DNA from: Methanothrix harundinacea 6Ac
Lineage (GTDB): Archaea > Halobacteriota > Methanosarcinia > Methanotrichales > Methanotrichaceae
Length of the DNA stretch: 64,000 nt
Direction: 5' to 3'
Assembly (NCBI RefSeq): GCF_000235565.1
Contig: NC_017527.1
Location: 682,001-746,000, forward strand
The translations under genes and the position numbers were made by a program. Shown here in pieces: positions 1 to 64,000 of the stretch. Position 1 is the stretch's first letter, and each line of letters starts with the position of its first letter. The notes beneath the pieces were generated by a model. It searched no databases and had not been told where the DNA came from. It saw only the letters and a program-made list of their open reading frames with translations.

Positions 1-313
1 GGCGGCGAAATGTAGAAATATGTAATGGAAGTTTTGAATTATTGGCCGGAAAACTATTTATATGATAAGACAGAGGTATAAACACGAGCGGGTAAACTAA
101 TTTTTCACTAACCCCCACTCCCCTACCCGCTCACACCTACTTATGTCTCGATGCTTCTATGGTGGTTGGATGGGGCCGTTGGTTCTCCATATTGTGTTAT
201 TTATCAATTCGGATTGATAGAATAGTCAGCGACCGATATCTTATGAATAATATTGCTATTAAGAATTAATCTCCGCCTCCGGCGATGATCTCTCTCGAGG
301 GGGGGAGATCCCC
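1..313. other. Gene-free AT-rich leader region with two hairpins
   Basis: I see no coding sequence here. A TATA-like run (CTATTTATAT, about 53-62) lies about 25 bases before an inverted repeat with 9-base arms, GAGCGGGTA at 86-94 and TACCCGCTC at 124-132. A second hairpin has 7-base arms at 202-208 and 213-219 around the tetraloop TCGG. The first could be the 5' part of a small RNA; the second lies downstream of the cbi operon and could help end its transcript. No function is demonstrated. Confidence 0.4.
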
Positions 314-1675
314 TCAACCCCCCTTCCCTGGGTCGGCGGGGGCGGGCACCGGCTTCTCCACCGCCCGGTCCTCCTCTCTGCCGACGACGGAGACCTCTAT
401 CTTCATCCCGCTCTGGCGGCAGTACTCCTCGATCCGCCGCCTCGCGTGCTCCACCATCCCGCCGTTGGTGAGGATGAGGACCGCCTCTCCGCAGAGGGCC
501 CGGAGGACCGTCCTGTCTATGACGTTCGATCCTATATCTGGAACGATGCCCCTATCCTCGGCGAAGGCCCTGCTCTTCGTCCCCATAACCCCCACGAGGT
601 CTATCCTGGCGCCATCGAGGAGGCTGGAGAGGTCTTCGGGGTCCCCTACCTGGGTGTCGTATATGACCACCCGGCCGATCCTTGTCGGCCTCTCTAGGGG
701 CTCCACCACGGCTCTCCCGTCCTCGAGATGGATCACCCTCATATCACCGGGCCTCTCCCCCCCCGATCTTCCGCTTCCCGTCCCGTCGGGAGAGACGGTC
801 TCGCCCACCTTGGTCCCGGGAGGGACCCTCATCCAGCGCAGGTTCGGCGGGCTGAGGTGGCCGACGAGCTCCGGGACCGTCCTCGGCCTCTTTCCGGAGG
901 CAGCAAGGTCCCTCTTCGAGATCTCGTCGTAGACCTCCAGGATGAGGGGCTGCCGGAGCCTCGATCCGGAGAGGAGCCTCAGATCTCCGAAGATATCCTC
1001 GGGCCGCCCCTCGTCCACCACCCTCCCGTCGGCGAGGAGGTAGATCCGATCGGACCAGCGGTAGGCGAGGTCGACGTCGTGGGTGGATATGATGATCGTC
1101 GTCCCCCTCTGGTTCAGCTCCTCCAGAAGCTCCATCACCTCCTCCGACCCCGCCGGGTCGAGGTTGGAGAGGGGCTCGTCGAGGATCATCACCTCCGGCT
1201 CCATGGCCATCACCCCGGCTATCGCCGCCCTCTTCTTCTGGCCGCCGCTGAGGTGGTGGGGGGGGCGCCCCTTCAGCCCCTCGATCCCCACCCCCTCGAG
1301 GGCCGTATCCACCCTCCTCTCCACCTCCTCCTTCGGGAGGCCGAGGTTTGCGGGGCCGAAGGCGACGTCCTGGCGGACGGTGGGGGCGAAGAGCTGGTCG
1401 TCGGAGTTCTGGAAAACGATCCCCACCCTCCTCCTCGTCTCCCGGAGGGATCGGGGGTCGTACTGGAGGGGCCTGTCGCGGAGGAGGACCTCTCCCGCCG
1501 AGGGGCGGAGGGTCCCGTTGAAGAGGAGGAAGAGGGTGGACTTTCCCGAGCCGTTCGGCCCGACGAAGGAGATCCTCTCCCCCTCCTCGATCCTGAGGTT
1601 GATCCCCCGGATCGCGGGGTTTCCGTCGGGATAGGCGTATCGGAGGCCTCTCGTCTCCAGAAGGGTCGCCGTCAT
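314..1675 (-). CDS. cbiO: Cobalt ECF transporter ATPase CbiO with long C-terminal extension
   Basis: ATPase subunit that energises cobalt uptake by the CbiMNQ membrane complex on the cytoplasmic face. Residues 1-280 hold a complete ABC domain: Walker A GPNGSGKS, signature LSGGQKKR, Walker B MILDEP and the H-loop STHD. The start is the ATG at 1675, because the family begins a few residues before the GLRYAYPDG segment; a longer open frame to 1816 runs into cbiQ. The protein is 453 residues, about 170 longer than a usual CbiO. The extra C-terminal part (about 285-453) contains a low-complexity linker and a Rossmann-like region of unknown role. It is the last gene of the cbiMNQO operon, 8 bases after cbiQ. 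Confidence 0.93.
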   Translation of the reverse strand: MTATLLETRGLRYAYPDGNPAIRGINLRIEEGERISFVGPNGSGKSTLFLLFNGTLRPSAGEVLLRDRPLQYDPRSLRETRRRVGIVFQNSDDQLFAPTVRQDVAFGPANLGLPKEEVERRVDTALEGVGIEGLKGRPPHHLSGGQKKRAAIAGVMAMEPEVMILDEPLSNLDPAGSEEVMELLEELNQRGTTIIISTHDVDLAYRWSDRIYLLADGRVVDEGRPEDIFGDLRLLSGSRLRQPLILEVYDEISKRDLAASGKRPRTVPELVGHLSPPNLRWMRVPPGTKVGETVSPDGTGSGRSGGERPGDMRVIHLEDGRAVVEPLERPTRIGRVVIYDTQVGDPEDLSSLLDGARIDLVGVMGTKSRAFAEDRGIVPDIGSNVIDRTVLRALCGEAVLILTNGGMVEHARRRIEEYCRQSGMKIEVSVVGREEDRAVEKPVPAPADPGKGG

Positions 1676-1683
1676 CGGAAGCC

Positions 1684-2469
1684 TCAGATCAGGGCGGTTC
1701 CCCGGGTGAGGTAGGCGAGGGCTGCTATGGCGGCGACGTACCCGCAGGCCCCCAGGAGCTCCTGCGCCTTCACCGGCCTCTTCTCCTCGAAGAGGGAGAG
1801 CCTCCCGTCGTAGCACCTCGCGTCCATGGCGGTGCAGAGCCGCTCCCCCTGCTCCCAGGACCGGATGAAGAGGGTCCCCGCCATCATCGAGAAGGAGCGG
1901 ATCGACCGGAGAAAGCCGTCGTAGCCGAGCCTCATCGCCTGGGCGTGGGTCATGCTGATCGCCACCTCCAGGAGGACGAAGATGTACCTGTAGATCATCA
2001 TCGAGAGCTCGACGAGGGAGTCGGGGATCCTGAGGCCCTTCAGGAGGGCGAAGAGCTCCACCATGGGGGTCGTCAGAGCGAGGAAGAATAGGCAGCTCGT
2101 CCCGCTGACCGTCCTGGATAAGACGAGGAGGGAGAGCTCCGCCCCCTCGACCGTCGCCCCGAGGCTCTGGCCCAGAAGGCTGAAGGAGAAGATCTCCGGG
2201 CCGGACCCGAAGAAGAGGAGGATGACGGCGGTCCCGAAGAGGGCGAAGGCCAGGGGCGGAGCCAAGAGCTTCGCGTAGAAGCCGGCCGGGACCTCTCCGA
2301 GCCGGATAGAAGCGAAGCTCATGGTGAGGGCGATGAAGAGGGGGGCGACCGGGGAGGTGGAGGAGATCCCCACCAGGAGGGCCGCCGCCACTATGGCGAG
2401 CTTCAGCCTGCTGTTCTTATGTCGCAGAGGGCTCTTGAGAGCGTAGTCGTCCAGGATCGATGGGTGCAA
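1684..2469 (-). CDS. cbiQ: Cobalt ECF transporter transmembrane subunit CbiQ
   Basis: Membrane T-component that couples CbiO ATP hydrolysis to movement of cobalt by CbiM/CbiN. The 261 residues hold several hydrophobic helices (about 25-55, 65-90, 115-135, 155-175, 235-258). The cytoplasmic part carries the family's Arg/Ala-rich coupling segments, including the AQAMRLGYDG region and the later SWEQGERLCTAMDARCYDG region (the A-R-G type motif that contacts the ATPase). Length is normal. It lies between cbiN and cbiO on the minus strand with short gaps. Confidence 0.9.
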   Translation of the reverse strand: MHPSILDDYALKSPLRHKNSRLKLAIVAAALLVGISSTSPVAPLFIALTMSFASIRLGEVPAGFYAKLLAPPLAFALFGTAVILLFFGSGPEIFSFSLLGQSLGATVEGAELSLLVLSRTVSGTSCLFFLALTTPMVELFALLKGLRIPDSLVELSMMIYRYIFVLLEVAISMTHAQAMRLGYDGFLRSIRSFSMMAGTLFIRSWEQGERLCTAMDARCYDGRLSLFEEKRPVKAQELLGACGYVAAIAALAYLTRGTALI

Positions 2470-2479
2470 AGGAGATACC

Positions 2480-2761
2480 TCATGCCGACCGTCTTCCCCG
2501 GTAGTAGCCGAAGAAGTACCCGATGACGATAGCCCCCAGAGCCGCCTGGAGGCTGAAGAGGAGGCTCTCTATCTCGCCGCTCGGCGGCTCCCATAGGGGC
2601 TGAAACCAGGGCTCATAAGCTCCCCCGGTCAGCTCTGCGATGACACCTTCCGCCTCGCCGTCGGCCCCGCCCCACTCGGCTCCGGTGTTGGAGGCGGATA
2701 CGTAGAGGAAGAGGGCAAAGAAGAGGATGACGGCAAAGCCCGCTATCATCTCACCCCTCAT
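2480..2761 (-). CDS. cbiN: Cobalt transport protein CbiN
   Basis: Small auxiliary subunit of the cobalt importer, 93 residues with two transmembrane helices (about 5-25 and 65-85) joined by an acidic extracytoplasmic loop. In this family CbiN assists metal loading of CbiM. The start ATG overlaps the cbiM stop (2758-2761), a sign of translational coupling. The assignment rests on size, topology and position between cbiM and cbiQ more than on strong motifs. Confidence 0.85.
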   Translation of the reverse strand: MRGEMIAGFAVILFFALFLYVSASNTGAEWGGADGEAEGVIAELTGGAYEPWFQPLWEPPSGEIESLLFSLQAALGAIVIGYFFGYYRGRRSA

Positions 2762-3456
2762 GCCGGGATCGCCCCCTTCAGCTCTCCCAGCCTCTTCTCG
2801 TCGATGACCCTCAGCCTCACCATGACGTCGCCTTTCACCTGGATTATGTACTTGAAGATCAGGGCGATCACCACCCCCTCGAGGATGGCGAGAGGGATCT
2901 GAGTTACGGCGAAGATCGCCCCGAAGGCGTAGAAGGACCCCACCACCCCTCCGGTCGCCGAGGGGAAGGCGAGGGCGAGCTGGAGGGAGGTGACGATGTA
3001 AGTGGCCAGGTCCGCCACGGTGACCGCAAGGAAGATCGAGATGTAGAAGTTCAGCTTCAGCTTCCCGGCGGATCTGTAGATGAGATAGGCGACGGCGGGG
3101 CCTGCGATCCCCATGGAGAAGAGGTTAGCCCCCAGGGTGGTGAGCCCGCCGTGGGCGAGGAAGAGGGCCTGGTAGACGAGGACCACGAGGCATAGGACTG
3201 CGGTGATCGCCGGGCCGAAGAGGATCGCCCCCATCCCGGCCCCGGTGGGGTGGGAGCAGGAGCCGGTCACTGAGGGGAGCTTGAGGGAGGAGAGGACGAA
3301 GATGAAGGCCCCGGCGAGGGCCAGGAGGGGGAGGGTCTCCCTCCTCTCCTTGACCAGCTGGTTCATCCTGTAAATTCCGTAGACTACGACGGGGAGGGAG
3401 AGGGCGTACCACGCCTCCCACCAGGGATGGGGGAGGAAACCTTCCATGATGTGCAA
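2758..3456 (-). CDS. cbiM: Cobalt ECF transporter substrate-binding subunit CbiM
   Basis: Integral membrane protein that binds Co(II), whose N-terminal amine and His2 are ligands in the family. The sequence opens with MHIMEGFLP, the conserved metal-binding N terminus, so the TTG at 3456 rather than the ATG at 3447 is the start. The conserved GSCSHPTGAGMG segment is present near residue 65, and the rest is hydrophobic helices. It is the first gene of cbiMNQO. On the minus strand a TATA box (TTTATATG, about 3511-3519) would start transcription near 3490, leaving a leader of about 35 bases. Confidence 0.93.
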   Translation of the reverse strand: MHIMEGFLPHPWWEAWYALSLPVVVYGIYRMNQLVKERRETLPLLALAGAFIFVLSSLKLPSVTGSCSHPTGAGMGAILFGPAITAVLCLVVLVYQALFLAHGGLTTLGANLFSMGIAGPAVAYLIYRSAGKLKLNFYISIFLAVTVADLATYIVTSLQLALAFPSATGGVVGSFYAFGAIFAVTQIPLAILEGVVIALIFKYIIQVKGDVMVRLRVIDEKRLGELKGAIPA

Positions 3457-3504
3457 AATATCACTTCCTCTTCGATGATCGGGTCTTCCTCCTGGAGGTG
3501 GGCA

Positions 3505-3525
3505 TCATGGCATATAAAGTTTGCT
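3505..3525 (-). promoter_or_regulatory. Probable promoter of cbiMNQO
   Basis: On the minus strand the sequence ACTTTATATG forms an archaeal TATA box about 55-65 bases upstream of the cbiM TTG start. No cobalamin-riboswitch-like element was recognised in the short leader. Confidence 0.45.
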
Positions 3526-3545
3526 TGAGATGGGATCAATTAACT

Positions 3546-4268
3546 TTATTTGCGGCCGTAAAGGTCGACGGCGACCCTCCCGGAGAGCTCTACCCACCCA
3601 TCTCGGTACCGGGCGGCGAGGGCCATCGCCTCGACGCCCCCGGCCGCCGCCTCCCGGAGGGCGGCCCCGAAGGCGGGGTCGGTCTCGTCGTTGGGCCTCA
3701 AGGCCGGAGCGCCGCCCCTCATGACGACGAAGACGATGGCGGCCCGGCAGCCCTCCCGGACCGCTCCTGCCAGCTCCTGAAGGTGGCGGCGCCCTCGCTC
3801 GGTGGGGGCGTCGGGGAAGAGGGCGACCCCATCCCGGACGAGGGTGCAGCTCTTCGCCTCCAGGAGGCAGGGCCTCTCGCCCGCGAGGAGGAAGTCGAGC
3901 CTGCTCTTCCCCCGGGCCGGCTCGGACCTCACCAGCTCATACCCCTCAAACTCCAGGAGCTCCCCGGAGGAGAGGGCGACCCCCAGGATCTGGTTTGCAA
4001 CCCTCGAGTCGACGACTACGGTCTACCCATCGGCGACGGCGGCGAAGACGTCGAACTTCGTCTTCCGCCCCGGATCTTTTGCCGGCCGGAGGAGGATCTC
4101 CGCCCCCGGGACGAGGAGCTCCCGGAGCCTGCCGGGGTTTGGGAGGTGGCAGCTCTGCTCCTCTCCATCCGCCGGACCCTCTGCCACCTCCGCCGTCACC
4201 GAGAACCGGCTCGTCCTGGAGAGGAACCTCCCCCGGACCATCTCCCCCTCGATCTTCATTCGGGCCAT
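3546..4268 (-). pseudogene. sfsA: sfsA interrupted by one in-frame amber codon
   Basis: The frame from ATG 4268 to TAA 3546 encodes a full-length SfsA-family protein (240 residues), except that codon 82 is TAG (plus-strand bases 4023-4025 read CTA). The part before the stop has the OB-like N-terminal SfsA domain (CHLPNPGRLRELL) and ends in FDVFAAVADG. Without any frame change the part after continues TVVVDSRVANQILG and then SRLDFLL, EAKSCTLV and FPDAPTERG, which are the conserved SfsA nuclease-fold motifs. Nothing else is damaged. SfsA is a poorly understood nucleic-acid-binding/nuclease-like protein. It could be a nonsense mutant, a sequencing error or a readthrough gene; TAG ends many other genes here, so recoding is unlikely. 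Confidence 0.85.
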
Positions 4269-4290
4269 CTCTTTCGCTCTGCGCCGCGAG

Positions 4291-4324
4291 CCCTTAAATA
4301 TGGTAGAGCTCCCCTATCCCCCCA
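4291..4324 (+). promoter_or_regulatory. xseA promoter, probably leaderless
   Basis: The TATA box CTTAAATA (4293-4300) is centred about 27 bases before the TTG start of xseA at 4325, so the transcript would begin at or next to the start codon. No Shine-Dalgarno sequence is visible. The divergent sfsA starts only 56 bases away. Confidence 0.5.
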
Positions 4325-5521
4325 TTGAACCGAGCATTCACCGTCACCGAGCTGAACCAGAGGATCCGGGACCGGCTGACCGGCGACCTGAGGCTATGTG
4401 ATCTCTGGGCCCGGGGGGAGCTCTCCAACGTCGTCAACCACCGCTCCGGCCACCGATACTTCACCCTCAAGGACGGAGAGTCTCAGATCCCTTGCGTCCT
4501 CTTCCGGGGGAACGCCTCCCGCCTCGACTTCGACCTCGCCGACGGCCAGAACGTCCTCGTCTTTGGGGACGTGGAGTTCTACCGCCCCCAGGGAAGGGTC
4601 CAGATCCTGGTGAAGGCGGCGAGGCTCGACGTCGGCCTCGGCGAGAAGCACCGGGAGCTGGAGCGTTTGAAGGAACGGCTAGCCGCCGAGGGGCTCTTCG
4701 ACGCCGAAAGGAAGAGGCCGATCCCCGCCCATCCCGCCTGCATCGGGGTCGTCACCTCCCCCGACGGAGCCGCCCTGAGGGACGTCCTGAGGGTCCTCGG
4801 CGCCTGCCCCGCGCGGATCGTCATATCCCCGGCGGTGGTCCAGGGGGACTCTGCCCCCGCGTCGATAGCCTCGGCGATATCCGCCCTCCAGGGGATCGCC
4901 GACGTCATCATCGTCGGCAGGGGCGGGGGCTCGGCGGAGGACCTCTCCCCCTTCAACTCGGAGTTGGTGGCGAGGGCGATATATCAGTCGGCCCCGCCGG
5001 TCGTCTCCGCCGTAGGCCACGAGACGGACGTGACGGTGGCCGACTTCGTCGCGGACCTCCGGGCCCCCACCCCCTCGGCGGCGGCGGAGATGGTGAGGCC
5101 GGACCTCGAGAGGCTCCGGGAGGCTCTGGCGGGGGCGGAGGCGAGGATGGTCCGGTCCCTGGCGGCGAGCCTGGAGCGGAGGCGGGCGAGGTACCTCGCC
5201 TTCGGCCGCCTCCTCGCCGGTCGCAGGATGATGGCTATAGTCTCGGAGGAGCGGCAGAGCCTCGACCGGATGACCGACCGGCTCGTCTCGGCGGAGGATC
5301 GGCGGATGGAGCTCTTCGCCGGAAGGCTGGAGGTGGCCGCAGGAAAGCTCGACTCCCTCTCCCCCCTATCGACCCTCCGGAGGGGCTACTCTATCGCCCT
5401 CGCCGATTCAGGGGTCATAAGGCGCGCCTCGGATCTCGCTCCGGGCGAGCTCTTCGAGCTCGTCTTCGCCGAGGGGAGGCTCCTCTGCCGGTCGGTGAAG
5501 GTGATGGCGGATAGGAGTTGA
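4325..5521 (+). CDS. xseA: Exodeoxyribonuclease VII large subunit
   Basis: Catalytic subunit of exonuclease VII, which degrades single-stranded DNA. At 398 residues it has the family order: N-terminal OB fold (about 1-100, FTVTELN to [11 protein letters not shown]), catalytic domain (about 120-310) with [13 protein letters not shown], the [14 protein letters not shown] motif and [28 protein letters not shown], then a coiled region that binds XseB. The start is a TTG, consistent with a leaderless transcript from the TATA box at 4293. The xseB start overlaps the stop. Confidence 0.95.
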
Positions 5522-5766
5522 TGGGTTTGAAGGATGCGGTATTGACCGATTTGAACGCCCCGGAGGATCTCAGCCTCGAGGCGTCTCTGGCGGAGCTGGA
5601 GGGGATCGTCCGGTCCCTGGAGGAGGGGGAGCTGACCCTGGAGGAGAGCCTGAAGGCCTTCGAGCGGGGGGTCTCCCTCATCAGGAGGTGTAACTCCCTC
5701 CTGGACGGGGCGGAGCAGAGGATAGAGATCCTCGTGGGGGAGCTCCCCGAGGACCTGGCGAGGTGA
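5521..5766 (+). CDS. xseB: Exodeoxyribonuclease VII small subunit
   Basis: Small helical subunit that wraps around the XseA coiled region. The 81 residues contain the family pattern [40 protein letters not shown]. The ATG at 5521 overlaps the xseA stop TGA (5519-5521), giving translational coupling; a TTG at 5518 is also possible. The N-terminal 20 residues before the conserved block are longer than usual. Confidence 0.92.
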
Positions 5767-5772
5767 CCTGCC

Positions 5773-6408
5773 ATGGGTGAAGCCGAACTTTGTCGGTCCT
5801 TCACTCGGCGGACGAGAGCCCTCCTGGAGGCGGGGGCGGAGGCGAGGATCGTCCTCTTCGGCGACTCCATCACCGCCGGATTTGCCGTCCGGAGGGGCTT
5901 CGACCATTTCTGGCTATCGATGCTGAAGGAGAAGTACCCGAGGGCCGGGATCGCCATGCAGAACCAGGGGGCGTGCGGAGCCACGAGCTTCGACGGCCTC
6001 GCCCGCCTCGACTGGTCGGTCGTCGCTCACAACCCGGACCTCGTCACCGTCAACTTCGGGATCAACGACATGTATATGGGGATCCGGCTCGGCGAGTTCA
6101 AGGGCAACCTCATCGAGATCGTCGAGAGGATCCTGGAGGGTCCTGGCTCAGGATCGGGCCCCGAGCTTCTCCTCCTCAGCTCCGAGCCCCTGATGACGCC
6201 AAAGTTCGATAGGATCGTCCTCAGCTACTATCAGGTCTTAGAGGACGTCGCCGAGGAGATGGGGGTCGGCTTCGTCGACGTTTACGGGGCGTGGATGCGG
6301 CGGGTCGGCGAGGGCGTTCCTTTAGACAGCCTGATCCTCCCCGGGCTCGACCACCCGAATGAGCTGGGGTACAGAATCATCGCCGAGGAGCTGATGCGCT
6401 TCTTTTAG
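5773..6408 (+). CDS. SGNH/GDSL-family hydrolase
   Basis: Serine esterase-type fold. The 211 residues show the four family blocks: GDSIT near residue 30 (nucleophile Ser), a Gly in the NQGACGATS block, NFGINDM (Asn) near 95, and DHPNELGY near 195 (catalytic Asp and His). There is no signal peptide, so it is probably cytoplasmic. The substrate cannot be told from sequence; candidates are acyl or acetyl esters. It lies 6 bases after xseB and is probably cotranscribed. It ends in TAG. Confidence 0.82.
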   Translation: MGEAELCRSFTRRTRALLEAGAEARIVLFGDSITAGFAVRRGFDHFWLSMLKEKYPRAGIAMQNQGACGATSFDGLARLDWSVVAHNPDLVTVNFGINDMYMGIRLGEFKGNLIEIVERILEGPGSGSGPELLLLSSEPLMTPKFDRIVLSYYQVLEDVAEEMGVGFVDVYGAWMRRVGEGVPLDSLILPGLDHPNELGYRIIAEELMRFF

Positions 6409-6506
6409 CTCCTGCGGCGACAGAAAGCCCTATTCGCCCTCCTCTTCCTCCTCCTCCTTATAGAGCCCATCAAGCCCCAGTCAAGCCCCCGGCTTCGCCC
6501 CGCCTT

Positions 6507-7070
6507 TCACCTTTTCCCCTCCATCGAGTCGACGAAGGCGTTCCACCTTTTGACGTCCTCCACCTTCTTCTTCGCCACCTCCCGGCCCAGGTCGGTCCTG
6601 TGCTCCCTCTTCGTCAGGATCTCCCGCAGGTCCAAAAGGGTCCTGATGACGGCAGCCGTCTCCTCGTAGATCCGGTGCGCCTCCTCCCGGGTCAGCCGCG
6701 CCTCTTTCAGCATCTCCTCGTCGGCTGCCTCCTTCGCCTTCAGGACGCGGATCAGCTCCCTCACCTCCATCTCCTCCTTCTCCGATAGCTCCGAGAGGTG
6801 GATCAGCCTCCATACGAGGTGGCGGAGGTCGACGGTCCCCGTGGCGGGGTGGACCTCGGGCGGGAGGTCGGCGGGGGCGATCCGGTCTCTTGCCATCTCC
6901 TCCTTCAGGAGGTCGGGGTCGATCTCGAGCCTCTCGGGGTCCTGGACCCCGAGCCAGACGAGGGTCCGGTGGAGGTTGGCGAGGAGCTGGCCTCTCTCTC
7001 GGTCGGTGAGGAGGTCGGCAGGGGCGGGGGATTCGGGGTCGGGGTTGGAGGGATTTGGGGGCATGGTCAT
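6507..7070 (-). CDS. Conserved archaeal-type helical protein, function unknown
   Basis: A 187-residue protein with a Pro-rich N terminus (1-20) and then a charged, helical body rich in Glu, Arg and Lys, with probable coiled coil around 90-170. It has no catalytic motif that I recognise. It may belong to the DUF5788 group of archaeal proteins, but I hold this lightly. The ATG at 7070 is preceded by a purine-rich GAGGAAAG; a second ATG at 7064 is possible. It is divergent from the defence helicase. Confidence 0.55.
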   Translation of the reverse strand: MTMPPNPSNPDPESPAPADLLTDRERGQLLANLHRTLVWLGVQDPERLEIDPDLLKEEMARDRIAPADLPPEVHPATGTVDLRHLVWRLIHLSELSEKEEMEVRELIRVLKAKEAADEEMLKEARLTREEAHRIYEETAAVIRTLLDLREILTKREHRTDLGREVAKKKVEDVKRWNAFVDSMEGKR

Positions 7071-7160
7071 TATATTCTGCTTTCCTCATCATTTAACGTA
7101 TCGGCGTTTTTTACTATCTGCCAATCGGGCGGTCCCATTTAGAGTATATGCGAATTTGTT

Positions 7161-10100
7161 TTGGAAAGTTTTATCAGCGTTTGGACCAATCGTACAAGAC
7201 TGCCGAGCTGGCGCTGCAGGAGGGGAAATGAACTGAAAAATAAATGTTCGGATCTGGGACCAAATGCCATCGTCGAAGGGCCCATCTTCCCCGAGCCGAT
7301 CGAGATAAGCATGACGGTGTCCATGGGGGAGTCCGTCAAGATAATCGGCAAAGGGCTTAAGACCGGCCGGTTTTATGATCCGGTTCTGTCTTCAGAACAG
7401 CTGAAGACTCTCAGAAATATCGGATCAAATATGGAATCCTTCGACGGGGACGCCTTTAACTTCCGTTTGGGAATCGAGGCTATGAGGCTGGGAATGGCTC
7501 ACGAGTACGACCCCTTCTTCAGCCTCTCAATCGCCCGGGTGGACCCTCTTCCCCATCAGCTGGAGGCTGTGTATGACTACTTCCTCAAGCTCCCTCGCAT
7601 CCGTTTCCTTCTAGCAGACGATCCTGGAGCTGGAAAGACCATAATGGCGGGGCTCCTTGTCAAGGAGCTGAAGATGAGGGGCCTGATAATGCGAATTCTG
7701 ATAGTCACCCCTGCAAATCTCACCTTTCAGTGGCAGCGAGAGATGAGGGAGAAGTTCGGGGAGCGGTTCGAGGTGATAAGAGGCGTCGTCTTGAGGGCGA
7801 ACTACGGCACCAATCCCTGGCAGGAGAGGGATCAGGTCATAACATCGATGCCGTGGGTGGCTCGGATCGAGGATGCCAAGGAGAGCCTGCTTCACAGCCA
7901 TTGGGATCTGGTCATCGTTGACGAGGCTCATAAGATGAGTGCTTACTCCTCCGAGAAGAAGACCCTGGCCTATCAGCTTGGCGAGGCGCTCTCGGAGATG
8001 ACGGATCACTACCTCCTCATGACCGCAACCCCCCATAAAGGCGATCCCCAGAACTTCTGTCTCTTCCTCCGGCTTTTGGATGAGGATGTTTACGGTGACG
8101 TGAAGAGCCTGGAGGAGGCGATGCGTCGTCACGAGGCGCCCTTCTATCTTCGGAGGGTCAAGGAGGCGATGGTGACCTTCCCAGATCCGGATACTGGGGA
8201 CGCAAAGACCCTCTTCACCAAGCGGGACGTTCGGACGATCGAGTTCGAGATAGATAGCGATGAGCTGGATTTCTACGATGAGCTTACGAGGTACGTGGAA
8301 GACCAATCGATCAAGGCCTATGAGGATGATTCGGCACGGGGCCGGGCGCTCGGGTTCACCATGGCGATGCTCCAGCGTCGGTTTGCCTCGAGCATTTACG
8401 CCGTGAGGAGGAGCCTTGAACGGATGCGCGATCGTCGAGAGAAGATCTTGGCAGATCCCGATGGCTATCGGAGAAAGCTCGTCCTCAAAGGGGTTCCCGA
8501 GAACTTCGACGACCTCCCCGAAGAGGAGCAGCAGAGGATCATCGAAGATCAGGAAGAAGCGGTAGCATCCCTCAACCCTGCCGATCTGAAAGCGGAGATT
8601 AAGGAGCTCGCCCGGCTTATCGATCAGGCCCGAGCATTGGAGGAGAGGGAGATCGAGACGAAGCTCGCAAAGCTGAGGGAGGTCATCACCCAGGAGGGGA
8701 TCTTCTCGGACCCGAAGATGAAGCTATTGATCTTCACCGAGCACAAGGACACCCTCGACTATCTGACAGAGAAGCTGAGGGGCTGGGGTCTTTCAATAAC
8801 CCAGATTCATGGCGGGATGAAGGCGGGGAGCAGGGACGAGCCCGGAACTCGCCTCTCTGCGGAGCGAGAGTTTAGGGAAGATTGCCAGGTGATGGTAGCG
8901 ACTGAGGCTGCTGGCGAGGGGATCAACCTTCAGTACTGCTGGTTCATGATAAACTACGACATCCCCTGGAACCCGGTCCGGCTGGAGCAGAGGATGGGCA
9001 GGATTCATCGCTACGGTCAGGAGAAGGACTGTCTGATCTTCAACTTCGTGGCCATCAATACCCGGGAGGGGCGGGTTCTTCAGAAGCTCTTTGAGAGGAT
9101 AGAGAAGATCGAGATGGATCTCGATCCGGATCATACCGGCAAGGTCTTCAACGTTCTCGGAGACGTTCTGCCCTCAAACCAGCTGGAGAAGATGTTGAGG
9201 GAGATGTACGCTCACAACTTGACCGAGGACGTGATCAAAAGCAGGATCGTGGAGCAGGTGGATTCTGCCCATCTTAAGAAGATCACCGACTCGACTCTGG
9301 AGAACTCCCTTGCCAAGAAGGAGCTGAACCTTTCGGCCATCGTAGGCAAGAGGGTGGAAGCGAAGGAAAGAAGGCTAGTTCCGGAGGTCGTCGAGGACTT
9401 CTTCGTTCAGGCGGCACCTCTGGCGGGGATGAGGCCGAAGGAATCGAGAGCCGATCGCCACATTTACCAGATCGGCAAGGTTCCCCGATCGTTAAGGGCG
9501 GTTGGGGACCGCCTGGAGTCGGAGTCGAGGTGTGGCCCTCTTGGAAGCGAGTACAAATGGATCGTCTTCGACAAGGACCTTTTACAGGAGGACGCAACCC
9601 TCGAATGGGTGACGCCCGGCCATCCCTTATTCGAGGGCGTGAGGATGCACACTCTCGATTGTGTAGAGGATGATCTCAGGCGGGGCGCAGCCTTCTTCGA
9701 TCTGCATCGAGAGAAGCCCGCAAGGTTGGACGTTTACTCGGCTGCTCTAAAAGACGGGCTGGGCGCCACCCTGAATCGAAGACTCTTCGTCGTCGAGACG
9801 GGTCTGGACGGCCAGATGTCGGTACGTCAGCCGACCCTTTTTCTGGATCTGGTGCCGGCGCCTCCGGGTACGAAGGTTCCAAAGGTTCCTGGTGGGGAGG
9901 AGCTTCCCGGCAGGGAGGAGGTGGAAAGATTCCTTTACGAGGTGGCGCTACAGCCCTTCAGGGAGGAGGTGAGCTCCCAACGAAGGAAGGAGGTGGAGAC
10001 TGTATTGCACCATGCTGAGATCAGCCTTAACACCATCATAGATCGGGTGCAGTGTCAGTTTGCGGATCTTCACCTGAAGAGAGAGTCCGGCTCGAAAGAG

Positions 10101-10679
10101 CCGGGACTGGAGGGAAGGATCAAGCTCTTCGACGATCGGCTAGCCGATCTGAACAACCGCCTTGAAAGGAGGAGGGCTGAGCTGGAGAAGGAGCTTCACT
10201 GCACCATCTCTGATCTTCACCGGCTGGGATCTGCCTGGGTGATCCCCCATCCAGAGAGGAACGATCCCGGAATCGCGCCGATGGTCCGTGATGAAGAGAT
10301 CGAACGGATCGCCGTCGACGCGGTGATCGCCCGCGAGGAGGCCCGGGGCTGGAAGGTTGAGAGCGTCGAGAGCGAGAATCGAGGATTTGATCTGATCTCC
10401 CGGAGGCTCCATCTTGAAGATCCGAAGACTGCGTTGGAGGTCCGGTTCATCGAGGTGAAGGGGAGGGCGACGGTAGGCGAGGTCGCCCTGACCGAGAACG
10501 AGTACAAGACCGCCGCCCGTTTGAAGGAGGACTACTGGCTCTATGCCGTCTTCAACTGCGCCAGCGAGCCCGAGGTGAAGCCGATCCGAGATCCCGCCAG
10601 GCTCGGCTGGTCGCCGGTGGTGAGGGTGGAGCATTACAGACTGGGGGCGGAGGAGATCCTGGGGGAAAGAGATGATTGA
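7161..10679 (+). CDS. SNF2-type DEAD/DEAH helicase with C-terminal DUF3883-like domain (defence)
   Basis: Large ATP-dependent translocase, the first gene of the putative defence operon. Order: N-terminal module (VEGPIFPEPIEI, about 40-60), helicase domain with Walker A DDPGAGKT near 152, DEAH box VDEAHKMS and TATPHKGDP, a long coiled insertion (about 430-500), a helicase C domain with ATEAAGEGINLQ and QRMGRIHRYGQ near 610, and a C-terminal DUF3883-like domain (about 1040-1165) with GFDLISRR and RFIEVKGRA, resembling a PD-(D/E)XK core. The start is uncertain: 7161 is the longest frame (TTG), but a TATA box near 7142-7150 would place transcription start downstream of it. The best ribosome site, AGGAGGGG at 7218-7225, serves an ATG at 7228 in the wrong frame. 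Its stop overlaps the next gene by 8 bases. Confidence 0.85.
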   Translation: MESFISVWTNRTRLPSWRCRRGNELKNKCSDLGPNAIVEGPIFPEPIEISMTVSMGESVKIIGKGLKTGRFYDPVLSSEQLKTLRNIGSNMESFDGDAFNFRLGIEAMRLGMAHEYDPFFSLSIARVDPLPHQLEAVYDYFLKLPRIRFLLADDPGAGKTIMAGLLVKELKMRGLIMRILIVTPANLTFQWQREMREKFGERFEVIRGVVLRANYGTNPWQERDQVITSMPWVARIEDAKESLLHSHWDLVIVDEAHKMSAYSSEKKTLAYQLGEALSEMTDHYLLMTATPHKGDPQNFCLFLRLLDEDVYGDVKSLEEAMRRHEAPFYLRRVKEAMVTFPDPDTGDAKTLFTKRDVRTIEFEIDSDELDFYDELTRYVEDQSIKAYEDDSARGRALGFTMAMLQRRFASSIYAVRRSLERMRDRREKILADPDGYRRKLVLKGVPENFDDLPEEEQQRIIEDQEEAVASLNPADLKAEIKELARLIDQARALEEREIETKLAKLREVITQEGIFSDPKMKLLIFTEHKDTLDYLTEKLRGWGLSITQIHGGMKAGSRDEPGTRLSAEREFREDCQVMVATEAAGEGINLQYCWFMINYDIPWNPVRLEQRMGRIHRYGQEKDCLIFNFVAINTREGRVLQKLFERIEKIEMDLDPDHTGKVFNVLGDVLPSNQLEKMLREMYAHNLTEDVIKSRIVEQVDSAHLKKITDSTLENSLAKKELNLSAIVGKRVEAKERRLVPEVVEDFFVQAAPLAGMRPKESRADRHIYQIGKVPRSLRAVGDRLESESRCGPLGSEYKWIVFDKDLLQEDATLEWVTPGHPLFEGVRMHTLDCVEDDLRRGAAFFDLHREKPARLDVYSAALKDGLGATLNRRLFVVETGLDGQMSVRQPTLFLDLVPAPPGTKVPKVPGGEELPGREEVERFLYEVALQPFREEVSSQRRKEVETVLHHAEISLNTIIDRVQCQFADLHLKRESGSKEPGLEGRIKLFDDRLADLNNRLERRRAELEKELHCTISDLHRLGSAWVIPHPERNDPGIAPMVRDEEIERIAVDAVIAREEARGWKVESVESENRGFDLISRRLHLEDPKTALEVRFIEVKGRATVGEVALTENEYKTAARLKEDYWLYAVFNCASEPEVKPIRDPARLGWSPVVRVEHYRLGAEEILGERDD

Positions 10680-12369
10680 TCACCATCGACTTCTGGAGCT
10701 GATAGCGTCGGGGGAAGCTCTCGATATCGAGTTCAAGTCGGATCGTCGAAGGATCTCAGATCGTGAGATCTACGAGGAGGTGGTCGCCATGGCAAACACC
10801 AGAGGAGGTGTTCTCCTGATAGGGGTGGAGGACGATGGCCGGGTTACGGGCGCGTCCCCAAGACACGGAAAGACGACCGATCCACTGAAACTACAGTCTG
10901 CCATATTCAATAATACGGTCCCCAATATCAACACGCGGATCAGCTTGGTCGCGGATGCGGATCCAGAGGGAGAAGTTCTGGCCATCGAGGTGGACTCTTA
11001 TCCAGAGCCCTGTGCCACAACGGAAGGAAAAGCTCTTCACAGGACTATTAAGGCAGATGGTAAACCTCAGACAGTCCCATTCTATCCTCGAGATCAACGA
11101 TCACGCCGGGTTGACCTTGGTCTCCTCGATTTCTCGTCTCAGGTGATGGAGGAGGTCTCTTTTGACGGCCTGGACCCCTTAGAGTTTGAACGACTGAGAC
11201 AGACGGTATCGAGGCTTCGTGGCGATCGAAATTTGTTGGAACTCTCTGACGAAGAAATAGCCAAAGCACTCAGGCTCGTCGAAACCAAAGATGGACAGCT
11301 CATCCCCAACGTGGCAGGTCTCTTGATACTCGGCCGAGAGGATGTCCTCATGAATTATCTGCCCACAAATGAAGTCCACTTCCAGGTTCTCGATGCTCAG
11401 GGCAACGTTAAGGTCAACGATGCCGTTCGTTGGCCTCTACTCCGTCTAATACAAGAAATTGAGGCGAGATTTGTTGTTCGTAACCAGGAGAATGAGACTG
11501 CAGTGGGATTTTTCCGGGTGCCGGTTCCTGATTACTCTCTTGAGGGCTTCCGTGAAGCGTTCAACAATGCAATCCTTCACCGGGATTATACCCGCTTGGA
11601 CGCGGTTTATGTCCAATGGCATCACGATCACATTTTAATGACCAACCCGGGAGGGTTCCCGGCGGGCATTACGGTGGAAAACATTCTCGTCCACGAACCG
11701 AAGCCCAGAAACTCGAGGTTGGCAGAGGCCTTCAAAAGGATTGGCATAATCGAGCAGACCGGAAGAGGTGTGGATAAAATCTATATGGGACAGCTGCGGT
11801 ATGGGCGGCCTGCACCAGATTATACCAGAAGCGATGCCGATAGCGTACGAATCGTCCTTCATGGTGGAAAGGCATCTCTGGAGTTTTCTGCGTTTGTCTA
11901 CGAGCAAGAGAAACACGGTTCCCGATTGAGCTTAGATGAACTTATGATCCTCAATGCCTTGTTCTTCGATCGCAGAATTGACTCTGAGGCTGCAGGTCGT
12001 CTCATCCAGAAAGGCGCGACGGAGGCGAGACGGACTTTAGAGCATCTCCATGAAATAGGGCTGGTTGAGGGTAAAGGAGAGGCACGAGGGCGAGTATACC
12101 ATTTGAGTGCGGATATGTACCGCAGACTTGGCCAGCCGGAGAGCTATGTGCGGACCCACGGAATCGCTCCCATAAGGCAAGAAGCGATGGTTATGGAGTA
12201 CGTCCAGGCCCACGGTCGGATAGAACGAAAGCATGTTATGGAACTGTGTGGGCTGACGAGTCCACAGGCTGGTCGCATCTTGAAGAAGATGGTCCAGAAT
12301 GGGAAGCTCAAGCGACGAGGAACCCCGCCCAGGTGGACGTATTATGTCATAGCAGAGGAGGAATCTTGA
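10672..12369 (+). CDS. AlbA_2/Schlafen-type ATP-binding protein with winged helix (probable defence regulator)
   Basis: The 565 residues begin with an AlbA_2 (Schlafen-like) domain: LDIEFKSDRR near residue 18 and ANTRGGVLLIGVEDDG near 45. A middle region with EAFNNAILHRDY and NPGGFPAGIT, then GIIEQTGRGVDKIY, fits the HATPase_c_4 domain of these proteins. The C-terminal 150 residues look like winged helices. Such proteins are common beside defence genes as regulators or accessory factors. It overlaps the helicase gene and ends 138 bases before the methylase. Codon use is less GC-rich than in the neighbours, suggesting separate acquisition. Confidence 0.82.
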   Translation: MIDHHRLLELIASGEALDIEFKSDRRRISDREIYEEVVAMANTRGGVLLIGVEDDGRVTGASPRHGKTTDPLKLQSAIFNNTVPNINTRISLVADADPEGEVLAIEVDSYPEPCATTEGKALHRTIKADGKPQTVPFYPRDQRSRRVDLGLLDFSSQVMEEVSFDGLDPLEFERLRQTVSRLRGDRNLLELSDEEIAKALRLVETKDGQLIPNVAGLLILGREDVLMNYLPTNEVHFQVLDAQGNVKVNDAVRWPLLRLIQEIEARFVVRNQENETAVGFFRVPVPDYSLEGFREAFNNAILHRDYTRLDAVYVQWHHDHILMTNPGGFPAGITVENILVHEPKPRNSRLAEAFKRIGIIEQTGRGVDKIYMGQLRYGRPAPDYTRSDADSVRIVLHGGKASLEFSAFVYEQEKHGSRLSLDELMILNALFFDRRIDSEAAGRLIQKGATEARRTLEHLHEIGLVEGKGEARGRVYHLSADMYRRLGQPESYVRTHGIAPIRQEAMVMEYVQAHGRIERKHVMELCGLTSPQAGRILKKMVQNGKLKRRGTPPRWTYYVIAEEES

Positions 12370-12370
12370 T

Positions 12371-12479
12371 CGTCCTATCGTCCTATGATGCAGCTATAGA
12401 CGTTCTTTCGACATGTTCGATATCTCTATCGACGCGTCGATAGAACTTGCGTTAGAAATGCGTTAGAATTGCGTCAGAG
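12371..12479 (+). promoter_or_regulatory. Repeat-rich control region before the methylase gene
   Basis: Between the regulator gene and the DUF1156 methylase lie three repeat structures. There is a tandem CGTCCTAT pair (12371-12386). A perfect 20-base palindrome (12425-12444) has the half-site TCTATCGACG. Three head-to-tail 11-base units follow (12447-12457 TTGCGTTAGAA, 12458-12468 ATGCGTTAGAA, 12469-12479 TTGCGTCAGAG). This looks like a multi-site operator. A role for the winged-helix neighbour as its binder is inference. Confidence 0.6.
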
Positions 12480-12507
12480 ATTCACGAGTTCAGAAGGTAA
12501 CCCAAAG

Positions 12508-15500
12508 ATGACTCATACCGCGACCCATCACCCCAAGCGGCTGATCGAGGTGGACCTGCCGATAAAGAGGATCAGCGAGCACGCTCGGCGGGAGAAGTCG
12601 ATCCGGCACGGCCACATATCGACGCTCCACATCTGGTGGGCGAGGCGCCCCCTCGCCGCCTGCAGGGCCGTGGTCTGCGCCTCCCTCTGGCCCGACCCCG
12701 CCGATCCCCTCTGCCCGCCGGAGTTTCGAGAGGCCGCCGCATCGGCGATGCGCCGGTTTGACGAGGTCAGCCGCGACCCCCTCGGCCAGGACCCCCGAGA
12801 CCTCGACGACCCCGACGAGCTCCAGAGGGCGCTTCTCGACTTCATCGCCGAGTTCGCCAACTGGGACCGCTCGACCGACCAGGCCTACCTCGACGCCGCC
12901 CGGACCCTCACCCAATCCGCCCACGAGGCGCTGGGGGGCCTTTCCGGCACCCGGCCCCTGGTCGTCGATCCCTTCGCCGGGGGCGGCGCGATCCCCCTGG
13001 AGGCGCTGCGGGTCGGGGCCGACGCCTTCGCCTCGGACCTGAACCCCGTCGCCGTCCTCCTGAACAAGGTGGTCCTGGAGTACATCCCCCGGTACGGCCA
13101 GGCCCTGGCCGATGAGGTCCGCCGGTGGGGCGGCTGGATCAAGGAGGAGGCCGAGCGCGAGCTGGCCGAGTTCTACCCCACCGACCCCGACGGCGCCACA
13201 CCAATCGCCTACCTCTGGGCGAGGACGATCACCTGCGAGGGGCCGGGCTGCGGCGCCGAGGTCCCCCTCATCCGCTCCCTCTGGCTCGCGAAGAAGCAGA
13301 ACCGCTCCGTCGCCCTTCGGATGGTCCCGAGGATGGACGAGCGGAAGGTCGAGTTTGAGATCCTGGAGGGTGTGAGGGCGAGGGAGGTCGGCGAGGGGAC
13401 GGTCCGCCGGGGCTCGGCGACCTGCCCGGTCTGCGGCTACACAACGCCGGTCGCCTCGGTCCGAAGGCAGCTGAAGGCCCGCCGGGGCGGCGCCGCCGAC
13501 GCCCGACTCTTCGCCGTGGTGACGACGAGGCCCGGCGAGCGGGGGAGGTTCTATCGGCTCCCGACGAGGCAGGACCTCGCGGCGGCAAAGAAGGCGGCCG
13601 AGGAGCTTGAGCGGAGGAAGGCGGAGCACGTGGGACCTCTCAGCCTGGTGCCGGATGAGCCAACCCCCATGGGCGGCGGAAGCGGCGCGGGCCGGGCCTT
13701 CTCCCAACGAAATTACGGCATGGACCTCTTCGAGGATCTCTTCACGCCTCGTCAGGCTCTGGCGCTGACGACCCTGGCGCGGCTGGTCCGAGAGGCCGGG
13801 GAGAAGGTGGCCGAAGAGCAGGAGAACGGGCTGGCGGCGGCGGTGCAGACGTGTCTGTCGTTAGCGATTGATAGATCGGCAGATAAATTATCGTCTCTAG
13901 CTCGCTGGGATACTTCAAGGGAAAATCCTCAAGGAACATTTAGTCGTCAAGCTTTGCAAATAGTTTGGGATTTTGATGAAGTCAATCCACTTTCAGGTTC
14001 TGGTGGAGATTGGAATACAGCACTAACATGGATTTCGCTGGTTTCAGAGAGCGTATCATCATTTTTTCTTGATTTCCAAGGGCATGCAGAATCGAAATCT
14101 GCCAATAAAAATGATCTTCCTGACGAATTCGCCCAAATCCTCTTCACCGATCCGCCTTATTACGACGCCGTGCCCTACGCCGACCTCTCAGATTTCTTCT
14201 ACGTCTGGCTGAAAAGGACTTTGCCGAAGCCGCTCCGCTCTCAGTTTTCTGATCCTCTGACCCCTAAGGGCGACGAGATCATCGTGGACGAGGTGAAGGG
14301 AAAAGATAGACCCTACTTCGAGTCCACCATGACCCAGGCCCTGGCCGAGGGCCGACGGGTTCTTGCACCCGAGGGGATCGGGGTCGTCGTCTTCGCCAAT
14401 AAGACCACCACGGGCTGGGAGGCGATGCTCCAGGCGCTGCTGGACGCTGGCTGGGTCATCACCGCCTCCTGGCCCATCGACACCGAGATGGGGACCAGGC
14501 TTAGGGCCATGAACTCCGCCGCCCTCGCCTCCTCCGTCCACCTCGTCTGCCGCCCGCGCGAGAATCCGGACGGGACCCTGAAGGAGGAGGTCGGCGACTG
14601 GCGGGACGTACTTGCAGAATTGCCGCAAAAGATCCACGGCTGGATGCCCCGCCTCGCCGAGGAGGGGGTCGTCGGCGCCGACGCCATCTTCTCCTGCATC
14701 GGCCCCGCCCTGGAGGTCTTCTCCCGGTACTCGCGGGTCGAAAAGGCGAGCGGCGAGGCCGTCGCCCTTGGAGAGTATCTGGTGGAGGTCTGGGCGGCGG
14801 TATCGAGGGAGGCGCTGAATATGATCTTCGAGGGGGCGGACGCTACCGGGTTTGAGGAGGATGCGAGGCTGACGGCGATGTGGCTCTGGACGTTGTCCAC
14901 AGGCGCGAACGGAAACGGCAACGGAAACAACGGCGGCTTAGGGGGCGAAGAAGACGAGGCCGGTGGAGAGGTCGGGGGCCGGTCCGGAAGGGCCGTCCGG
15001 GGCGAGTATTCTTTGGAGTACGACGCCGCCCGGAAGATCGCCCAGGGGATCGGAGCCCACATGGAGACCCTCCCAGACCTCGTCGAGATCAAAGGCGGCT
15101 CGGCACGGCTCTTATCCGTCGCCGAGAGGTCGGATCGCCTCTTCGGAAAAGGAACAGGAAAAGGCGCAAGCCCGGCCGAAAGGGCCGGGCCGAGGCGAAC
15201 CGGGAAGAAGAGGCAGGCCCAGGCCAGCTTCGAGGAGGGCGAGATGGTGGTGCCCCTGGGCGAGGACGGCTTCGGGGCCGGAGGCGGGGGCAGCGGCGGG
15301 ACGGCTGCTCAGCCCGTTCTCGCCGAGACCGTCCTGGACAGGGTCCACCAGGCGATGCTCCTCTTCGCCGAGGGGAGGAGCGAAGCCCTCCGGTCTTTCC
15401 TCGTGGAGGAGGTGGGAGGCGACCAGAGGTTCTGGAGGCTCGCCCAGGCCCTGGTGGCCCTCTACCCGGCATCGACCGAGGAGAGGCGGTGGGTCGAAGG

Positions 15501-15534
15501 CGTCCTGGCGCGGAAGAAGGGGCTTGGTCTCTGA
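12508..15534 (+). CDS. DUF1156-family DNA methyltransferase (defence)
   Basis: Probable DNA amino-methyltransferase that modifies host DNA. It has 1008 residues. The N-terminal DUF1156 region opens LIEVDLPIKRISEHARREKSIRHGHI and HIWWARRPLAACRA. The AdoMet-binding motif is DPFAGGGAIPLEALRVGADAFASDLNP (about 153-180), cysteine pairs around 250-315 look like a zinc site, and the catalytic motif is DPPYYDAVPYADLSDFFYVW (about 548). The ATG at 12508 precedes the conserved block directly; the upstream TTG at 12469 falls in the repeats. Codons 449-541 are strikingly AT-rich compared with the flanks. The stop overlaps the next start (TGATG). Confidence 0.9.
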   Translation: MTHTATHHPKRLIEVDLPIKRISEHARREKSIRHGHISTLHIWWARRPLAACRAVVCASLWPDPADPLCPPEFREAAASAMRRFDEVSRDPLGQDPRDLDDPDELQRALLDFIAEFANWDRSTDQAYLDAARTLTQSAHEALGGLSGTRPLVVDPFAGGGAIPLEALRVGADAFASDLNPVAVLLNKVVLEYIPRYGQALADEVRRWGGWIKEEAERELAEFYPTDPDGATPIAYLWARTITCEGPGCGAEVPLIRSLWLAKKQNRSVALRMVPRMDERKVEFEILEGVRAREVGEGTVRRGSATCPVCGYTTPVASVRRQLKARRGGAADARLFAVVTTRPGERGRFYRLPTRQDLAAAKKAAEELERRKAEHVGPLSLVPDEPTPMGGGSGAGRAFSQRNYGMDLFEDLFTPRQALALTTLARLVREAGEKVAEEQENGLAAAVQTCLSLAIDRSADKLSSLARWDTSRENPQGTFSRQALQIVWDFDEVNPLSGSGGDWNTALTWISLVSESVSSFFLDFQGHAESKSANKNDLPDEFAQILFTDPPYYDAVPYADLSDFFYVWLKRTLPKPLRSQFSDPLTPKGDEIIVDEVKGKDRPYFESTMTQALAEGRRVLAPEGIGVVVFANKTTTGWEAMLQALLDAGWVITASWPIDTEMGTRLRAMNSAALASSVHLVCRPRENPDGTLKEEVGDWRDVLAELPQKIHGWMPRLAEEGVVGADAIFSCIGPALEVFSRYSRVEKASGEAVALGEYLVEVWAAVSREALNMIFEGADATGFEEDARLTAMWLWTLSTGANGNGNGNNGGLGGEEDEAGGEVGGRSGRAVRGEYSLEYDAARKIAQGIGAHMETLPDLVEIKGGSARLLSVAERSDRLFGKGTGKGASPAERAGPRRTGKKRQAQASFEEGEMVVPLGEDGFGAGGGGSGGTAAQPVLAETVLDRVHQAMLLFAEGRSEALRSFLVEEVGGDQRFWRLAQALVALYPASTEERRWVEGVLARKKGLGL

Positions 15535-16151
15535 TGGAAGCCGCCAAAATCGCCCGCCGCTGGCAGGAGGCCTTCCTTCAGGCGCTTCGGCCCCTTGAGA
15601 ACTCCCGGCCCCTCAAGGAGGCCGCAGCCTCTGGAAATCTGGGCGGGTGGACCTCCGCCCTCACGAGTCTCGTGGTCAAAAGCTGCGAATCCCTGGGCTG
15701 GCAGGCCGCCGCCCTCGGCCATCCCTGTCGGATTCTGCCCGTATCCAGGGAGGAGTACCTCTCCCTGGACGTGGTGGCCTTCGCCCCCGCCGCCCCCTCG
15801 AGCGGCGGCGGGGATCGAAAAGGAGGGAGATGGCCCACCCCCCTGGCGGCGATGGAGCTTGAGAACAGCAGATCCGACGACGCCGTCGCCTACTCCCTCT
15901 GGAAGACCCTCTGGACGAGAGCCGACCTCCGGGTGGTCTTCTGCTACCGGCAGACCGACTCTGAGGGCGGATCCCTCATGAAGATCCTCCAGGAAGAGGT
16001 CGTCGGGTCGATGAGCATCGAGGAGAGGGTCGCCCTCGGAGGCGAGACCCTGGTGGCCGTCGGCATAAAAGAGAGGCTTGCGGCCTTTCCCTACGGCTAC
16101 TTCAAGTGGTGGCGGCTGGACAGCCAATCGGGAAATTTTTGGCTATTCTAG
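15534..16151 (+). CDS. 205-residue protein of the methylase operon, possible PD-(D/E)XK nuclease
   Basis: I do not recognise a named family. The ATG at 15534 overlaps the methylase stop, so the two are translated together. Residues 40-60 form a helix. The strand LDVVAF holds Asp79; then PLAAMELENS holds Glu108 and Glu110, followed by a helix with Lys124 and the strand DLRVVFCYR (131-139). This hydrophobic Asp - Glu-x-Glu - helix - strand pattern resembles the core of restriction-type nucleases, so it may be the cutting subunit. It ends in TAG at 16149 and overlaps the convergent hicA remnant by 4 bases. Confidence 0.55.
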   Translation: MEAAKIARRWQEAFLQALRPLENSRPLKEAAASGNLGGWTSALTSLVVKSCESLGWQAAALGHPCRILPVSREEYLSLDVVAFAPAAPSSGGGDRKGGRWPTPLAAMELENSRSDDAVAYSLWKTLWTRADLRVVFCYRQTDSEGGSLMKILQEEVVGSMSIEERVALGGETLVAVGIKERLAAFPYGYFKWWRLDSQSGNFWLF

Positions 16152-16371
16152 AAGAGCTCCTCCAGCTCGTCTTTTCCGATGCCCGCCTGCTTCAGAATGG
16201 CGAGGGCGGTTCCCGTTGGCAGACTCTTTTTGTGGAAAGGGACGACGACTCTCCTCTTCGTCTCAGGGTTGAGGCAAATCCGATGGCTTCCTCGGGTTCT
16301 GTCGAGGACAAACCCCTCTTTTCCAGCACTTTGATGATCCTCGGAGGGGTGAGGTCGGACACTTTAGGCAT
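16148..16371 (-). pseudogene. hicA: hicA toxin gene with a one-base deletion
   Basis: From ATG 16371 the frame reads MPKVSDLTPPRIIKVLEKRG. The base pattern GGGG-TTT (plus-strand 16310-16316) then lacks one base, and the protein resumes in the next frame as VLDRTRGSHRICLNPETKRR, VVVPFHKKSLPTGTALAIL and KQAGIGKDELEELF, ending in TAG. Together they make a normal 74-residue HicA double-stranded-RNA-binding toxin with the catalytic His in GSHR. As read, the frameshifted protein lacks that His. It overlaps hicB by 8 bases, the usual coupling. It could be a real loss of toxin or a sequencing error. Confidence 0.85.
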
Positions 16372-16603
16372 GAGCCTCTACAGAGAGGGCGTACTCCAGG
16401 GCGTCCTCCTCTGTCGGTATCTCTTCTCCGTCCTCTCTCAGGCTCTCCAGATACAGCTCGATCGCCTCTATTGCCATCTTCACCGCCTCTTCGATGGTAT
16501 CTCCATAGGTGACGCAACCAGGAAGCGAGGGGACGGTCACGGTGTATCCGCCTTCTGGCTCTCTTTTGAGCAGGACCCTGTAGGTCAATGTGCTCATGGT
16601 CAT
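16364..16603 (-). CDS. hicB: HicB-family antitoxin
   Basis: Antitoxin of the HicAB RNA-targeting toxin system, 79 residues. It has the partial RNase-H-like HicB fold: YRVLLKREPEGGYTVTVPSLPGCVTYGDTIEEAVKMAIEAIELYL, then an acidic tail. Here hicB precedes hicA. The pair sits in reverse orientation between the 205-residue gene and the DUF499 gene, apparently inserted in the defence operon. A 12-base palindrome just before the start is a likely autoregulatory site. Confidence 0.9.
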   Translation of the reverse strand: MTMSTLTYRVLLKREPEGGYTVTVPSLPGCVTYGDTIEEAVKMAIEAIELYLESLREDGEEIPTEEDALEYALSVEAHA

Positions 16604-16606
16604 TGC

Positions 16607-16618
16607 TAAACGCGTTTA
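16607..16618 (-). promoter_or_regulatory. Palindromic operator candidate for hicBA
   Basis: TAAACGCGTTTA is a perfect 12-base palindrome 4 bases upstream of the hicB start. It lies between the start and a TATA-like TAATATCAT (about 16619-16628 on the minus strand). A repressor bound here would block initiation, as expected for an antitoxin-regulated promoter. Confidence 0.5.
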
Positions 16619-16772
16619 TGATATTAGAAACTCACTGAGGATCGACGCTCCACGAGAACCAGGGCTCACCGAATCGCCGGACCCTTTCAGATTTTTACTT
16701 ACGGTGAATTTAAGTCCTGAAGATCTGATAAGAAACAGGAGACCTTTGGAATCAGATGGAAGGAGGGAGAAG

Positions 16773-19736
16773 ATGGCGCTCAAACCCTGGTACAAAGTAG
16801 TGACGCCGAGAGAAGATCTGAGATTGGCAAAACCCCTGGACGCCTCGGAGTTTGCAGTCCACCTGGACAAGGTCCGGGACGAAAGCGCCGCCGAAGATTA
16901 TCGAAACCCGGAGAAGTTCTTCGAGCGGACATACCTCACAATAAATCTGGCCTCCATGGCCGCCGAGGTCGTCCGGCGCCTCTCCGGCGAGAAGACCGAG
17001 GCCTCTGCCGTCTTCAACCTGAACACCCAGTTCGGCGGCGGAAAGACCCACGCCCTCACCCTCCTCTACCACCTCGCCAAAAACGGTCCCAAGGCCGAGA
17101 GCTGGCCCGGCGCGAATAAGATCCTGGCCAAATCGGGCGTTCGGGGGATCCCCGAGGCCGTCACCGCCGTCTTCGTGGGAACTGAGTTCGACTCCATCAA
17201 GGGGCGCGGCGGCGACGACGGAACGCCCCTTCGAAAGACGCCCTGGGGTGAGATCGCCTTCCAGCTCGGCGGCGAAGAGGCCTTCGCCACCGTGGCCGAG
17301 CACGACCGGCTGATGAGAGCCCCGGCAGGAGACGTCATCCGCCAATTCCTGCCCAAAGGTCGCCCCTGCCTGATCCTCATGGACGAGCTGATGAACTACG
17401 TCAGCAGAAACCGCAAGACTGACCTCCCATCCCAGCTCTATAACTTCATCCAAAACCTGTCGGAGACAGTCCGGGGCGAAGACCGGATGGTCCTGGTCGT
17501 GTCCGTCCCCGCCTCGGCGACGGAGATGAATCCCGAGGACCACTCCGACTACGACCGGCTCAAAAAGCTCCTCGACCGGCTCAGCAAGGCCGTCATCCTC
17601 TCGACGGAGACCGAGATCTCCGAGATAATCAGACGCCGCCTCTTTGAGTTCGACTCCAAATCCCTGGACCTGAACGGCAAGATCGTCCTCCCCGACGAGG
17701 CGAGAGCCGTCTGTGAAGAGTACGCCCGATGGGTGCTCGACCACCGCCAGCAGGTACCAAGCTGGTTTCCCGTCGACAACGCAAGAGCGGCCTTCGAGGC
17801 CGCCTACCCCTTCCACCCCATGGTCTACTCGGTCTTCGAGAGAAAATGGCAGACCCTTCCTCGGTTCCAGCGGACCCGGGGCGTCCTCCGTCTCCTCGCC
17901 CTCTGGATCTCCAGAGCCTACAACGACGGCTACAGGGGCGCCCACAGCGACCCCATAATCGGCCTTGGAACCGCTCCTCTCGATGACCCCTTCTTCCGGG
18001 CGGCAGCTCTGGAGCAGCTCGGCGAAGAGCGCCTGGAGGTTCCCATCACCACAGACATCTGTGGTGCCGGCGACTCTCACTCCATCCGCCTGGACGCGGA
18101 GGCGGTCGATTCTATCAAAAAAGCCAGGCTCCACCAGAAGGTGGCGACGTCCATCTTCTTCGAGTCCAACGGCGGCAGAACCTCTGGCACAGACGCCACC
18201 ATCCCTGAAGTACGCCTTGACGTGGCCGAACCAGGCCTGGACATCGGAAACGTGGAGACCGTTCTGAGCGCCCTCGAAGCCACCTGTTACTACCTCAGGG
18301 CTGACGGGAGCCGCTACCACTTCAGTCTGAAAGTGGGGCTTCCCAAGCTCATCGCAGATCGCAGGGCGGGAATCTCTCAGCCAAGGATCAGAGAGCGGAT
18401 CATGGCCGAGATATCCCAGGTCTTCGCAAAAGGCCCGGAATTGGATCGGGTCTTCTTCCCTCAGAAGAGCAACGATATCCCGGACCGAGCCTCTCTGACT
18501 CTGATCGTCCTTCCCCCAGATAGATCGATGCAAGACCGAGAAGCCGTTCTCCGTTCAATCGATTCGATGACCGCAGAGCACGGAACCTCGGGAAGGACCT
18601 TCAAGAGCGCCCTGATATGGTCGGCGGCCGAGAGCGATTCTCATCTCGATCACGTCGCACGCGATCTTTTGGCCCTGGAAGAGATACAAGACGAGGAGTT
18701 GAAGCTCCAGCTCGATGACTCTCAGAAGCTACAGCTGAAGGATAACCTCAGGAGATCTGAGCGAGACCTGAGGGAGGCCGTCTGGCGGACCTACCGGTAT
18801 GTGGCCCTCCTGGGAAGAGAAAATGTGGAGATCATAGACCTGGGGCTGGTCCACTCCAGCGCCGCAAGCTCCATGGTGGACCTGATAATCTCGAAGCTGA
18901 AGCGAGACGACCTGGTGGCGGATTCTGCAAGTCCCGGCTTCCTCGTCCGTAATTGGCCTCCTGCCTTCAAGGAGTGGAGCACAAAGGCGGTGCGAGACGC
19001 CTTCTTCGCCTCGCCCATCTTTCCGAGGCTCTCAAATCCAAATTCGATCAAGGAGACAATCGCCCGAGGGGTCAGCGGCGGAGTCCTCGGATACGTCGGC
19101 AAGATCGGCAGCAAGTACGATCCCTTCCTCTACAAGGAGGGAATTTCCGTGGCGGAGGTGGAGATCTCCGAGGAGATGTTCATCATCACGGCTGAGACGG
19201 CGGAGGATTACATAAGAGACCATTCAGATCCACCGGTTCTGACATCGATCGAGATCTCTCCTCGAACCTTCCAGCTCAAGCCCGGGGATGTCCAGTCCTT
19301 CGTGGCCAGAGGCTTTGATCAGCGAGGCAATGATTATCCCTTGGATCAGGTCGCCTGGACCGCCACCGGCGGCGTCATCGGAGATAGGGGCAACTTTCAG
19401 GCTGGTGATGATGACGGTCGCTTCACAGTGACGGTGAGCAGCAAAGGGGTCAGCTCCTCGATAACAATCACGATCGCTGCTGACGGAGGAAGCAAAGTCA
19501 TCGACGAAGGCGGAGATGACGGATCTGTCAAGACCGCTTCATGGAAGGGAGAGGTCCCCCCTCAAAAATGGATGAACATATACAGCAAGGTCCTCTCCGG
19601 ATTCGCTCGGGAGGGCAGCCTGAGGCTGACCCTCAATGTAGAGATCTCATCTGAAAAGGGCATACCCAAAGATAGGATCGAGGAGATGAAAGTCGCATTG
19701 AGGGAGCTTGGCCTGAACGACGAGATAACAATCTAA
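16773..19736 (+). CDS. DUF499-family AAA ATPase with C-terminal Ig-like domain (defence)
   Basis: The 987-residue ATPase partner of DUF1156 methylases. The start is the ATG at 16773, 6 bases after AGGAGG (16761-16766), giving the family N terminus MALKPWYKVVTPREDL; the longer open frame from 16590 crosses the hicB promoter. Walker A is QFGGGKTH (about 86-93) and Walker B is CLILMDEL (about 204). Residues about 820-905 (TSIEISPRTFQLKPGD to VSSSITITI) look like a bacterial Ig-like (Big) domain, a fold normally found on surface proteins, which is odd in a cytoplasmic ATPase. The role in defence is inferred from family and context. Confidence 0.87.
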   Translation: MALKPWYKVVTPREDLRLAKPLDASEFAVHLDKVRDESAAEDYRNPEKFFERTYLTINLASMAAEVVRRLSGEKTEASAVFNLNTQFGGGKTHALTLLYHLAKNGPKAESWPGANKILAKSGVRGIPEAVTAVFVGTEFDSIKGRGGDDGTPLRKTPWGEIAFQLGGEEAFATVAEHDRLMRAPAGDVIRQFLPKGRPCLILMDELMNYVSRNRKTDLPSQLYNFIQNLSETVRGEDRMVLVVSVPASATEMNPEDHSDYDRLKKLLDRLSKAVILSTETEISEIIRRRLFEFDSKSLDLNGKIVLPDEARAVCEEYARWVLDHRQQVPSWFPVDNARAAFEAAYPFHPMVYSVFERKWQTLPRFQRTRGVLRLLALWISRAYNDGYRGAHSDPIIGLGTAPLDDPFFRAAALEQLGEERLEVPITTDICGAGDSHSIRLDAEAVDSIKKARLHQKVATSIFFESNGGRTSGTDATIPEVRLDVAEPGLDIGNVETVLSALEATCYYLRADGSRYHFSLKVGLPKLIADRRAGISQPRIRERIMAEISQVFAKGPELDRVFFPQKSNDIPDRASLTLIVLPPDRSMQDREAVLRSIDSMTAEHGTSGRTFKSALIWSAAESDSHLDHVARDLLALEEIQDEELKLQLDDSQKLQLKDNLRRSERDLREAVWRTYRYVALLGRENVEIIDLGLVHSSAASSMVDLIISKLKRDDLVADSASPGFLVRNWPPAFKEWSTKAVRDAFFASPIFPRLSNPNSIKETIARGVSGGVLGYVGKIGSKYDPFLYKEGISVAEVEISEEMFIITAETAEDYIRDHSDPPVLTSIEISPRTFQLKPGDVQSFVARGFDQRGNDYPLDQVAWTATGGVIGDRGNFQAGDDDGRFTVTVSSKGVSSSITITIAADGGSKVIDEGGDDGSVKTASWKGEVPPQKWMNIYSKVLSGFAREGSLRLTLNVEISSEKGIPKDRIEEMKVALRELGLNDEITI

Positions 19737-19760
19737 AAGCCTCTGAAGTAAGAAAATAAC

Positions 19761-19976
19761 ATGACCTCAATTGCGTTCGAAAAGCAGTACGTAGTAAATG
19801 AAAAGGGCGACCGAATAGGCGTCCTCCTCAGCCTGGAGGATTACAAAAAGCTCCTCGACGAGCTGGAGGAGCTGGACTCCCTTCGAGCCCGCGATGCTGC
19901 CAAAGCATCCGGCGAAGAGGCGATCCCTTTCGAGGAGGCCATCGACGATATCGAACGTGAGAGAGATCGTCTATAG
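19761..19976 (+). CDS. RelB/Phd-type antitoxin, orphan
   Basis: Short 71-residue protein with the pattern of prevent-host-death/RelB antitoxins: an N-terminal strand-rich part (QYVVNEKGDRIGVLLSLEDYKKLLDELEEL), then a helical acidic tail ending IERERDRL. It starts 25 bases after the DUF499 stop, so it may ride on the defence operon. A toxin frame begins inside its end but breaks after 18 codons. Confidence 0.75.
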   Translation: MTSIAFEKQYVVNEKGDRIGVLLSLEDYKKLLDELEELDSLRARDAAKASGEEAIPFEEAIDDIERERDRL

Positions 19977-20089
19977 CATTCTCGTTCTTCCATCCAGCTG
20001 CTTGGTCTTATAAGGGTCTGGCGCCGCCAGCGCGGGACCTCGACCCTCCTTCTCCCTTCTGGGGAAATAGGGGATCAAAGGCCATCTAG
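19957..20089 (+). pseudogene. Remnant of a RelE-like toxin gene
   Basis: A GTG at 19957 overlapping the antitoxin end opens VREIVYSILVLPSS, typical of a RelE/ParE N terminus, and stops at TAA 20011. A change of frame near 20000 yields WSYKGLAPPARDLD, which resembles the first helix of RelE, before TAG at 20087. Nothing of the catalytic C terminus is left. The match is short and the identification tentative. Confidence 0.4.
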
Positions 20090-20147
20090 CGCCCATTCCC
20101 TGCGCCGGCAAGAAAACGTTTTCAACCAAGGAAGCCAACTCTCATCC

Positions 20148-20327
20148 ATGAAGCTCAAGGTGACCCTCGAAGAGGCCGAGGAAGGGGGGTACATCGTCAG
20201 CTGTCCGGCACTGCCGGGCTGCCATTCTCAGGGGGATACCGCCGTGGAGGCCCTGGAAAATATCAGGGAGGCGATAGAGGGCTGCCTTGAATCCTTCTCG
20301 GAAAATTTGTTCATCTCGAATAGATGA
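20148..20327 (+). CDS. Small HicB-like protein without partner
   Basis: A 59-residue frame (ATG 20148, TGA 20325) reads KVTLEEAEEGGYIVSCPALPGCHSQGD then TAVEALENIREAIEGCLES, the HicB/UPF0150 N-terminal fold. It is shorter than most HicB proteins, and no HicA frame precedes or follows. It ends 31 bases before the convergent RDD gene. Confidence 0.7.
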   Translation: MKLKVTLEEAEEGGYIVSCPALPGCHSQGDTAVEALENIREAIEGCLESFSENLFISNR

Positions 20328-20358
20328 AATGGGCTGCGGAAGTAGCGGAGAGGAGCCG

Positions 20359-20853
20359 CTACCCCGGCCTCACGTACCGCACCCCCTCCGGCGCCGAGTC
20401 GTCGACGAGGACGACGATCGTCTCCGAGAGGCGGTTGAAGAGCCGCTGCCCCGACCCCGGCATCGCGATCCAGCCGATGAGAACGTCCACGGGGAGGAGG
20501 AAGGCCTTCCCGAAGGACTGGATGGCGGCCCGGGAGAGGTCGATCGCGTCGCCCCGCCGGTCGGTGACCTTCAGGCCGAGGGCCATCTTTCCGAGGGACT
20601 GGCCCCGGGTCCCCTCCAGGACCGTCCAGTAGGCGAATAGGATGAGGGCGTCGCCGGAGCCGAGGTGGACGAACCAGGCGGAGAAGATCGGCCCCGGCGG
20701 GAGCCAGAAGTGGAACTGCGTGATGGGTCCGGCCGCCCCCGCCAGGAGGTCCCAGAGGATCCCCACCAGGATTATGTCGATCAGCCAGGCTCCGACCCTC
20801 CGCCGCCAGGAGGCGATCCGAACCTCCCGAACCTCGCCATCTCTGCCGTTCAT
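20359..20853 (-). CDS. RDD-family membrane protein
   Basis: A 164-residue integral membrane protein. The RDD signature is divergent but visible: the ASWRRRVGAWLIDIILVGILWDLL first helix has the Arg and Asp positions, followed by a second helix around 65-80, and the QSLGKMALGLKVTD loop with its conserved Gly-Lys is typical. RDD proteins are ill-defined transporters, some acting as sodium/proton antiporters. It ends in TAG. Confidence 0.8.
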   Translation of the reverse strand: MNGRDGEVREVRIASWRRRVGAWLIDIILVGILWDLLAGAAGPITQFHFWLPPGPIFSAWFVHLGSGDALILFAYWTVLEGTRGQSLGKMALGLKVTDRRGDAIDLSRAAIQSFGKAFLLPVDVLIGWIAMPGSGQRLFNRLSETIVVLVDDSAPEGVRYVRPG

Positions 20854-20962
20854 CCGATCACCAGCCAGACCGTATCAGGAAGAGTTATTTGTTTTTTTGG
20901 GTGTGGTGGCCTCGCGCCGGCCGCCGCCGGAAGCGGCGCCTCCGCCCGCCACCTTTCGCCCC

Positions 20963-22345
20963 TCAGTAGACCCGCTCGTTGTGCATCCTCGTGCTGTAGA
21001 GCCGGTATTCGTCCCTGTTCTTCTCCTGGAAGAAGATGTAGTTGTACCGGGAGTCGGTCTTGTGGGCCTCGTACTCCTCCCTCGCCTCCTCGCGGCAGCT
21101 CTTGCAGGCGAATAGCGGCACGAATACCCCAAAGCCGCTCTCCGACTGGCCGTATCCCCTGACGGCATCGGTGTCGATGGTCATGTAGCCGGGGCAGCTT
21201 CTGTCGGGGCACATCTTCACCGATTCGGTCTGCCGCTCCCGGATCCCGTCGGTATCGTAGAAGATGTTCTTATGCCTCCGGAAGAAGGGCCCCGCCCTCT
21301 CGACGGCCTTCTCCGTCAGCTCCTCCCTCGCATCCCAGACCCCCTGGAGGTACTCGACGGTCCCGGTGATGTTCGCCTCCATGGACCTCGACATCGAGAA
21401 CCTTCCGGGGTGGTAGTCCGGCTCCCGGACGTTGGAGTAGTCGAGGCCGGCCATGGCGAGGATGATCCCGCAGTTGACGTAAGGTAGGGCGGACTCGATG
21501 GCGTACCCCCCCTCCAGGACGGCTATGTCCGGCGCCAGCATCTCGTTGAGCCGCGCATACCCCTGGGCCGAGAACCGCATATTCGCCAGGGGGTCGGTGT
21601 AGTGGTTGTCCTGGCCTGCGGAGTTGACGACGAGCTGGGGCCGGAACTCCTCCAGGATCGGCAGGACCAGCTCCTCCAGGACGTAATGGATCCCCTCGTC
21701 GGGGGTCTCGGGCGGCAGCGGTATGTTGATCGTCCTTCCCATCGCCTTGGGGCCGCCCTGCTCGTCGACGAACCCCGACCCCGGATAGAGGGTCCTTCCG
21801 TCCTGGTGGAAGGAGATGAAGAGGACGTCGGGGTCGTGGTAGAAGATCTCCTGGGTCCCGTCGCCGTGGTGGACGTCGGTGTCGATGATCGCCACCCTCC
21901 GGATCCCGTACTTCCGGCGGATGTACTCCACCATGATCGCCTCGTTGTTGACGTTGCAGAAGCCGCGGTTCCCGTGGGCGACCCTCATGGAGTGGTGGCC
22001 CGGGGGCCTCACCAGGGCGAAGGCGTTGTTGATCTCGCCCTTCATGTAGGCGTCGGCGAGGACGAGGGTGGACCCGGCAGCGATGAGGTGGGCCTCGGTG
22101 ACGAGGGCCTCGACGGAGGGGATGCAGAAGTGGACCCGGGCAATGTCCTTATGCTCCGCGAGCCGCGGCTTGTACTCCTCCACCTCCGGGAGGTCCATCA
22201 GCCCCTCCTCGAAGATCTGGTCTCTGGTGTAGAGGAGCCGCTCCTCCCTCTCCGGGTGGGTCGGGGTTATCGCCCAGTCGAAGGCGGGGAAGAATATCAG
22301 CCCCATCTTCCTCGCCCCGCCGTTCAGCTCTCGGGGGCTCTTCAT
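20963..22345 (-). CDS. Histone deacetylase / acetylpolyamine amidohydrolase family protein
   Basis: Zinc-dependent deacetylase of the AcuC/HDAC fold, 460 residues. Catalytic features are the RPPGHHSMR His pair (near 115), NRGFCNVNNEA, the zinc ligands in DTDVHHGDGTQ, SFHQDG, GQDNHYTDPL and LEGGYA. After residue 375 there is a C-terminal extension with CPDRSCPGY and CKSC, which may form a small zinc ribbon. The true substrate (protein lysine, polyamine or other amide) is not evident. Its start overlaps the hydantoinase stop by 4 bases, so the two are cotranslated. Confidence 0.88.
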   Translation of the reverse strand: MKSPRELNGGARKMGLIFFPAFDWAITPTHPEREERLLYTRDQIFEEGLMDLPEVEEYKPRLAEHKDIARVHFCIPSVEALVTEAHLIAAGSTLVLADAYMKGEINNAFALVRPPGHHSMRVAHGNRGFCNVNNEAIMVEYIRRKYGIRRVAIIDTDVHHGDGTQEIFYHDPDVLFISFHQDGRTLYPGSGFVDEQGGPKAMGRTINIPLPPETPDEGIHYVLEELVLPILEEFRPQLVVNSAGQDNHYTDPLANMRFSAQGYARLNEMLAPDIAVLEGGYAIESALPYVNCGIILAMAGLDYSNVREPDYHPGRFSMSRSMEANITGTVEYLQGVWDAREELTEKAVERAGPFFRRHKNIFYDTDGIRERQTESVKMCPDRSCPGYMTIDTDAVRGYGQSESGFGVFVPLFACKSCREEAREEYEAHKTDSRYNYIFFQEKNRDEYRLYSTRMHNERVY

Positions 22346-24024
22346 CCTCTACCACCCCCCGTCCACTCGGGGATCAGCCCCGCAGGGATCTGCATGGTGA
22401 CGTCCAGGATCCGGCCGCTCGTCGACCACCCCCGGACCATGTTGAAGACCTCGCTAGCCGTCAGGACCGCCTCTGCCGCGTACTCTTCTATCCCCATCCT
22501 GCCGGCCCGATCGATTATCAGCCTCTTTGCCATCTCCTCCGCCTCCTTCTGGCCGAACTTTCGGTCCCGGATCTCTCCGGTCGTTCCGTCCTCGGCGACG
22601 GTGTAGAAGCCCCGCTCGGTGTCGGCCCTGAAGGTGAGGGTGAGGGTGGGCCGAGCCACGGCGGCTCCGATGGCGTTGGCGACGGTGGCGTTCTCGGGGA
22701 TGATCCCTCGGGCTCCGAGCCTCTCCGCCACCAGGGGGACGAGGCCTAGGGACCCGCCCCCGACGCCGACGACGTTCTGGGGCCGGATCTTCTCCTTCTG
22801 GAGGATCTCCCAGACCCTATAGGCCGGCTCCTCCTCCCAGGCGAGGAACATCCCCTCGATCTCGCCGAGGAGCATCTCGACGGCAGCGTCCACCACCATC
22901 TGGGCTGCCTCTCCAGCGGAGCATCCGATCTCCCGGCCGAGCTTGGCCATCGCCTCCTCGGCCCGCCCTCTCTCGCCGATGGAGATCAGGTTCAGGAGCC
23001 TCATGGCGTCGGTGGGGGTAGGCTCCGGGCCCCCCAGACAGAAGGCGGGACCCGCCCTATCGGGCCCTATGGCGACCCTACCGCCTTCCGCCCTCACCCT
23101 GCTGTCGCCGCCCAGGGCCACCGACTTGACGGCAAAGGCCCGGATGTGCGTTAGATAGCTGTTCACCCTCGCCCCCTCCGAGGAGATGAGGGGCGATCCG
23201 TCCAGGATCAGGGCGAGGTCGGTCGTCGTCCCGCCGATGTCGACGACGACGGAGGTCTGGCCCGCCGGCGTGAGGGCGAGGACCCCCATGGTGCTGGCGG
23301 CGGGCCCTGAGAAGATAGTCTCGACGGGGTGATCGACGGATGTCGCCAGGGGCAGGGTTCCGCCGTCGGCCTTGAGGATGTAAACCGGAGCCTCTATCTT
23401 CCGGCCGGCTACGGCCTTGGCCACCTCTTCGGCGAACTTTCGGTACTCGTCCATGGCGGCAGCTTTCAGGGCCGTCGTCGCCGCCCTCCGGGGGAAGTTC
23501 AGCCTCCCCGAGGCCTGGTGGCCCATCTCGACGTGGACCCCGGGGATAGTCCCCAGGGCGATCTCCCGCATCCTCTCCTCGTGGGCGTGGTTCCTCTGGC
23601 CGAACTTGCTCGCCACCGCCACCTTCCTGTAGCCCCGCTCGGCTATCTTGGCCGCGGCCCTCTGGACCTGATCTTCGTCCAGGGCCTCGATCTCCCTTCC
23701 CCGGTAGTCGATCGCCCCCCGGACGATCTGGACCTCCCCCCCCAGGGAGTAGCCTTCGGGGTTCATCCCCGGCCCCGGCTCGATGATCAGGGCGACGGGG
23801 TCGGTCTTCCCCTCGGCGATGAGGTTTGTGATGAGGGTGGTGCTGAGGACTACCCGCTCTATCCTCTCCGGCGGGACGCCCCGGACGATCTCGTCGAGGG
23901 CGGTCAAGAGACACTCCAGGAGGTGGTCGTGGTCGGTCGGGACTTTTGACGTTTTTATGACTTTTCCTTCGTCTATCAGAACCGCATCTGTAGTGGTTCC
24001 GCCGACATCGATTCCGATCAACAT
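22342..24024 (-). CDS. Hydantoinase/oxoprolinase family protein (HyuA-like)
   Basis: ASKHA-fold ATPase of the hydantoinase A/oxoprolinase family, 560 residues. It begins LIGIDVGGTTTDAVLIDEGKV (phosphate-binding loop), with a second phosphate motif VVVDIGGTTTDLALI near residue 265 and GVGGGSLGLVPLVAERLG near 425. Family members hydrolyse cyclic amides such as 5-oxoproline with ATP; the substrate here is unknown. It overlaps the deacetylase-like gene, suggesting the pair acts on related amide compounds, which is inference. Confidence 0.87.
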   Translation of the reverse strand: MLIGIDVGGTTTDAVLIDEGKVIKTSKVPTDHDHLLECLLTALDEIVRGVPPERIERVVLSTTLITNLIAEGKTDPVALIIEPGPGMNPEGYSLGGEVQIVRGAIDYRGREIEALDEDQVQRAAAKIAERGYRKVAVASKFGQRNHAHEERMREIALGTIPGVHVEMGHQASGRLNFPRRAATTALKAAAMDEYRKFAEEVAKAVAGRKIEAPVYILKADGGTLPLATSVDHPVETIFSGPAASTMGVLALTPAGQTSVVVDIGGTTTDLALILDGSPLISSEGARVNSYLTHIRAFAVKSVALGGDSRVRAEGGRVAIGPDRAGPAFCLGGPEPTPTDAMRLLNLISIGERGRAEEAMAKLGREIGCSAGEAAQMVVDAAVEMLLGEIEGMFLAWEEEPAYRVWEILQKEKIRPQNVVGVGGGSLGLVPLVAERLGARGIIPENATVANAIGAAVARPTLTLTFRADTERGFYTVAEDGTTGEIRDRKFGQKEAEEMAKRLIIDRAGRMGIEEYAAEAVLTASEVFNMVRGWSTSGRILDVTMQIPAGLIPEWTGGGRG

Positions 24025-24198
24025 GATTTTATCGCCTTCGCCGATCGGATTGGCCCGGGGGTATATCGCGCTTTTGGTTTGGATGATGCCTTCTGGAAAG
24101 AGCGGTCCCGAGGACGGGAAAAATAGACGGCGAGAGGCGGAGGACCAGACCTCTCCGCCTCGATATCCGATTCGAATAAATCTATCTATCTTGAGGTC

Positions 24199-24732
24199 TC
24201 AGCAGGAGGCACCTTCGGTCCCCTTCGCCTCTTCATCCACCTCGATGGGCGTCTCCTCCGCGGGAGGCATCAGGACCGCGTCGATGACGTGGATGACGCC
24301 GTTGCTGCAGAAGATGTCGGCGGTCGTGACCTTGGCGCCATTATTGACCAGCACACCCTCGTCAGTGGCCTCAACGGTGAGGTTTCTGCCTTGGAGGGTG
24401 GGGATCGTTGCCATGTTGAGGGCGTCCGCTGCCATGATGGCGCCGGAGGCGACGTGGTAGGTGAGGATCTCGGCGAGGGTCTCGGCGTCGAGCTCGTCAA
24501 GCCCTTCCACAGCGGCGAAGGCCTCATCCGTGGGGGCGAAGACGGTGAAGGGCCCCTCCCCGTTGAGGGTATCCAATAGTCCTGCGGCCTCCACTGCAGC
24601 CACCAGGGTGTTGAAGTCCCCGGCCTCTACAGCAGTCTCTACGATCGTCTTTGCTGCTTCATCCTCGGCTGCTGAAAGTCCCATCGACAGCATCGAGACG
24701 ACGAAGAGCACTATCAACGCTCTTTTCATCAT
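24199..24732 (-). CDS. Secreted fasciclin-domain protein
   Basis: Exported adhesion-type protein, 177 residues. The start is the ATG at 24732, preceded by GGAGG (24741-24745) at good spacing. It has a signal peptide of about 20 residues (MMKRALIVLFVVSMLSMGLSAA). One FAS1 domain follows with the two hallmark motifs, GPFTVFAPTDEAF and NGVIHVIDAVLMP. The C-terminal tail is acidic and ends in Cys. Single FAS1 proteins are common on methanogen surfaces. Confidence 0.9.
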   Translation of the reverse strand: MMKRALIVLFVVSMLSMGLSAAEDEAAKTIVETAVEAGDFNTLVAAVEAAGLLDTLNGEGPFTVFAPTDEAFAAVEGLDELDAETLAEILTYHVASGAIMAADALNMATIPTLQGRNLTVEATDEGVLVNNGAKVTTADIFCSNGVIHVIDAVLMPPAEETPIEVDEEAKGTEGASC

Positions 24733-25011
24733 ATGTCTAACCTCCACTTTCTTTTTATATAGGCCTTTTTGCATCAAAGCTGAATATAATCTTTTCCGTC
24801 TCCCGGATAAAATTCTAAAAAGATAATTCTCCCAGCAAATTGGACTAATCGCCCCAGATCCGAGTCCATATGCTGGCGACCATCATGCCGGAAAATTCTA
24901 TAATATCCGGGTCTATCGGTTCACTATCGGCGCGAGGGTCTGGTCGTTCATCGGTCCCCTCTCTACCATCTCAAACTTCCATGCCGGGCGGACCTCCATC
25001 TCAAAAGAGGC

Positions 25012-25665
25012 TCATGCCACCTCCATCGCCACCTCGTTTCGCCGGATGAAGGGGGGCGTCCAGGGGTCGTTGTACTGCATGAGGACCGGCTCGCCTCGGG
25101 CCATCATCCCGTGGGCCTTCAGGGTCTCATTGAGGGCGCTGAGGTGTCTCTTCTGGCTCTCCTCGGTGGCGTATCCTGAGAAGCGGACCGCCGCCATCCT
25201 CCTCCCCTCCACGACCTCGATCTTCACCCTCTCGTCTTGGGGTCGGGGCGTCCCCTCCAGGTCGAACCCCTCGGGGATGACGAAGGCGATGAACGGCCTG
25301 CCCTCAGCGACGCCCGTCACCACCGGCGCCGTCATCTCGATCTTCCTCCCCTCATCGTTGGCGCCGGAGATGTATCTGAAGAGCAGGCCAAATCCCCGGT
25401 CCTGATCATCAGCGAGGGTTACAGCCCAGATCTGGTCGGCGTACTCTCTGATCTCGACGTCGTTTTCTAGGGTCTGTATGACCTGGTAGGGGGGCTCTTT
25501 GACGCTCATGGATACGATCGCTCCGTAAAGGGTCCAGAGGAGGAGGGCCGCCAGGATCGCGACGGCTGCCTTCTGGATCTTTGACATCCTTTTCATCTCA
25601 TCAGCTCCGAGTTCGATTGATCCAGTTTCCGCGTTCAGGGCCGAACCTATCAACTCATCCTCCAA
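25012..25665 (-). CDS. SOUL heme-binding family protein, membrane-anchored
   Basis: A 217-residue protein with one N-terminal membrane helix (about 33-50, AAVAILAALLLWTLYGAIV), then a SOUL/HBP domain: PYQVIQTLENDVEIREY, FGLLFRYISGANDEGRKIEMTAPVVT and VRFSGYATEE. Family members bind heme or other porphyrins, although the binding residues are not conserved. An alternative start is Met24 at 25596, which leaves the helix intact. Probably faces the outside. Confidence 0.85.
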   Translation of the reverse strand: MEDELIGSALNAETGSIELGADEMKRMSKIQKAAVAILAALLLWTLYGAIVSMSVKEPPYQVIQTLENDVEIREYADQIWAVTLADDQDRGFGLLFRYISGANDEGRKIEMTAPVVTGVAEGRPFIAFVIPEGFDLEGTPRPQDERVKIEVVEGRRMAAVRFSGYATEESQKRHLSALNETLKAHGMMARGEPVLMQYNDPWTPPFIRRNEVAMEVA

Positions 25666-25850
25666 ATTTCGAGATCAAAAGCAATAACCCTTTCGATACC
25701 CCTGATGATGGAGACAAAGGGATAAAGGGGTAGGTGCATCACTTCCGAATGTAAGCCGGCAGGAGAGAATCGCCCCGGGGGTTCTCGGGGCTTCTAGGCG
25801 AATCTGGAGTTCCCGGAGATGGGTCGGTCCATGCGGTGAGGAGGACTATA

Positions 25851-26291
25851 GTGAAAAGAGAGGTGCGCCCTGAAGAGGGGCCCGAAGAGGGCGCTTTCCG
25901 CGGCTTCATAGAGATAGCCGGCCGCAAGATTGAGATGAAGCGGGCCCGGGGGGGCCTTGTCGCCACGGCGGGCTTCCTCCTCTCCCCCGTCTCCTGGTGG
26001 AACGACCTCTTCGTGAACATACCGATCGCCTACGCCTTCGGGGCCCTCGCCGGCCTCGTCTCCGAGGAGCTCTTTCTCCCCGCCATGGTCTTGGGATACT
26101 GGATCACCAACGTTCTGGGCCTGTTTCTCATGCACAGGGGCTTGGAGGATCTCCTCTCCAAGGACGGGAGGTCCGGGCGGCGTCGGAGGCGCATCCTCAC
26201 TGACCTCTCCGTCTCGGCCGCCTATACGATCGTCGTCGTCCTTCTGGTGGAGGCGGGGGTCCTCCGGCTTCCTGGCGAGTACTTCCCTTGA
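25851..26291 (+). CDS. Small membrane protein, function unknown
   Basis: The start is chosen as the GTG at 25851 because AGGAGG (25839-25844) sits 6 bases upstream; the longer frame from 25836 would overlap this site. The 146 residues include hydrophobic segments around 35-50 (GGLVATAGFLLSPVSW), 55-90 and 120-140, and a basic loop (SGRRRRRILTD). No family was recognised. Confidence 0.6.
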   Translation: MKREVRPEEGPEEGAFRGFIEIAGRKIEMKRARGGLVATAGFLLSPVSWWNDLFVNIPIAYAFGALAGLVSEELFLPAMVLGYWITNVLGLFLMHRGLEDLLSKDGRSGRRRRRILTDLSVSAAYTIVVVLLVEAGVLRLPGEYFP

Positions 26292-26396
26292 CGGTCCGTC
26301 CTGGGGATCCTCGACGGGATGGGCCTAGGCTGGCGGAGGCCGTCGCCCCCACTTTCCTTCGTAAATTCCTTATACCATCCGGACAGCCTGAAGGCC

Positions 26397-26549
26397 ATGG
26401 CTGCAAGTTGTGAAAGCTGCCCCATCAGAAGGCGGGCCGAGAAGAGGCCGAACTCCCTCATCGCCAGGATCTGGAGGTGGCACACCGGCTGGTGCCCCGG
26501 CTGGAAGGCCTACCAGAAGTCCCTCGCCGAGGAGCCTCGAGCCGACTAG
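26397..26549 (+). CDS. Small Cys-rich basic protein, conserved type
   Basis: A 50-residue frame reading MAASCESCPIRRRAEKRPNS then LIARIWRWHTGWCPGWKAYQ. The CxxC pair, the His and the WCPGWK motif suggest a small metal-binding protein; I believe similar proteins occur in other methanogens but cannot verify it. A TATA-like CCTTATA near 26367 is spaced for initiation just before the ATG. The archaemetzincin gene follows 7 bases later, so they probably share a transcript. Confidence 0.6.
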   Translation: MAASCESCPIRRRAEKRPNSLIARIWRWHTGWCPGWKAYQKSLAEEPRAD

Positions 26550-26556
26550 AGCGGCT

Positions 26557-27087
26557 ATGACCACCATCCTCCTCCAGCCGCTGGGAGCCGTCGACTTTGA
26601 CCTGATATACTCTCTTCAAGGTGAGCTGGGGTCGCTCTTCGGAGCCGTCGAGGTGAGGCCGGAGGCGCCGATCCCCGAAGCCGCCCGCATCCCCGGGAGG
26701 GGCCAGCTCGCAGGCGGCCTCGCCCTTTTGGCCCTGCCGGCGCCGGAGGGGGCGGAGGCCGTCCTGGGGGTGATCGAGGAGGACCTCTCCGTCGCAAACC
26801 TCGACTTCGTCTTCGGCCTGGCCCTGGGGCGGAAGGCGATGATATCCCTGGCGAGGCTCAGCCAGGAGTTTTACGGCCTTCCTCCTGACAGGGGCATCTT
26901 TCGGGAGAGGGCAGAAAAGGAGGCGGTCCACGAGCTCGGCCACGTCTTCGGCCTCCCCCACTGCCGCAACGCGGGTTGCGTCATGCGCCTATCGAGCTCC
27001 ATCGCTGAGATCGACTTCAAAAGCTCGCGGTTTTGTGGGGGGTGTCGGAAGGTCCTGGAGAGGTCTCGCACGCTGCCGATGGCCTGA
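26557..27087 (+). CDS. amzA: Archaemetzincin, zinc metalloprotease
   Basis: Peptidase family M54, 176 residues. The catalytic motif HELGHVFGLPHC (near 125) is followed by C-x4-C-V-M (the Met-turn region) and CGGC, giving the four-Cys structural zinc site of the family. The start is the ATG at 26557; the open frame extends upstream to 26410 but there overlaps the small Cys-rich gene in another frame. Biological substrates of archaemetzincins are unknown. Confidence 0.93.
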   Translation: MTTILLQPLGAVDFDLIYSLQGELGSLFGAVEVRPEAPIPEAARIPGRGQLAGGLALLALPAPEGAEAVLGVIEEDLSVANLDFVFGLALGRKAMISLARLSQEFYGLPPDRGIFRERAEKEAVHELGHVFGLPHCRNAGCVMRLSSSIAEIDFKSSRFCGGCRKVLERSRTLPMA

Positions 27088-27194
27088 CCGGCAGGATCTG
27101 CCCAGGCCGCCTCTGGCAGTCCGGGGCGGCTGGCCACCCCCCCCGTCTGGAGCCCTCCCTCTCGTCGATCCAAAGGGGCGTTGACGCCCCATCT

Positions 27195-27587
27195 TCAGCC
27201 CACGCCCAAGCGATCGGCCCTCTCGAAGGCCTCCTCTGCCTCCTCCACCCGACCGAGCCCTTCGAGGACGAGCCCCTTGTTGTGCCATCCCTCCCCCAGG
27301 TCCGGGTTGAGGGTCAGGGCCTCGTCGAGCCGTTCGAGGGCCTCCTCGTACCTCCCGAGCTGGTAGAGGGAGAGCCCCCAGTTGTTCCAGGCGTGGACGT
27401 AGAAGGGGTAGATCCTGACAGCCCTCTCACAGCACCGGGCTGCCTTATCGTACCTCTTCCTGTCGGCGAGGATCAGCCCCATGGCCATCCAGAAGTCGGA
27501 GTTATCGAGGATGAACCTCTTCGCCAAGGCCGCGGCGACCGCCGCCGCCAGGAGGAGGGCGAAGAGGGCGAGGAGGATTGGGTCCAT
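27195..27587 (-). CDS. Membrane-anchored TPR protein
   Basis: About 130 residues from the ATG at 27587. It has an N-terminal membrane helix (LLALFALLLAAAVAAALA), then three tetratricopeptide repeats with typical W-x2-G-Y-A-type positions (KRYDKAARCCERAVRIYP, GRYEEALERLDEALTLNP, GRVEEAEEAFERA). A minus-strand TATA (AGTATATT, about 27612-27620) favours this start over the GTG at 27644. Probably a scaffold for protein contacts; no partner is evident. Confidence 0.82.
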   Translation of the reverse strand: MDPILLALFALLLAAAVAAALAKRFILDNSDFWMAMGLILADRKRYDKAARCCERAVRIYPFYVHAWNNWGLSLYQLGRYEEALERLDEALTLNPDLGEGWHNKGLVLEGLGRVEEAEEAFERADRLGVG

Positions 27588-27792
27588 ATCTAGCCTTAGG
27601 GGCGCGACCTCCAATATACTTTCCTCCGGATCTCCTCTTCCCACGATTCCGCCCTCCCATCCTCTATCCCCCCTCCCTTCCCCCGAACCTCGACCCTCTC
27701 CTTCTGAAGGCCTCCTCCCTCCCGAGATCCTCCTCGGTGGGAGAGGTCGCAGATTTATATCGGCGGTAAGACAATCTTATTATGATGGGAAG

Positions 27793-28812
27793 ATGATGCC
27801 GAAGAACCGCCTCCGCTCCGAAGAGGAGGGGCACCTCACCAGCCGAGGGTTCCACCTCCACGCTCACGGCGCCGCCGACCCCGCCCTCCTGGCGGCCGAG
27901 AGGGGGATTTTGGCCGTCAAGGTCTCCTTCATCGCCCTCCTGGCGACGGCCCTGGTCCAGGTGGCGATAGTCCTCCTCTCCGGGAGCGTCGCCCTCCTCG
28001 CCGACACCGTCCACAACCTCGGAGACGCGGCGACGGCCATCCCCCTATGGCTCGCCTTCCGGCTGGGCCAACGCCCCCCGACCGACCGGTTCACCTACGG
28101 TTACGGCCGGGCCGAGGACCTGGCGGGGCTCGCCATCGTCCTCGTCATCGTCGTGAGCGCCCTCTTCACCGGCTACGAGGCGGCGATGAGGCTCTTTAAC
28201 CCCCGCCCCGTCGGCCACCTGGAGGCGGTGATCCTCGCCTCCCTCATCGGCTTTGCCGGCAACGAGGCGGTGGCCCTCTATCGGATGAGGGTGGGGAGGG
28301 AGATAAACAGCGCCGCCCTCGTCGCCGACGGCCTCCACGCCCGGGCCGACGGCCTGACGAGCCTGGCCGTCTTATTCGGCGCCTTCGGGGTCATGGCCGG
28401 CCACCCCCGGGCCGACCCCCTGGTGGGGCTTCTGATCGCCGGCGTCATACTCCAGATAGGCTGGAAGTCGGGGAGGGTCGTCCTGACCAGGCTCCTCGAT
28501 GGGGTCGACCCAGAGGTCGCCATCGAGGTGAGGGAGGCGGCAGCCGGCGCCCCGGGGGTCGAGGAGGTGGCGGAGGTGAGGGTGAGGTGGCTGGGGATGA
28601 GGCTCCACGCCGAGATCAACGTCGTCGTCGACCCCGATATGACCGTCGAGAGGGGGCACCAGGTGGCCGAGGAGGTCGGCCATCAGCTCCACCACGCCCT
28701 CCCCTACGTCTCCAGGGCCACCGTCCACGTCGACCCGCCCCGGGCCCCCGGGGATGCCTATCATCGGCAGGCAGGCCGTCCCGGCGGGCCTTCCGGCCGC
28801 CGGCACCGCTGA
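27793..28812 (+). CDS. Cation diffusion facilitator family transporter
   Basis: Divalent-metal/proton antiporter, 339 residues. It has six membrane helices; the metal site A residues lie in LLADTVHNLGDA and in HARADGLTSLAVLFGAFG (the HxxxD of helix 5), followed by a C-terminal ferredoxin-like cytoplasmic domain (about 225-315) with the HAEINVVVDPDMTVERGH strand. The His in the first site is more typical of Zn/Co than of Mn exporters. A TATA box at about 27749-27757 (ATTTATATC) fits a short leader. The tail after residue 320 is Arg/Gly/Pro-rich and atypical. Confidence 0.9.
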   Translation: MMPKNRLRSEEEGHLTSRGFHLHAHGAADPALLAAERGILAVKVSFIALLATALVQVAIVLLSGSVALLADTVHNLGDAATAIPLWLAFRLGQRPPTDRFTYGYGRAEDLAGLAIVLVIVVSALFTGYEAAMRLFNPRPVGHLEAVILASLIGFAGNEAVALYRMRVGREINSAALVADGLHARADGLTSLAVLFGAFGVMAGHPRADPLVGLLIAGVILQIGWKSGRVVLTRLLDGVDPEVAIEVREAAAGAPGVEEVAEVRVRWLGMRLHAEINVVVDPDMTVERGHQVAEEVGHQLHHALPYVSRATVHVDPPRAPGDAYHRQAGRPGGPSGRRHR

Positions 28813-28864
28813 CGGTTAAAGGCTGCGGAAAGGGATAATAGCGGGAAGCCATAAAGAGAGCATC

Positions 28865-29290
28865 ATGACCGAAGAGCTCTCTTTTTACAATGAGGTGGCC
28901 TGGGAAGGTGGGGCGGTGGGGGAGGTGGCCTTCCCCTCCGATCACCAGATAAAGGTCGCCCTACCGGCGGAGTTCGGCGGCGTCGAGGGGTTCCCGTCCC
29001 CGGAGGACCTCTTCGTCGCCGCCGCCAACGCCTGCGTCTTCACCACCACCCTCGCCGTCGCCGGGAGGAGGAACGTCCGACTCCGGTCCTACACCTCCGA
29101 GGCGGAAGGGGTCCTGGAGAGGCTGGGGGACGGGCGGGAGGTGACCAGGATCGATATAAAGGTCAGGGTCGCGGCGGATGAGGACCCCTCGGTCCTCACC
29201 GAGATCTTCTCGGAGGTGGCGGATAGGGTTCCTGTCATAAGGTCGATGACATCCTCGGTGAGCATCGATTTTGAGCTGGTGGGGCCGTGA
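28865..29290 (+). CDS. OsmC-family protein
   Basis: A 141-residue peroxidase-fold protein of the OsmC/YhfA group, which reduces organic hydroperoxides through a Cys pair. Only one of the usual cysteines is plain here (ANACVFTTTLAVA near residue 56); the second position reads MTSSVS near 132, Ser in place of Cys, so peroxidase activity may be altered or absent. It overlaps the next gene by 4 bases. Confidence 0.85.
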   Translation: MTEELSFYNEVAWEGGAVGEVAFPSDHQIKVALPAEFGGVEGFPSPEDLFVAAANACVFTTTLAVAGRRNVRLRSYTSEAEGVLERLGDGREVTRIDIKVRVAADEDPSVLTEIFSEVADRVPVIRSMTSSVSIDFELVGP

Positions 29291-29859
29291 GGACCCTTCC
29301 GCTCATCCTCGCCGCCTGGGCGATTCTGGCCTCGGTATTCGGGGCTGCGTCCCCTCTGGCGGCGTCTGCCGCAGACGCCTCCGACGAGGCGGCAGAAGAT
29401 CCGGGCCGCCTCGACCTCCAAGTAGCCCTGGGCTTCGACATCTTCCCTGAAAGGTACACCTGCGACGGCGAGGACCTGTCCCCGCCGGTCGAGATCTCTG
29501 GCCTGGAAGGATCCGTGGCGTCTATCGCCATGATCCTGGAGGATCCGGACGCCCCCCGGGGGCCTTTCGTCCACTGGCTGATCTGGAACCTCGCGCCCCC
29601 GGTGTCGATCCCCGAGGGGATATCCCCCCTGGAAGAGGTCGCGGCGCCGGAGGCGCTCCAGGGGAGGAACGGCTTCGGGTCGATCGGCTACAGAGGCCCC
29701 TGTCCGCCGCCGGGGGACCCCCACAGGTACGTCCTGAGGGTCTTCGCTTTGGACTCCGAGCTCGACCTTCCGCCGGGCTCCGGGAGATCTGAGCTGGAGG
29801 CGGCGATGGAGGGTCGCGTCCTCCAGTCGGGCAAAGCCGCGGCCACCTATGGCGGGTGA
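29287..29859 (+). CDS. Secreted YbhB/YbcL-type (PEBP) protein
   Basis: Phosphatidylethanolamine-binding-protein fold, 190 residues from GTG 29287, which overlaps the OsmC stop. The N terminus is a signal peptide (about 1-28). The PEBP motifs are present: DGEDLSPPVEISG, LEDPDAPRGPFVHWLIWNL and YRGPCPPPGDPHRYVLRVFAL, with the ligand-pocket Asp, His and Gly. Function in archaea is unknown. Confidence 0.9.
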   Translation: MRTLPLILAAWAILASVFGAASPLAASAADASDEAAEDPGRLDLQVALGFDIFPERYTCDGEDLSPPVEISGLEGSVASIAMILEDPDAPRGPFVHWLIWNLAPPVSIPEGISPLEEVAAPEALQGRNGFGSIGYRGPCPPPGDPHRYVLRVFALDSELDLPPGSGRSELEAAMEGRVLQSGKAAATYGG

Positions 29860-29913
29860 AGCCCTCGCTGCCCGGGCGGTTTGGCTCGGATCCGGCGGGA
29901 GGCCGAGATCGGG

Positions 29914-30555
29914 CTATCGATCACCATCGAGGCGATCCCGGTTCGGACCCTGGCCCGCCGTCTCGGGATAGCGGCACCTGGGGCTGGGGATGAACCTGGG
30001 CACCTCATCCCGGTATTCCAGGTATGCCGCCCCGAACTTCTCGGCGAGGATCCTCTCCTCGTGGACCGATCCGAGGATGAAGTAGACGGTGGCGATGAGG
30101 TAGAGGACGAGGAGGTTATCGGTCATGATGGGGGTGAGCCAGAGGACGAGGAGGGCGAAGAGGAAGAGGGGGTTTCTCGTCCTGCAGTATAACCCCCGGA
30201 CGATGAGTTTGCTTCCGCCGTCATCGGGGCGGATTCCCAAAAACTGGAGGGGTCCTGCCGCAAGGAAGGTCTTTGCGAAGGCGAGGGCGGCGATCCCCTG
30301 GCCCGCCACCATCCCCCACCGCCAGGGGGCGGGGACGGAGTAGAGGACCTCCCCCGGATTTAGATAGAAGAGGCGGAGGAGGGGGAGGAGGGTCGCGACA
30401 GCGACGAGGGTGAAGAAGAGGCGGTACCACCTCATGGCACCGTCGCCGAGGGCCCGGCGGGCCCTCCCCTTCGCCCAGAGGCTGGCGAGGAGGCTGTGAA
30501 GGGCTGCAAAGCCGACGAGGTATAGGGCGAGGATGAGGGTGGATATCGTGAACAT
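29914..30555 (-). CDS. Integral membrane methyltransferase-like protein (ICMT/PEMT/NnrU fold)
   Basis: A 213-residue protein with five to six hydrophobic helices and, near residue 125, the cofactor-binding motif of the isoprenylcysteine/phospholipid methyltransferase group: GLYCRTRNPLFLFALLVLW, then EERILAEKFGAAYLEYRDEVPRFIP. The membrane methyltransferases of this fold use S-adenosylmethionine; the acceptor is unknown. A close paralogue lies just upstream. It ends in TAG. Confidence 0.78.
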   Translation of the reverse strand: MFTISTLILALYLVGFAALHSLLASLWAKGRARRALGDGAMRWYRLFFTLVAVATLLPLLRLFYLNPGEVLYSVPAPWRWGMVAGQGIAALAFAKTFLAAGPLQFLGIRPDDGGSKLIVRGLYCRTRNPLFLFALLVLWLTPIMTDNLLVLYLIATVYFILGSVHEERILAEKFGAAYLEYRDEVPRFIPSPRCRYPETAGQGPNRDRLDGDR

Positions 30556-30583
30556 GGGATTTGCCTCTCTGCCACCTATCCCA

Positions 30584-31198
30584 TCAACCTTCGGGGCGGA
30601 GCCTTCCCCTCCAGGGTACGGCCCTCGGGACCCGCCTCTGATACGAGCGGTACTCGTCCCCGAACTGGGCGAGGAGCCTCCTCTCCCAGTGGAGGGACCC
30701 CAGGTAGAGGTAGAGGGTGACGGCGACGTATAGGATCAGGATGTTCGTCGTCATGAAGGGGGTCAGCCAGATGATCAGAAAGCCCGATAGGAGGAACGGA
30801 TCTCTTATCCACCGGTAGACCCCCCTGGGCTCCAGGCCCTCCCCCCCGGCGGCCCCGGGCCCCAGAAGCTGGAGGGGCACCTTGAACCGGTGGGGGGCGT
30901 CGACGAAGGCCCTGACCGAGAGGAGCCCCGCCAGGAGCTGCCCTGCCACCATCGCCCACCGCCAGGGGGAGGGGACGATGTATAGGATCTTGCCGGGGAA
31001 GAGGTAGACGAGGTAGACCAGGGGCGCGATCATCACCAAGGCGGAAGCCGAGAAGATCGCCGGATACCACGGGTCCATCCGCCTTCCCAGGATCTTCGCG
31101 GCCCTCCTCTTGAAGGGGAGGCTGGCCATGAGGCTGTGGACGGCGGCGAAGCAGGCGAGGTAGAGGACGAGGAGGAGGGCGGAGTCGGTGGGGGACAT
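30584..31198 (-). CDS. Integral membrane methyltransferase-like protein, paralogue
   Basis: A 204-residue tandem copy of the next gene down. Corresponding blocks align throughout: PWRWAMVAGQ versus PWRWGMVAGQ, GVYRWIRDPFLLSGFLIIWLTPFM versus GLYCRTRNPLFLFALLVLWLTPIM, and ERRLLAQFGDEYRSYQRRVPRAVP. In this copy RNP is changed to RDP, which may affect the methyl-donor site. The ATG at 31198 is used because the upstream extension lacks family similarity. Confidence 0.75.
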   Translation of the reverse strand: MSPTDSALLLVLYLACFAAVHSLMASLPFKRRAAKILGRRMDPWYPAIFSASALVMIAPLVYLVYLFPGKILYIVPSPWRWAMVAGQLLAGLLSVRAFVDAPHRFKVPLQLLGPGAAGGEGLEPRGVYRWIRDPFLLSGFLIIWLTPFMTTNILILYVAVTLYLYLGSLHWERRLLAQFGDEYRSYQRRVPRAVPWRGRLRPEG

Positions 31199-31791
31199 CG
31201 ATGGGTTATTTCGTCGGGATGGTATTTGGGGATGGTGGCAGGTAGATGAGAGGAGATAGGCCGAAGCACCAAGCGCGAGCAGGGTTATCGCAATTGATTC
31301 TGTGGATAGCCATAATAATGGCATCTATATAGTACACATATGTTATTACATCGGGAGCGCGGAGGGTCACGAATACCCCAACCTTTAGGTTGGGGATGAA
31401 GTGAACCCTCGCCCGGTATTCATATTTTCTTAGATTGATTAACAAGGCTGCTCCGGTAGCCGAAAGCAGAGTCACAATAATTTCTGAGGTGGAGATTTGG
31501 GCAAACGAAGACTCGACGATTTCGGATTCCGTCAAACCGGGGCGCGCGGCCACCCCGCCCTTTAGGGCGGGGTGGCCGCGCGCAGTTTGATTGGTTAAGG
31601 GAGAAAACGCGATGTAGTGGTAGGCTTGGTAGCAAGTCCTCTGAGCTTGGCCGGATTAAAATATTGCTGCGCAAATCTCAGGGTGGGCTTCGCTTTCATC
31701 TCAGGCCTAAAGATCGGGGATTTCCCGCTCCGCCCTCTCCCCTCCCGCGAGTTCAGAACTATAGGTGCGAAATGTGGGATATAAAATTAAT
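31199..31791. other. Intergenic region at the edge of the AT-rich island
   Basis: Apart from the hairpin pair described separately, I see no supportable gene. Minus-strand frames of 84-115 codons exist but have no recognisable domain and run through the palindromes. Base composition falls from GC-rich (before 31200) to AT-rich (after 31600) across it. Confidence 0.5.
31376..31583. mobile_element. IS200/IS605-like hairpin pair, possible non-autonomous element
   Basis: Two hairpins of the type that end IS200/IS605 elements flank about 150 bases. The first has 8-base perfect arms CCCCAACC (31376-31383) and GGTTGGGG (31388-31395) with loop TTTA. The second has 20-base perfect arms (31542-31561 and 31564-31583, containing CCCCGCCCT/AGGGCGGGG) around a two-base centre, extended by TCAAAC/GTTTGA at 31532-31537 and 31585-31590. 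No intact tnpA or tnpB is present. The minus frame between them may be an eroded transposase end, but I cannot show it. It marks the left edge of the AT-rich island. Confidence 0.5.
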
Positions 31792-33279
31792 TTATTCTAT
31801 GAAGAGATTTTTTAATTTATTTTTATAATTTTCTCCAACTGCACTTTTCGGAAATTTGTCAATAAATTTTATGTATTGAATCTTTTGATTTGCACTTAAT
31901 CCAGCATTTATAGTATCAATCAATATATTCTTATCAATATCATTAGTCTTTAATCTTATGACGGCTGCCGGTACAGTACCTTCCTCAGACTCTAAGCCAA
32001 CGACTTCAACTTGCTCAACACATGACAATTTTTGGATCTTATGTTCAAGTTCAATAGTGTATATTCTTTCATTATTTCGGATGAAAGAATTATTCATTCT
32101 ATCCTTGATATAGAAATATCCTTCTTCGTCTCTGAGTCCAAAATCATCGGAAAAAATAGTATCGCCAATAATATATATTGAGCTTAGATCATATCTTTTA
32201 TTGTAGCCACTAAAAGCGCAATTCGTTTTTCCGGCTATGCGTCCTATTTCGTTGTCTGGCAGCTTATTATTATTTTCATCCATTATGAAATTATCATCAC
32301 ATAAGAAAGGTCTTCCTATAGAATTTGGCCTAATTTCAACGTCGCTTGCTTCAGTAATCGTCCCTAATCCTTCCGAATTTCCCCAAGATTCAATGATATC
32401 CACAGATAGTAAATCTCTGGTCTCTTTCTTTAAACCAAGTGGGACAGGTTCTCCCATTATTAGTATCTTATCACCCATATATATTCTCAGGTGATGGGAC
32501 TTTATATAGGAAATAAATTCCTGTAATCCGCTGGGCGAAAAGAAAGAAATATCGATATTATTTATTTTCAAATATGAGCTTAAAATTTCAGATGAATGAT
32601 TTCGAAAATTTACCACCGTTCCACCCGTCATTAGCGATGTCGAAGCTAGAACCAATCCTGCGGTTAAATAAGGCGGTATTGAGGTGTACAAACGAGTTTT
32701 TTTTGTCATCTCTAATTCGATGAACCAATGCATCAACTCACAAAAAATTGAGATATGTGATAGAATAATTCCTTTAGGAATGCTCGTAGTTCCAGATGTA
32801 TAAACAATTCCCCAAGGATCATATGGATTTGGTAAAGACCAGCTTGCTTTAGCAGGTATTTTATCTAATTCAGATAAATATATCGTCATATTAGGTATAT
32901 CAAGCTCTTTGATGATGCTATTACTGATTATTGAAGTCTCTTCATCAACCAATAATAATTTCGCATCACAATCCTGAACGCATGATCGAATATTTTCTAT
33001 AGCCAGTTCAGCATTCATGATACAAGCTACATTATTGCTGCGTAATATGGAGATTAATGAAATAAAAAAAATTATAGGATCAGTTTGATAGATAGCGATC
33101 CGCTTATTTGAACCTTCATAGGCATTTAACCTTTGAGCCAAGGATTCGACAGCTTTATCTAGATCATTATATGTTATAGTTCTTGTCTCAGAAATGACCG
33201 CTGCTTTATTTCTGCAGTATTTCCCCCAATGCAAAATTGCTTGCGAAAGACCCATTCTAAAATTACCCGGATTACTCAT
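31792..33279 (-). CDS. AMP-binding (ANL superfamily) ligase-like protein
   Basis: Acyl-CoA-ligase/adenylation-domain protein, 495 residues, in an AT-rich region unlike the chromosome. The P-loop is YTSGTTSIPKG near residue 170, then WGNSEGLGTITE (near 300, the GxTE-like block) and YFYIKDRMN (A8 region). The family's catalytic lysine in the C-terminal GK motif is missing: the block reads FPKSAVGENYKNKL, with Glu in place of Lys, so acyl-adenylate formation may be impaired. GAGGGA precedes the ATG at 33279. The substrate cannot be inferred, and no carrier protein or synthase lies nearby. Likely horizontally acquired. Confidence 0.8.
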   Translation of the reverse strand: MSNPGNFRMGLSQAILHWGKYCRNKAAVISETRTITYNDLDKAVESLAQRLNAYEGSNKRIAIYQTDPIIFFISLISILRSNNVACIMNAELAIENIRSCVQDCDAKLLLVDEETSIISNSIIKELDIPNMTIYLSELDKIPAKASWSLPNPYDPWGIVYTSGTTSIPKGIILSHISIFCELMHWFIELEMTKKTRLYTSIPPYLTAGLVLASTSLMTGGTVVNFRNHSSEILSSYLKINNIDISFFSPSGLQEFISYIKSHHLRIYMGDKILIMGEPVPLGLKKETRDLLSVDIIESWGNSEGLGTITEASDVEIRPNSIGRPFLCDDNFIMDENNNKLPDNEIGRIAGKTNCAFSGYNKRYDLSSIYIIGDTIFSDDFGLRDEEGYFYIKDRMNNSFIRNNERIYTIELEHKIQKLSCVEQVEVVGLESEEGTVPAAVIRLKTNDIDKNILIDTINAGLSANQKIQYIKFIDKFPKSAVGENYKNKLKNLFIE

Positions 33280-33405
33280 AATATTCCCTCATATTTTTTC
33301 GCGGCAGGTTAATATCCAGATTCGACTCCGTACAACAGAATAAACTAATTCCTTTGTAAGGCTCCCTCAATCCCAGATCATCCTAATCAAGCTTGATAGC
33401 AGCAC

Positions 33406-34467
33406 TCAATGAGTAGCAAACCAACCAATCCACAAATTAATAAATATAAAGCAAAAAATAAAAGTTATTACCGAATATTTATCAAATCTTCGAGATAAAT
33501 TTATATTATTTTTAAAACTATACAAATAGTACGATATAGAAGATCCGACCATGGATAGAAATATTGTTACGATCCCTGCAAAAGTTATTGTGTCAGCTAA
33601 GGTCAAATAATTAACTGCTGGTTGCAAAGCCAGTACATTGTAATAATTGGCTACAGCTGCAAAAAGGGCACCAACACCAACTATAAAGCGAGGTGCAAAA
33701 TTTGGTCTCAAAGTAAATGTAATCATTGCCACAGCAACTGCCACAAATAAGCCCTGGAACAGCTTGAAGTAAAATCCCCAGCCATCTCTCACTAATCCGA
33801 TGCCTAGCCTAATTTGAGAATATGTTGAAGGCATTTGCTCTTGCCAAGGAGATCCAAAATCGGTTGGATATTTGTGATTTTCTACTATCGTAGGCAGGGA
33901 TTTACTTTTATATCCTGGAATGTAAATTTCTTCGCTGCAGCTTGTGTTTTGAAGATTTTCAGGAATATATTGAAGCCAATAAATGGAACTAATACAATCT
34001 TCAATCTTGATTATCAGCTTGTGATTATCAAATGGATAAAGCATAACATCAAATGGTTGTATTATGCTTGCACTTATTTGATATTGTTCATAATTAGTAT
34101 CATTTTCATGCAATTCAGCTTGTAGCTCCATAGAATTAATTTCGCCATTGATGATCTCCATACCCTCACCAGGAGCGACATCATCGCCTTTCCACTTGAA
34201 CCAAACATAAAAGTCCACATCAAAATTAGATTCCTTCATAGAGAGACGAGAAATCTTGGTGATATAAGCCCCAAAGAGAACATCAGTATGAAGTGGTGTA
34301 TCATTGCTACTTACTGGGACTAAATTCAAGTTAGTATGATCATTAGAAGCTATCTCATGGTGTTCGAACATCGAGGATATTGCATAACTCGCGATCGCGG
34401 TCAGGCAAATCAAGAAAATTATCCAGATGGGAATAACCAAGGGATAAATATCTCTCTTTTGAGTCAT
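33406..34467 (-). CDS. Pentameric ligand-gated ion channel (Cys-loop superfamily) homologue
   Basis: A 353-residue membrane protein. Residues 10-32 are a signal or anchor helix. Residues 50-225 are strand-rich, with VDFYVWFKWKGD and the family motif LYPFDNHKLIIKIED (PFD at 145-147). Four C-terminal helices follow: 231-253, 258-281 (FAPRFIVGVGALFAAVANYY, putative pore helix), 288-316 (TLADTITFAGIVTIFLSMV) and 331-350. The vertebrate Cys-loop cysteines are absent, as is usual in prokaryotes. The ligand and ion are unknown. It is AT-rich like the neighbouring ligase gene and probably acquired with it. I am fairly sure of the fold and less sure of channel activity. Confidence 0.65.
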   Translation of the reverse strand: MTQKRDIYPLVIPIWIIFLICLTAIASYAISSMFEHHEIASNDHTNLNLVPVSSNDTPLHTDVLFGAYITKISRLSMKESNFDVDFYVWFKWKGDDVAPGEGMEIINGEINSMELQAELHENDTNYEQYQISASIIQPFDVMLYPFDNHKLIIKIEDCISSIYWLQYIPENLQNTSCSEEIYIPGYKSKSLPTIVENHKYPTDFGSPWQEQMPSTYSQIRLGIGLVRDGWGFYFKLFQGLFVAVAVAMITFTLRPNFAPRFIVGVGALFAAVANYYNVLALQPAVNYLTLADTITFAGIVTIFLSMVGSSISYYLYSFKNNINLSRRFDKYSVITFIFCFIFINLWIGWFATH

Positions 34468-34839
34468 ATCATTAGCTCATATCATCCTAGAAGATTTCAC
34501 TCCTAATATGCATCGATCTTCTATTTATAGCCATCGTCCATCAACAGTTTTTTTATTTTTAAAAAATTTTATATAATTTAAAATAATTATATTACCTAAA
34601 TCTCTGGGAGGATTGAGATCGTAAATGAGGCTGTAAAAATGATTGCTTAGGAAGGTCTTCAAGAGCCTCATGTTTGCCTGCCCGCCAGAATAGCGATAGA
34701 GAGAATGATAGCTACGCATTCATGGAGGATCAAAATTAGTGTCAAAGGCTGGAATAATCGCTGGGCATGAATTCCCGAACACCATAAGGCCCATCAATTT
34801 ACTAGCGCTCAGCGCATTACATAGCCCCCAGGGGCCGGA
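34468..34839. other. AT-rich intergenic region with an inverted repeat
   Basis: Contains a very AT-rich tract (about 34545-34600) and an inverted repeat with 8-base arms ATGAGGCT (34625-34632) and AGCCTCAT (34664-34671). A 64-codon minus-strand frame (34525-34719) has no recognisable domain and is not annotated as a gene. Confidence 0.4.
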
Positions 34840-35697
34840 TCATGGGCCCCTCAGGCCCCTCTCCAGAGCCTGTCTTGTGTGCTCGATTAAGATCTCCACC
34901 ACCCGGGGGGTATCTCCCATCCCATGTAGGTTTAAATCGACCTCGAATCCCGCCTCCTCGAAGGCGCTCTTCCAGGATTCGGGATCGTCCCCGGCCAGGT
35001 CTTTCGTGGCGTGGCCTCCAGCCACCAGGAGGAAGGGAAGGAGCCTCACCCTTCGGACGTCGGCCGCCTTCGCCTCGGCCATCACATCCTCCAGCCCCGG
35101 AAAGCCGTCGATCGTCCCCAAAAAGACGTTCCTGTGATCTCTCTTCAAAACCCGCGCCATCCGGGAGTAGGCGGCGTCGGCGGGGTGGGCGGTCCCGTGG
35201 CCGACGAGGACGACGGCCGTCTCCTCCGGGTTACGCTTCGAAGCCGCGCCCTCGCCCTCGCCCCCGGCGGTGGTCCGGTCGAACTCCGGGGCTAGGGCTT
35301 TTGAGACCGCATCGTAGTCCGGCCCCGATGCCAGGAGCGGCATCCCCATGGAGAGACTGCGGAAGCCGAGCTTCCCCCGGACGGTCCCCAGGGCGGAGAC
35401 GAGGGCCGCCAATTCATGAAACTCCGATCCGGGGGCGACGTGCAGCGACTGGACGACTACGTCCTGGTAGCCGGCGTCGTGAAGCTTTGCGAGGGCCGTC
35501 AGGGGGCTGTGGACCGCCGTCCCCTCGCCTCCGGCGAGCCGTCGGCGGATGAAGCCGGCGGTGAAGGCGATGTCGACGGCCGGGGCTTCAAATTCACGTC
35601 TGTATACGGCTCTTATCCTTTCGTAGGTCTTCCTCGCTTCGAGGTCGAGGCTCCCATAGGCCACCAGGACGATGGCGGGCGGTTCATCGGCAGACAA
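34840..35697 (-). CDS. cbiK: CbiK-type cobalt chelatase (sirohydrochlorin cobaltochelatase)
   Basis: Inserts Co(II) into sirohydrochlorin at the start of the anaerobic corrin pathway, which matches the cobalt importer at 0.3-3.5 kb. At 285 residues it has the two-domain chelatase fold: VLVAYGSLDLEARKTY (N-terminal block), VLVGHGTAHPADAAYSRM with the catalytic His, FLGTIDGFPG (Asp where the family often has the metal-ligand Glu) and LLVAGGHATKDLAGDDPESW with the second His. GC-rich like the core genome, although both neighbours lie in AT-rich DNA. It is far from other corrin genes in this window. Confidence 0.85.
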   Translation of the reverse strand: MSADEPPAIVLVAYGSLDLEARKTYERIRAVYRREFEAPAVDIAFTAGFIRRRLAGGEGTAVHSPLTALAKLHDAGYQDVVVQSLHVAPGSEFHELAALVSALGTVRGKLGFRSLSMGMPLLASGPDYDAVSKALAPEFDRTTAGGEGEGAASKRNPEETAVVLVGHGTAHPADAAYSRMARVLKRDHRNVFLGTIDGFPGLEDVMAEAKAADVRRVRLLPFLLVAGGHATKDLAGDDPESWKSAFEEAGFEVDLNLHGMGDTPRVVEILIEHTRQALERGLRGP

Positions 35698-35944
35698 ATT
35701 CTCAGTCCTCCCATCTTAGAAATAGATGTATCCTAATAATTATAATAGCTTGTGGTTAAAATAGATGGAACAAGTCTCATTTATTCGTCCTGTTGTGCAT
35801 CCAATCCAATTGTAATTCAATTGAATTATATAATGTTTAATTTCGGTTAAAACTACACATGATTTACATTACACCAAAAACTATAAGTTGATAAACCTAA
35901 TTAATAAGCCATCGGCCATGATGGCCGATCGAGGAGGCAAAAAT

Positions 35945-36418
35945 TTGGAGCACAAATCGATATTGTTGGTCGCCATTTATCTCTTGATGGCAACTGCATA
36001 TGCTTATGAGGGGACGCCCCAGATAAGGCTCTTTATAGAAGGGCCGACAGATGAATTTTCAGGTACTGGCTGTACAGATTCGGTCTCGTATCTTATTAGG
36101 GTTTATAATATTGGAACGGATTCCACAGCGAGAAATTTGGATATAAATCTGTTTGGAATGAACTTGCAAGTGGCGGATTACCAGGATTGGCTGGGCAACA
36201 TGGGGGCACCTTATATGGAAGTAACGGCTCCGGGTTCATCTTACAGTCCTGACTGGGCTATGACTTGGTATGTCGGAGATTTGAAATACGAAGAAGAACG
36301 GGACCTATTGGTTACTTTTTGTAAGTTGGACGATTTTACTACCATTAGTGGTAGCGCTTGGTTTGAGGGCGCGTTGGACGCCGTAAACGCGGAAAAAAGA
36401 GAATGGATGGCTGTGTAA
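35945..36418 (+). CDS. Small secreted protein, function unknown
   Basis: The start is the TTG at 35945: GAGGAGG (35931-35937) lies 7 bases upstream, and translation from here gives a clean signal peptide (EHKSILLVAIYLLMATAYAY). The longer frame from 35888 would put charged residues in front of it. The mature part, about 135 residues, is rich in strands and aromatic residues, with two Cys; the pattern (YLIRVYNIGTDSTARNLDINL) resembles an Ig/CARDB-like exported domain. AT-rich context. No partner is recognised. Confidence 0.65.
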   Translation: MEHKSILLVAIYLLMATAYAYEGTPQIRLFIEGPTDEFSGTGCTDSVSYLIRVYNIGTDSTARNLDINLFGMNLQVADYQDWLGNMGAPYMEVTAPGSSYSPDWAMTWYVGDLKYEEERDLLVTFCKLDDFTTISGSAWFEGALDAVNAEKREWMAV

Positions 36419-36597
36419 ATGAGGAAAAAAAGACTGTTATTAAAACGTCCCTTAAGCAAGCTTTAGCAAGAAGGTGTGAACTCATCTCAATTTGGTTTCG
36501 AAAGACCTCTGAATCATGAATTGGCGTCTAATCTATCTTCCGTATATTTAACGGAGGTCTCCAGATCGGAGGTCAATCGGAACAATCTGGATTTCTC

Positions 36598-36911
36598 TCA
36601 ATTCTCGAAGGGACCATCTACCGTTCGCCCCTCAAAGATCTCATGGAAAGTTCTGGGGTACAGCGCCAGGATCTTCTTCTCGCCGATGGCGATGAATAAA
36701 ACGTCCAGGGTCTCGTCCTTCGATCCGCCGTCCCTCCGGGAGGCGTTGATGTGGACCTTGATGCACTTTTCATCTCCTGCTCTGGCGGCAGCGGCGATGG
36801 TGACCAGCTCAGCAGTCCAGGCGTCCAGGCTCTCCGGCCGTAGGGCGTTGAAGTCCTTTGAGTCTCCTTCGGAATCTCCTCTCGCACGAAGTCTGCGCTC
36901 CCCTGGAACAT
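36598..36911 (-). pseudogene. Frameshifted short gene, unknown family
   Basis: An ATG at 36911 opens MFQGSADFVREEIPKET; the coding signal then moves to another frame near 36866-36870, where KDFNALRPESLDAWTAELV and INASRRDGGSKDETLDVLFI and ALYPRTFHEIFEGRTVDGP follow, ending in TGA at 36598. The second frame has no start codon of its own within its open stretch. GC-rich codon use and protein-like composition argue it was a gene of about 104 residues. I recognise no domain. Confidence 0.5.
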
Positions 36912-37016
36912 TTAGATCAGATCGAGCTTTCCCGGCTTCATCGTTGTCGGCGCCTTTGGCGGATGATCAAGCTTATCCAGGGATTCTGTCCCCTAAGCTG
37001 ATACGAATCCTCAATA

Positions 37017-37631
37017 TCATCGACTCCGGATTAGGCGGTTTTCCTCTCGGAGCCGCTTCTCCTCCCTCTCCCTCCGCCTCGCGGCGGAGATGAGGATGGC
37101 GGCTCCGGCGGCGATCGACCCGAAGAGGGCGGCGAGGCCGAGGCCGATCTTATACAATGCTCCTCGGAAGAAGTCCGTCCCGATCGCCAGGACGGCCTTC
37201 GGCCCCTCCGATCCTGCGGGGTATCCGCTATCGATCCTGAAGGTGCCGGGGCGTTGGACCTCGAAGGTGGCGATCGACCTTCCCGAGCGGCCGGCGAAGT
37301 CGTAGGTGACCTCCCCTGCGGGGGGGCGGAGATCCACCCCCTCGCCGGAGGTGAGGTCGACGACCTCGATCACGAGCCCCGGCGGGACCCCCTCCCCTGC
37401 AGAATAAAATCGGCCATCTAAGAAGCTTCTGTTCTCGTAGTAGATGGTGTAGTCGCCGACCTCCTGGAGGTTGAGTTCGGAGGTCCCGGGAGCCTCGATT
37501 CGGGTCAAGCCGTCGCCGATCTCCGATATGGCCGAGAAGATCGTCCAGCCGAAGATGAACAGCCCCGCCAGGACCACCAGGGCGGCGAGGCCGAGATTCC
37601 GCCGATCGATGAGGGGGGAGGATTCCGCCAT
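37017..37631 (-). CDS. Membrane protein with two terminal helices, function unknown
   Basis: A 204-residue protein with a helix at about 12-35 (LGLAALVVLAGLFIFGWTIF), a predicted extracytoplasmic strand-rich domain (about 45-150), a second helix at about 160-185 (LGLAALFGSIAAGAAILIS) and a basic, highly charged C-terminal tail (RRREREEKRLREENR). It resembles membrane-anchored sensory or envelope proteins, but no family is clear. It follows the HMG-CoA synthase start region by about 60 bases downstream on the same strand. Confidence 0.65.
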   Translation of the reverse strand: MAESSPLIDRRNLGLAALVVLAGLFIFGWTIFSAISEIGDGLTRIEAPGTSELNLQEVGDYTIYYENRSFLDGRFYSAGEGVPPGLVIEVVDLTSGEGVDLRPPAGEVTYDFAGRSGRSIATFEVQRPGTFRIDSGYPAGSEGPKAVLAIGTDFFRGALYKIGLGLAALFGSIAAGAAILISAARRREREEKRLREENRLIRSR

Positions 37632-37690
37632 CTAATAAACACCAGGGGCGGGTATGTCGCAAGACCTATATAAAATATTTGAAGACTCCA

Positions 37691-39079
37691 TCAGCCGACG
37701 AGATCGTAGTGTCTGTACCCGTCGCCGCCGATCCGGAGGAGGGCGAACTCCCCCGCCGGGGGGATGACGCTCTCCTGCCGCGTGCCATCGTGGAGGAGCT
37801 GGTAATCCTTAAGGCCGATCTCCACCCGATCCTCGAGCCGTTTTAGGATGCGGTCCCTGGCCAGGGACCGGACGCCCTCTCCGACCACCCCAGAGAAGAA
37901 GGCAGCAGAGCAGCCGCTCCCGTAGGAGCCGAGGCCGATCCGCGCTCCCGGGGTGAGGAGGTCCTGCGCCAGGAGGCTCGCCAGGCCCAGGTAGATCGAG
38001 CCGGTGTAGATGTTTCCGACGGCCGAGGAGATGAGGGTCGAGGGTTTGACCTTCCTCTCGTACGCCTCCAGAAACTTCGCCGACTTCGAGAACCTCCTCT
38101 GGTAATCGGCCGACTCCTTAGCCCCCTCTTCGCCTCCGACCTCCTCGGCCGCCGGCTCGGCCCCGATCTCCTCCTCTACCTCCTGCCACCGGGGAAGGGG
38201 CCGCCACTCCCGGCGGAAGAACGAGGCGGCGGCGTACTCCGCCATCCGGGGGTAGGGGATGTGGAATATGATCTGGCGGAGGTGGTCTGATAAGCACCCG
38301 CCTTCTCCTATGCGGATCATCCCCCGGGAAAGGGCTCTCCTCTGAAAGGAGGAGAAGGCTCCGTCCATCGCCGCCAGGTAGCACTGGTTGCTGTACTTCC
38401 CGTTGACGACGGCGCACCTCATCCCGACGGGCCGGAAGAAGTCGTTCTCGTCTCGAGTATAGACCCCCATGACGGGGTCGAGGGCGAGGATCCTCGGGTT
38501 TCTTTTGATCAAAAGGGCGACGGAGCCCGCCCCCTGGGTGTACTCGCCGGGGGAGCCGAGCTCGTAACGGGCAACGTCCGTCGCCACCACGATCCCCACC
38601 CTCCCCCGCCTCCTCCCCGGCCCGTCGGCGTCTTCGCCTCCTCCATCGTCTCCGGCCTTCAGCCAGCAGGCGACGCTCTCCAGGGCGTGAGTGGCGCCGA
38701 TGCAGGCGGCCTTGAACTCGACGGTGGAGCACTCCGAGAAGGTGCCGGGGCCGTAGACCCGCTCCAGCATCCCGATGACGTAGGTACCGATCGCCTTCGC
38801 CTCATCGACCCCCGACTCGGTGCCGATGTATATCTTTCCCACCTCGGCGGGGCGGAGGTCGTTCTTCTCCATAAGCTCCAGGGTCGAGGCGGCGGCGAGG
38901 GTGGCGGCGTCCTCGTGGGCGTCGGGGACGGCCATCTTCTCGACCCCGATACCCCGGGCAAGCTTAGCGGGCTCGATCCCCCTCGCCCTCGCAAACTCGC
39001 CAGTGGTCGATATGAAGAGCTTTGGGAAGGCAGCGGCGATGTCGTCGATCCCGACGGCAGAGTTGGGCGAATCTATCAT
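37691..39079 (-). CDS. mvaS: Hydroxymethylglutaryl-CoA synthase
   Basis: Condenses acetyl-CoA and acetoacetyl-CoA in the mevalonate pathway to archaeal lipids. The ATG at 39079 is chosen: GAGGAGATCACC precedes it and the conserved SAVGIDDIAAAFPK follows. The nucleophile is Cys126 in EFKAACIGATHALES, with acid/base Glu in GTESGVDEAK (about 88-96) and the C-terminal GSYGSGCSAAFFSG. At 462 residues it is longer than typical archaeal HMGS (about 350); the extra is two linkers, a Gly/Asp/Arg stretch near 150 and an acidic Glu/Ala stretch near 310-335. Confidence 0.9.
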   Translation of the reverse strand: MIDSPNSAVGIDDIAAAFPKLFISTTGEFARARGIEPAKLARGIGVEKMAVPDAHEDAATLAAASTLELMEKNDLRPAEVGKIYIGTESGVDEAKAIGTYVIGMLERVYGPGTFSECSTVEFKAACIGATHALESVACWLKAGDDGGGEDADGPGRRRGRVGIVVATDVARYELGSPGEYTQGAGSVALLIKRNPRILALDPVMGVYTRDENDFFRPVGMRCAVVNGKYSNQCYLAAMDGAFSSFQRRALSRGMIRIGEGGCLSDHLRQIIFHIPYPRMAEYAAASFFRREWRPLPRWQEVEEEIGAEPAAEEVGGEEGAKESADYQRRFSKSAKFLEAYERKVKPSTLISSAVGNIYTGSIYLGLASLLAQDLLTPGARIGLGSYGSGCSAAFFSGVVGEGVRSLARDRILKRLEDRVEIGLKDYQLLHDGTRQESVIPPAGEFALLRIGGDGYRHYDLVG

Positions 39080-39093
39080 GGTGATCTCCTCGT

Positions 39094-39450
39094 ATGGGCG
39101 GCATCTCCTCGGCGGTTCTCTTCGATGGTATTTATGGTCTGGGGTTTTCGGCAAGGGCTATATCCCAGGAGGTATCGACCTGGACCGAGGCGTTCAGATT
39201 GCTGGAAGAGATAGAGCAGCTTGCAAAAAGGCTTGACGCCCTCGGATCGAAGGACCGGATCGAGGCGGCGGCGCTGTTGAAAGAGTACGCCGGGGGCGAG
39301 ATGAGCCTGGAGGAGGTTCACTATAGACTTCTGGACGAGGGGCTGATCCCGATGCCCGCAAGGTGCACCATGCGCCAGAAGCCGCCCATCACCCCCGAGG
39401 CGGAGGAGGCGGTGAAGGCCCTCATAAGGGAGAGGATCCCGGGCCGTTGA
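39094..39450 (+). CDS. Small helical protein, function unknown
   Basis: Up to 118 residues. The part from residue 30 on looks coding: helical (EAFRLLEEIEQLAKRLDALG, RIEAAALLKEYAGG) and then SLEEVHYRLLDEGLIPMPARCTM. The start is doubtful: ATG 39094 is only 14 bases from the divergent mvaS start, and a TATA-like GCTATATCC (about 39157-39164) would instead fit a TTG start at 39199 (84 residues). No family was recognised. Confidence 0.55.
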   Translation: MGGISSAVLFDGIYGLGFSARAISQEVSTWTEAFRLLEEIEQLAKRLDALGSKDRIEAAALLKEYAGGEMSLEEVHYRLLDEGLIPMPARCTMRQKPPITPEAEEAVKALIRERIPGR

Positions 39451-39572
39451 GGCCTCCGCCCCCCGGAGGTCCGGTTCCTTCTCGGCCCTCCTCCTGACCT
39501 GGCCCATCCCTGAATACGCTTCTGGGGGCTTTAAATACAATCCGATCGTAATTTTGTTCTGAGGAGATCGTC

Positions 39573-40058
39573 TTGGACGTTGTCAAGATCCCGAGGATGG
39601 ATAAGGGGGAGCGCGACCGGCTGATCGAGGAGGAGCACCTCTGCAGGATAGCCTTCCGGGGGGATAGATACCCCCACATAGCTCCCTTCGTCTACTTCTT
39701 CGACGGACGGTTCATGTACTTCTTATCGACGAAGTACGGCAGCAAGATCGAGTTCTTCCGAAGAGATCCCCACGTCTCCGTAGAGGTGGAGCGGTACGCC
39801 CCGGACCTCTCCAGCTATCGGTTCGTCACCTTGCGGGGCCGCCTTGCCGAGGTCTCTGACCTCCAGGAGAAGAGGCGCGTCCGGGAGGGGTTCGTCGATC
39901 TGATCCGGAGAAAGGACCTCTCTTTAAACGTCCTCCTCGCCCTCGGCCACTCCCCCGAGGACCCCCTAGATTCGATCCTCGAGGAGGAGAGGTCCCTCAT
40001 CTGGAAGCTCGCCGATGTCGAGAAGGTCGTGGGGCTGAAGGGCGGGGACGGGATCTGA
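39573..40058 (+). CDS. Pyridoxamine 5'-phosphate oxidase-family (flavin-binding split-barrel) protein
   Basis: A 161-residue split beta-barrel protein of the PNPOx-like/FMN-binding group: PRMDKGERDRLIEEEHLCRIAF, APFVYFFDGRFMYFLSTKYGSKIEFFRRDPHVSVEVE and the conserved VTLRGRLAEV strand. Such small members reduce diverse substrates with FMN or F420; the role here is unknown. Starts at TTG 39573 after GAGGAG; a TATA box CTTTAAATAC (about 39528-39537) lies at the right distance. Confidence 0.82.
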   Translation: MDVVKIPRMDKGERDRLIEEEHLCRIAFRGDRYPHIAPFVYFFDGRFMYFLSTKYGSKIEFFRRDPHVSVEVERYAPDLSSYRFVTLRGRLAEVSDLQEKRRVREGFVDLIRRKDLSLNVLLALGHSPEDPLDSILEEERSLIWKLADVEKVVGLKGGDGI

Positions 40059-40148
40059 CCCTACCCCGAGTCCTCGAAGATCTGGGAGCGTATACCTCAC
40101 CTCTCTAAATCCTCCCCTTTTTATTCCCAGGAGCCCTCCGCCTAAGCC

Positions 40149-40230
40149 AAGAAATCTTTATATATAAGTTGGCCGGAAGTCCCATTCTGGTAAACCCTCC
40201 CTCCCCGGGGCGGGTCCCGCCCTGGGGGAG
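40149..40230 (+). promoter_or_regulatory. Glutamate synthase promoter and leader hairpin
   Basis: TATA box CTTTATATATAA (about 40157-40167) would start transcription near 40190. The leader contains a strong GC hairpin: 40201-40214 (CTCCCCGGGGCGGG) pairs with 40216-40230 with one bulged G. It ends just before ATG 40231 and buries the purine-rich GGGGGAG. It could control translation of the downstream gene; this is inference from structure only. Confidence 0.55.
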
Positions 40231-40257
40231 ATGATCTGGAGACTTATGGTGGATTTT

Positions 40258-41847
40258 ATGAACCTCAGACAGCCAAACGCCAACGAAGCGATCGGGACCT
40301 TCAACCGGTCGAGGAACGTCGCCCCCATGTCCGGGATCTGCACCCGATGTGTCGACGGCTGCAGGGGCGGCTGTGACATCTGGTTATCCTCCTTCCGAGG
40401 CCGGGAGGTCCTCTACCCCGGCCCCTTCGGCGAGGTGACCGCCGGGGCTGACAAGGACTATCCCATCGACTACTCTCACATAAACATCCAGGGGTACGCC
40501 GTCGGCGCCCGGGGCCTCCCCCCCGGGATCGAGGGGAACCCCGACACCGCCGTCTTCAACGAGGTCGATACCGAGACCGAGTACGGCTGGGATAGAAAGG
40601 TGAAGATGAAGGTCCCCATATTCACCGGAGCCCTCGGCTCCACCGACATCGCCGGGGCGAACTGGGAGCACTTCGCCATCGGTGCCGCCATATCGGGGAT
40701 CACCCTCGTCTGCGGCGAGAACGTCTGCGGCGTCGATCCGGAGCTCGTCCTCGACGGCAGGGGGAAGGTCTCCCGGTCTCCGGAGATGGACCGGAGGATC
40801 GAGACCTATAAGCGGTTTCACGAGGGGTACGGCGAGATCCTCGTCCAGATGAACGTCGAGGACACCCGCCTCGGGACCGCCGAGTACGTCTCGATGAGGC
40901 ACGAGCTGGACACCCTGGAGCTGAAGTGGGGGCAGGGGGCAAAGTGCATCGGGGGCGAGATCAAGGTCCGGTCCCTGGAGAGGGCCCTGGAGCTGCAGAA
41001 GAGGGGCTACATCGTGAGGCCCGACCCCTCCAAGAGGGAGGTCCAGCAGGCCTTCCGGGACGGGGCGATAAAGGAGTTCGAGCGGCACTCCCGCCTCGGC
41101 TTCGTCACCAAAGAAAGCTTCCTCGAAGAGGTGGACAGGCTCAGGGACCTGGGCTTCAAGAGGATCACCCTCAAGACCGGGGCCTACTCCATGGCGGAGC
41201 TCGCCATGGCCCTCCGGTACGGGTCGGAGGCGAAGATAGACCTCCTCACCATAGACGGCGCCCCCGGAGGGACGGGGATGAGCCCCTGGCCGATGATGAA
41301 CGAGTGGGGGATCCCCACCTTCTACCTCCAGTCCCTCGCCCGGGAGTTCGCAGAGCGGCTCGGAAAGAGGGGTATGAGGGTCCCCGACCTCGCCATCGCC
41401 GGAGGCTTCTCCTCCGAGGACGGGGTCTTCAAGGCGATCGCCATCGGCGCCCCCTACTTCAGGGCGGTCTGCATGGGCAGGGCTCTGATGATCCCGGGGA
41501 TGGTCGGAAAGAACATCCAGAAGTGGATCGGCTCAGGAGAGCTTCCCAAGTCCGTCTCCAAGTACGGGACGACCGCAAAGCAGCTCTTCGTCACCTACGA
41601 GGAGCTGGCCGAGAAGTACGGAAGAGAGGTCGAGGAGATACCCCTGGGGGCGATGGGGATCTACACCTACGCCCAGAGGTTCCAGGTCGGCCTCCAGCAG
41701 CTGATGGCCGGGAGCAGGAACTTCAGCCTCAAGAGCATATCGAGAAACGACGTCATGGCCCTCACCGAAGAGGCGGCCCGGGTCAGTGGCATACCCTACG
41801 TCATGGACGCCTACCGGGACGTCGCCGAGGAGATCCTCGACGGCTGA
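40258..41847 (+). CDS. FMN-binding glutamate synthase-family protein (archaeal GltB core)
   Basis: Stand-alone synthase domain of glutamate synthase, which makes glutamate from 2-oxoglutarate and ammonia on FMN with electrons from an iron-sulphur donor; about 529 residues. The N terminus has clustered Cys (GICTRCVDGCRGGCDIW), then the alpha/beta barrel: KVPIFTGALGS, CIGGEIKV, TIDGAPGGTGMSPWPMM and AIAGGFSSEDGVFKAIAIGAPYFRAVCMGRA. The ATG at 40258 matches the family N terminus MNLRQPNANEA; ATG 40231 is in frame. No glutaminase domain is present. Glutamate dehydrogenase lies downstream and a GltA/NfnB-like subunit at 48 kb. Confidence 0.88.
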   Translation: MNLRQPNANEAIGTFNRSRNVAPMSGICTRCVDGCRGGCDIWLSSFRGREVLYPGPFGEVTAGADKDYPIDYSHINIQGYAVGARGLPPGIEGNPDTAVFNEVDTETEYGWDRKVKMKVPIFTGALGSTDIAGANWEHFAIGAAISGITLVCGENVCGVDPELVLDGRGKVSRSPEMDRRIETYKRFHEGYGEILVQMNVEDTRLGTAEYVSMRHELDTLELKWGQGAKCIGGEIKVRSLERALELQKRGYIVRPDPSKREVQQAFRDGAIKEFERHSRLGFVTKESFLEEVDRLRDLGFKRITLKTGAYSMAELAMALRYGSEAKIDLLTIDGAPGGTGMSPWPMMNEWGIPTFYLQSLAREFAERLGKRGMRVPDLAIAGGFSSEDGVFKAIAIGAPYFRAVCMGRALMIPGMVGKNIQKWIGSGELPKSVSKYGTTAKQLFVTYEELAEKYGREVEEIPLGAMGIYTYAQRFQVGLQQLMAGSRNFSLKSISRNDVMALTEEAARVSGIPYVMDAYRDVAEEILDG

Positions 41848-42143
41848 GGCGTCCCTATTTGGCGGATGAGGGGATGGGGCCGGGATCGGCTCGACGGCCG
41901 AGCCGCCGAAGATCCCCCCCCGCTGCCAAATACAAATTTATTAATAAAGTATTATCTCTTTTATTCTCGTCCCTCCTCCGCCCCGCCATCCAGAATGCTT
42001 AAATATTAATTCCCGGCCAGGATGGTCCATTTAGTCATAAATAAATGTTACTCATAAGATTTAACTATGGGTTGCAGACATGGCCTTCCTCCTAACTCGT
42101 TGTGATCGATGGTTTGGCGGAAGCCAAGTAGGGTGATATAGGG

Positions 42144-43406
42144 ATGGCAGAACTCAACCCATTTGAGATAGCTAAAGAGCAGCTGGATAACTGTGCAAAA
42201 ATAATGAATCTGAGTGAGGGCGTCCGCGAGATGTTGAAGCACCCCATGCGGGAGCTTCACGTCTCCATCCCGGTCCGGATGGACGATGGAAGCACCAAGG
42301 TCTTCCAGGGGTTCCGGGTCCAGTACAACGACGCCAAGGGGCCGGCTAAGGGCGGCATCAGGTTCCACCCCGATGAGACGATCGACACCGTCAGGGCCCT
42401 CGCCGCCTGGATGACCTGGAAGTGCTCCCTCCTCGACCTCCCCCTGGGGGGTGGGAAGGGCGGCGTCATCTGCAACCCCAAGGAGCTCAGCATGACCGAG
42501 CTGGAGCGGCTCAGCAGGGGGTACATCGACCGGATCTGGCAGTTCATAGGCCCCGAGAAGGACGTCCCCGCCCCCGACGTCTACACCACCCCCCAGATCA
42601 TGGCCTGGATGATGGACGAGTACTCGAAGATCACGGGGAAGAACGAGTTCGGCTGCATCACCGGAAAGCCCCTCTGCATAGGCGGCTCCTGCGGCCGAGA
42701 CGACGCCACGGCCCGGGGCGGCATGTTCACCATCCGGGAGGCGGCAAAAGAGCTGGGGATCGACCTCTCCGGGGCTACAGTCGCCATCCAGGGGTACGGG
42801 AACGCCGGATGCCATGCCTCCTTCCTCTGCCGGGAGCTCTTCGGCTCCAGGGTGGTGGCGATCAGCGACTCCAAGGGCGGGATCTACAACAAGGACGGCC
42901 TCGACCTGGAGCTCGCCTGCAGCGTCAAGAAAGAGACCTGCACCGTCGTCAATTCCCCGAGGAAGACGACGGTCAAGATCACCAACGAGGAGCTCCTGGA
43001 GCTCGACGTCGACATCCTGATCGTCGCCGCCCTCGAGAACGTCATCACCAAGGAGAACGCCCCCAGGATTAAGGCGAAGATCGTCGCGGAGCTCGCCAAC
43101 GGCCCCACCACTCCCGAGGCGGACGAGATCCTCTACAAGAAGGGGGTCCACGTCATCCCCGACTTCCTCTGCAACGCTGGCGGCGTCACCGTCTCCTACT
43201 TCGAGATGGTCCAGAACATCGACAGGTACTGCTGGGACGTCGAAGAGGTCCGAAAGAGGCTCGACGCCAGGATGACCCGGGCCTACCACTCCGTCCTCGA
43301 GACCTCAAAGGATTACAACATAAACATGCGCCAGGCAGCCTACGTCGTCGCCGTCGGCCGCGTCGTCGAGGCGATGAAGATCCGGGGCTGGATCGGGACC
43401 GACTGA
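42144..43406 (+). CDS. gdhA: Glutamate dehydrogenase
   Basis: Reversible oxidative deamination of glutamate, 420 residues. Substrate-domain motifs: [10 protein letters not shown] and [14 protein letters not shown] (catalytic Lys), [20 protein letters not shown]. The nucleotide-binding Rossmann motif is [10 protein letters not shown], followed by [20 protein letters not shown] and [17 protein letters not shown] Shine-Dalgarno sequence lies just upstream, and a TATA-like CTTAAATATT (about 41999-42008) implies a leader of more than 100 bases. The 296-base gap before it holds no gene. Confidence 0.95.
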
Positions 43407-43688
43407 CCATCTCTCTTCTCAACAGCCAGAGGGGAAAAAACGGGACGGCTCGGAAGATGGTCGCCGGGGAGGGTCCGATCCTCCCAATTTCTCTTCTTTT
43501 TTCCGTCTCGCTTCGCCACCTTCGCGCCGGACAGGCTGGAGGAATGGGCGTTCCTGATGGGGATAATATATCATTTTCCCCTCAAGTTCCGCCGCCGGGG
43601 TCGAATTTTTCCATCAGACGGAGAACTGATATATTGATGGAACGACCACGCCTAATAATTGTTAAAGTTCGTGACGGAGGAACGTAAG

Positions 43689-43922
43689 ATGAAACTGAAC
43701 CTTACCGCCGAGATATGGGAGGGGGACCGGTCTTACATCTCAAAATGCCCGGAGCTGGGGATCTCAAGCATAGGCGCCACCCCCGAGGAGGCCCTCGGCC
43801 GGCTGGAGGAGGCGGCCTGGTTCTACCTCGAGGATGCCGAGAGCCGGGGGGTCCTCGGCGACGTGGAGTCGGCTGCGATCTCCCCCCACAAGTTCGCCAC
43901 GAGGATAGAGCTGGTAAGATGA
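43689..43922 (+). CDS. HicB-like (UPF0150) protein, orphan
   Basis: A 77-residue protein: MKLNLTAEIWEGDRSYISKC, PELGISSIGATPEEALGRLEEAAWFYL and a C-terminal tail ending TRIELVR. This is the HicB-type partial RNase-H fold. The ATG at 43689 is preceded by GGAGG (43677-43681). A second frame opens at ATG 43919 across its stop, as in real hicB-hicA pairs, but ends after 14 codons. Confidence 0.78.
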   Translation: MKLNLTAEIWEGDRSYISKCPELGISSIGATPEEALGRLEEAAWFYLEDAESRGVLGDVESAAISPHKFATRIELVR

Positions 43923-43963
43923 GAGTTCTGACCAGAAAGATCTCGGCTCTATTTACATTATGA
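43919..43963 (+). other. 14-codon stub overlapping an orphan hicB
   Basis: ATGA overlap with the HicB-like stop opens a 14-residue frame (MRVLTRKISALFTL). It has no resemblance to HicA beyond its position. It may be the end point of a deleted toxin gene or mean nothing. Confidence 0.25.
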
Positions 43964-43969
43964 GACGGC

Positions 43970-44893
43970 CTAGCTGGAGCAGGCAGCCTTCTTCTTATTC
44001 TTCTCCTCGGACCTCCCCAGGGTGGGGTTCAGAGCCTGGGGCGCCAGCTCCACCAGCCTGTGCCAGTTATCCCTCTCCCAGAGCATGTGAGACCGGTCCT
44101 CCTCGGGGATGAACTGGCGGAGCCGGAGGGCGAGGGTCTCCCAGTTGACCTGGTGGCCGTCGAAGTCCGGGCCGTCGACGCAGGCGAACTTCGTCTCTCC
44201 CCCCACCTCGACCCGGCAGGCGCCGCACATCCCGGTCCCGTCCACCATCAGGGGGGTGAGGCTGACGATCGTCTTGACCCCGAAGGGCTCGCTCGCCCTC
44301 GCCGCCTCCATCATCATGAAGGGGCATCCGTGGACGAAGATCCGTTCGATCTTCTCCTCCGCAAGCCTCCGCTTGATGAAGTCGTTCGTCCATCCGGCAT
44401 CGCCACAGCTTCCGTCCCCCGCCAGGATAACGACCTCGTCGCTAGCCTCCCTCAGCCTATCCTCCCAGAAGATGAACTCCCGGCTCCGCCCCTCCACCGC
44501 CGTAATCACCCGGTTTCCCGCCTCCTTGAGGGCCTTTATCAGGGGCATGGTGGGGCCGATCCCGAAGCAGCCGCAGGCGCAGATCACCGTACCGAAGTTG
44601 CCGACCTCGGTGGGGGTCCCCAGGGGGCCCGCCAGGTTGAGGACGGAGTCCCCCACCCGCAAGGTTCCGAGCTTCATGGTGGAGGTCCCCAGGACGTAGA
44701 AGACGATCTCGATCGTCCCCTCTTCAGCGTCCCAGCCGGCGAGGCCCATCGGTACCCTCTCGCCCGTCTCGTCCACCCTGATGATCACAAACTGGCCGGG
44801 GCGGGCGGCCTTGGCGACCTTGGGGGCCCTGATCTTCAGGTAGATGATGTTGGGGACGAGGGCCTCCTTCTCGACTATCTGGTACATCTTCAA
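43970..44893 (-). CDS. NfnA/SudB-like FAD and [2Fe-2S] NAD(P)H-binding subunit
   Basis: Flavoprotein of the ferredoxin-NADP reductase type, 307 residues, like the small subunit of NADH-dependent ferredoxin:NADP oxidoreductase (NfnA) or sulfide dehydrogenase. It has an N-terminal FAD barrel with RPGQFVIIRVDETGERVPM, the nucleotide-binding CGCFGIGPTMPLIKALKEAG, and the C-terminal cluster DGTGMCGACRVEVGG followed by FACVDGPDFDGH, the Asp/Cys3 [2Fe-2S] signature. The TTG at 44893 overlaps the stop of the formate dehydrogenase gene; an ATG lies two codons later. The last 20 residues are Lys-rich. It ends in TAG. Confidence 0.87.
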   Translation of the reverse strand: MKMYQIVEKEALVPNIIYLKIRAPKVAKAARPGQFVIIRVDETGERVPMGLAGWDAEEGTIEIVFYVLGTSTMKLGTLRVGDSVLNLAGPLGTPTEVGNFGTVICACGCFGIGPTMPLIKALKEAGNRVITAVEGRSREFIFWEDRLREASDEVVILAGDGSCGDAGWTNDFIKRRLAEEKIERIFVHGCPFMMMEAARASEPFGVKTIVSLTPLMVDGTGMCGACRVEVGGETKFACVDGPDFDGHQVNWETLALRLRQFIPEEDRSHMLWERDNWHRLVELAPQALNPTLGRSEEKNKKKAACSS

Positions 44894-47649
44894 TCACCAA
44901 CCGCTTTGGATAGGCTGACGGCGCAGACCTTCAGCTCGGGGATCTTGGCGACGGGGTCTAGGGCCGGGTTTGTCAGGACGTTGGTGGGGGTCTCGGCGAA
45001 GTGGAAGGTCATGAAGACGACCCCCGGCGAGGACTTCTCCGTCAGCCTCGCCTTCGCCCTCACCTTCCCCCTCCGGGAGGAGACCTCCACCAGGTCTCCG
45101 TCCCCGATCCCCAGGACCTCCCCATCCCCGGGGTTTATCTCCACCAGCTCCTCGCCCCGGAGGTAGTTCAGCCCCGCCACCTTCCTCGTCATCGTCCCGG
45201 TGTGGAAGTGGCAGAGGACCCTCCCGGTGGTGAGGATGAAGGGGTAATCCCCGTCGGGAAGCTCCGCTGAGGGGCGGTAAGATAGGGGCGTGAAGAGCCC
45301 CTTCCCCCGGGTGAACCCGTCTTTGTGGAGGTACCTCGTCCCGGGGTGGTCGGGTCCGGGGCACGGCCACTGGAGCCCAGCTCCCGCGATCCTCTCGTAG
45401 CTGATCCCGCCGTAGCTGGGGGTGAGGGAGGCGATCTCCTCCATGATCTCCGAGGGGTGGGAGTAGGAGAACTGATCCGGGTACCCCATCCTCCTCCCGA
45501 TCTCCGAGATGATCCTCCAGTCGGGCCTCGCCTCCCCCGGCGGCGGGACCGCCCGCCTCACCCTCTGGACCCGCCGCTCGGTGTTGGTGAAGGTCCCGTC
45601 CTTCTCGGCGAAGCTCGCCGCCGGAAGAACCACGTCGGCATGCATCGCCGTCTCCGATAGGAATATCTCCTGGACGACGAGGAAGTCGACCTTCTCCAGG
45701 GCCTCGACGACGTGGGTGGAGTCGGGGTCGCTGATCTGGGGGTTCTCGCCGATGATGTACAAGACATCTACGCCCCCGGCGTGGATGGCGTTGAAGATCT
45801 CCATGAGGGTGAGCCCCGGCCGCTTGGGGAGCTCTCTATCCCAGCGGGCCTCAAACTTCCTCCTCAGGTCGTCGTTCGTCACCGCCTGGTAGCCGGGGAG
45901 GACGTTGGGGAGGGCACCCATGTCGCACGCCCCCTGGACGTTGTTCTGGCCCCGGAGGGGGTTTATGCCGCTGGAGGGCTTTCCGAGGTTTCCGGTCATC
46001 ATCGCCAGGTCGGCGAGGGCGAGGATGTTCTCGGTCCCGTGGGAGTGCTGGGTTATCCCCATGGAGTAGACGATAGACGAAGGGCCGTTTGAGGCGTAGA
46101 TCCGGGCCGCCTCCTCGATCAGACCGACCTCTACGCCGGTGATGGCGGCCGCCTCTTCCAGGGTGACCCCGGCCAGGGATTCCCGGAACTCCTCGAACCC
46201 CTCGCACCGCTCCCCGATGAACTCCTCGTCGAGGAGCCCCTCCTCCAGGATCACCTTGCAGAGGGCGAGGACGAGGGGGACGTCCGTCCCCGGGGTCTGC
46301 CTCAGCCAAACGTCCGCAAATTTACAGAGCTCGATCCACCGGGGGTTGGCGACGATGATCTTCGCCCCTCTCCTCTTCGCCTCCTTGATCCTGAGGGCGA
46401 TGACGGGGTGCTGCTCGGTGGTGTTCGACCCTATGATCAGGATGCACCCCGCGTCCGCCAGCTCCTCGATGGAGTTGGTCATCGCCCCGCTCCCGAAGGC
46501 CGTCGCCAGGGCGGCGACGGTGGAGGCGTGGCAGAGGCGGGCGCAGTGGTCGACGTTGTTCGTCTCCATCACCAGCCGCGCGAGCTTCTGGGCGAGGTAG
46601 TTCTCCTCGTTGGTGCATTTGGCGGAGGAGAGGAGGGCGAAGCGGTCACCTTTGGCGCGGGAGAACCTCTCGACGACGACCGAGAGCGCCTCCTCCCAGG
46701 TGGCGGGGACGAGCTCCCCTCCCTTCCGGATGAGGGGGGTCTTCAGACGCTCCCGGCTCTCGACGAAGTCGAGGCCGAACCTCCCCTTGACGCAGAGCTG
46801 GCCGCGGTTCGGGGTCTCGCCCCTCTTCCCCCGGATCGTGACGATGTGTCCGTCCAGAACGCCGAGATCCATGACGCAGCCGACGCCGCAGAAGGGGCAG
46901 ACGGTGGTGACGGTCTCCTCGGGCCTCCCCCACCTCTCGGCCCTGGCGAAGAGCGCCCCCGTAGGACAGACGTCGACGCAGGCGCCGCAGAACTTGCACT
47001 CCGACTCGAAGAGGGAGACCGGTCCGATGGTGTGGTGGTGATGGTAGTTGACGTCGAAGGTGAGGACCCCCTCCCCCCTCACCTCCTGGCAGGTCCGGAC
47101 GCACCGGCTGCAGAGGATGCAGAGGTTGTAGTCGCGGTCGAAGAAGGGCTCCCGGAGGACCGGCTGGTTTCGGTAGCTCGTTTCGTACCTGATCCTCTCC
47201 AGGCCGACGTACTCCACCACATCCTGCAGCTCGCACCGGCCGTCGTTGGGACAGTACTTGCACCCCACCGCCGCGGGAAACTTCCTCATGCACTCCCGGA
47301 GGTCTGAGCACTCCTCCTTCCGGTCGCAGAAGAGGCAGCTCGTCGGGTGGTGGGTGAGGGCGAGGATCAGCTCCAGGGCGGATCGGCGCATCTCCTGGAG
47401 CTCCTCCGTCCTGGTCAGGACCACCATCCCCTCCTCGGCCAGGGTGGTGCAGGAGGTGGGGCGGAGGCTCTCTCCCTCGATCTCGACGATGCAGAGTTTA
47501 CACGATCCGATGGGCGTCAGGTCCGGATGGTCGCATAAGGCCGGTATGTAGATCCCGGCCCCTCGGGCAGCTTCCAGGACCGTAGCCCCTCTCCTGGTCC
47601 TGACCTTCCGTCCATCAATGGTTAGGGCGATCTCGTCCACTTTCACCAC
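44890..47649 (-). CDS. fdhA: Formate dehydrogenase catalytic subunit with N-terminal Fe-S arm
   Basis: Molybdenum/tungsten bis-pterin enzyme, 919 residues. A [2Fe-2S] domain (CDHPDLTPIGSCKLC, then SC) is followed by a HHPTSCLFCDRKEEC cluster site, then two [4Fe-4S] ferredoxin sites (CILCSRCVRTCQ and CKFCGACVDVCP). The catalytic domain from about 230 has its own cluster CPFCGVGC and the active-site cysteine in DHCARLCHASTVAAL, where some enzymes carry selenocysteine. The C-terminal pterin domain ends near 915. The GTG at 47649 is the start. It is linked by overlap to the NfnA-like gene, so electrons probably pass to NAD(P)H through that subunit. Confidence 0.88.
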   Translation of the reverse strand: MVKVDEIALTIDGRKVRTRRGATVLEAARGAGIYIPALCDHPDLTPIGSCKLCIVEIEGESLRPTSCTTLAEEGMVVLTRTEELQEMRRSALELILALTHHPTSCLFCDRKEECSDLRECMRKFPAAVGCKYCPNDGRCELQDVVEYVGLERIRYETSYRNQPVLREPFFDRDYNLCILCSRCVRTCQEVRGEGVLTFDVNYHHHHTIGPVSLFESECKFCGACVDVCPTGALFARAERWGRPEETVTTVCPFCGVGCVMDLGVLDGHIVTIRGKRGETPNRGQLCVKGRFGLDFVESRERLKTPLIRKGGELVPATWEEALSVVVERFSRAKGDRFALLSSAKCTNEENYLAQKLARLVMETNNVDHCARLCHASTVAALATAFGSGAMTNSIEELADAGCILIIGSNTTEQHPVIALRIKEAKRRGAKIIVANPRWIELCKFADVWLRQTPGTDVPLVLALCKVILEEGLLDEEFIGERCEGFEEFRESLAGVTLEEAAAITGVEVGLIEEAARIYASNGPSSIVYSMGITQHSHGTENILALADLAMMTGNLGKPSSGINPLRGQNNVQGACDMGALPNVLPGYQAVTNDDLRRKFEARWDRELPKRPGLTLMEIFNAIHAGGVDVLYIIGENPQISDPDSTHVVEALEKVDFLVVQEIFLSETAMHADVVLPAASFAEKDGTFTNTERRVQRVRRAVPPPGEARPDWRIISEIGRRMGYPDQFSYSHPSEIMEEIASLTPSYGGISYERIAGAGLQWPCPGPDHPGTRYLHKDGFTRGKGLFTPLSYRPSAELPDGDYPFILTTGRVLCHFHTGTMTRKVAGLNYLRGEELVEINPGDGEVLGIGDGDLVEVSSRRGKVRAKARLTEKSSPGVVFMTFHFAETPTNVLTNPALDPVAKIPELKVCAVSLSKAVGD

Positions 47650-47878
47650 CGCTCAGTTTTAGGAGTTCCGTCGTCATATTTCTAAGTTGCTCTCGATTTT
47701 CCGCTTGAAATGGAACTTCTAGATGGTGTATTTGAATCAAACGGGGCGACCGCCGCCTTGATGGATAATATATATGTACTGATGGGCCGGAAAGATCTCT
47801 CCGCCTCGTTCGGGCCTCCTCCAAAAGAGTTTAGACCGGTGGCGATCGAGGGACGCCGGAAGGCGAAAACCGAAAAGA

Positions 47879-47887
47879 TTTAAATAT
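47879..47887 (+). promoter_or_regulatory. Promoter of the nfnB-like gene and its leader ORF
   Basis: TATA box TTTAAATAT would start transcription near 47911, giving a leader of about 158 bases that contains the 44-codon ORF at 47933-48067. Confidence 0.5.
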
Positions 47888-47932
47888 CCTGGATTAGGTT
47901 GAATGCCACAGCCCATCGAAGGGAGGATTTCG

Positions 47933-48067
47933 ATGGCAGCAAGCCAGGGGGCCCCATCTTATCGCCGCTTTCGTCTAGGCAAAGAGGGCTCCCACGCCGA
48001 AGGTGACGGCGCTGGGAAGGCGTCATCCGAAGAGCCGGGAGAGCATCAGGATATCGAAGCGGGATAA
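47933..48067 (+). CDS. 44-codon leader ORF upstream of the nfnB-like gene
   Basis: Small frame preceded by GGGAGG (47921-47926) at ideal spacing. It starts at ATG 47933 and its TAA (48065-48067) lies one base before the ATG of the next gene. The peptide is hydrophilic, basic first (SYRRFRLGKEGSH) and acidic at the end (SSEEPGEHQDIEAG). The following gene lacks a good ribosome site of its own, so its translation may depend on this ORF. I recognise no family; it could be a coupling leader or a real small protein. Confidence 0.5.
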   Translation: MAASQGAPSYRRFRLGKEGSHAEGDGAGKASSEEPGEHQDIEAG

Positions 48068-48068
48068 G

Positions 48069-49493
48069 ATGTCTGATAATAAGAAGAAGCTGAACCTGAA
48101 CCGGGTATCGATGCCCAAGCAGTCTCCAGAGGAGCGGCGGCATAACTTCTCCGAGGTGGCTCTCGGCTACGCCGAGGATCAGGCCGCAGAAGAGGCCGAT
48201 AGGTGCATCCAGTGCAAGAACCCGAGATGTATGGAAGGCTGTCCAGTGGGGATAGATATCCCGGCTTTTATAAGGGCGGTCCGGGATGGCGAGATGGAGG
48301 ATGCGGTCCGGATCATTAAAGCCAAAAACAGCCTCCCCGGGATATGCGGACGGGTCTGCCCCCAGGAGGTCCAGTGCGAGAGCCGGTGCGTCCTGGAGAA
48401 GAAGGGCGCCCCCATCGCCATCGGCCGTCTGGAGAGGTTCGTCGCCGACTGGGAGTCGAAGAACGCCCTCCCGGATCGCCCCCGCCGGTCGGCGGAGTTT
48501 CAGGCGGGAAAGAGGGTGGCGGTCGTCGGCGCTGGCCCCGCGGGGATCACCGCCGCCGCCGACCTTGCCAGGATGGGCCACCAGGTCACCGTCTTTGAGG
48601 CGCTCCACGACGCCGGGGGGGTTCTGATCTACGGGATCCCGGAGTTCCGCCTCCCCAAGGCGATCGTCCGGTCGGAGGTCGAGTACGTCAAGAGCCTCGG
48701 GGTCACCTTCGAACTCGACTCGGTGGTGGGGAGGCTCGTCCAGGTCGATGAGCTCCTGAAGAACGGCTTTGACGCCGTATTCCTCGGGATCGGCGCCGGA
48801 GCGCCCCGCTTCCTCGGCGTCCCCGGCGAGAACCTCAACGGCGTCTACTCCGCCAACGAGTACCTCACCCGGGTCAACCTGATGAAGGCATACCGGTTCC
48901 CCGAGTACGACACCCCCATCAGGCAGGGGAAGAGGGTGGCGGTCGTCGGCGGCGGGAACGTGGCCATGGATGCGGCGAGGTGCGCCGTCAGGCTGGGGGC
49001 GGAGGAGGTCCACGTGGTATACCGCCGGTCGGAGGCGGAGATGCCGGCGAGGCTCGAGGAGATCGAGAACGCCAAGGAGGAGGGGGTGATCTTCGACTTC
49101 CTGACGAACCCCACCCGGTTTGTAGCAGACGACCGGGGTAGGGTGGCGGGGATGGAGGTGGTGAGGATGGTCCTCGGCGAGCCGGATGAGAGCGGTAGGC
49201 GCAGGCCCGTTGTCGAGAAGGGCTCCGAGCGGATCGTCGACGTCGACACCGTCATCATCGCCGTCGGGACCACCCCAAACCCCCTCCTCCCGGGGAACAC
49301 CCCGGGGCTCGAGACGACCCGGTGGGGCACCATAGTCGTCAACGACTCCGGGAGGACCTCCCGGGAGGGGGTCTGGGCCGGAGGGGACATAACCACCGGC
49401 GGCGCCACCGTCATCAGCGCCATGGGCGCCGGGAAGAGGTCGGCCGAGGACATCGACCGCTGGCTCCGAGAGGATGGCCCTTGGTCCCGCTGA
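48069..49493 (+). CDS. NfnB/GltA-like NADPH-binding flavoprotein subunit
   Basis: The 474-residue large subunit of the NfnAB/homotetrameric glutamate synthase small-subunit family. N-terminal [4Fe-4S] sites: CIQCKNPRCMEGCPVGIDIP and CGRVCPQEVQCESRC. It then has two nucleotide-binding motifs, VAVVGAGPAGITAAADLARMG (FAD) and VAVVGGGNVAMDAARCAVRLG (NADPH), and VWAGGDITTGGATVISAMGAGK at the C terminus. The ATG at 48069 follows the leader ORF stop by one base. Divergent from fdhA; together with the NfnA-like protein it could form a bifurcating transhydrogenase or serve glutamate synthase at 40 kb. Confidence 0.9.
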   Translation: MSDNKKKLNLNRVSMPKQSPEERRHNFSEVALGYAEDQAAEEADRCIQCKNPRCMEGCPVGIDIPAFIRAVRDGEMEDAVRIIKAKNSLPGICGRVCPQEVQCESRCVLEKKGAPIAIGRLERFVADWESKNALPDRPRRSAEFQAGKRVAVVGAGPAGITAAADLARMGHQVTVFEALHDAGGVLIYGIPEFRLPKAIVRSEVEYVKSLGVTFELDSVVGRLVQVDELLKNGFDAVFLGIGAGAPRFLGVPGENLNGVYSANEYLTRVNLMKAYRFPEYDTPIRQGKRVAVVGGGNVAMDAARCAVRLGAEEVHVVYRRSEAEMPARLEEIENAKEEGVIFDFLTNPTRFVADDRGRVAGMEVVRMVLGEPDESGRRRPVVEKGSERIVDVDTVIIAVGTTPNPLLPGNTPGLETTRWGTIVVNDSGRTSREGVWAGGDITTGGATVISAMGAGKRSAEDIDRWLREDGPWSR

Positions 49494-49645
49494 CCGCCCA
49501 TCCGGCCGGGGCCGTTGCTCCAGCCGAGGCGGGACCTCTCAGCCCCTCGAGCTCGGCCGGAGGTTGGACCGAGGCTCCGGGGGCCTACAGCCTTCATTTT
49601 TAAGATCCGTCTTTGAGATGAGATAGATTTCAGGGAGAATGATCG

Positions 49646-50425
49646 ATGGGATTCAAATCGCCAAAGGAGACGACCTGCTCGGTCGACAACATCGGATGCA
49701 ACAAGATCGGTATGGCCATGGGACCTCTTCTCGCTCTCGGTTTTCTCGCCGGAGCCTTCATCGCCTTCGGAGGGCTCCTGGCGGTGATCGTCGGCGGGGG
49801 GGTCCCCGATATCAAGCTGGCAAATCCCGGCTTGCAGAAGTTCATCTTCGGGGCCGTCTTCCCGGTGGGGCTCATCCTGGTGGTGGTGGCGGGGGCAGAG
49901 CTCTTCACCGGCAACACCGCCTGCTGCGTCCCGGCGGTCCTATCCGGGAAGGCCTCCTGGTCGGGGCTCGCGAGGAACTGGACGTTCTCTTACGTCGGGA
50001 ACCTCATCGGCTCGCTCTTCGTCGTCCTCTTCCTCACCTATATGACCGGCCTCTTCGCCTCCGATCCGTGGCTTTCGAGCATCACCGGCATCGCTGAGGC
50101 GAAGGTCTCCCAGGGGTTCTGGCCCCTCTTCTTCAAGGGGGTCGGATGCAACTGGCTCGTCTGCCTCGCCGTCTGGCTCGCCATCGCCTCCGACGACGTC
50201 GCGAGCAAGGTCTTTGGGGTCTGGTTTCCGATCATGGCCTTCGTCGCCATAGGGTTTGAGCACAGCGTCGCCAACATGTTCTTCATCCCCGCGGGGATCA
50301 TGTACGGGGCCGCCGTCACCTGGGCCGACTTCTTCATCGCCAACCTCATCCCCGTCACCCTGGGGAACATCGTCGGCGGCGCCCTCTTCGTGGGGGCGAT
50401 CTACTGGTACATTTACGACCGTTAG
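49646..50425 (+). CDS. fdhC: Formate/nitrite transporter (FdhC-like)
   Basis: A 259-residue FNT-family channel with six helices. The family signature AELFTGNTACCVPAVLSGKASW lies near residue 78, a second NWLVCLAVWLAIAS near 175, and GFEHSVANMFFIPAG (with the pore His) near 205. Position next to formate dehydrogenase makes formate the likely substrate. GGGAG upstream of the ATG. It ends in TAG. Confidence 0.92.
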   Translation: MGFKSPKETTCSVDNIGCNKIGMAMGPLLALGFLAGAFIAFGGLLAVIVGGGVPDIKLANPGLQKFIFGAVFPVGLILVVVAGAELFTGNTACCVPAVLSGKASWSGLARNWTFSYVGNLIGSLFVVLFLTYMTGLFASDPWLSSITGIAEAKVSQGFWPLFFKGVGCNWLVCLAVWLAIASDDVASKVFGVWFPIMAFVAIGFEHSVANMFFIPAGIMYGAAVTWADFFIANLIPVTLGNIVGGALFVGAIYWYIYDR

Positions 50426-50597
50426 GGTCGAAAGAAGCTTTGATGGGGCGGTTTTATGCCGGAGGCTCCCGGAGCCCCCGGCCCCAAGGCCCCTCCGAGG
50501 GCCTCAGCCTCAGGGCGGGGAGAGCCCCATGGGAGCGATCCTCTCCTCCAACCTCGGGAGGTTGAGGGAGAGAAGAGCTGAGTAAAATGTCTTTACA

Positions 50598-50924
50598 TCA
50601 CGTCCGGACGCCGATGACGTTCTCGCAGCAGTCGTCGCCGGAGCACATGCACTTGGTGTACCTAAAGGTGCATCGGGGGTTGAGGTTCTCTACGGCGGAC
50701 CTGACGTACTCCTGGCAGGTCGCGGACAGCTCCCCACAATCTGCTCCTATCTCCATCGCTTCCTTCAGGAGGGGGCAGCCGGTGATCTTCATCACCACCT
50801 CCCCGCCGGAGGAGCCCGAGACGACCCAGGAGAAGTTGGGGCCGTAGATCACGTTCGATACGACGCAGAAGACCTCGCCCGCCTCAGAATCTCCATCCCA
50901 ATCTATCAAATCTCTTGCCTGCAT
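50598..50924 (-). CDS. Small Cys-rich protein, ATC-hydrolase-like C-terminal pattern
   Basis: A 108-residue protein. After a strand-rich start (EVFCVVSNVIYGPNFSWVVSG) come CPLLKEAMEIGADCGELSATCQEYVRS and FRYTKCMCSGDDCCENVI. The order C-P...C...C and the final GDDCC pattern resemble the C-terminal half of 2-amino-thiazoline-4-carboxylate hydrolase-like proteins found in methanogens. The match is by eye and weak. Probably metal-binding. Confidence 0.45.
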   Translation of the reverse strand: MQARDLIDWDGDSEAGEVFCVVSNVIYGPNFSWVVSGSSGGEVVMKITGCPLLKEAMEIGADCGELSATCQEYVRSAVENLNPRCTFRYTKCMCSGDDCCENVIGVRT

Positions 50925-51121
50925 ACATCACCGCCTCTTGAAGTTGTTTTGGAGTCGGCTTAATATGTATTTGTTTGAGATGTTTTCACAATTTTTATGA
51001 AATTTTAAGAATATATCATAATGGCAGGGGAGGATCGACCGCCAGGACGGCGAAGGGCCCAAAGAGACGATAGCCGAAAGAGATTCATATCATAACATCG
51101 ACATATTAGTGGAGATGTAGG

Positions 51122-51640
51122 ATGGAAGTGATCGTCAAGAGGTCGCCCCGGCGGAGGAAGACCCTCCAGGCCCGGATGGTGGAGGGCACCCTGGTGGTGA
51201 TGGCGCCGGCGGCCATATCGGACCGGGAGCTGGCCGAGCACGTATCGCGGTTCAGGGCGAGGATGGCCCTGAAGATGGGGGAGAGGGACGACGCCCACCT
51301 GGCGAGGAGGGCCGATCACCTGAACCGGAAGTACTTCGACGGCCTCCTCCGCTGGAGGGGGATCTCCTACTCCGACCGGCAGATGAAGAGGTTTGGGAGC
51401 TGCACCATCGAGGACGGGACGATCAGGATCAGCTCCCGGCTGAAAGACGCCCCCCAGTGGGTCGAGGACTACGTCGTCGTCCACGAGCTCGCCCACCTCC
51501 TCGAGCCGAGCCACGACAAAAGGTTCCGGGAGCTGGTGGGCCGCTACCCCCTGACGGAGAGGGCGATCGGCTTTCTCTTCGCCCTCGACTGGATGGAGCG
51601 GCGAAAGGGGAGGGAGGGGCTCACTCCAGGGCTATCATGA
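51122..51640 (+). CDS. YgjP-like metallopeptidase domain protein (DUF45)
   Basis: A 172-residue protein of the YgjP/SprT-like metal-dependent hydrolase group: RSPRRRKTLQARMVEGTLVV at the start and YVVVHELAHLLEPSHDKRF with the HExxH zinc motif near residue 123 plus a third His. Some members assist DNA-protein crosslink repair or restriction systems. Its end overlaps the convergent mop gene by 20 bases. Confidence 0.88.
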   Translation: MEVIVKRSPRRRKTLQARMVEGTLVVMAPAAISDRELAEHVSRFRARMALKMGERDDAHLARRADHLNRKYFDGLLRWRGISYSDRQMKRFGSCTIEDGTIRISSRLKDAPQWVEDYVVVHELAHLLEPSHDKRFRELVGRYPLTERAIGFLFALDWMERRKGREGLTPGLS

Positions 51641-51830
51641 CGCTCGTCGCCTTGACGACGACCAAGACCTCCTTTCCCTCCGAGAGCCCCAGCTCCTCGG
51701 CGGACCTCTTCGTGATCACGGAGACGATCTCCTCCCCGCCGGATAGCTCCACCACCACCTCGGCGCTGACGACGCCGTAAGTCACCGACTTCACTCTGCC
51801 AGAGAGGACGTTCCTTGCGCTTATCTGCAT
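51621..51830 (-). CDS. mop: Molybdenum-pterin/molybdate-binding protein (Mop, TOBE domain)
   Basis: A single TOBE domain of 69 residues: SARNVLSGRVKSVTYGVVSAEVVVEL, GEEIVSVITKRSAEELGLSEGKEVLVVVKATSVMI. These small proteins form hexamers that store molybdate or tungstate, which fits the formate dehydrogenase 4 kb away. It has a strong GGAGGTGAT ribosome site and a minus-strand TATA TCTATAAAAAG (about 51868-51878). Confidence 0.9.
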   Translation of the reverse strand: MQISARNVLSGRVKSVTYGVVSAEVVVELSGGEEIVSVITKRSAEELGLSEGKEVLVVVKATSVMIALE

Positions 51831-52152
51831 CTGATATCACCTCCTTCAATTATCTGATATCGAACTTTTTATAGATGCCGATCTCACCACCTCTGGGTAT
51901 TGATACCCCACCGGTCGGGGGAGGGCGGATGGTATCGAAGAAGAAGCAACCAAAAAAGAGGGCCCACCAAGATGGGAGATGCGATCGTCGCCCCCACCTC
52001 TCGCCCTCCCGGGAAGCAAACCAGCGAGACCGACCCGAGAGGCGGAAAGGGTTTCGATGCTCGCAGAACCGGGCCCGCGTATCCGGCGACAGTCGGGGCG
52101 GGAGAGGTGGAGAGGGGAGGATCACCGCCCCGCCAGCGTCTCGCCCCCATCC
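51831..52152. other. Intergenic region with a short palindrome
   Basis: Holds the mop promoter and, at 51895-51908, the palindrome GGGTAT-TG-ATACCC, which could be an operator for mop or a transcript end signal. Frames on the plus strand from 51910 on have a basic, low-complexity translation and no recognisable domain; I do not call them genes. Confidence 0.4.
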
Positions 52153-53526
52153 TCACTTCAGATCGTACTTTCCCCCAGCTTGCGGCACGACGACCTCGGC
52201 GTCGAACTCGCTTCTTATCGCCTCGGCGAAGGAGCGGCTCGCCTCCGGCTCCCCGTGGTTGATGAAGACCTGCCTGGGGAACTCTTTGAAGGAGCGGAGC
52301 CAATTTAGCAACCCCGTCCGCCCCACATGGGCCGAGAAGGCGTCGAGATATTCGACCCGGGCCCGGACGTTCCAGTCCCTGTTCATCATCCTGATCTTCT
52401 TGGCGCCGTCGAGGAGCATCCGGCCGGTGGTACCCTCCGCCTGATAGCCGATGAAGAGGACGGTGGATTCTCTTCGGCCGATGTTTTGGGCAAGGTGGTG
52501 GACGACCCTGCCGCCGGTGCACATCCCGCTGGCGGAGATGATGATGTGCGCATCTTTCATATCGTTTATCGCCTTCGACTCCTCCCTCGACCTCACATAC
52601 TCGATCCCCGGAAAATCGAGGGGGTTGTCGCCGGATGAAAGGAGGCGGAGCGTCTCCTCATCGAAGTACTCCGGGTGGCGGCTGTAGATCTCTGTAGCCG
52701 AGATGGCCATGGGGCTGTCTACAAAGGTCTTTACCCCCTCGAGCCTTCCCCTCTCGGCGTAGTGATTCAGCTCGTAAATTATCTCCTGGGTACGGCCGAC
52801 GGCAAACGCCGGGATGACGACGTTTCCGCCGCGGTCTATCGTCTCCAGGATCACCTCCATCAGCCTCTTGCCCCGATCGGCCATATCTCCATGATCCCGG
52901 TTCCCGTAGGTCGACTCAATCACCAGCCAGTCTGCCTCCTCCACCCTATCGGGATCCCGGAGGAAGGGAGCGCCGCGCCGCCCCATATCCCCGGTGAAGA
53001 GCAGCCTCCGTCCGCCGACGGAGAGCTCCACCATCGCCGATCCGATGATGTGGCCTGCGTCCAGGAACCTCGCCGAGGCGCCTCCGATATCCTGGACTTT
53101 ATAATAATCGACGGGCTTGAACCGCCTGAGAGCGTAGGAGACGTCTTCATCCGTATAGAGGGGAGGTCGGGGCTCGCCATTTCGCTGGTCAGGATGGCGG
53201 CTTTCCCGGTCAGCCTCTTCTTTCATCAGGTAAGCGGAGTCCTTGAGCATGATCTCGCAGAGGTCTTCGGTGGCGGGGGTCGAGTAGACCTCTCCGGAGA
53301 ACCCCTCCTTGACGAGGAGGGGGATTCTCCCGCTGTGGTCGACGTGGGCATGGGTGAGGATTAGCGCCCCGAGAGAGCGGGGATCGTGCCCGAACCCCCC
53401 CCGGTTCCGATCCGAATCGCGCCCCTGAAAGAGGCCCGCATCCACTCCGACCCGGATATCACCGGCGTCGAGGACTGTGTGGGAGCCCGTAACGCCGGCG
53501 GCCGCCCCGTAGAAGTGAAGCTTCAT
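52153..53526 (-). CDS. Metallo-beta-lactamase/beta-CASP RNase-like protein
   Basis: Nuclease of the CPSF73/beta-CASP group, 457 residues. The zinc motif is LTHAHVDHSGRIPLL, then DAGHIIGSAMVEL and LFTGDMGRRG. The beta-CASP segment has VVIPAFAVGRTQEIIYEL, SPMAISATEIYSRHPEYFD, ISASGMCTGGRVVHHL and the C-terminal DAFSAHVGRTGLLNWL and VFINHGEPEA. It lacks the KH domains of archaeal CPSF1/aCPSF and resembles the shorter aCPSF2/YsgF type. Probably acts on RNA. Confidence 0.9.
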   Translation of the reverse strand: MKLHFYGAAAGVTGSHTVLDAGDIRVGVDAGLFQGRDSDRNRGGFGHDPRSLGALILTHAHVDHSGRIPLLVKEGFSGEVYSTPATEDLCEIMLKDSAYLMKEEADRESRHPDQRNGEPRPPLYTDEDVSYALRRFKPVDYYKVQDIGGASARFLDAGHIIGSAMVELSVGGRRLLFTGDMGRRGAPFLRDPDRVEEADWLVIESTYGNRDHGDMADRGKRLMEVILETIDRGGNVVIPAFAVGRTQEIIYELNHYAERGRLEGVKTFVDSPMAISATEIYSRHPEYFDEETLRLLSSGDNPLDFPGIEYVRSREESKAINDMKDAHIIISASGMCTGGRVVHHLAQNIGRRESTVLFIGYQAEGTTGRMLLDGAKKIRMMNRDWNVRARVEYLDAFSAHVGRTGLLNWLRSFKEFPRQVFINHGEPEASRSFAEAIRSEFDAEVVVPQAGGKYDLK

Positions 53527-53764
53527 AAGGAAGTCAAAAGCGTCATCTCCAGATTAAACTTCCGGAGAGTGAGATTTTAGCTGGTCAATTAAATACCACC
53601 AGCCATCTTCGCTCCGATCTCTGCCGAGTCAGCCCCCAGGTCAGTTCCTCCGCCTTCCCAGAGCCGAGGCCCTAATCCCGCCCTCCCGAGAGAAGGACCG
53701 CCCCTCTATCGGGCTTAACTATTTTTATCTCCCCTTCCAAACCTCGGAGAAAGAGGTCCTGACC

Positions 53765-54868
53765 ATGAAGTTTGCAAGCCACGTCGAGGAGATCGACATC
53801 TCCGGGATAAGAAAGAGCTTCGAGGGGGCGGGGCCGGGAGCGATCAACCTCGGCCTCGGCCAGCCCGACTTCGACACCCCCGACCACATCAAGCAGGCTG
53901 CGATCGAGGCGATCGAGGAGGGGTTCACGGGCTACACCATGAACCTCGGCATCCCTGAGCTCCGGGCCGCCCTATCCGAGAAGCTAAGGCTAGAGAACGG
54001 CCTCGATTACGCGCCGGCGGAGATCATGGTGACGAGCGGAGCCAGCGAGGCGCTCTTTCTCGCCATCGCCTCCGTCGTCGAGGAGGGGGACGAGGTCCTG
54101 ATGGGCGACCCCGGCTTCGTCTCCTACGCCGCCCTCACCCGGGTCTCCCAGGGAAGGCCCGTCTCCGTCCCCATGGACGAGCGGTTTCACCTCACCGCCG
54201 AGGCGGTCGCCGAGAGGGTGACGCCGAGGACGAGGGCCCTCATCGTCAACTCCCCCAACAACCCCACCGGCTCCGTCCAGACGAGGGAGGAGCTCCGGGC
54301 CCTGGCGGAGCTGGCCGAGGACCACGGCTTCGCGCTCATATCCGACGAGGTCTACGAGCAGTTCATCTACGAGGGGGAGCACGCGAGCCCCGCCCTCTAC
54401 TCCGAGAACGTCATCACCATCAACGCCGTCTCCAAGACCTACGCCATGACCGGCTGGAGGCTCGGCTACCTGGCGGCTCGGGGCGAAGCCCTGGAGAATA
54501 TGCTCAAGGTCCACCAGTACGTCCAGGCCTGCGCCTCCTCCATCAGCCAGAGGGCGGCTCTAGCCGCCGTCAGCGGCCCCCAGGACTGCGTCCGGATGAT
54601 GAGGGAGGAGTTCCGGCGGAGGAGGGACGTCCTGGTGGAGGGGCTCCGGCGGATGGGGGCCGAGATGGATGTGCCCGCCGGCGCCTTCTACGCCTTCCCG
54701 AAGGTGGGAGACGGCGACGCCGTCTCTGCGAGGCTGATCAAGGCAGGGGTCGTCGCGGTTCCGGGATCTGCCTTCGGATCGGCGGCAAGAGACCACATCC
54801 GGATCTCCTATGCCGCCTCCATGGCCGATATAAGGACGGCCCTGGAGAGGATGAGAGAAATTCTTTAA
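53765..54868 (+). CDS. PLP-dependent class I/II aminotransferase
   Basis: Aspartate/aromatic-type transaminase, 367 residues. INLGLGQPDFDTPDHI and GYTMNLGIPELRAAL at the N terminus, VTSGASEALFLAIAS, NSPNNPTGS, SDEVYEQF and the PLP lysine in INAVSKTYAMTGWRLGYLA (near 235), with the carboxylate-binding Arg in DHIRISYA. The amino acid used cannot be assigned with certainty. A TATA box lies about 30 bases upstream (CTATTTTTATC). The TTTAAATA near its stop probably serves the IF-5A gene. Confidence 0.92.
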   Translation: MKFASHVEEIDISGIRKSFEGAGPGAINLGLGQPDFDTPDHIKQAAIEAIEEGFTGYTMNLGIPELRAALSEKLRLENGLDYAPAEIMVTSGASEALFLAIASVVEEGDEVLMGDPGFVSYAALTRVSQGRPVSVPMDERFHLTAEAVAERVTPRTRALIVNSPNNPTGSVQTREELRALAELAEDHGFALISDEVYEQFIYEGEHASPALYSENVITINAVSKTYAMTGWRLGYLAARGEALENMLKVHQYVQACASSISQRAALAAVSGPQDCVRMMREEFRRRRDVLVEGLRRMGAEMDVPAGAFYAFPKVGDGDAVSARLIKAGVVAVPGSAFGSAARDHIRISYAASMADIRTALERMREIL

Positions 54869-54903
54869 ATAGGAGCTGCAGTATTCGTCCGGAAGGTGAC
54901 GAG

Positions 54904-55287
54904 ATGAAAGAGCAGGTGGAGGCTAGAGAGCTGAAAGAGGGAAGGTACGTTATCATCGACGACGAGCCGTGCGTCATCAAGAGCATAGCCAAGTCCAAGC
55001 CCGGAAAGCACGGCGCCGCCAAGGCTAGGGTCGACGCCGTCGGGATCTTCGACGGCCAGAAGAGGTCCACCGTCCAGCCGGTGACGGCCAAGGTCTACGT
55101 CCCCATCGTCGAGAGGAAGTCGGGGCAGGTCCTGACGATCGGGGAGAGCTCTGCCCAGCTGATGGACCTCGGGGACTACAGCACCATCGACGTTCCCATC
55201 ACCGAGGAGGACCGGGAGAAGCTGGAGGAGGGGAAGGAAGTCCCCTACCTGCTCGTCATGGGCAGGACGAAGATGGACATCCGTTAA
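54904..55287 (+). CDS. eif5A: Translation initiation factor 5A
   Basis: Archaeal aIF5A, 127 residues, which relieves ribosome stalling. The N-terminal SH3-like domain carries the hypusine site lysine in AKSKPGKHGAAKARV; the C-terminal OB fold begins about residue 70. A TATA box at about 54864-54872 lies in the end of the preceding gene, giving a short leader. The agmatinase gene follows after 5 bases, linking polyamine supply to its modification. Confidence 0.97.
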   Translation: MKEQVEARELKEGRYVIIDDEPCVIKSIAKSKPGKHGAAKARVDAVGIFDGQKRSTVQPVTAKVYVPIVERKSGQVLTIGESSAQLMDLGDYSTIDVPITEEDREKLEEGKEVPYLLVMGRTKMDIR

Positions 55288-55292
55288 CCTCG

Positions 55293-56159
55293 ATGTTCAA
55301 CAGGTCCAATTTTGCGGACGCCGACGCCGACCCGGAGGTGGCGGATTTCATCATCGTAGGGGCTCCCTTCGATGCCACCACCTGCTTTAGGTCCGGGACC
55401 CGCGAAGGCCCCGAAGCCGTCCGGCGGGCATCTTACAACTTCGAGACTTACATTCACCGTTACTCCATCGATTTTAACGACCTCCTGGTCGCCGACCTCG
55501 GGGACCTCTACCTGGGGGCGGACCCCGCCGACGCCATGGAGACGATCCGGGAGTCCTTCGGCTTCATCCCCGAGGGGGCGACGCCGATCTTCATCGGCGG
55601 AGAGCACTCCATTACGCCGTCGATCGTCGCCGAGGTGGCCCGGAGGCGCGGCGAGATCGGCGTCGTCGTCCTCGACGCCCACCTCGACCTCCGGGACGAG
55701 TACGGCGGGACGAGGTACAGCCACGCCTGCGCCAGCCGCCGGATCCTGGAGGTGGAGGGGGTAGCAGGCTACGCCTCCATCGGGATTCGGTCCGGCGACC
55801 TGAAGGAGTACCTCTACGCCGAGGAGCGGGGCGTCAGCTACCATTCCAGCGACGAGGTCCGGGAGCGGGGGATCGAGGCGGTCCTGGAGGAGGCCCTGGA
55901 GGAGGTGGGCTGCGACGAGATCTACCTCTCCATCGACTTCGACGCCATCGATCCCGCCTTCGCTCCGGGGGTCGGGACCCCCGAGCCCTTCGGCCTCTCC
56001 TCCTGGGACGTTCGGCACATTGTCGAGAAGGTGGCGCCGAAGGCCGTAGGCCTGGATGCAAACGAGATCGCCCCCCAGTACGACGGGGGGCAGACCGCCT
56101 CCCTGGGCGCGAAGTTGATCCGGGAGTTCATCGCCTCAAAGGCGGCGGCTAGCCGGTAG
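55293..56159 (+). CDS. speB: Agmatinase (arginase family ureohydrolase)
   Basis: Hydrolyses agmatine to putrescine and urea, 288 residues. Manganese ligands lie in FIGGEHSITPSIV, VVLDAHLDLRDEY and SIDFDAIDPAFAPGVGTPEPFGLS; the C terminus has LDANEIAPQYDGGQTASLGAKLIREF. The tight spacing after IF-5A is common in archaea, since putrescine-derived spermidine supplies the hypusine aminobutyl group. It ends in TAG. Confidence 0.93.
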   Translation: MFNRSNFADADADPEVADFIIVGAPFDATTCFRSGTREGPEAVRRASYNFETYIHRYSIDFNDLLVADLGDLYLGADPADAMETIRESFGFIPEGATPIFIGGEHSITPSIVAEVARRRGEIGVVVLDAHLDLRDEYGGTRYSHACASRRILEVEGVAGYASIGIRSGDLKEYLYAEERGVSYHSSDEVRERGIEAVLEEALEEVGCDEIYLSIDFDAIDPAFAPGVGTPEPFGLSSWDVRHIVEKVAPKAVGLDANEIAPQYDGGQTASLGAKLIREFIASKAAASR

Positions 56160-56178
56160 CTTTTCGAGGCTGGGACGA

Positions 56179-56562
56179 TCAGTAAATTAAGACCGCCAGC
56201 TCTGAGACCTGGGAGATCTTCTCAAAATCTCGATCCCGGGATATCAGCCTCTCCGCACCGTTTGTTATAGCGATGCCCGCAATCAAAACGTCCAGGGCGT
56301 TCACGGGGGTCCCCTGGCCCAGGAGCTGGCCCATAATAGCGCCAGCCTTTTCGGCAGCCCTCATTTCGAAGTCCAATACGTCGATGCCGGAGAAAAATCG
56401 CCTGAAGAACTGCTCCTCCCTCTCAGATCTTCTGTGGCTGATCCCGGCGAAGATCTCGTAGCAGCTTATCATGGTGGTGGCCGCGTCCTCGCCGACGAAT
56501 TTTCTGATCTCTTCAGATCCTCTGAAGAGGTCGATGAGGGCGCTGGTGTCGAGGACGATCAT
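56179..56562 (-). CDS. vapC: VapC-type PIN-domain toxin
   Basis: PIN-domain ribonuclease, 127 residues. Acidic metal-binding residues: Asp5 in MIVLDTSALIDLF, Glu in SCYEIFAGI (near 36), Asp in NALDVLIAGIAI (near 91) and Asp in SRDRDFEKI (near 110). All four are intact, so it should be active. Its ATG overlaps the end of the vapB frame (TGA shared), typical of vapBC. Confidence 0.9.
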   Translation of the reverse strand: MIVLDTSALIDLFRGSEEIRKFVGEDAATTMISCYEIFAGISHRRSEREEQFFRRFFSGIDVLDFEMRAAEKAGAIMGQLLGQGTPVNALDVLIAGIAITNGAERLISRDRDFEKISQVSELAVLIY

Positions 56563-56777
56563 ACCCTCGACCTCGATAGCTCTCTGATCTTCCTCGCGTC
56601 CTCTTCAAGTCCCCTCAGCAGCTCCTCGTCCTCGATGGCGCCGAAGTAATCTGCGAGGTTGAACTTCTACCGCCTCATCAGCCTGTCGATGACGTCGCTG
56701 AAGCTCTCTCCCTCTCTCTTTTCGCGCTTCAGCATCTCGTAGGTCTCTTCCCTTATCGAAAGGGTCCTGGTCCCCAT
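56559..56777 (-). pseudogene. vapB: vapB antitoxin interrupted by an in-frame amber codon
   Basis: The frame from ATG 56777 reads GTRTLSIREETYEMLKREKR then EGESFSDVIDRLMRR, a DUF217-type VapB DNA-binding part, and meets TAG at codon 37 (plus strand 56667-56669 CTA). The same frame continues KFNLADYFGAIEDEELL and RGLEEDARKIRELSRSRV to TGA 56559, overlapping the vapC ATG. The lost part is the region expected to bind and neutralise VapC. A minus-strand TATA (TAATATATC, about 56804-56812) suits a near-leaderless transcript. Mutation, error and readthrough are all possible. Confidence 0.8.
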
Positions 56778-57197
56778 GCATCTGTGTATGTATGCATAGA
56801 GATATATTAGCTTCGCCCTCCAGGGCTCAGAGGGTCGAATCCCTCTATAACCCCCTCTCTTGCGAGGAGGCTCGGGATATATTCCCCGGGCCGTCGGCCT
56901 CGAGGTCCGGAGAGATGGCGGTACTGGGAGCGGTAGTTCATCGCCGCCGAGGCGGCGGCTAGCCGACAATCATCCATAGGGTTAATCCCCGGGGGCTGAA
57001 AGGGATCCGCATCCCTGAGCGGATCCTGAGGGGCCTTCATCGGCCTTCTCTCCACATGGCCCGGAGGCCGCCTCTCATCGGATCCAAAAAATTTATCTCG
57101 TTGGGGGTTGAAGCTCGATCTGGGGAGAGGCCTGACCAGCCATCTTCGAGGCCTCCCGCCAGTTTTGCCGTCCAGAAGATTTCAGAGGTGAAATCCG
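56778..57197. other. Gene-free region between vapB and the secreted-protein gene
   Basis: It contains the vapBC promoter near 56804 and, on the plus strand, a TATA-like AAAATTTATC (about 57088-57097) for the next gene. A self-complementary AGAGGGTCGAATCCCTCT (56830-56847) looks like a tRNA T-arm, but no tRNA body surrounds it. The open frames here have no recognisable domain. Confidence 0.4.
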
Positions 57198-58367
57198 ATG
57201 AGAATAGAGGTCATGGTCAAACCGGTGCTGCTGCTCGTCCTCATGACCGCAGCTTCTCTAAATGTTGATGGAGCGCCGACCCTCCCCAGCGGCATGGAAA
57301 ATCCCCTGGTATTGAGATATCCGGAGCTGGCCACCGCTCCAGCGCCATCCTGGCTGACGGAGGGGACGAGGGCCACCTACTCCGTCATCGCCAGCACTCC
57401 CGAATCCGAGTACAGCGAGAAGATCGAGTGGACCACTGGATCTACAGGGCACGGTTTATCTCAGGTGGACGTCGTGGCCCTGGAGGACGGGGTAGCGGCG
57501 ACCAACACCAAACCCTACGCCCCGTACCTCCAGGGGGGGATGAGAAAGCTCGTCGGCTTTGGGTCGGTCGTCCCCCAGGGCTGCGGCGACTTCTGGGCCA
57601 GCCCCGAAGTGTTGAACGGGATCCCTGAAGAGGCCGGCGATAGGATGACGGTCCAGCGCCTCCCGGTGACCGTCGGGGGGGAGGAGTATCAGGCGATCAG
57701 GTTCGATTACCGGAATGAAGGGCTGGAGATGGCCCTCGTCTACGACCTGGAATCGGGGCTGATGCTCTACCACACGATGGACTATACGTCCCTCGGGATG
57801 GATGCGGGCGTAGTGACCAGTTCCCGAAGCACCCACGCCATCTATGAGCTGAAGAACCTCCGGAAGGTGAACATACCCTGGGCGGATGGAAGCCTCCCCT
57901 CATGGCTGGAGGCAGGGCAAGTCTACTATTATCAGGGCCAGTCTCAGAGCCAGATTCAAGGAGCTGCTCCTGTGGCATCCCCTCTGGCGGTCAAGATGTC
58001 TATGGGGTCAGTTCACCATCGATTTGCTGAGGCGAGGGAGGATACCATCTACCAAGACCAAGCGCCCTATGTCAAGACCGTCTACGGAGTTTCTCAGCTG
58101 ATGGGGGGCTTCATACCACCAGAGGCGAGCTCCCTCGGCACCGGCATAGTTGACACCGATCCCGACACCGGGATGAGGGTGGCAGTGATCCAGAACGATG
58201 CGAGCGGGATCGCCCTGGAGATGACAAACCAGGTCGACTTCCGAGAGGTCGTAACCTACGACAGTAGTGGCCAGCTCCTTTCGATCTATCAGGAGTACAA
58301 CCCCGACGTCATCACCTCCAGCGGCTTCACTTCGGTGAGGGTGGTCTACTTACAGCTGGTGGGGTGA
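57198..58367 (+). CDS. Secreted protein with an internal duplication, function unknown
   Basis: A 389-residue exported protein: signal peptide at 1-26 (VKPVLLLVLMTAASLNVDGA), then two similar halves, each opening with PSWL-x-x-G-x-x-x-Y (APSWLTEGTRATYSV near 50; LPSWLEAGQVYYYQG near 234) and ending in an antiparallel-strand region with LVYDLESGLMLYHT or VTYDSSGQLLSIYQ. This suggests a tandem lipid-barrel-like or cell-surface domain. GAGGTGA precedes the ATG. No family was recognised. Confidence 0.7.
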   Translation: MRIEVMVKPVLLLVLMTAASLNVDGAPTLPSGMENPLVLRYPELATAPAPSWLTEGTRATYSVIASTPESEYSEKIEWTTGSTGHGLSQVDVVALEDGVAATNTKPYAPYLQGGMRKLVGFGSVVPQGCGDFWASPEVLNGIPEEAGDRMTVQRLPVTVGGEEYQAIRFDYRNEGLEMALVYDLESGLMLYHTMDYTSLGMDAGVVTSSRSTHAIYELKNLRKVNIPWADGSLPSWLEAGQVYYYQGQSQSQIQGAAPVASPLAVKMSMGSVHHRFAEAREDTIYQDQAPYVKTVYGVSQLMGGFIPPEASSLGTGIVDTDPDTGMRVAVIQNDASGIALEMTNQVDFREVVTYDSSGQLLSIYQEYNPDVITSSGFTSVRVVYLQLVG

Positions 58368-58544
58368 GGGGAAAAAAGAGATCTAAACGCGGCCTCTCTT
58401 TGGCGGATTGGACCCCCGGATCATCCGGTAGTCCTCTCCAAGCCAAGACCGCGAGTTCGGATGCTCAAGCGAGATCGCGCCATCTCAAGGCGGCAAGCCT
58501 TGGGCTGATGAAGGTTGCCGACAAGGGCTCGCCGAAGAGGCGGA

Positions 58545-59459
58545 TCACTCCTCCCCAAAGTAGTCCAGATCGACCCTCTTGACCCTGTAGGTGGCGACGT
58601 CGGCGACGCCGATGTCATGATCGATCATGAACTGGGCGAGCTGCTCTCCATCGATCAGGACTATCTTAGGCTGCTGGATCCCCTTGACGTAATCGTTCGC
58701 CTCTTTTGTGAACTGAGACGTCGTGATGAAGACACCCTTCCCTGCCCGGTTTCCCATCAGGCTTCCGGCGAAGGCCTGGACCGCGGGCCTTCCAACCGTC
58801 CCCTCCCACCTCTTGGCCTGGATGTAGACGGCGTCGAGGCCGAGCTTATCCTCCTTGATGATCCCGTCGATCCCGCCGTCGCCGCTCCTGCCGACGGCTT
58901 CCCCGGCATCTCTTCGGGATCCGCCGTAGCCCATCGCCACCAGCAGGTCCACCACGAGCCTCTCGAAGAACTCAGGAGAGCATCCCATTATCCGATCGAG
59001 AAGGTCCTGGGCCAGATCCCTCCTCAGGTTCTGGTAGCCGGCCTCCAGGATCTCCTCGGGGGTTCTCGTCTTCTCAGTGACATCATCGTTGAGATCGATG
59101 TCGTCATCTTTGGAGGATCTACGATGAAATTCCTGAAACTCTGGAAACTGCTCAAGAGACTTGACGTTGATCTCAGCCGGGTCGGATCTCAGGATCGAGA
59201 GACCTCGATCGTTTATCCGGAACTTGCCCCTCCCCGTGCTCTCCAAAAGTCCAGCCTTCTTCATGTACGTCCTGGCCCAACCCACCCGGTTGGCTAGCTT
59301 CGCCTGCCTTCCGCTGGGGAGGAGCTCGCGCCTCTCTTCGTCGGTCAGCTCAAACTGATCTGCCAGGCTCTCTATCACCTCGTGAAGGCTGTGCTCTTCA
59401 CCATCTCCCAAGACCCTCAAGAGGGGGAGCATCAATCTTTGAAAATCTGGAACCGCCAT
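58545..59459 (-). CDS. mrr: Mrr-type restriction endonuclease
   Basis: Type IV-like enzyme that cuts modified DNA, 304 residues from ATG 59459. The N-terminal winged-helix Mrr_N domain (1-90, FQRLMLPLLRVLGDGEEHSLHEVIESLADQF) is followed by a linker and the catalytic domain: EFFERLVVDLLVAMGYGG, GDGGIDGIIKEDKLGLDAVYIQAKRW (Asp and Gln-x-Lys of the PD-(D/E)XK core) and GVFITTSQFT. It follows the AddAB-like genes by 28 bases on the same strand. Confidence 0.92.
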   Translation of the reverse strand: MAVPDFQRLMLPLLRVLGDGEEHSLHEVIESLADQFELTDEERRELLPSGRQAKLANRVGWARTYMKKAGLLESTGRGKFRINDRGLSILRSDPAEINVKSLEQFPEFQEFHRRSSKDDDIDLNDDVTEKTRTPEEILEAGYQNLRRDLAQDLLDRIMGCSPEFFERLVVDLLVAMGYGGSRRDAGEAVGRSGDGGIDGIIKEDKLGLDAVYIQAKRWEGTVGRPAVQAFAGSLMGNRAGKGVFITTSQFTKEANDYVKGIQQPKIVLIDGEQLAQFMIDHDIGVADVATYRVKRVDLDYFGEE

Positions 59460-59487
59460 CTCTGCCGACCTCGCAGCCTTCCCTATC

Positions 59488-60111
59488 TCAGTCCGGATAA
59501 TTAAGTTCTGTGCCAGAGGAGGCCCCCAGCCTCTCGATCCTCCCCCGGAGCTCCTCCTCAAACCCCTCCACCTCCTCATCTTCGAGCCGGACATCCCGGA
59601 CGCCCCCGTCCTTGAGGTAGAAGAGCCGCGCCCCCAGCATAGGCCGGAATATCTCCCGGGCGAGGTAGAGGTAGAACTTCATCTGAAACTCGTAGGCGGG
59701 AGCGTGGGCGGAGGAGTCGGCGAACTTGAAGTCGACGATATGCCACCCCTCTCTCGTCTTCACCAGCTTATCGACCCTCCCGACGAGGGTGTGCCCCCCG
59801 AAGGGGCGGAGGATCTGGTACTCCGTCCTCGTCTTTTCGGCGGCCTCGATCTCCCTCACGAGGCGGTGGCCCTTCAGCCCGTCGAGGACGGTCCAGACCT
59901 CCCGAAGCTCGTCCTCGGTGAACCTTCCGGCCAGGAGGTGGGGGGGGCGGCGGGGCCGCTCCGCCGATCCGAGGGCTTCGAGGGTCTGGCCGCCGACGCC
60001 GAGGCTCTCCAGAATCTGGTGGGCGAGCCTCCCCAGGTCCTTCGGCTCCAGGGGCTCCTCCTCATCGGCGAGGTCCGCCTCCCCGGTCTCCATCTCCACC
60101 TCCAGCTTCAC
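59488..60111 (-). CDS. AddA-like C-terminal nuclease domain as a separate frame
   Basis: A 207-residue RecB-family PD-(D/E)XK nuclease: GRLAHQILESLG (His), GHTLVGRVDKLVK (Asp), GWHIVDFKFAD (Asp-x-Lys) and EFQMKFYLYLAREIF (Gln-x3-Tyr). All nuclease residues are present. It begins at GTG 60111, overlapping the stop of the helicase gene (GTGA), so it may be made by coupled translation. In typical AddA proteins this domain is fused to the helicase; upstream of the GTG the frame stays open, which fits a one-base frameshift in the GC run near 60145-60165. Confidence 0.82.
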   Translation of the reverse strand: MKLEVEMETGEADLADEEEPLEPKDLGRLAHQILESLGVGGQTLEALGSAERPRRPPHLLAGRFTEDELREVWTVLDGLKGHRLVREIEAAEKTRTEYQILRPFGGHTLVGRVDKLVKTREGWHIVDFKFADSSAHAPAYEFQMKFYLYLAREIFRPMLGARLFYLKDGGVRDVRLEDEEVEGFEEELRGRIERLGASSGTELNYPD

Positions 60112-62624
60112 CTCCAGCTCTGCCGCCTCAGGCTTGCGAGCGGGGGCCGGCCCGGCCGGAAGGGCTGGTGCTCCTCCGGATCGACGAGGCGGGTCGGAGA
60201 GATCCGGAGGCTCCCGTCCTCGACCTCCATCGGATCGATGAGGGTGAGGTCCGGGAGGATGGCAGACCCCTCGCCCCCGGGGGCGGGGCCGTCCTCCCCG
60301 GGCTCCAGATCCGCCGCCCTGACGACCTCGAGGACCCCCAAGAAGGCGGGGGTGACCTCCGGGTTTCCGTCCTCTCCGGAGACGATGGATGCGAGGAGGT
60401 CCCGCCAGGGCCTCGCCCCCCGCCTCTTGGGGCCAGATAGGGTGATCGCCAACAGGTCCCTCGCCCGGGTGGCGGCGACGTAGAGGCTCCTCTCCTCCTC
60501 TTCGGCCTCCCGCCTCCTCTCCTCCTCCGCCATCTCGGAGAGGAACGTCCCCTCCCCGGCCTTCTCTTCCGGGAGGAGGGAGAAGATGGGCCCACTCCCG
60601 CCGTCGCCCCCCCTCCTCAGGAGGAAGGGAGGCGGGGTCGCCGGATCGCTCCAGGAGGTCTCAGCGACGATGACGATCGGAAACTCAAGCCCCTTCGCCT
60701 TGTGGACGGTCATCACCTTCACCGCGTCCGTCTCCTCGCCCTCGACGGAGGCGGGCTCCACGTCCTCGAGCCCGGAGCCGTCGAGCCTTTCGATCACCTC
60801 CCGAAGGGAGAGCCCCGCCCCGTCCAGGGCCTTCGAGGAGTCCATCAGCTTCCGGAGGTTTGCGGTCCTCCTCCTCAGGGGGTCGGCGAGGGCGAGGTGG
60901 GCCTCGTAATCGAGGAGCTCTGCCGCCTCCTCCAGGATGGCGGAGGGGGTCAGGAGTTCTTTACGATCTGCGAAATTTTCCAGAACCTCCCTCAGCCGCC
61001 CGACCCGCCTCGCCCTCTCGGGGGAGAGATCTCCCTCCTCGATCCCGCCGAGGGCGTCGAAGAGGGGGGCCCCGGGGCTGCCGGTGGGTGGGGAGCGGGG
61101 GCGGCCTTCTGGATCCGTCTCCCCCTCCCCGGCGATGGCCTTCGCCTTCGCCCTCGCCTTCAGCCGGGCCAGGTCCTGGAGGTCGAGGCCGACGGCCGGG
61201 GAGAGGAGGGCGGCCGTCATGGCGAGGTCGTCGGCCGGGTCTGCCAGGACTTTGAGGATCGAGACGAGCCCCCGGACCTCGGGGAGGTCGAAGAAACCAG
61301 CCTCCCCGACGACGTAGCAGGGGATCCCCATCTCCCTCAGGGCCTTGGCGTACCGGTCCCCCGTCCCGCCCCGAAGCTTCCTCAGGAGGAGGGCGAAGTC
61401 TCTGTATCTGACCTTCCGCCTCTCCGGGACGAGGTTCACGCCGCCGGATCCGTCCTCCTTCCTATCCAGAAAGTCGAACTCCCTGCCCACCATCCTCCTT
61501 ATGAAGAGGGCGGCGGCCTTCCCCTCGTCCTCGGGGTGGAAGAGGATCCTCGCCCGGGGGAGGTCGCCGGTCTTTCCCGCCACCGGCAGGGGAATAACAG
61601 GGCTGTACTCCGGACCGCCGGAGATGCCGGCTCCATCGAAGATCCCGGCGAAGAGGCGGTTGGCGAAGTCGAGGACCCCCGGGTGGGACCGATAGTTCGT
61701 TGAGAGCTCCAGGACGGTTCCGGACCCCGCCTCCACCTCCCGCCTCGCCTCGGCGAAGACCTCCACCTCCGCCCCCCGGAACCTGTATATCGACTGCTTC
61801 GCGTCGCCGACGTAGACGACGCGCGTCTTTCTCCCTCGGAGGAGGTCGACGATCTCCTTCTGGAGGTGGTCGGTGTCCTGGAACTCGTCGACGATGATGT
61901 ACCGGAACTGGCCGGAGAGCCGCGCCCTCAGGGCGGGGCTATCCAGGAGGAGATCCCGGAGGGCGAGGAGGACTCCGAGAAAGTCCGTCTGGCCGAGCCG
62001 ATCCATCTCCCGGCGGCGGGCTCCGTCGAAGCGGCGGAAGAGCTCCAGGAAGGCCCGGTTCGCCTCAGCGAGGGAGGCGGCGCTGGCCGGGTCTTCGACG
62101 AGGGGGAGGCCCCCCTCGACGGCCCCCGCCGGCCTTGCGGCGATGACCTTCCCCCTCCCATCGACGCCGACGGCGAGGGCTCCGAGGAGGTCGTCGAGGC
62201 CCGCGACCCTCAGGATCGGCTCCGCCAGGGCCTCGTTCTCCCAGACCGTCCGGAGGGCCACCCTCCGGACGAGGGCCGAAGAGCCGGCGGCGGCCTCCAC
62301 CCGGAGGCCGGGATCGATCCCGGCGAGGGCCCCGTTCTCCGCCAGGATCCGGCCGGCGAAGGAGTCGATCGTCCCGATCCAGGCGAAGGGGATGGAATAG
62401 AGGAGGCCCGTCCACCGGGGATCTGTCTTCTCCCGGATCCCCTCGACGATCCTCCTCTTCATCTCCCCCGCCGCCTTCCTGGTGAAGGTTATCGCCGCCA
62501 CCTCCCCGACGGAGATCTCCTCCCCCGCCTGGAAGGCCTCCTCGAAGATCTCGAGGTACCTCTTGGATATGGTGTAGGTCTTCCCCGTCCCGGCGCTCGC
62601 CGATATGAATAGGTCGCCCTTCAT
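60108..62624 (-). CDS. addA: AddA-like UvrD/Rep-family helicase
   Basis: Recombination helicase of the RecBCD/AddAB type, 838 residues from ATG 62624. Motif I ISASAGTGKTYTIS, Ia ITFTRKAAGEMKRR, II YIIVDEFQDTD, III VYVGDAKQSIYRFRGA, IV LSTNYRSHPGVLDFANRLF, V VMTVHKAKGLEFPIVIVAE and VI RSLYVAATRARDLLAITLSG. The nuclease domain that usually follows is in the next overlapping frame. A long open frame in front of the ATG belongs to a shadow of the AddB-like gene. It overlaps that gene by 4 bases. Confidence 0.92.
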   Translation of the reverse strand: MKGDLFISASAGTGKTYTISKRYLEIFEEAFQAGEEISVGEVAAITFTRKAAGEMKRRIVEGIREKTDPRWTGLLYSIPFAWIGTIDSFAGRILAENGALAGIDPGLRVEAAAGSSALVRRVALRTVWENEALAEPILRVAGLDDLLGALAVGVDGRGKVIAARPAGAVEGGLPLVEDPASAASLAEANRAFLELFRRFDGARRREMDRLGQTDFLGVLLALRDLLLDSPALRARLSGQFRYIIVDEFQDTDHLQKEIVDLLRGRKTRVVYVGDAKQSIYRFRGAEVEVFAEARREVEAGSGTVLELSTNYRSHPGVLDFANRLFAGIFDGAGISGGPEYSPVIPLPVAGKTGDLPRARILFHPEDEGKAAALFIRRMVGREFDFLDRKEDGSGGVNLVPERRKVRYRDFALLLRKLRGGTGDRYAKALREMGIPCYVVGEAGFFDLPEVRGLVSILKVLADPADDLAMTAALLSPAVGLDLQDLARLKARAKAKAIAGEGETDPEGRPRSPPTGSPGAPLFDALGGIEEGDLSPERARRVGRLREVLENFADRKELLTPSAILEEAAELLDYEAHLALADPLRRRTANLRKLMDSSKALDGAGLSLREVIERLDGSGLEDVEPASVEGEETDAVKVMTVHKAKGLEFPIVIVAETSWSDPATPPPFLLRRGGDGGSGPIFSLLPEEKAGEGTFLSEMAEEERRREAEEEERSLYVAATRARDLLAITLSGPKRRGARPWRDLLASIVSGEDGNPEVTPAFLGVLEVVRAADLEPGEDGPAPGGEGSAILPDLTLIDPMEVEDGSLRISPTRLVDPEEHQPFRPGRPPLASLRRQSWR

Positions 62625-64000
62625 CGGGACCCCTCCCCCGCCATCCAGGCGGCGATGGCGCAGGGCTCCACCTCGAAGGGGCACCCCCAGCACCCTCCCG
62701 TCGACCCCTCCACCTCGGCAGCCCGCCGAAACTCTCTCCCCTGGAAGATCCCGTCCAGGGCCTCTCGGAGCTCCCCGTCCACCTCGGCGAAGGTGGGGTC
62801 TGGCTTCGACCTCTGCCGGACCATCCTTCCCTCCCCGGCATGGACCTCCAGGACCCGGGAGATCCCCGGCCTCCGGACGATCCGGAATAGGGCCCTCATC
62901 GATCCGGGCCGGGCTGGGACCTCGGGGAGGCCGAGGGCGAGGAGGGCGAGGGAGTAGAGCTGGAGCTGCTCCCACTCGGCGCCGGAGGTGGAGGACTTGT
63001 AGTCGGAGAGGACGACTTCGATCTCGCCCTTCTTCCCGGGGGCGCCGAGGTCGATCCGGTCGATCCTCCCCCGGAAGGTGAGGTCCCCGTAACTCTCGGC
63101 GGAGCGGGGGAGGAGCTCTCCCATCCTCGATAGCTCGAGGCTGAAGGGGACCTCCGCCATCCGGCGTCGGCCGACGGCGGCCCTGACCGGATCCTCCGCC
63201 TCGAATCTGAGATAGCCGAGGAGGTCGGAGGCGACGGCGCTGACGATCCTCCGGCGGACCGCCTCCATCCTCCTGACCTTCTCGTCGGCGAGGAACCTCG
63301 CTGCCGTCCTCTCCACCTCCCCGCGGACCAGGTCCTCTCCTCCCCCCTCCCGAAGGTCGGCGCCGGGAGGGGCCTCCCCCCCGACGGCCCTGAGGACGGC
63401 GTGGTAGGCGGTCCCCCTCTCCAGGGGGGTGAGCTCGAGGCTTCCGGGGGCCGGCTCCTCGATCCCCAGGGCGCGGGTGAGGAAGAACCGGAAGGGACAG
63501 CTCCGATAGTCCCGGAGCTTCGAGTAGCTGAAGCTCCTCACCACCAGGGTCGAGGAGACCCCGGGGTCCTCGATCCTCCACTGGAAGGGGGGCTCCCCGG
63601 CCCGGAGGCGGAGGGGATCGACCTCTCCAAGGAGATCCGCCGGGACCTCCAGGCGGCCGCCCCCCGCGATGGCTCGGGCGTACTCCACCCTCAGGTGGCG
63701 CCGGCTCAGGATCGTCGGCGATTTCGATGGCTCCTCCTCCGCCTCGGCGGCGGGAGAAACCCCTGCCATCCTCTCCAGCCAGAGGGAGGGGACGAGGGGC
63801 GCCCCCTCCCGGGAGGCCCTCGGATAGGTGACGACGGTCCGGGAGGAGGAGGCGATCGCCTTCCGGAGCCAGTACCGCTCGATCCGGTCGTTTCTCAGGT
63901 GGAGGTTTCTCTCTCCCCTCCCGGAGGAGAGGTCGTTCAGCCCGTAGAGGGGGTTTGCCGATCGGCTGGGGAAGAGGCCGTCGTTGAACCCCGCCACGAA
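62621..64000 (-). CDS. AddB-like helicase/nuclease, C-terminal part (cut by the window edge)
   Basis: The visible 459 residues begin inside the protein at VAGFNDGLFPS, the AddB motif near the end of the helicase-like core, and continue into the iron-sulphur nuclease: SYSKLRDYRSCPFRFFLTRALG (first Cys), RGTAYHAVLRAVGG (His), RGRIDRIDLG (Asp), VVLSDYKSSTSG (Asp-x-Lys), QLQLYSLALLAL and CWGCPFEVEPC (remaining Cys ligands). The gene starts outside the window. Together with addA it should form a double-strand-break end-processing enzyme. Confidence 0.88.
   Translation of the reverse strand, partial: FVAGFNDGLFPSRSANPLYGLNDLSSGRGERNLHLRNDRIERYWLRKAIASSSRTVVTYPRASREGAPLVPSLWLERMAGVSPAAEAEEEPSKSPTILSRRHLRVEYARAIAGGGRLEVPADLLGEVDPLRLRAGEPPFQWRIEDPGVSSTLVVRSFSYSKLRDYRSCPFRFFLTRALGIEEPAPGSLELTPLERGTAYHAVLRAVGGEAPPGADLREGGGEDLVRGEVERTAARFLADEKVRRMEAVRRRIVSAVASDLLGYLRFEAEDPVRAAVGRRRMAEVPFSLELSRMGELLPRSAESYGDLTFRGRIDRIDLGAPGKKGEIEVVLSDYKSSTSGAEWEQLQLYSLALLALGLPEVPARPGSMRALFRIVRRPGISRVLEVHAGEGRMVRQRSKPDPTFAEVDGELREALDGIFQGREFRRAAEVEGSTGGCWGCPFEVEPCAIAAWMAGEGSR

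Follow-up and report, generated by a model that had tools for sequence, protein, structure and literature searches.

Introduction

Iterons that lie directly downstream of the gene of their own binding protein are known from plasmid replication regions, in repA-incA of P1 and repA-oriR of R1, and have been linked to cis action or dosage control. Tandem direct repeats spaced by about one helical turn also make up the centromeres of type II and type III plasmid partition systems, ParR-parC and TubR-tubC, in which a small DNA-binding domain, which in TubR is a winged helix, reads them cooperatively; the repeats are sometimes arranged in two blocks (PMC5016525). These centromeres lie upstream of the operon and work together with a partition NTPase (PMC5016525). 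In BREX-type islands, 11-bp inverted repeats (R-boxes) are bound by the DNA-binding regulator BrxR, a WYL protein, and are located between promoter and start codon (PMC9122601).

Here, we describe a cluster of repeats in a 64,000-nucleotide stretch of the Methanothrix harundinacea 6Ac genome (the window), situated between a gene with an AlbA_2 domain and the DNA methylase gene of an Hma-type defence locus. Like parC and tubC, it contains direct repeats in helical phase, with units of 11 bp in the window and periods of 11, 20–22 and 31–32 bp in the family of the upstream gene. Unlike them, the family arrays are positioned 3′ of the gene, and their predicted reader is fused to Schlafen and GHKL domains. 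No lag-11 repeat signal was detected 5′ of family genes, and no partner NTPase of the partition type is encoded in the window operon. The cluster resembles the BrxR boxes in being a set of repeats in a BREX-type island with a predicted DNA-binding regulator as its reader. In contrast to the BrxR boxes, the sites come after the gene and take the form of direct repeats or of palindromes without a gap, and the AlbA_2 protein had no Pfam match to a WYL domain. It differs from the P1 and R1 iterons in its chromosomal defence context, in which no replication function or origin was seen. The nearest described arrangements, ParR-parC/TubR-tubC and the BrxR boxes, thus involve other protein families and are located upstream of operons or start codons. 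A literature search, with one preprint on bacterial Schlafens outside its reach, yielded no description of 3′ arrays in this family, and the 3′ repeat arrays of Schlafen/GHKL/winged-helix genes appear to be undescribed.

The Hma locus and its AlbA_2 gene

The gene order in the window is hmaA-AlbA_2-hmaB-orfX-hmaC. The gene hmaA (7161–10679, + strand, start codon uncertain) encodes an SNF2-type helicase with a NOV C-terminal domain (PADLOC HmaA, 5e-197; Pfam Helicase_C, SNF2-rel_dom and NOV_C), hmaB (12508–15534, +) a DUF1156 DNA methylase (PADLOC HmaB, 1.8e-130; Pfam DUF1156) and hmaC (16590–19736, +, start codon uncertain) a DUF499 AAA+ ATPase (PADLOC HmaC, 3.5e-117; Pfam DUF499). The three genes are on the same strand and are predicted to form one operon, with the gene content of the Hma / Type-1 BR defence system. 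The ATG at 12508 is the likely start of hmaB, and AAGGT at 12494–12498 (+) its likely ribosome-binding site; AAGGTGA occupies the same place in a second M. harundinacea locus, L076. A coding extension of hmaB from TTG 12469 was rejected since the upstream frame was not conserved in relatives.

Directly upstream of the cluster, the Schlafen-type AlbA_2 gene (10672–12369, +) encodes a protein with the SLFN_AlbA_2 (PF04326), HATPase_c_4 (PF13749) and C-terminal winged-helix domains that define the family, as determined with Pfam, an AF2 model and Foldseek. The model contained two C-terminal winged helices with a pLDDT of 73–87 across most of the C-terminus; the underlying alignment was shallow, and only the terminal domains of the model were therefore trusted. 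The C-terminal winged helix at residues about 500–562 (12169–12357, +), of subtype LCxLxxxQ and with matches to HTH_24 and MarR_2, is the predicted reader of the repeats. Foldseek matched the model to 3lmm (DIP2311), the N-domains of SLFN13 and MarR-type folds. The best solved relative, 3LMM (DIP2311 of Corynebacterium diphtheriae; E 7.8e-27), is to our knowledge uncharacterised, and we know of no DNA site for it. No relatives of the AlbA_2 protein were found in viral contigs.

Hma-type loci correspond to the Type-1 DUF499-centred BREX-related system of PMC12839542. Frequent predicted backup RNase effectors of such loci are Schlafen proteins whose C-terminus carries a mini histidine kinase and a winged helix, and the domain order of this accessory is identical to that of the window AlbA_2 protein (PMC12839542). 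A keyword search of the same paper returned no cognate repeats behind the accessory gene (PMC12839542). The original prediction had labelled the protein a regulator; its predicted DNA binding was supported by comparison of homologues, as detailed below, and the label is incomplete in that PMC12839542 counts proteins of this kind among the predicted backup RNase effectors.

Two further features of related genes were observed. Many PF13749 genes (L209–L298) had a very strong 12-bp period (z = 23) in the coding region about 180–300 bp before the stop codon. The period stems from 4-residue repeats, e.g. TEQVTEQV, in the stretch that links the ATPase domain to the winged helix, and is possibly an in-frame counterpart of the 3′ iterons. 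Shorter AlbA_2/HATPase_c_4 genes lacking the winged helix (L306, L313, L314 and L322) had a ParA-like ATPase gene downstream of them and no obvious array.

The repeat cluster

The cluster (12369–12480) is composed of a tandem pair of 8 bp, a 20-bp palindrome and three units of 11 bp, the same three repeat systems that had originally been predicted in front of the methylase. The palindrome TCTATCGACGCGTCGATAGA (12425–12444, no strand; core TATNNACGCGTNNATA) was perfect, as claimed, and is a predicted dimer site. An additional direct copy of its half-site, TTCGATA (12416–12422, +), overlaps a 38-bp block that is kept in L076. The 11-bp iterons TGCGTTAGAAA, TGCGTTAGAAT and TGCGTCAGAGA (12448–12480, +) start at 12448, 12459 and 12470; TGCGTTAGAA is identical in the first two units and the third, TGCGTCAGAGA, is degenerate. 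The distance of 28 bases given in the original prediction between the end of these units and the methylase was confirmed for the ATG at 12508. The 8-bp pair, two copies of ATCGTCCT (12369–12384, +), overlaps the stop codon of the AlbA_2 gene. With a score of only 9 at lag 8 it was weak by itself, and it was absent from the closest relative, L076; it may represent degenerate CTATCG half-sites.

After shuffling, 0.15 palindromes with 10-bp arms are expected per 64-kb window, and when the intergenic region was shuffled 5000 times, such a palindrome arose in 2 of the shuffles. None of 5000 intergenic shuffles reached the tandem score of the cluster, which was matched by 0.36% of equal-sized window segments. 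Chance was excluded for the palindrome and the 11-bp units. The palindrome occurred once in its own 2.57-Mb genome, even when 3 mismatches were allowed. The window contained one other perfect 20-bp palindrome, CGGTCCCTGGCCAGGGACCG, at 37851–37870. An integron attC-like site was considered because GCGTTAG resembles the attC core, and was rejected as no YYYAAC partner was found by eye.

Arrays at the 3′ end of AlbA_2 family genes

Homologues of the AlbA_2 gene with 46–65% identity carried repeats exactly at their 3′ end. In L204–L206 and L208, the clusters followed right after the AlbA_2 stop codon with no methylase adjoining. The units comprised TTATGAACGCGTTCATAAC and ATTATGAACGCGTTCATAT in L204/L205, four copies of GTTATGGACAT in L206, dyads in L207 and L208, and TATGAGCGCGCACATA in the bacterial Hma locus L103; the window palindrome, TTATCGGACAT and TATGTGATNNN likewise represent family pairs with differing units. 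Since AlbA_2 homologues without hmaB carry equivalent clusters, the comparison assigns the window cluster to the 3′ end of the AlbA_2 gene.

A search for PF13749 in 391 archaeal genomes provided 90 genes; Methanosarcina acetivorans, which served as a control, also has genes of the family. In the 120 bp after the stop codon (77 genes), self-similarity peaked at lag 11 (z = 13.2), with further signals at lag 22 (5.6) and lag 33 (3.9). In the same sample, the lag-11 signal had a z of 1.8 at +200–320 bp and of −2.0 on the 5′ side, the latter value being approximate because this measure begins at the open frame and not at the start codon. Genes with a class B winged helix had direct repeats in 32 of 69 cases, compared with 6 of 69 in the control region, at lags of 11, 20–21 and 31–32, i.e., one, two and three helical turns. 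By these scores, about half of the class B genes had no significant array, and class A genes mostly had none. In a separate Bacteroidota sample, lag 11 was the top among all lags for class B (z = 6.6; control 0.7), and class A showed no signal at this lag (z = 0.3).

Across archaea and bacteria, strong 3′ tandem repeats were found for 37 of 95 family genes versus 9 of 404 other genes (p = 8.6e-22), a contrast that is in truth larger since at least four of the nine control matches were AlbA_2 genes that the filter had not recognised (window, L039, L204 and L205), the others including a shadow frame across the array of the window and an artefact of an N run. The periods in the family were mostly 11 or 20–22 bp. 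Arrays at the 3′ end with a unit sequence particular to each gene appear to be common in the family, in many genes of both archaea and bacteria. Two pairs of 11-bp-spaced sites, about 85–110 bp apart, were observed past the stop codon of L290, L291, L293, L315, L320, L347 and L352, alike in archaea and bacteria. The 3′ region of L298 contained a longer direct repeat with 83-bp spacing.

Site type and winged-helix type

Of six genes ending in NYSIASR...YVPFWA, four (three archaea, one Bacteroidales) had TATGTGAY pairs with 11-bp spacing, versus 0 of 155, those with KNxAxVSR had TTGAT pairs in 3 of 6 cases (including Verrucomicrobia and Bacteroidota) versus 1 of 155, and the window subtype LCx[IL]xxxQ had perfect palindromes in 6 of 9 cases versus 5 of 151. 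The p-values are optimistic, since both the A/B split and these motif groups were drawn up once the archaeal genes had been inspected. The agreement across phyla is the stronger point. The palindrome form TATNNNCGCGNNNATA was shared by the window, L204, L321/L103 and L380, that is, by archaea and at least two bacterial groups, and was present in none of the control regions. In a Mantel test, the similarity of winged helices and sites was significantly but weakly related (r = 0.18, p = 0.005; rho = 0.08 for distant pairs), so the discrete recognition-helix groups are the better evidence. By comparison of the predicted proteins with their putative sites, site type tracks winged-helix type across phyla.

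The sites were also local. In eight whole genomes, all matches to tandem TCGGACATTTATCGGACAT (10/10) were located behind AlbA_2 family genes; the four sites that were checked lay 27–36 bp after the stop codon, one of them behind a gene from outside the earlier sample. An operator of a dispersed regulon was rejected, given the single occurrence of the palindrome in its genome and the restriction of the TCGGACATTTATCGGACAT iteron to family genes in these eight genomes. Of 32 cases, the gene following the array was on the opposite strand in 14 and on the same strand in 16. Since the two orientations are about equally frequent, the arrays do not simply serve the next gene as promoters.

Close relatives of the locus

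The absence of the repeats from all related loci, named in the original prediction as counting against it, was not observed: blocks were kept in L076, L037, L038, L039 and L116. Among named loci, the nearest to that of the window were from Methanocrinis natronophilus and M. harundinacea. In L076 (M. harundinacea 57_489), the hmaA and hmaC proteins are 90% and 92.5% identical to those of the window, and an HD-domain-like gene and another gene replace AlbA_2. This locus retains TCGATAGTCTATCAACGCGTCGATAGAATTTGCGTTA before hmaB, in a 38-bp block with the palindrome and TTGCGTTA (89% identity). Its palindrome has one mismatch to that of the window, and it has one 11-bp unit versus three in the window.

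L037, L038, L039 and L116 have another array, in which two TTTGCGTCAYGRCTCRAA units are spaced by 21 bp. Its iteron block was identical at 46–48 of 48 positions among these loci, compared with 43–57 of 59 in the 59-bp downstream flank. In L037 and L038, the AlbA_2 gene is a C-terminal remnant only and the 48-bp iteron block is still kept; in L117, a 21-bp array lies behind an AlbA_2 remnant. No array was found in L040, where hmaA and hmaB abut, or in L118, which has other cargo. The iterons of L037 and L038 and the palindrome of L076, persisting without an intact AlbA_2 gene, may be relics or may serve hmaB.

A same-genus genome in which no hmaB was detected (G006) has kept a 61-bp piece of a 21-bp iteron array, likely a relic of a lost Hma island. 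This fragment (G006:C48; L153/L151) adjoins HicB-like and RDD-like genes resembling the flanks of the window island. The 17-mer TGCGTTAGAATTGCGTC, exact in several relatives, was dismissed: it falls in coding sequence where two genes meet, and its match is due to chance.

Alternative explanations

The original prediction interpreted the cluster as a switch, that is, an operator/promoter through which the AlbA_2 protein or another factor would set the level of the methylase apart from that of the helicase. Local control of hmaB is conceivable because its start lies 28 bp beyond the array, which is still present in L037, L038 and L076 despite the loss or replacement of AlbA_2. The 38-bp block has been kept in L076 despite the different upstream gene, and the iteron block of L037 and L038, next to a mere AlbA_2 remnant, is as conserved as in intact loci. 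As a general explanation the switch did not hold: clusters of the same kind follow AlbA_2 genes that have no adjoining methylase, the next gene is frequently on the opposite strand, loci devoid of AlbA_2, such as L040 and L118, show no array, and inspection by eye revealed no clear archaeal TATA box. We therefore regard the cluster as unlikely to be an operator of the methylase.

The remaining alternatives have less in their favour. An exchange point for accessory genes between hmaA and hmaB would fit the differing cargo of this gap among relatives and the position of the L076 palindrome at the hmaB-side edge; it is improbable given that arrays lie behind AlbA_2 genes in unrelated contexts, that their unit sequence tracks the winged helix and not the locus, and that no matching copy exists at the other edge of the cargo. 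As they occupy the 3′ UTR of AlbA_2 from the stop codon onwards, the repeats could also work at the RNA level, terminating or attenuating transcription or binding a protein. However, folding was no better than in shuffled sequences (z = −1.3 on the + strand, −0.4 on the − strand) and no Rfam match exceeded the threshold, on which grounds a structured RNA element was rejected; helical-turn phasing and perfect palindromes suit double-stranded DNA, and a role in RNA is likewise improbable. Least probable is neutral slippage, the accumulation of functionless tandem copies at a gene end. Unit number and sequence do vary among relatives, as between the window and L076, but the period is confined to multiples of about 10.5 bp, the 3′ ends of other genes are without such arrays, the same units accompany the same winged helix across phyla, and the iteron block is more conserved than its downstream flank.

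Proposed function of the arrays

We favour, with a probability of roughly 0.7, the explanation that the cluster is a cognate DNA-binding array for the winged helices of the upstream protein and acts in cis. Probably, the cluster consists of binding sites for the gene's own product, as predicted from the comparison of homologues; binding by the AlbA/winged-helix protein, suggested along with the original prediction, gained support from the same comparison. The position, phasing, specificity grouping and locality of the arrays are evident from the compared sequences, whereas we infer binding, cooperative loading and purpose.

The winged helices would read the palindrome and the 11-bp units, and because these are in phase, several subunits could align along the same side of the helix where their own gene ends. 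A nascent protein is released at the end of its gene, which would favour cis capture, as has been argued for some plasmid replication proteins. The AlbA_2 protein might be captured in cis by the array where it is made and kept parked there as a concentration-limited oligomer, thereby controlling its own activity or expression. We propose this parking or cis-control step tentatively; parking or dosage control would be a natural use for a predicted toxic RNase. In the Hma locus, the bound protein may additionally modulate the adjoining hmaB start, and direct control of hmaB by the array is doubtful. It is more speculative that the array is a DNA parking lot onto which newly made toxic protein loads in cis as an inactive oligomer, to be released when infection disturbs the DNA, with the 3′ end as the sensor; we think this rather improbable.

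If binding is confirmed, each member of a large defence-linked family would gain a DNA target that can be read from the genome, and the regulation or activation of the family would become directly testable. The many protein–site pairs, set side by side, would constitute a natural data set for the recognition code of winged helices. Binding would also explain puzzling repeats of BREX-type islands and revise the view that repeats of this kind are part of the gene that follows them.

Variable and conserved parts of the Hma locus

Around hmaC, the window encodes a HicB-like antitoxin (16364–16603, −), a Phd/YefM-RelB-like antitoxin (19761–19976, +) and a second HicB-like gene (20148–20327, +), all with no obvious toxin partners. 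The ORF of 207 aa between hmaB and hmaC (15528–16151) had no Pfam or PADLOC match; its position was kept in many Hma loci (L037–L040, L045, L050, L069, L071 and L076), as an unnamed fourth gene. The hmaB proteins of the window (12508–15534) and L076 (5992–8961) were 93% identical in the first 331 residues and 74% identical overall. As hmaA and hmaC are about 90% identical between these loci, the middle part of hmaB, probably its target-recognition region, has apparently been exchanged. The hmaA–hmaB slot contained AlbA_2 in the window (10672–12369), an HD-domain-like gene and a small gene in L076 (3817–5672), or nothing in L040 (5971–6001), and is, judging by these contents, a cargo site inside the defence operon.
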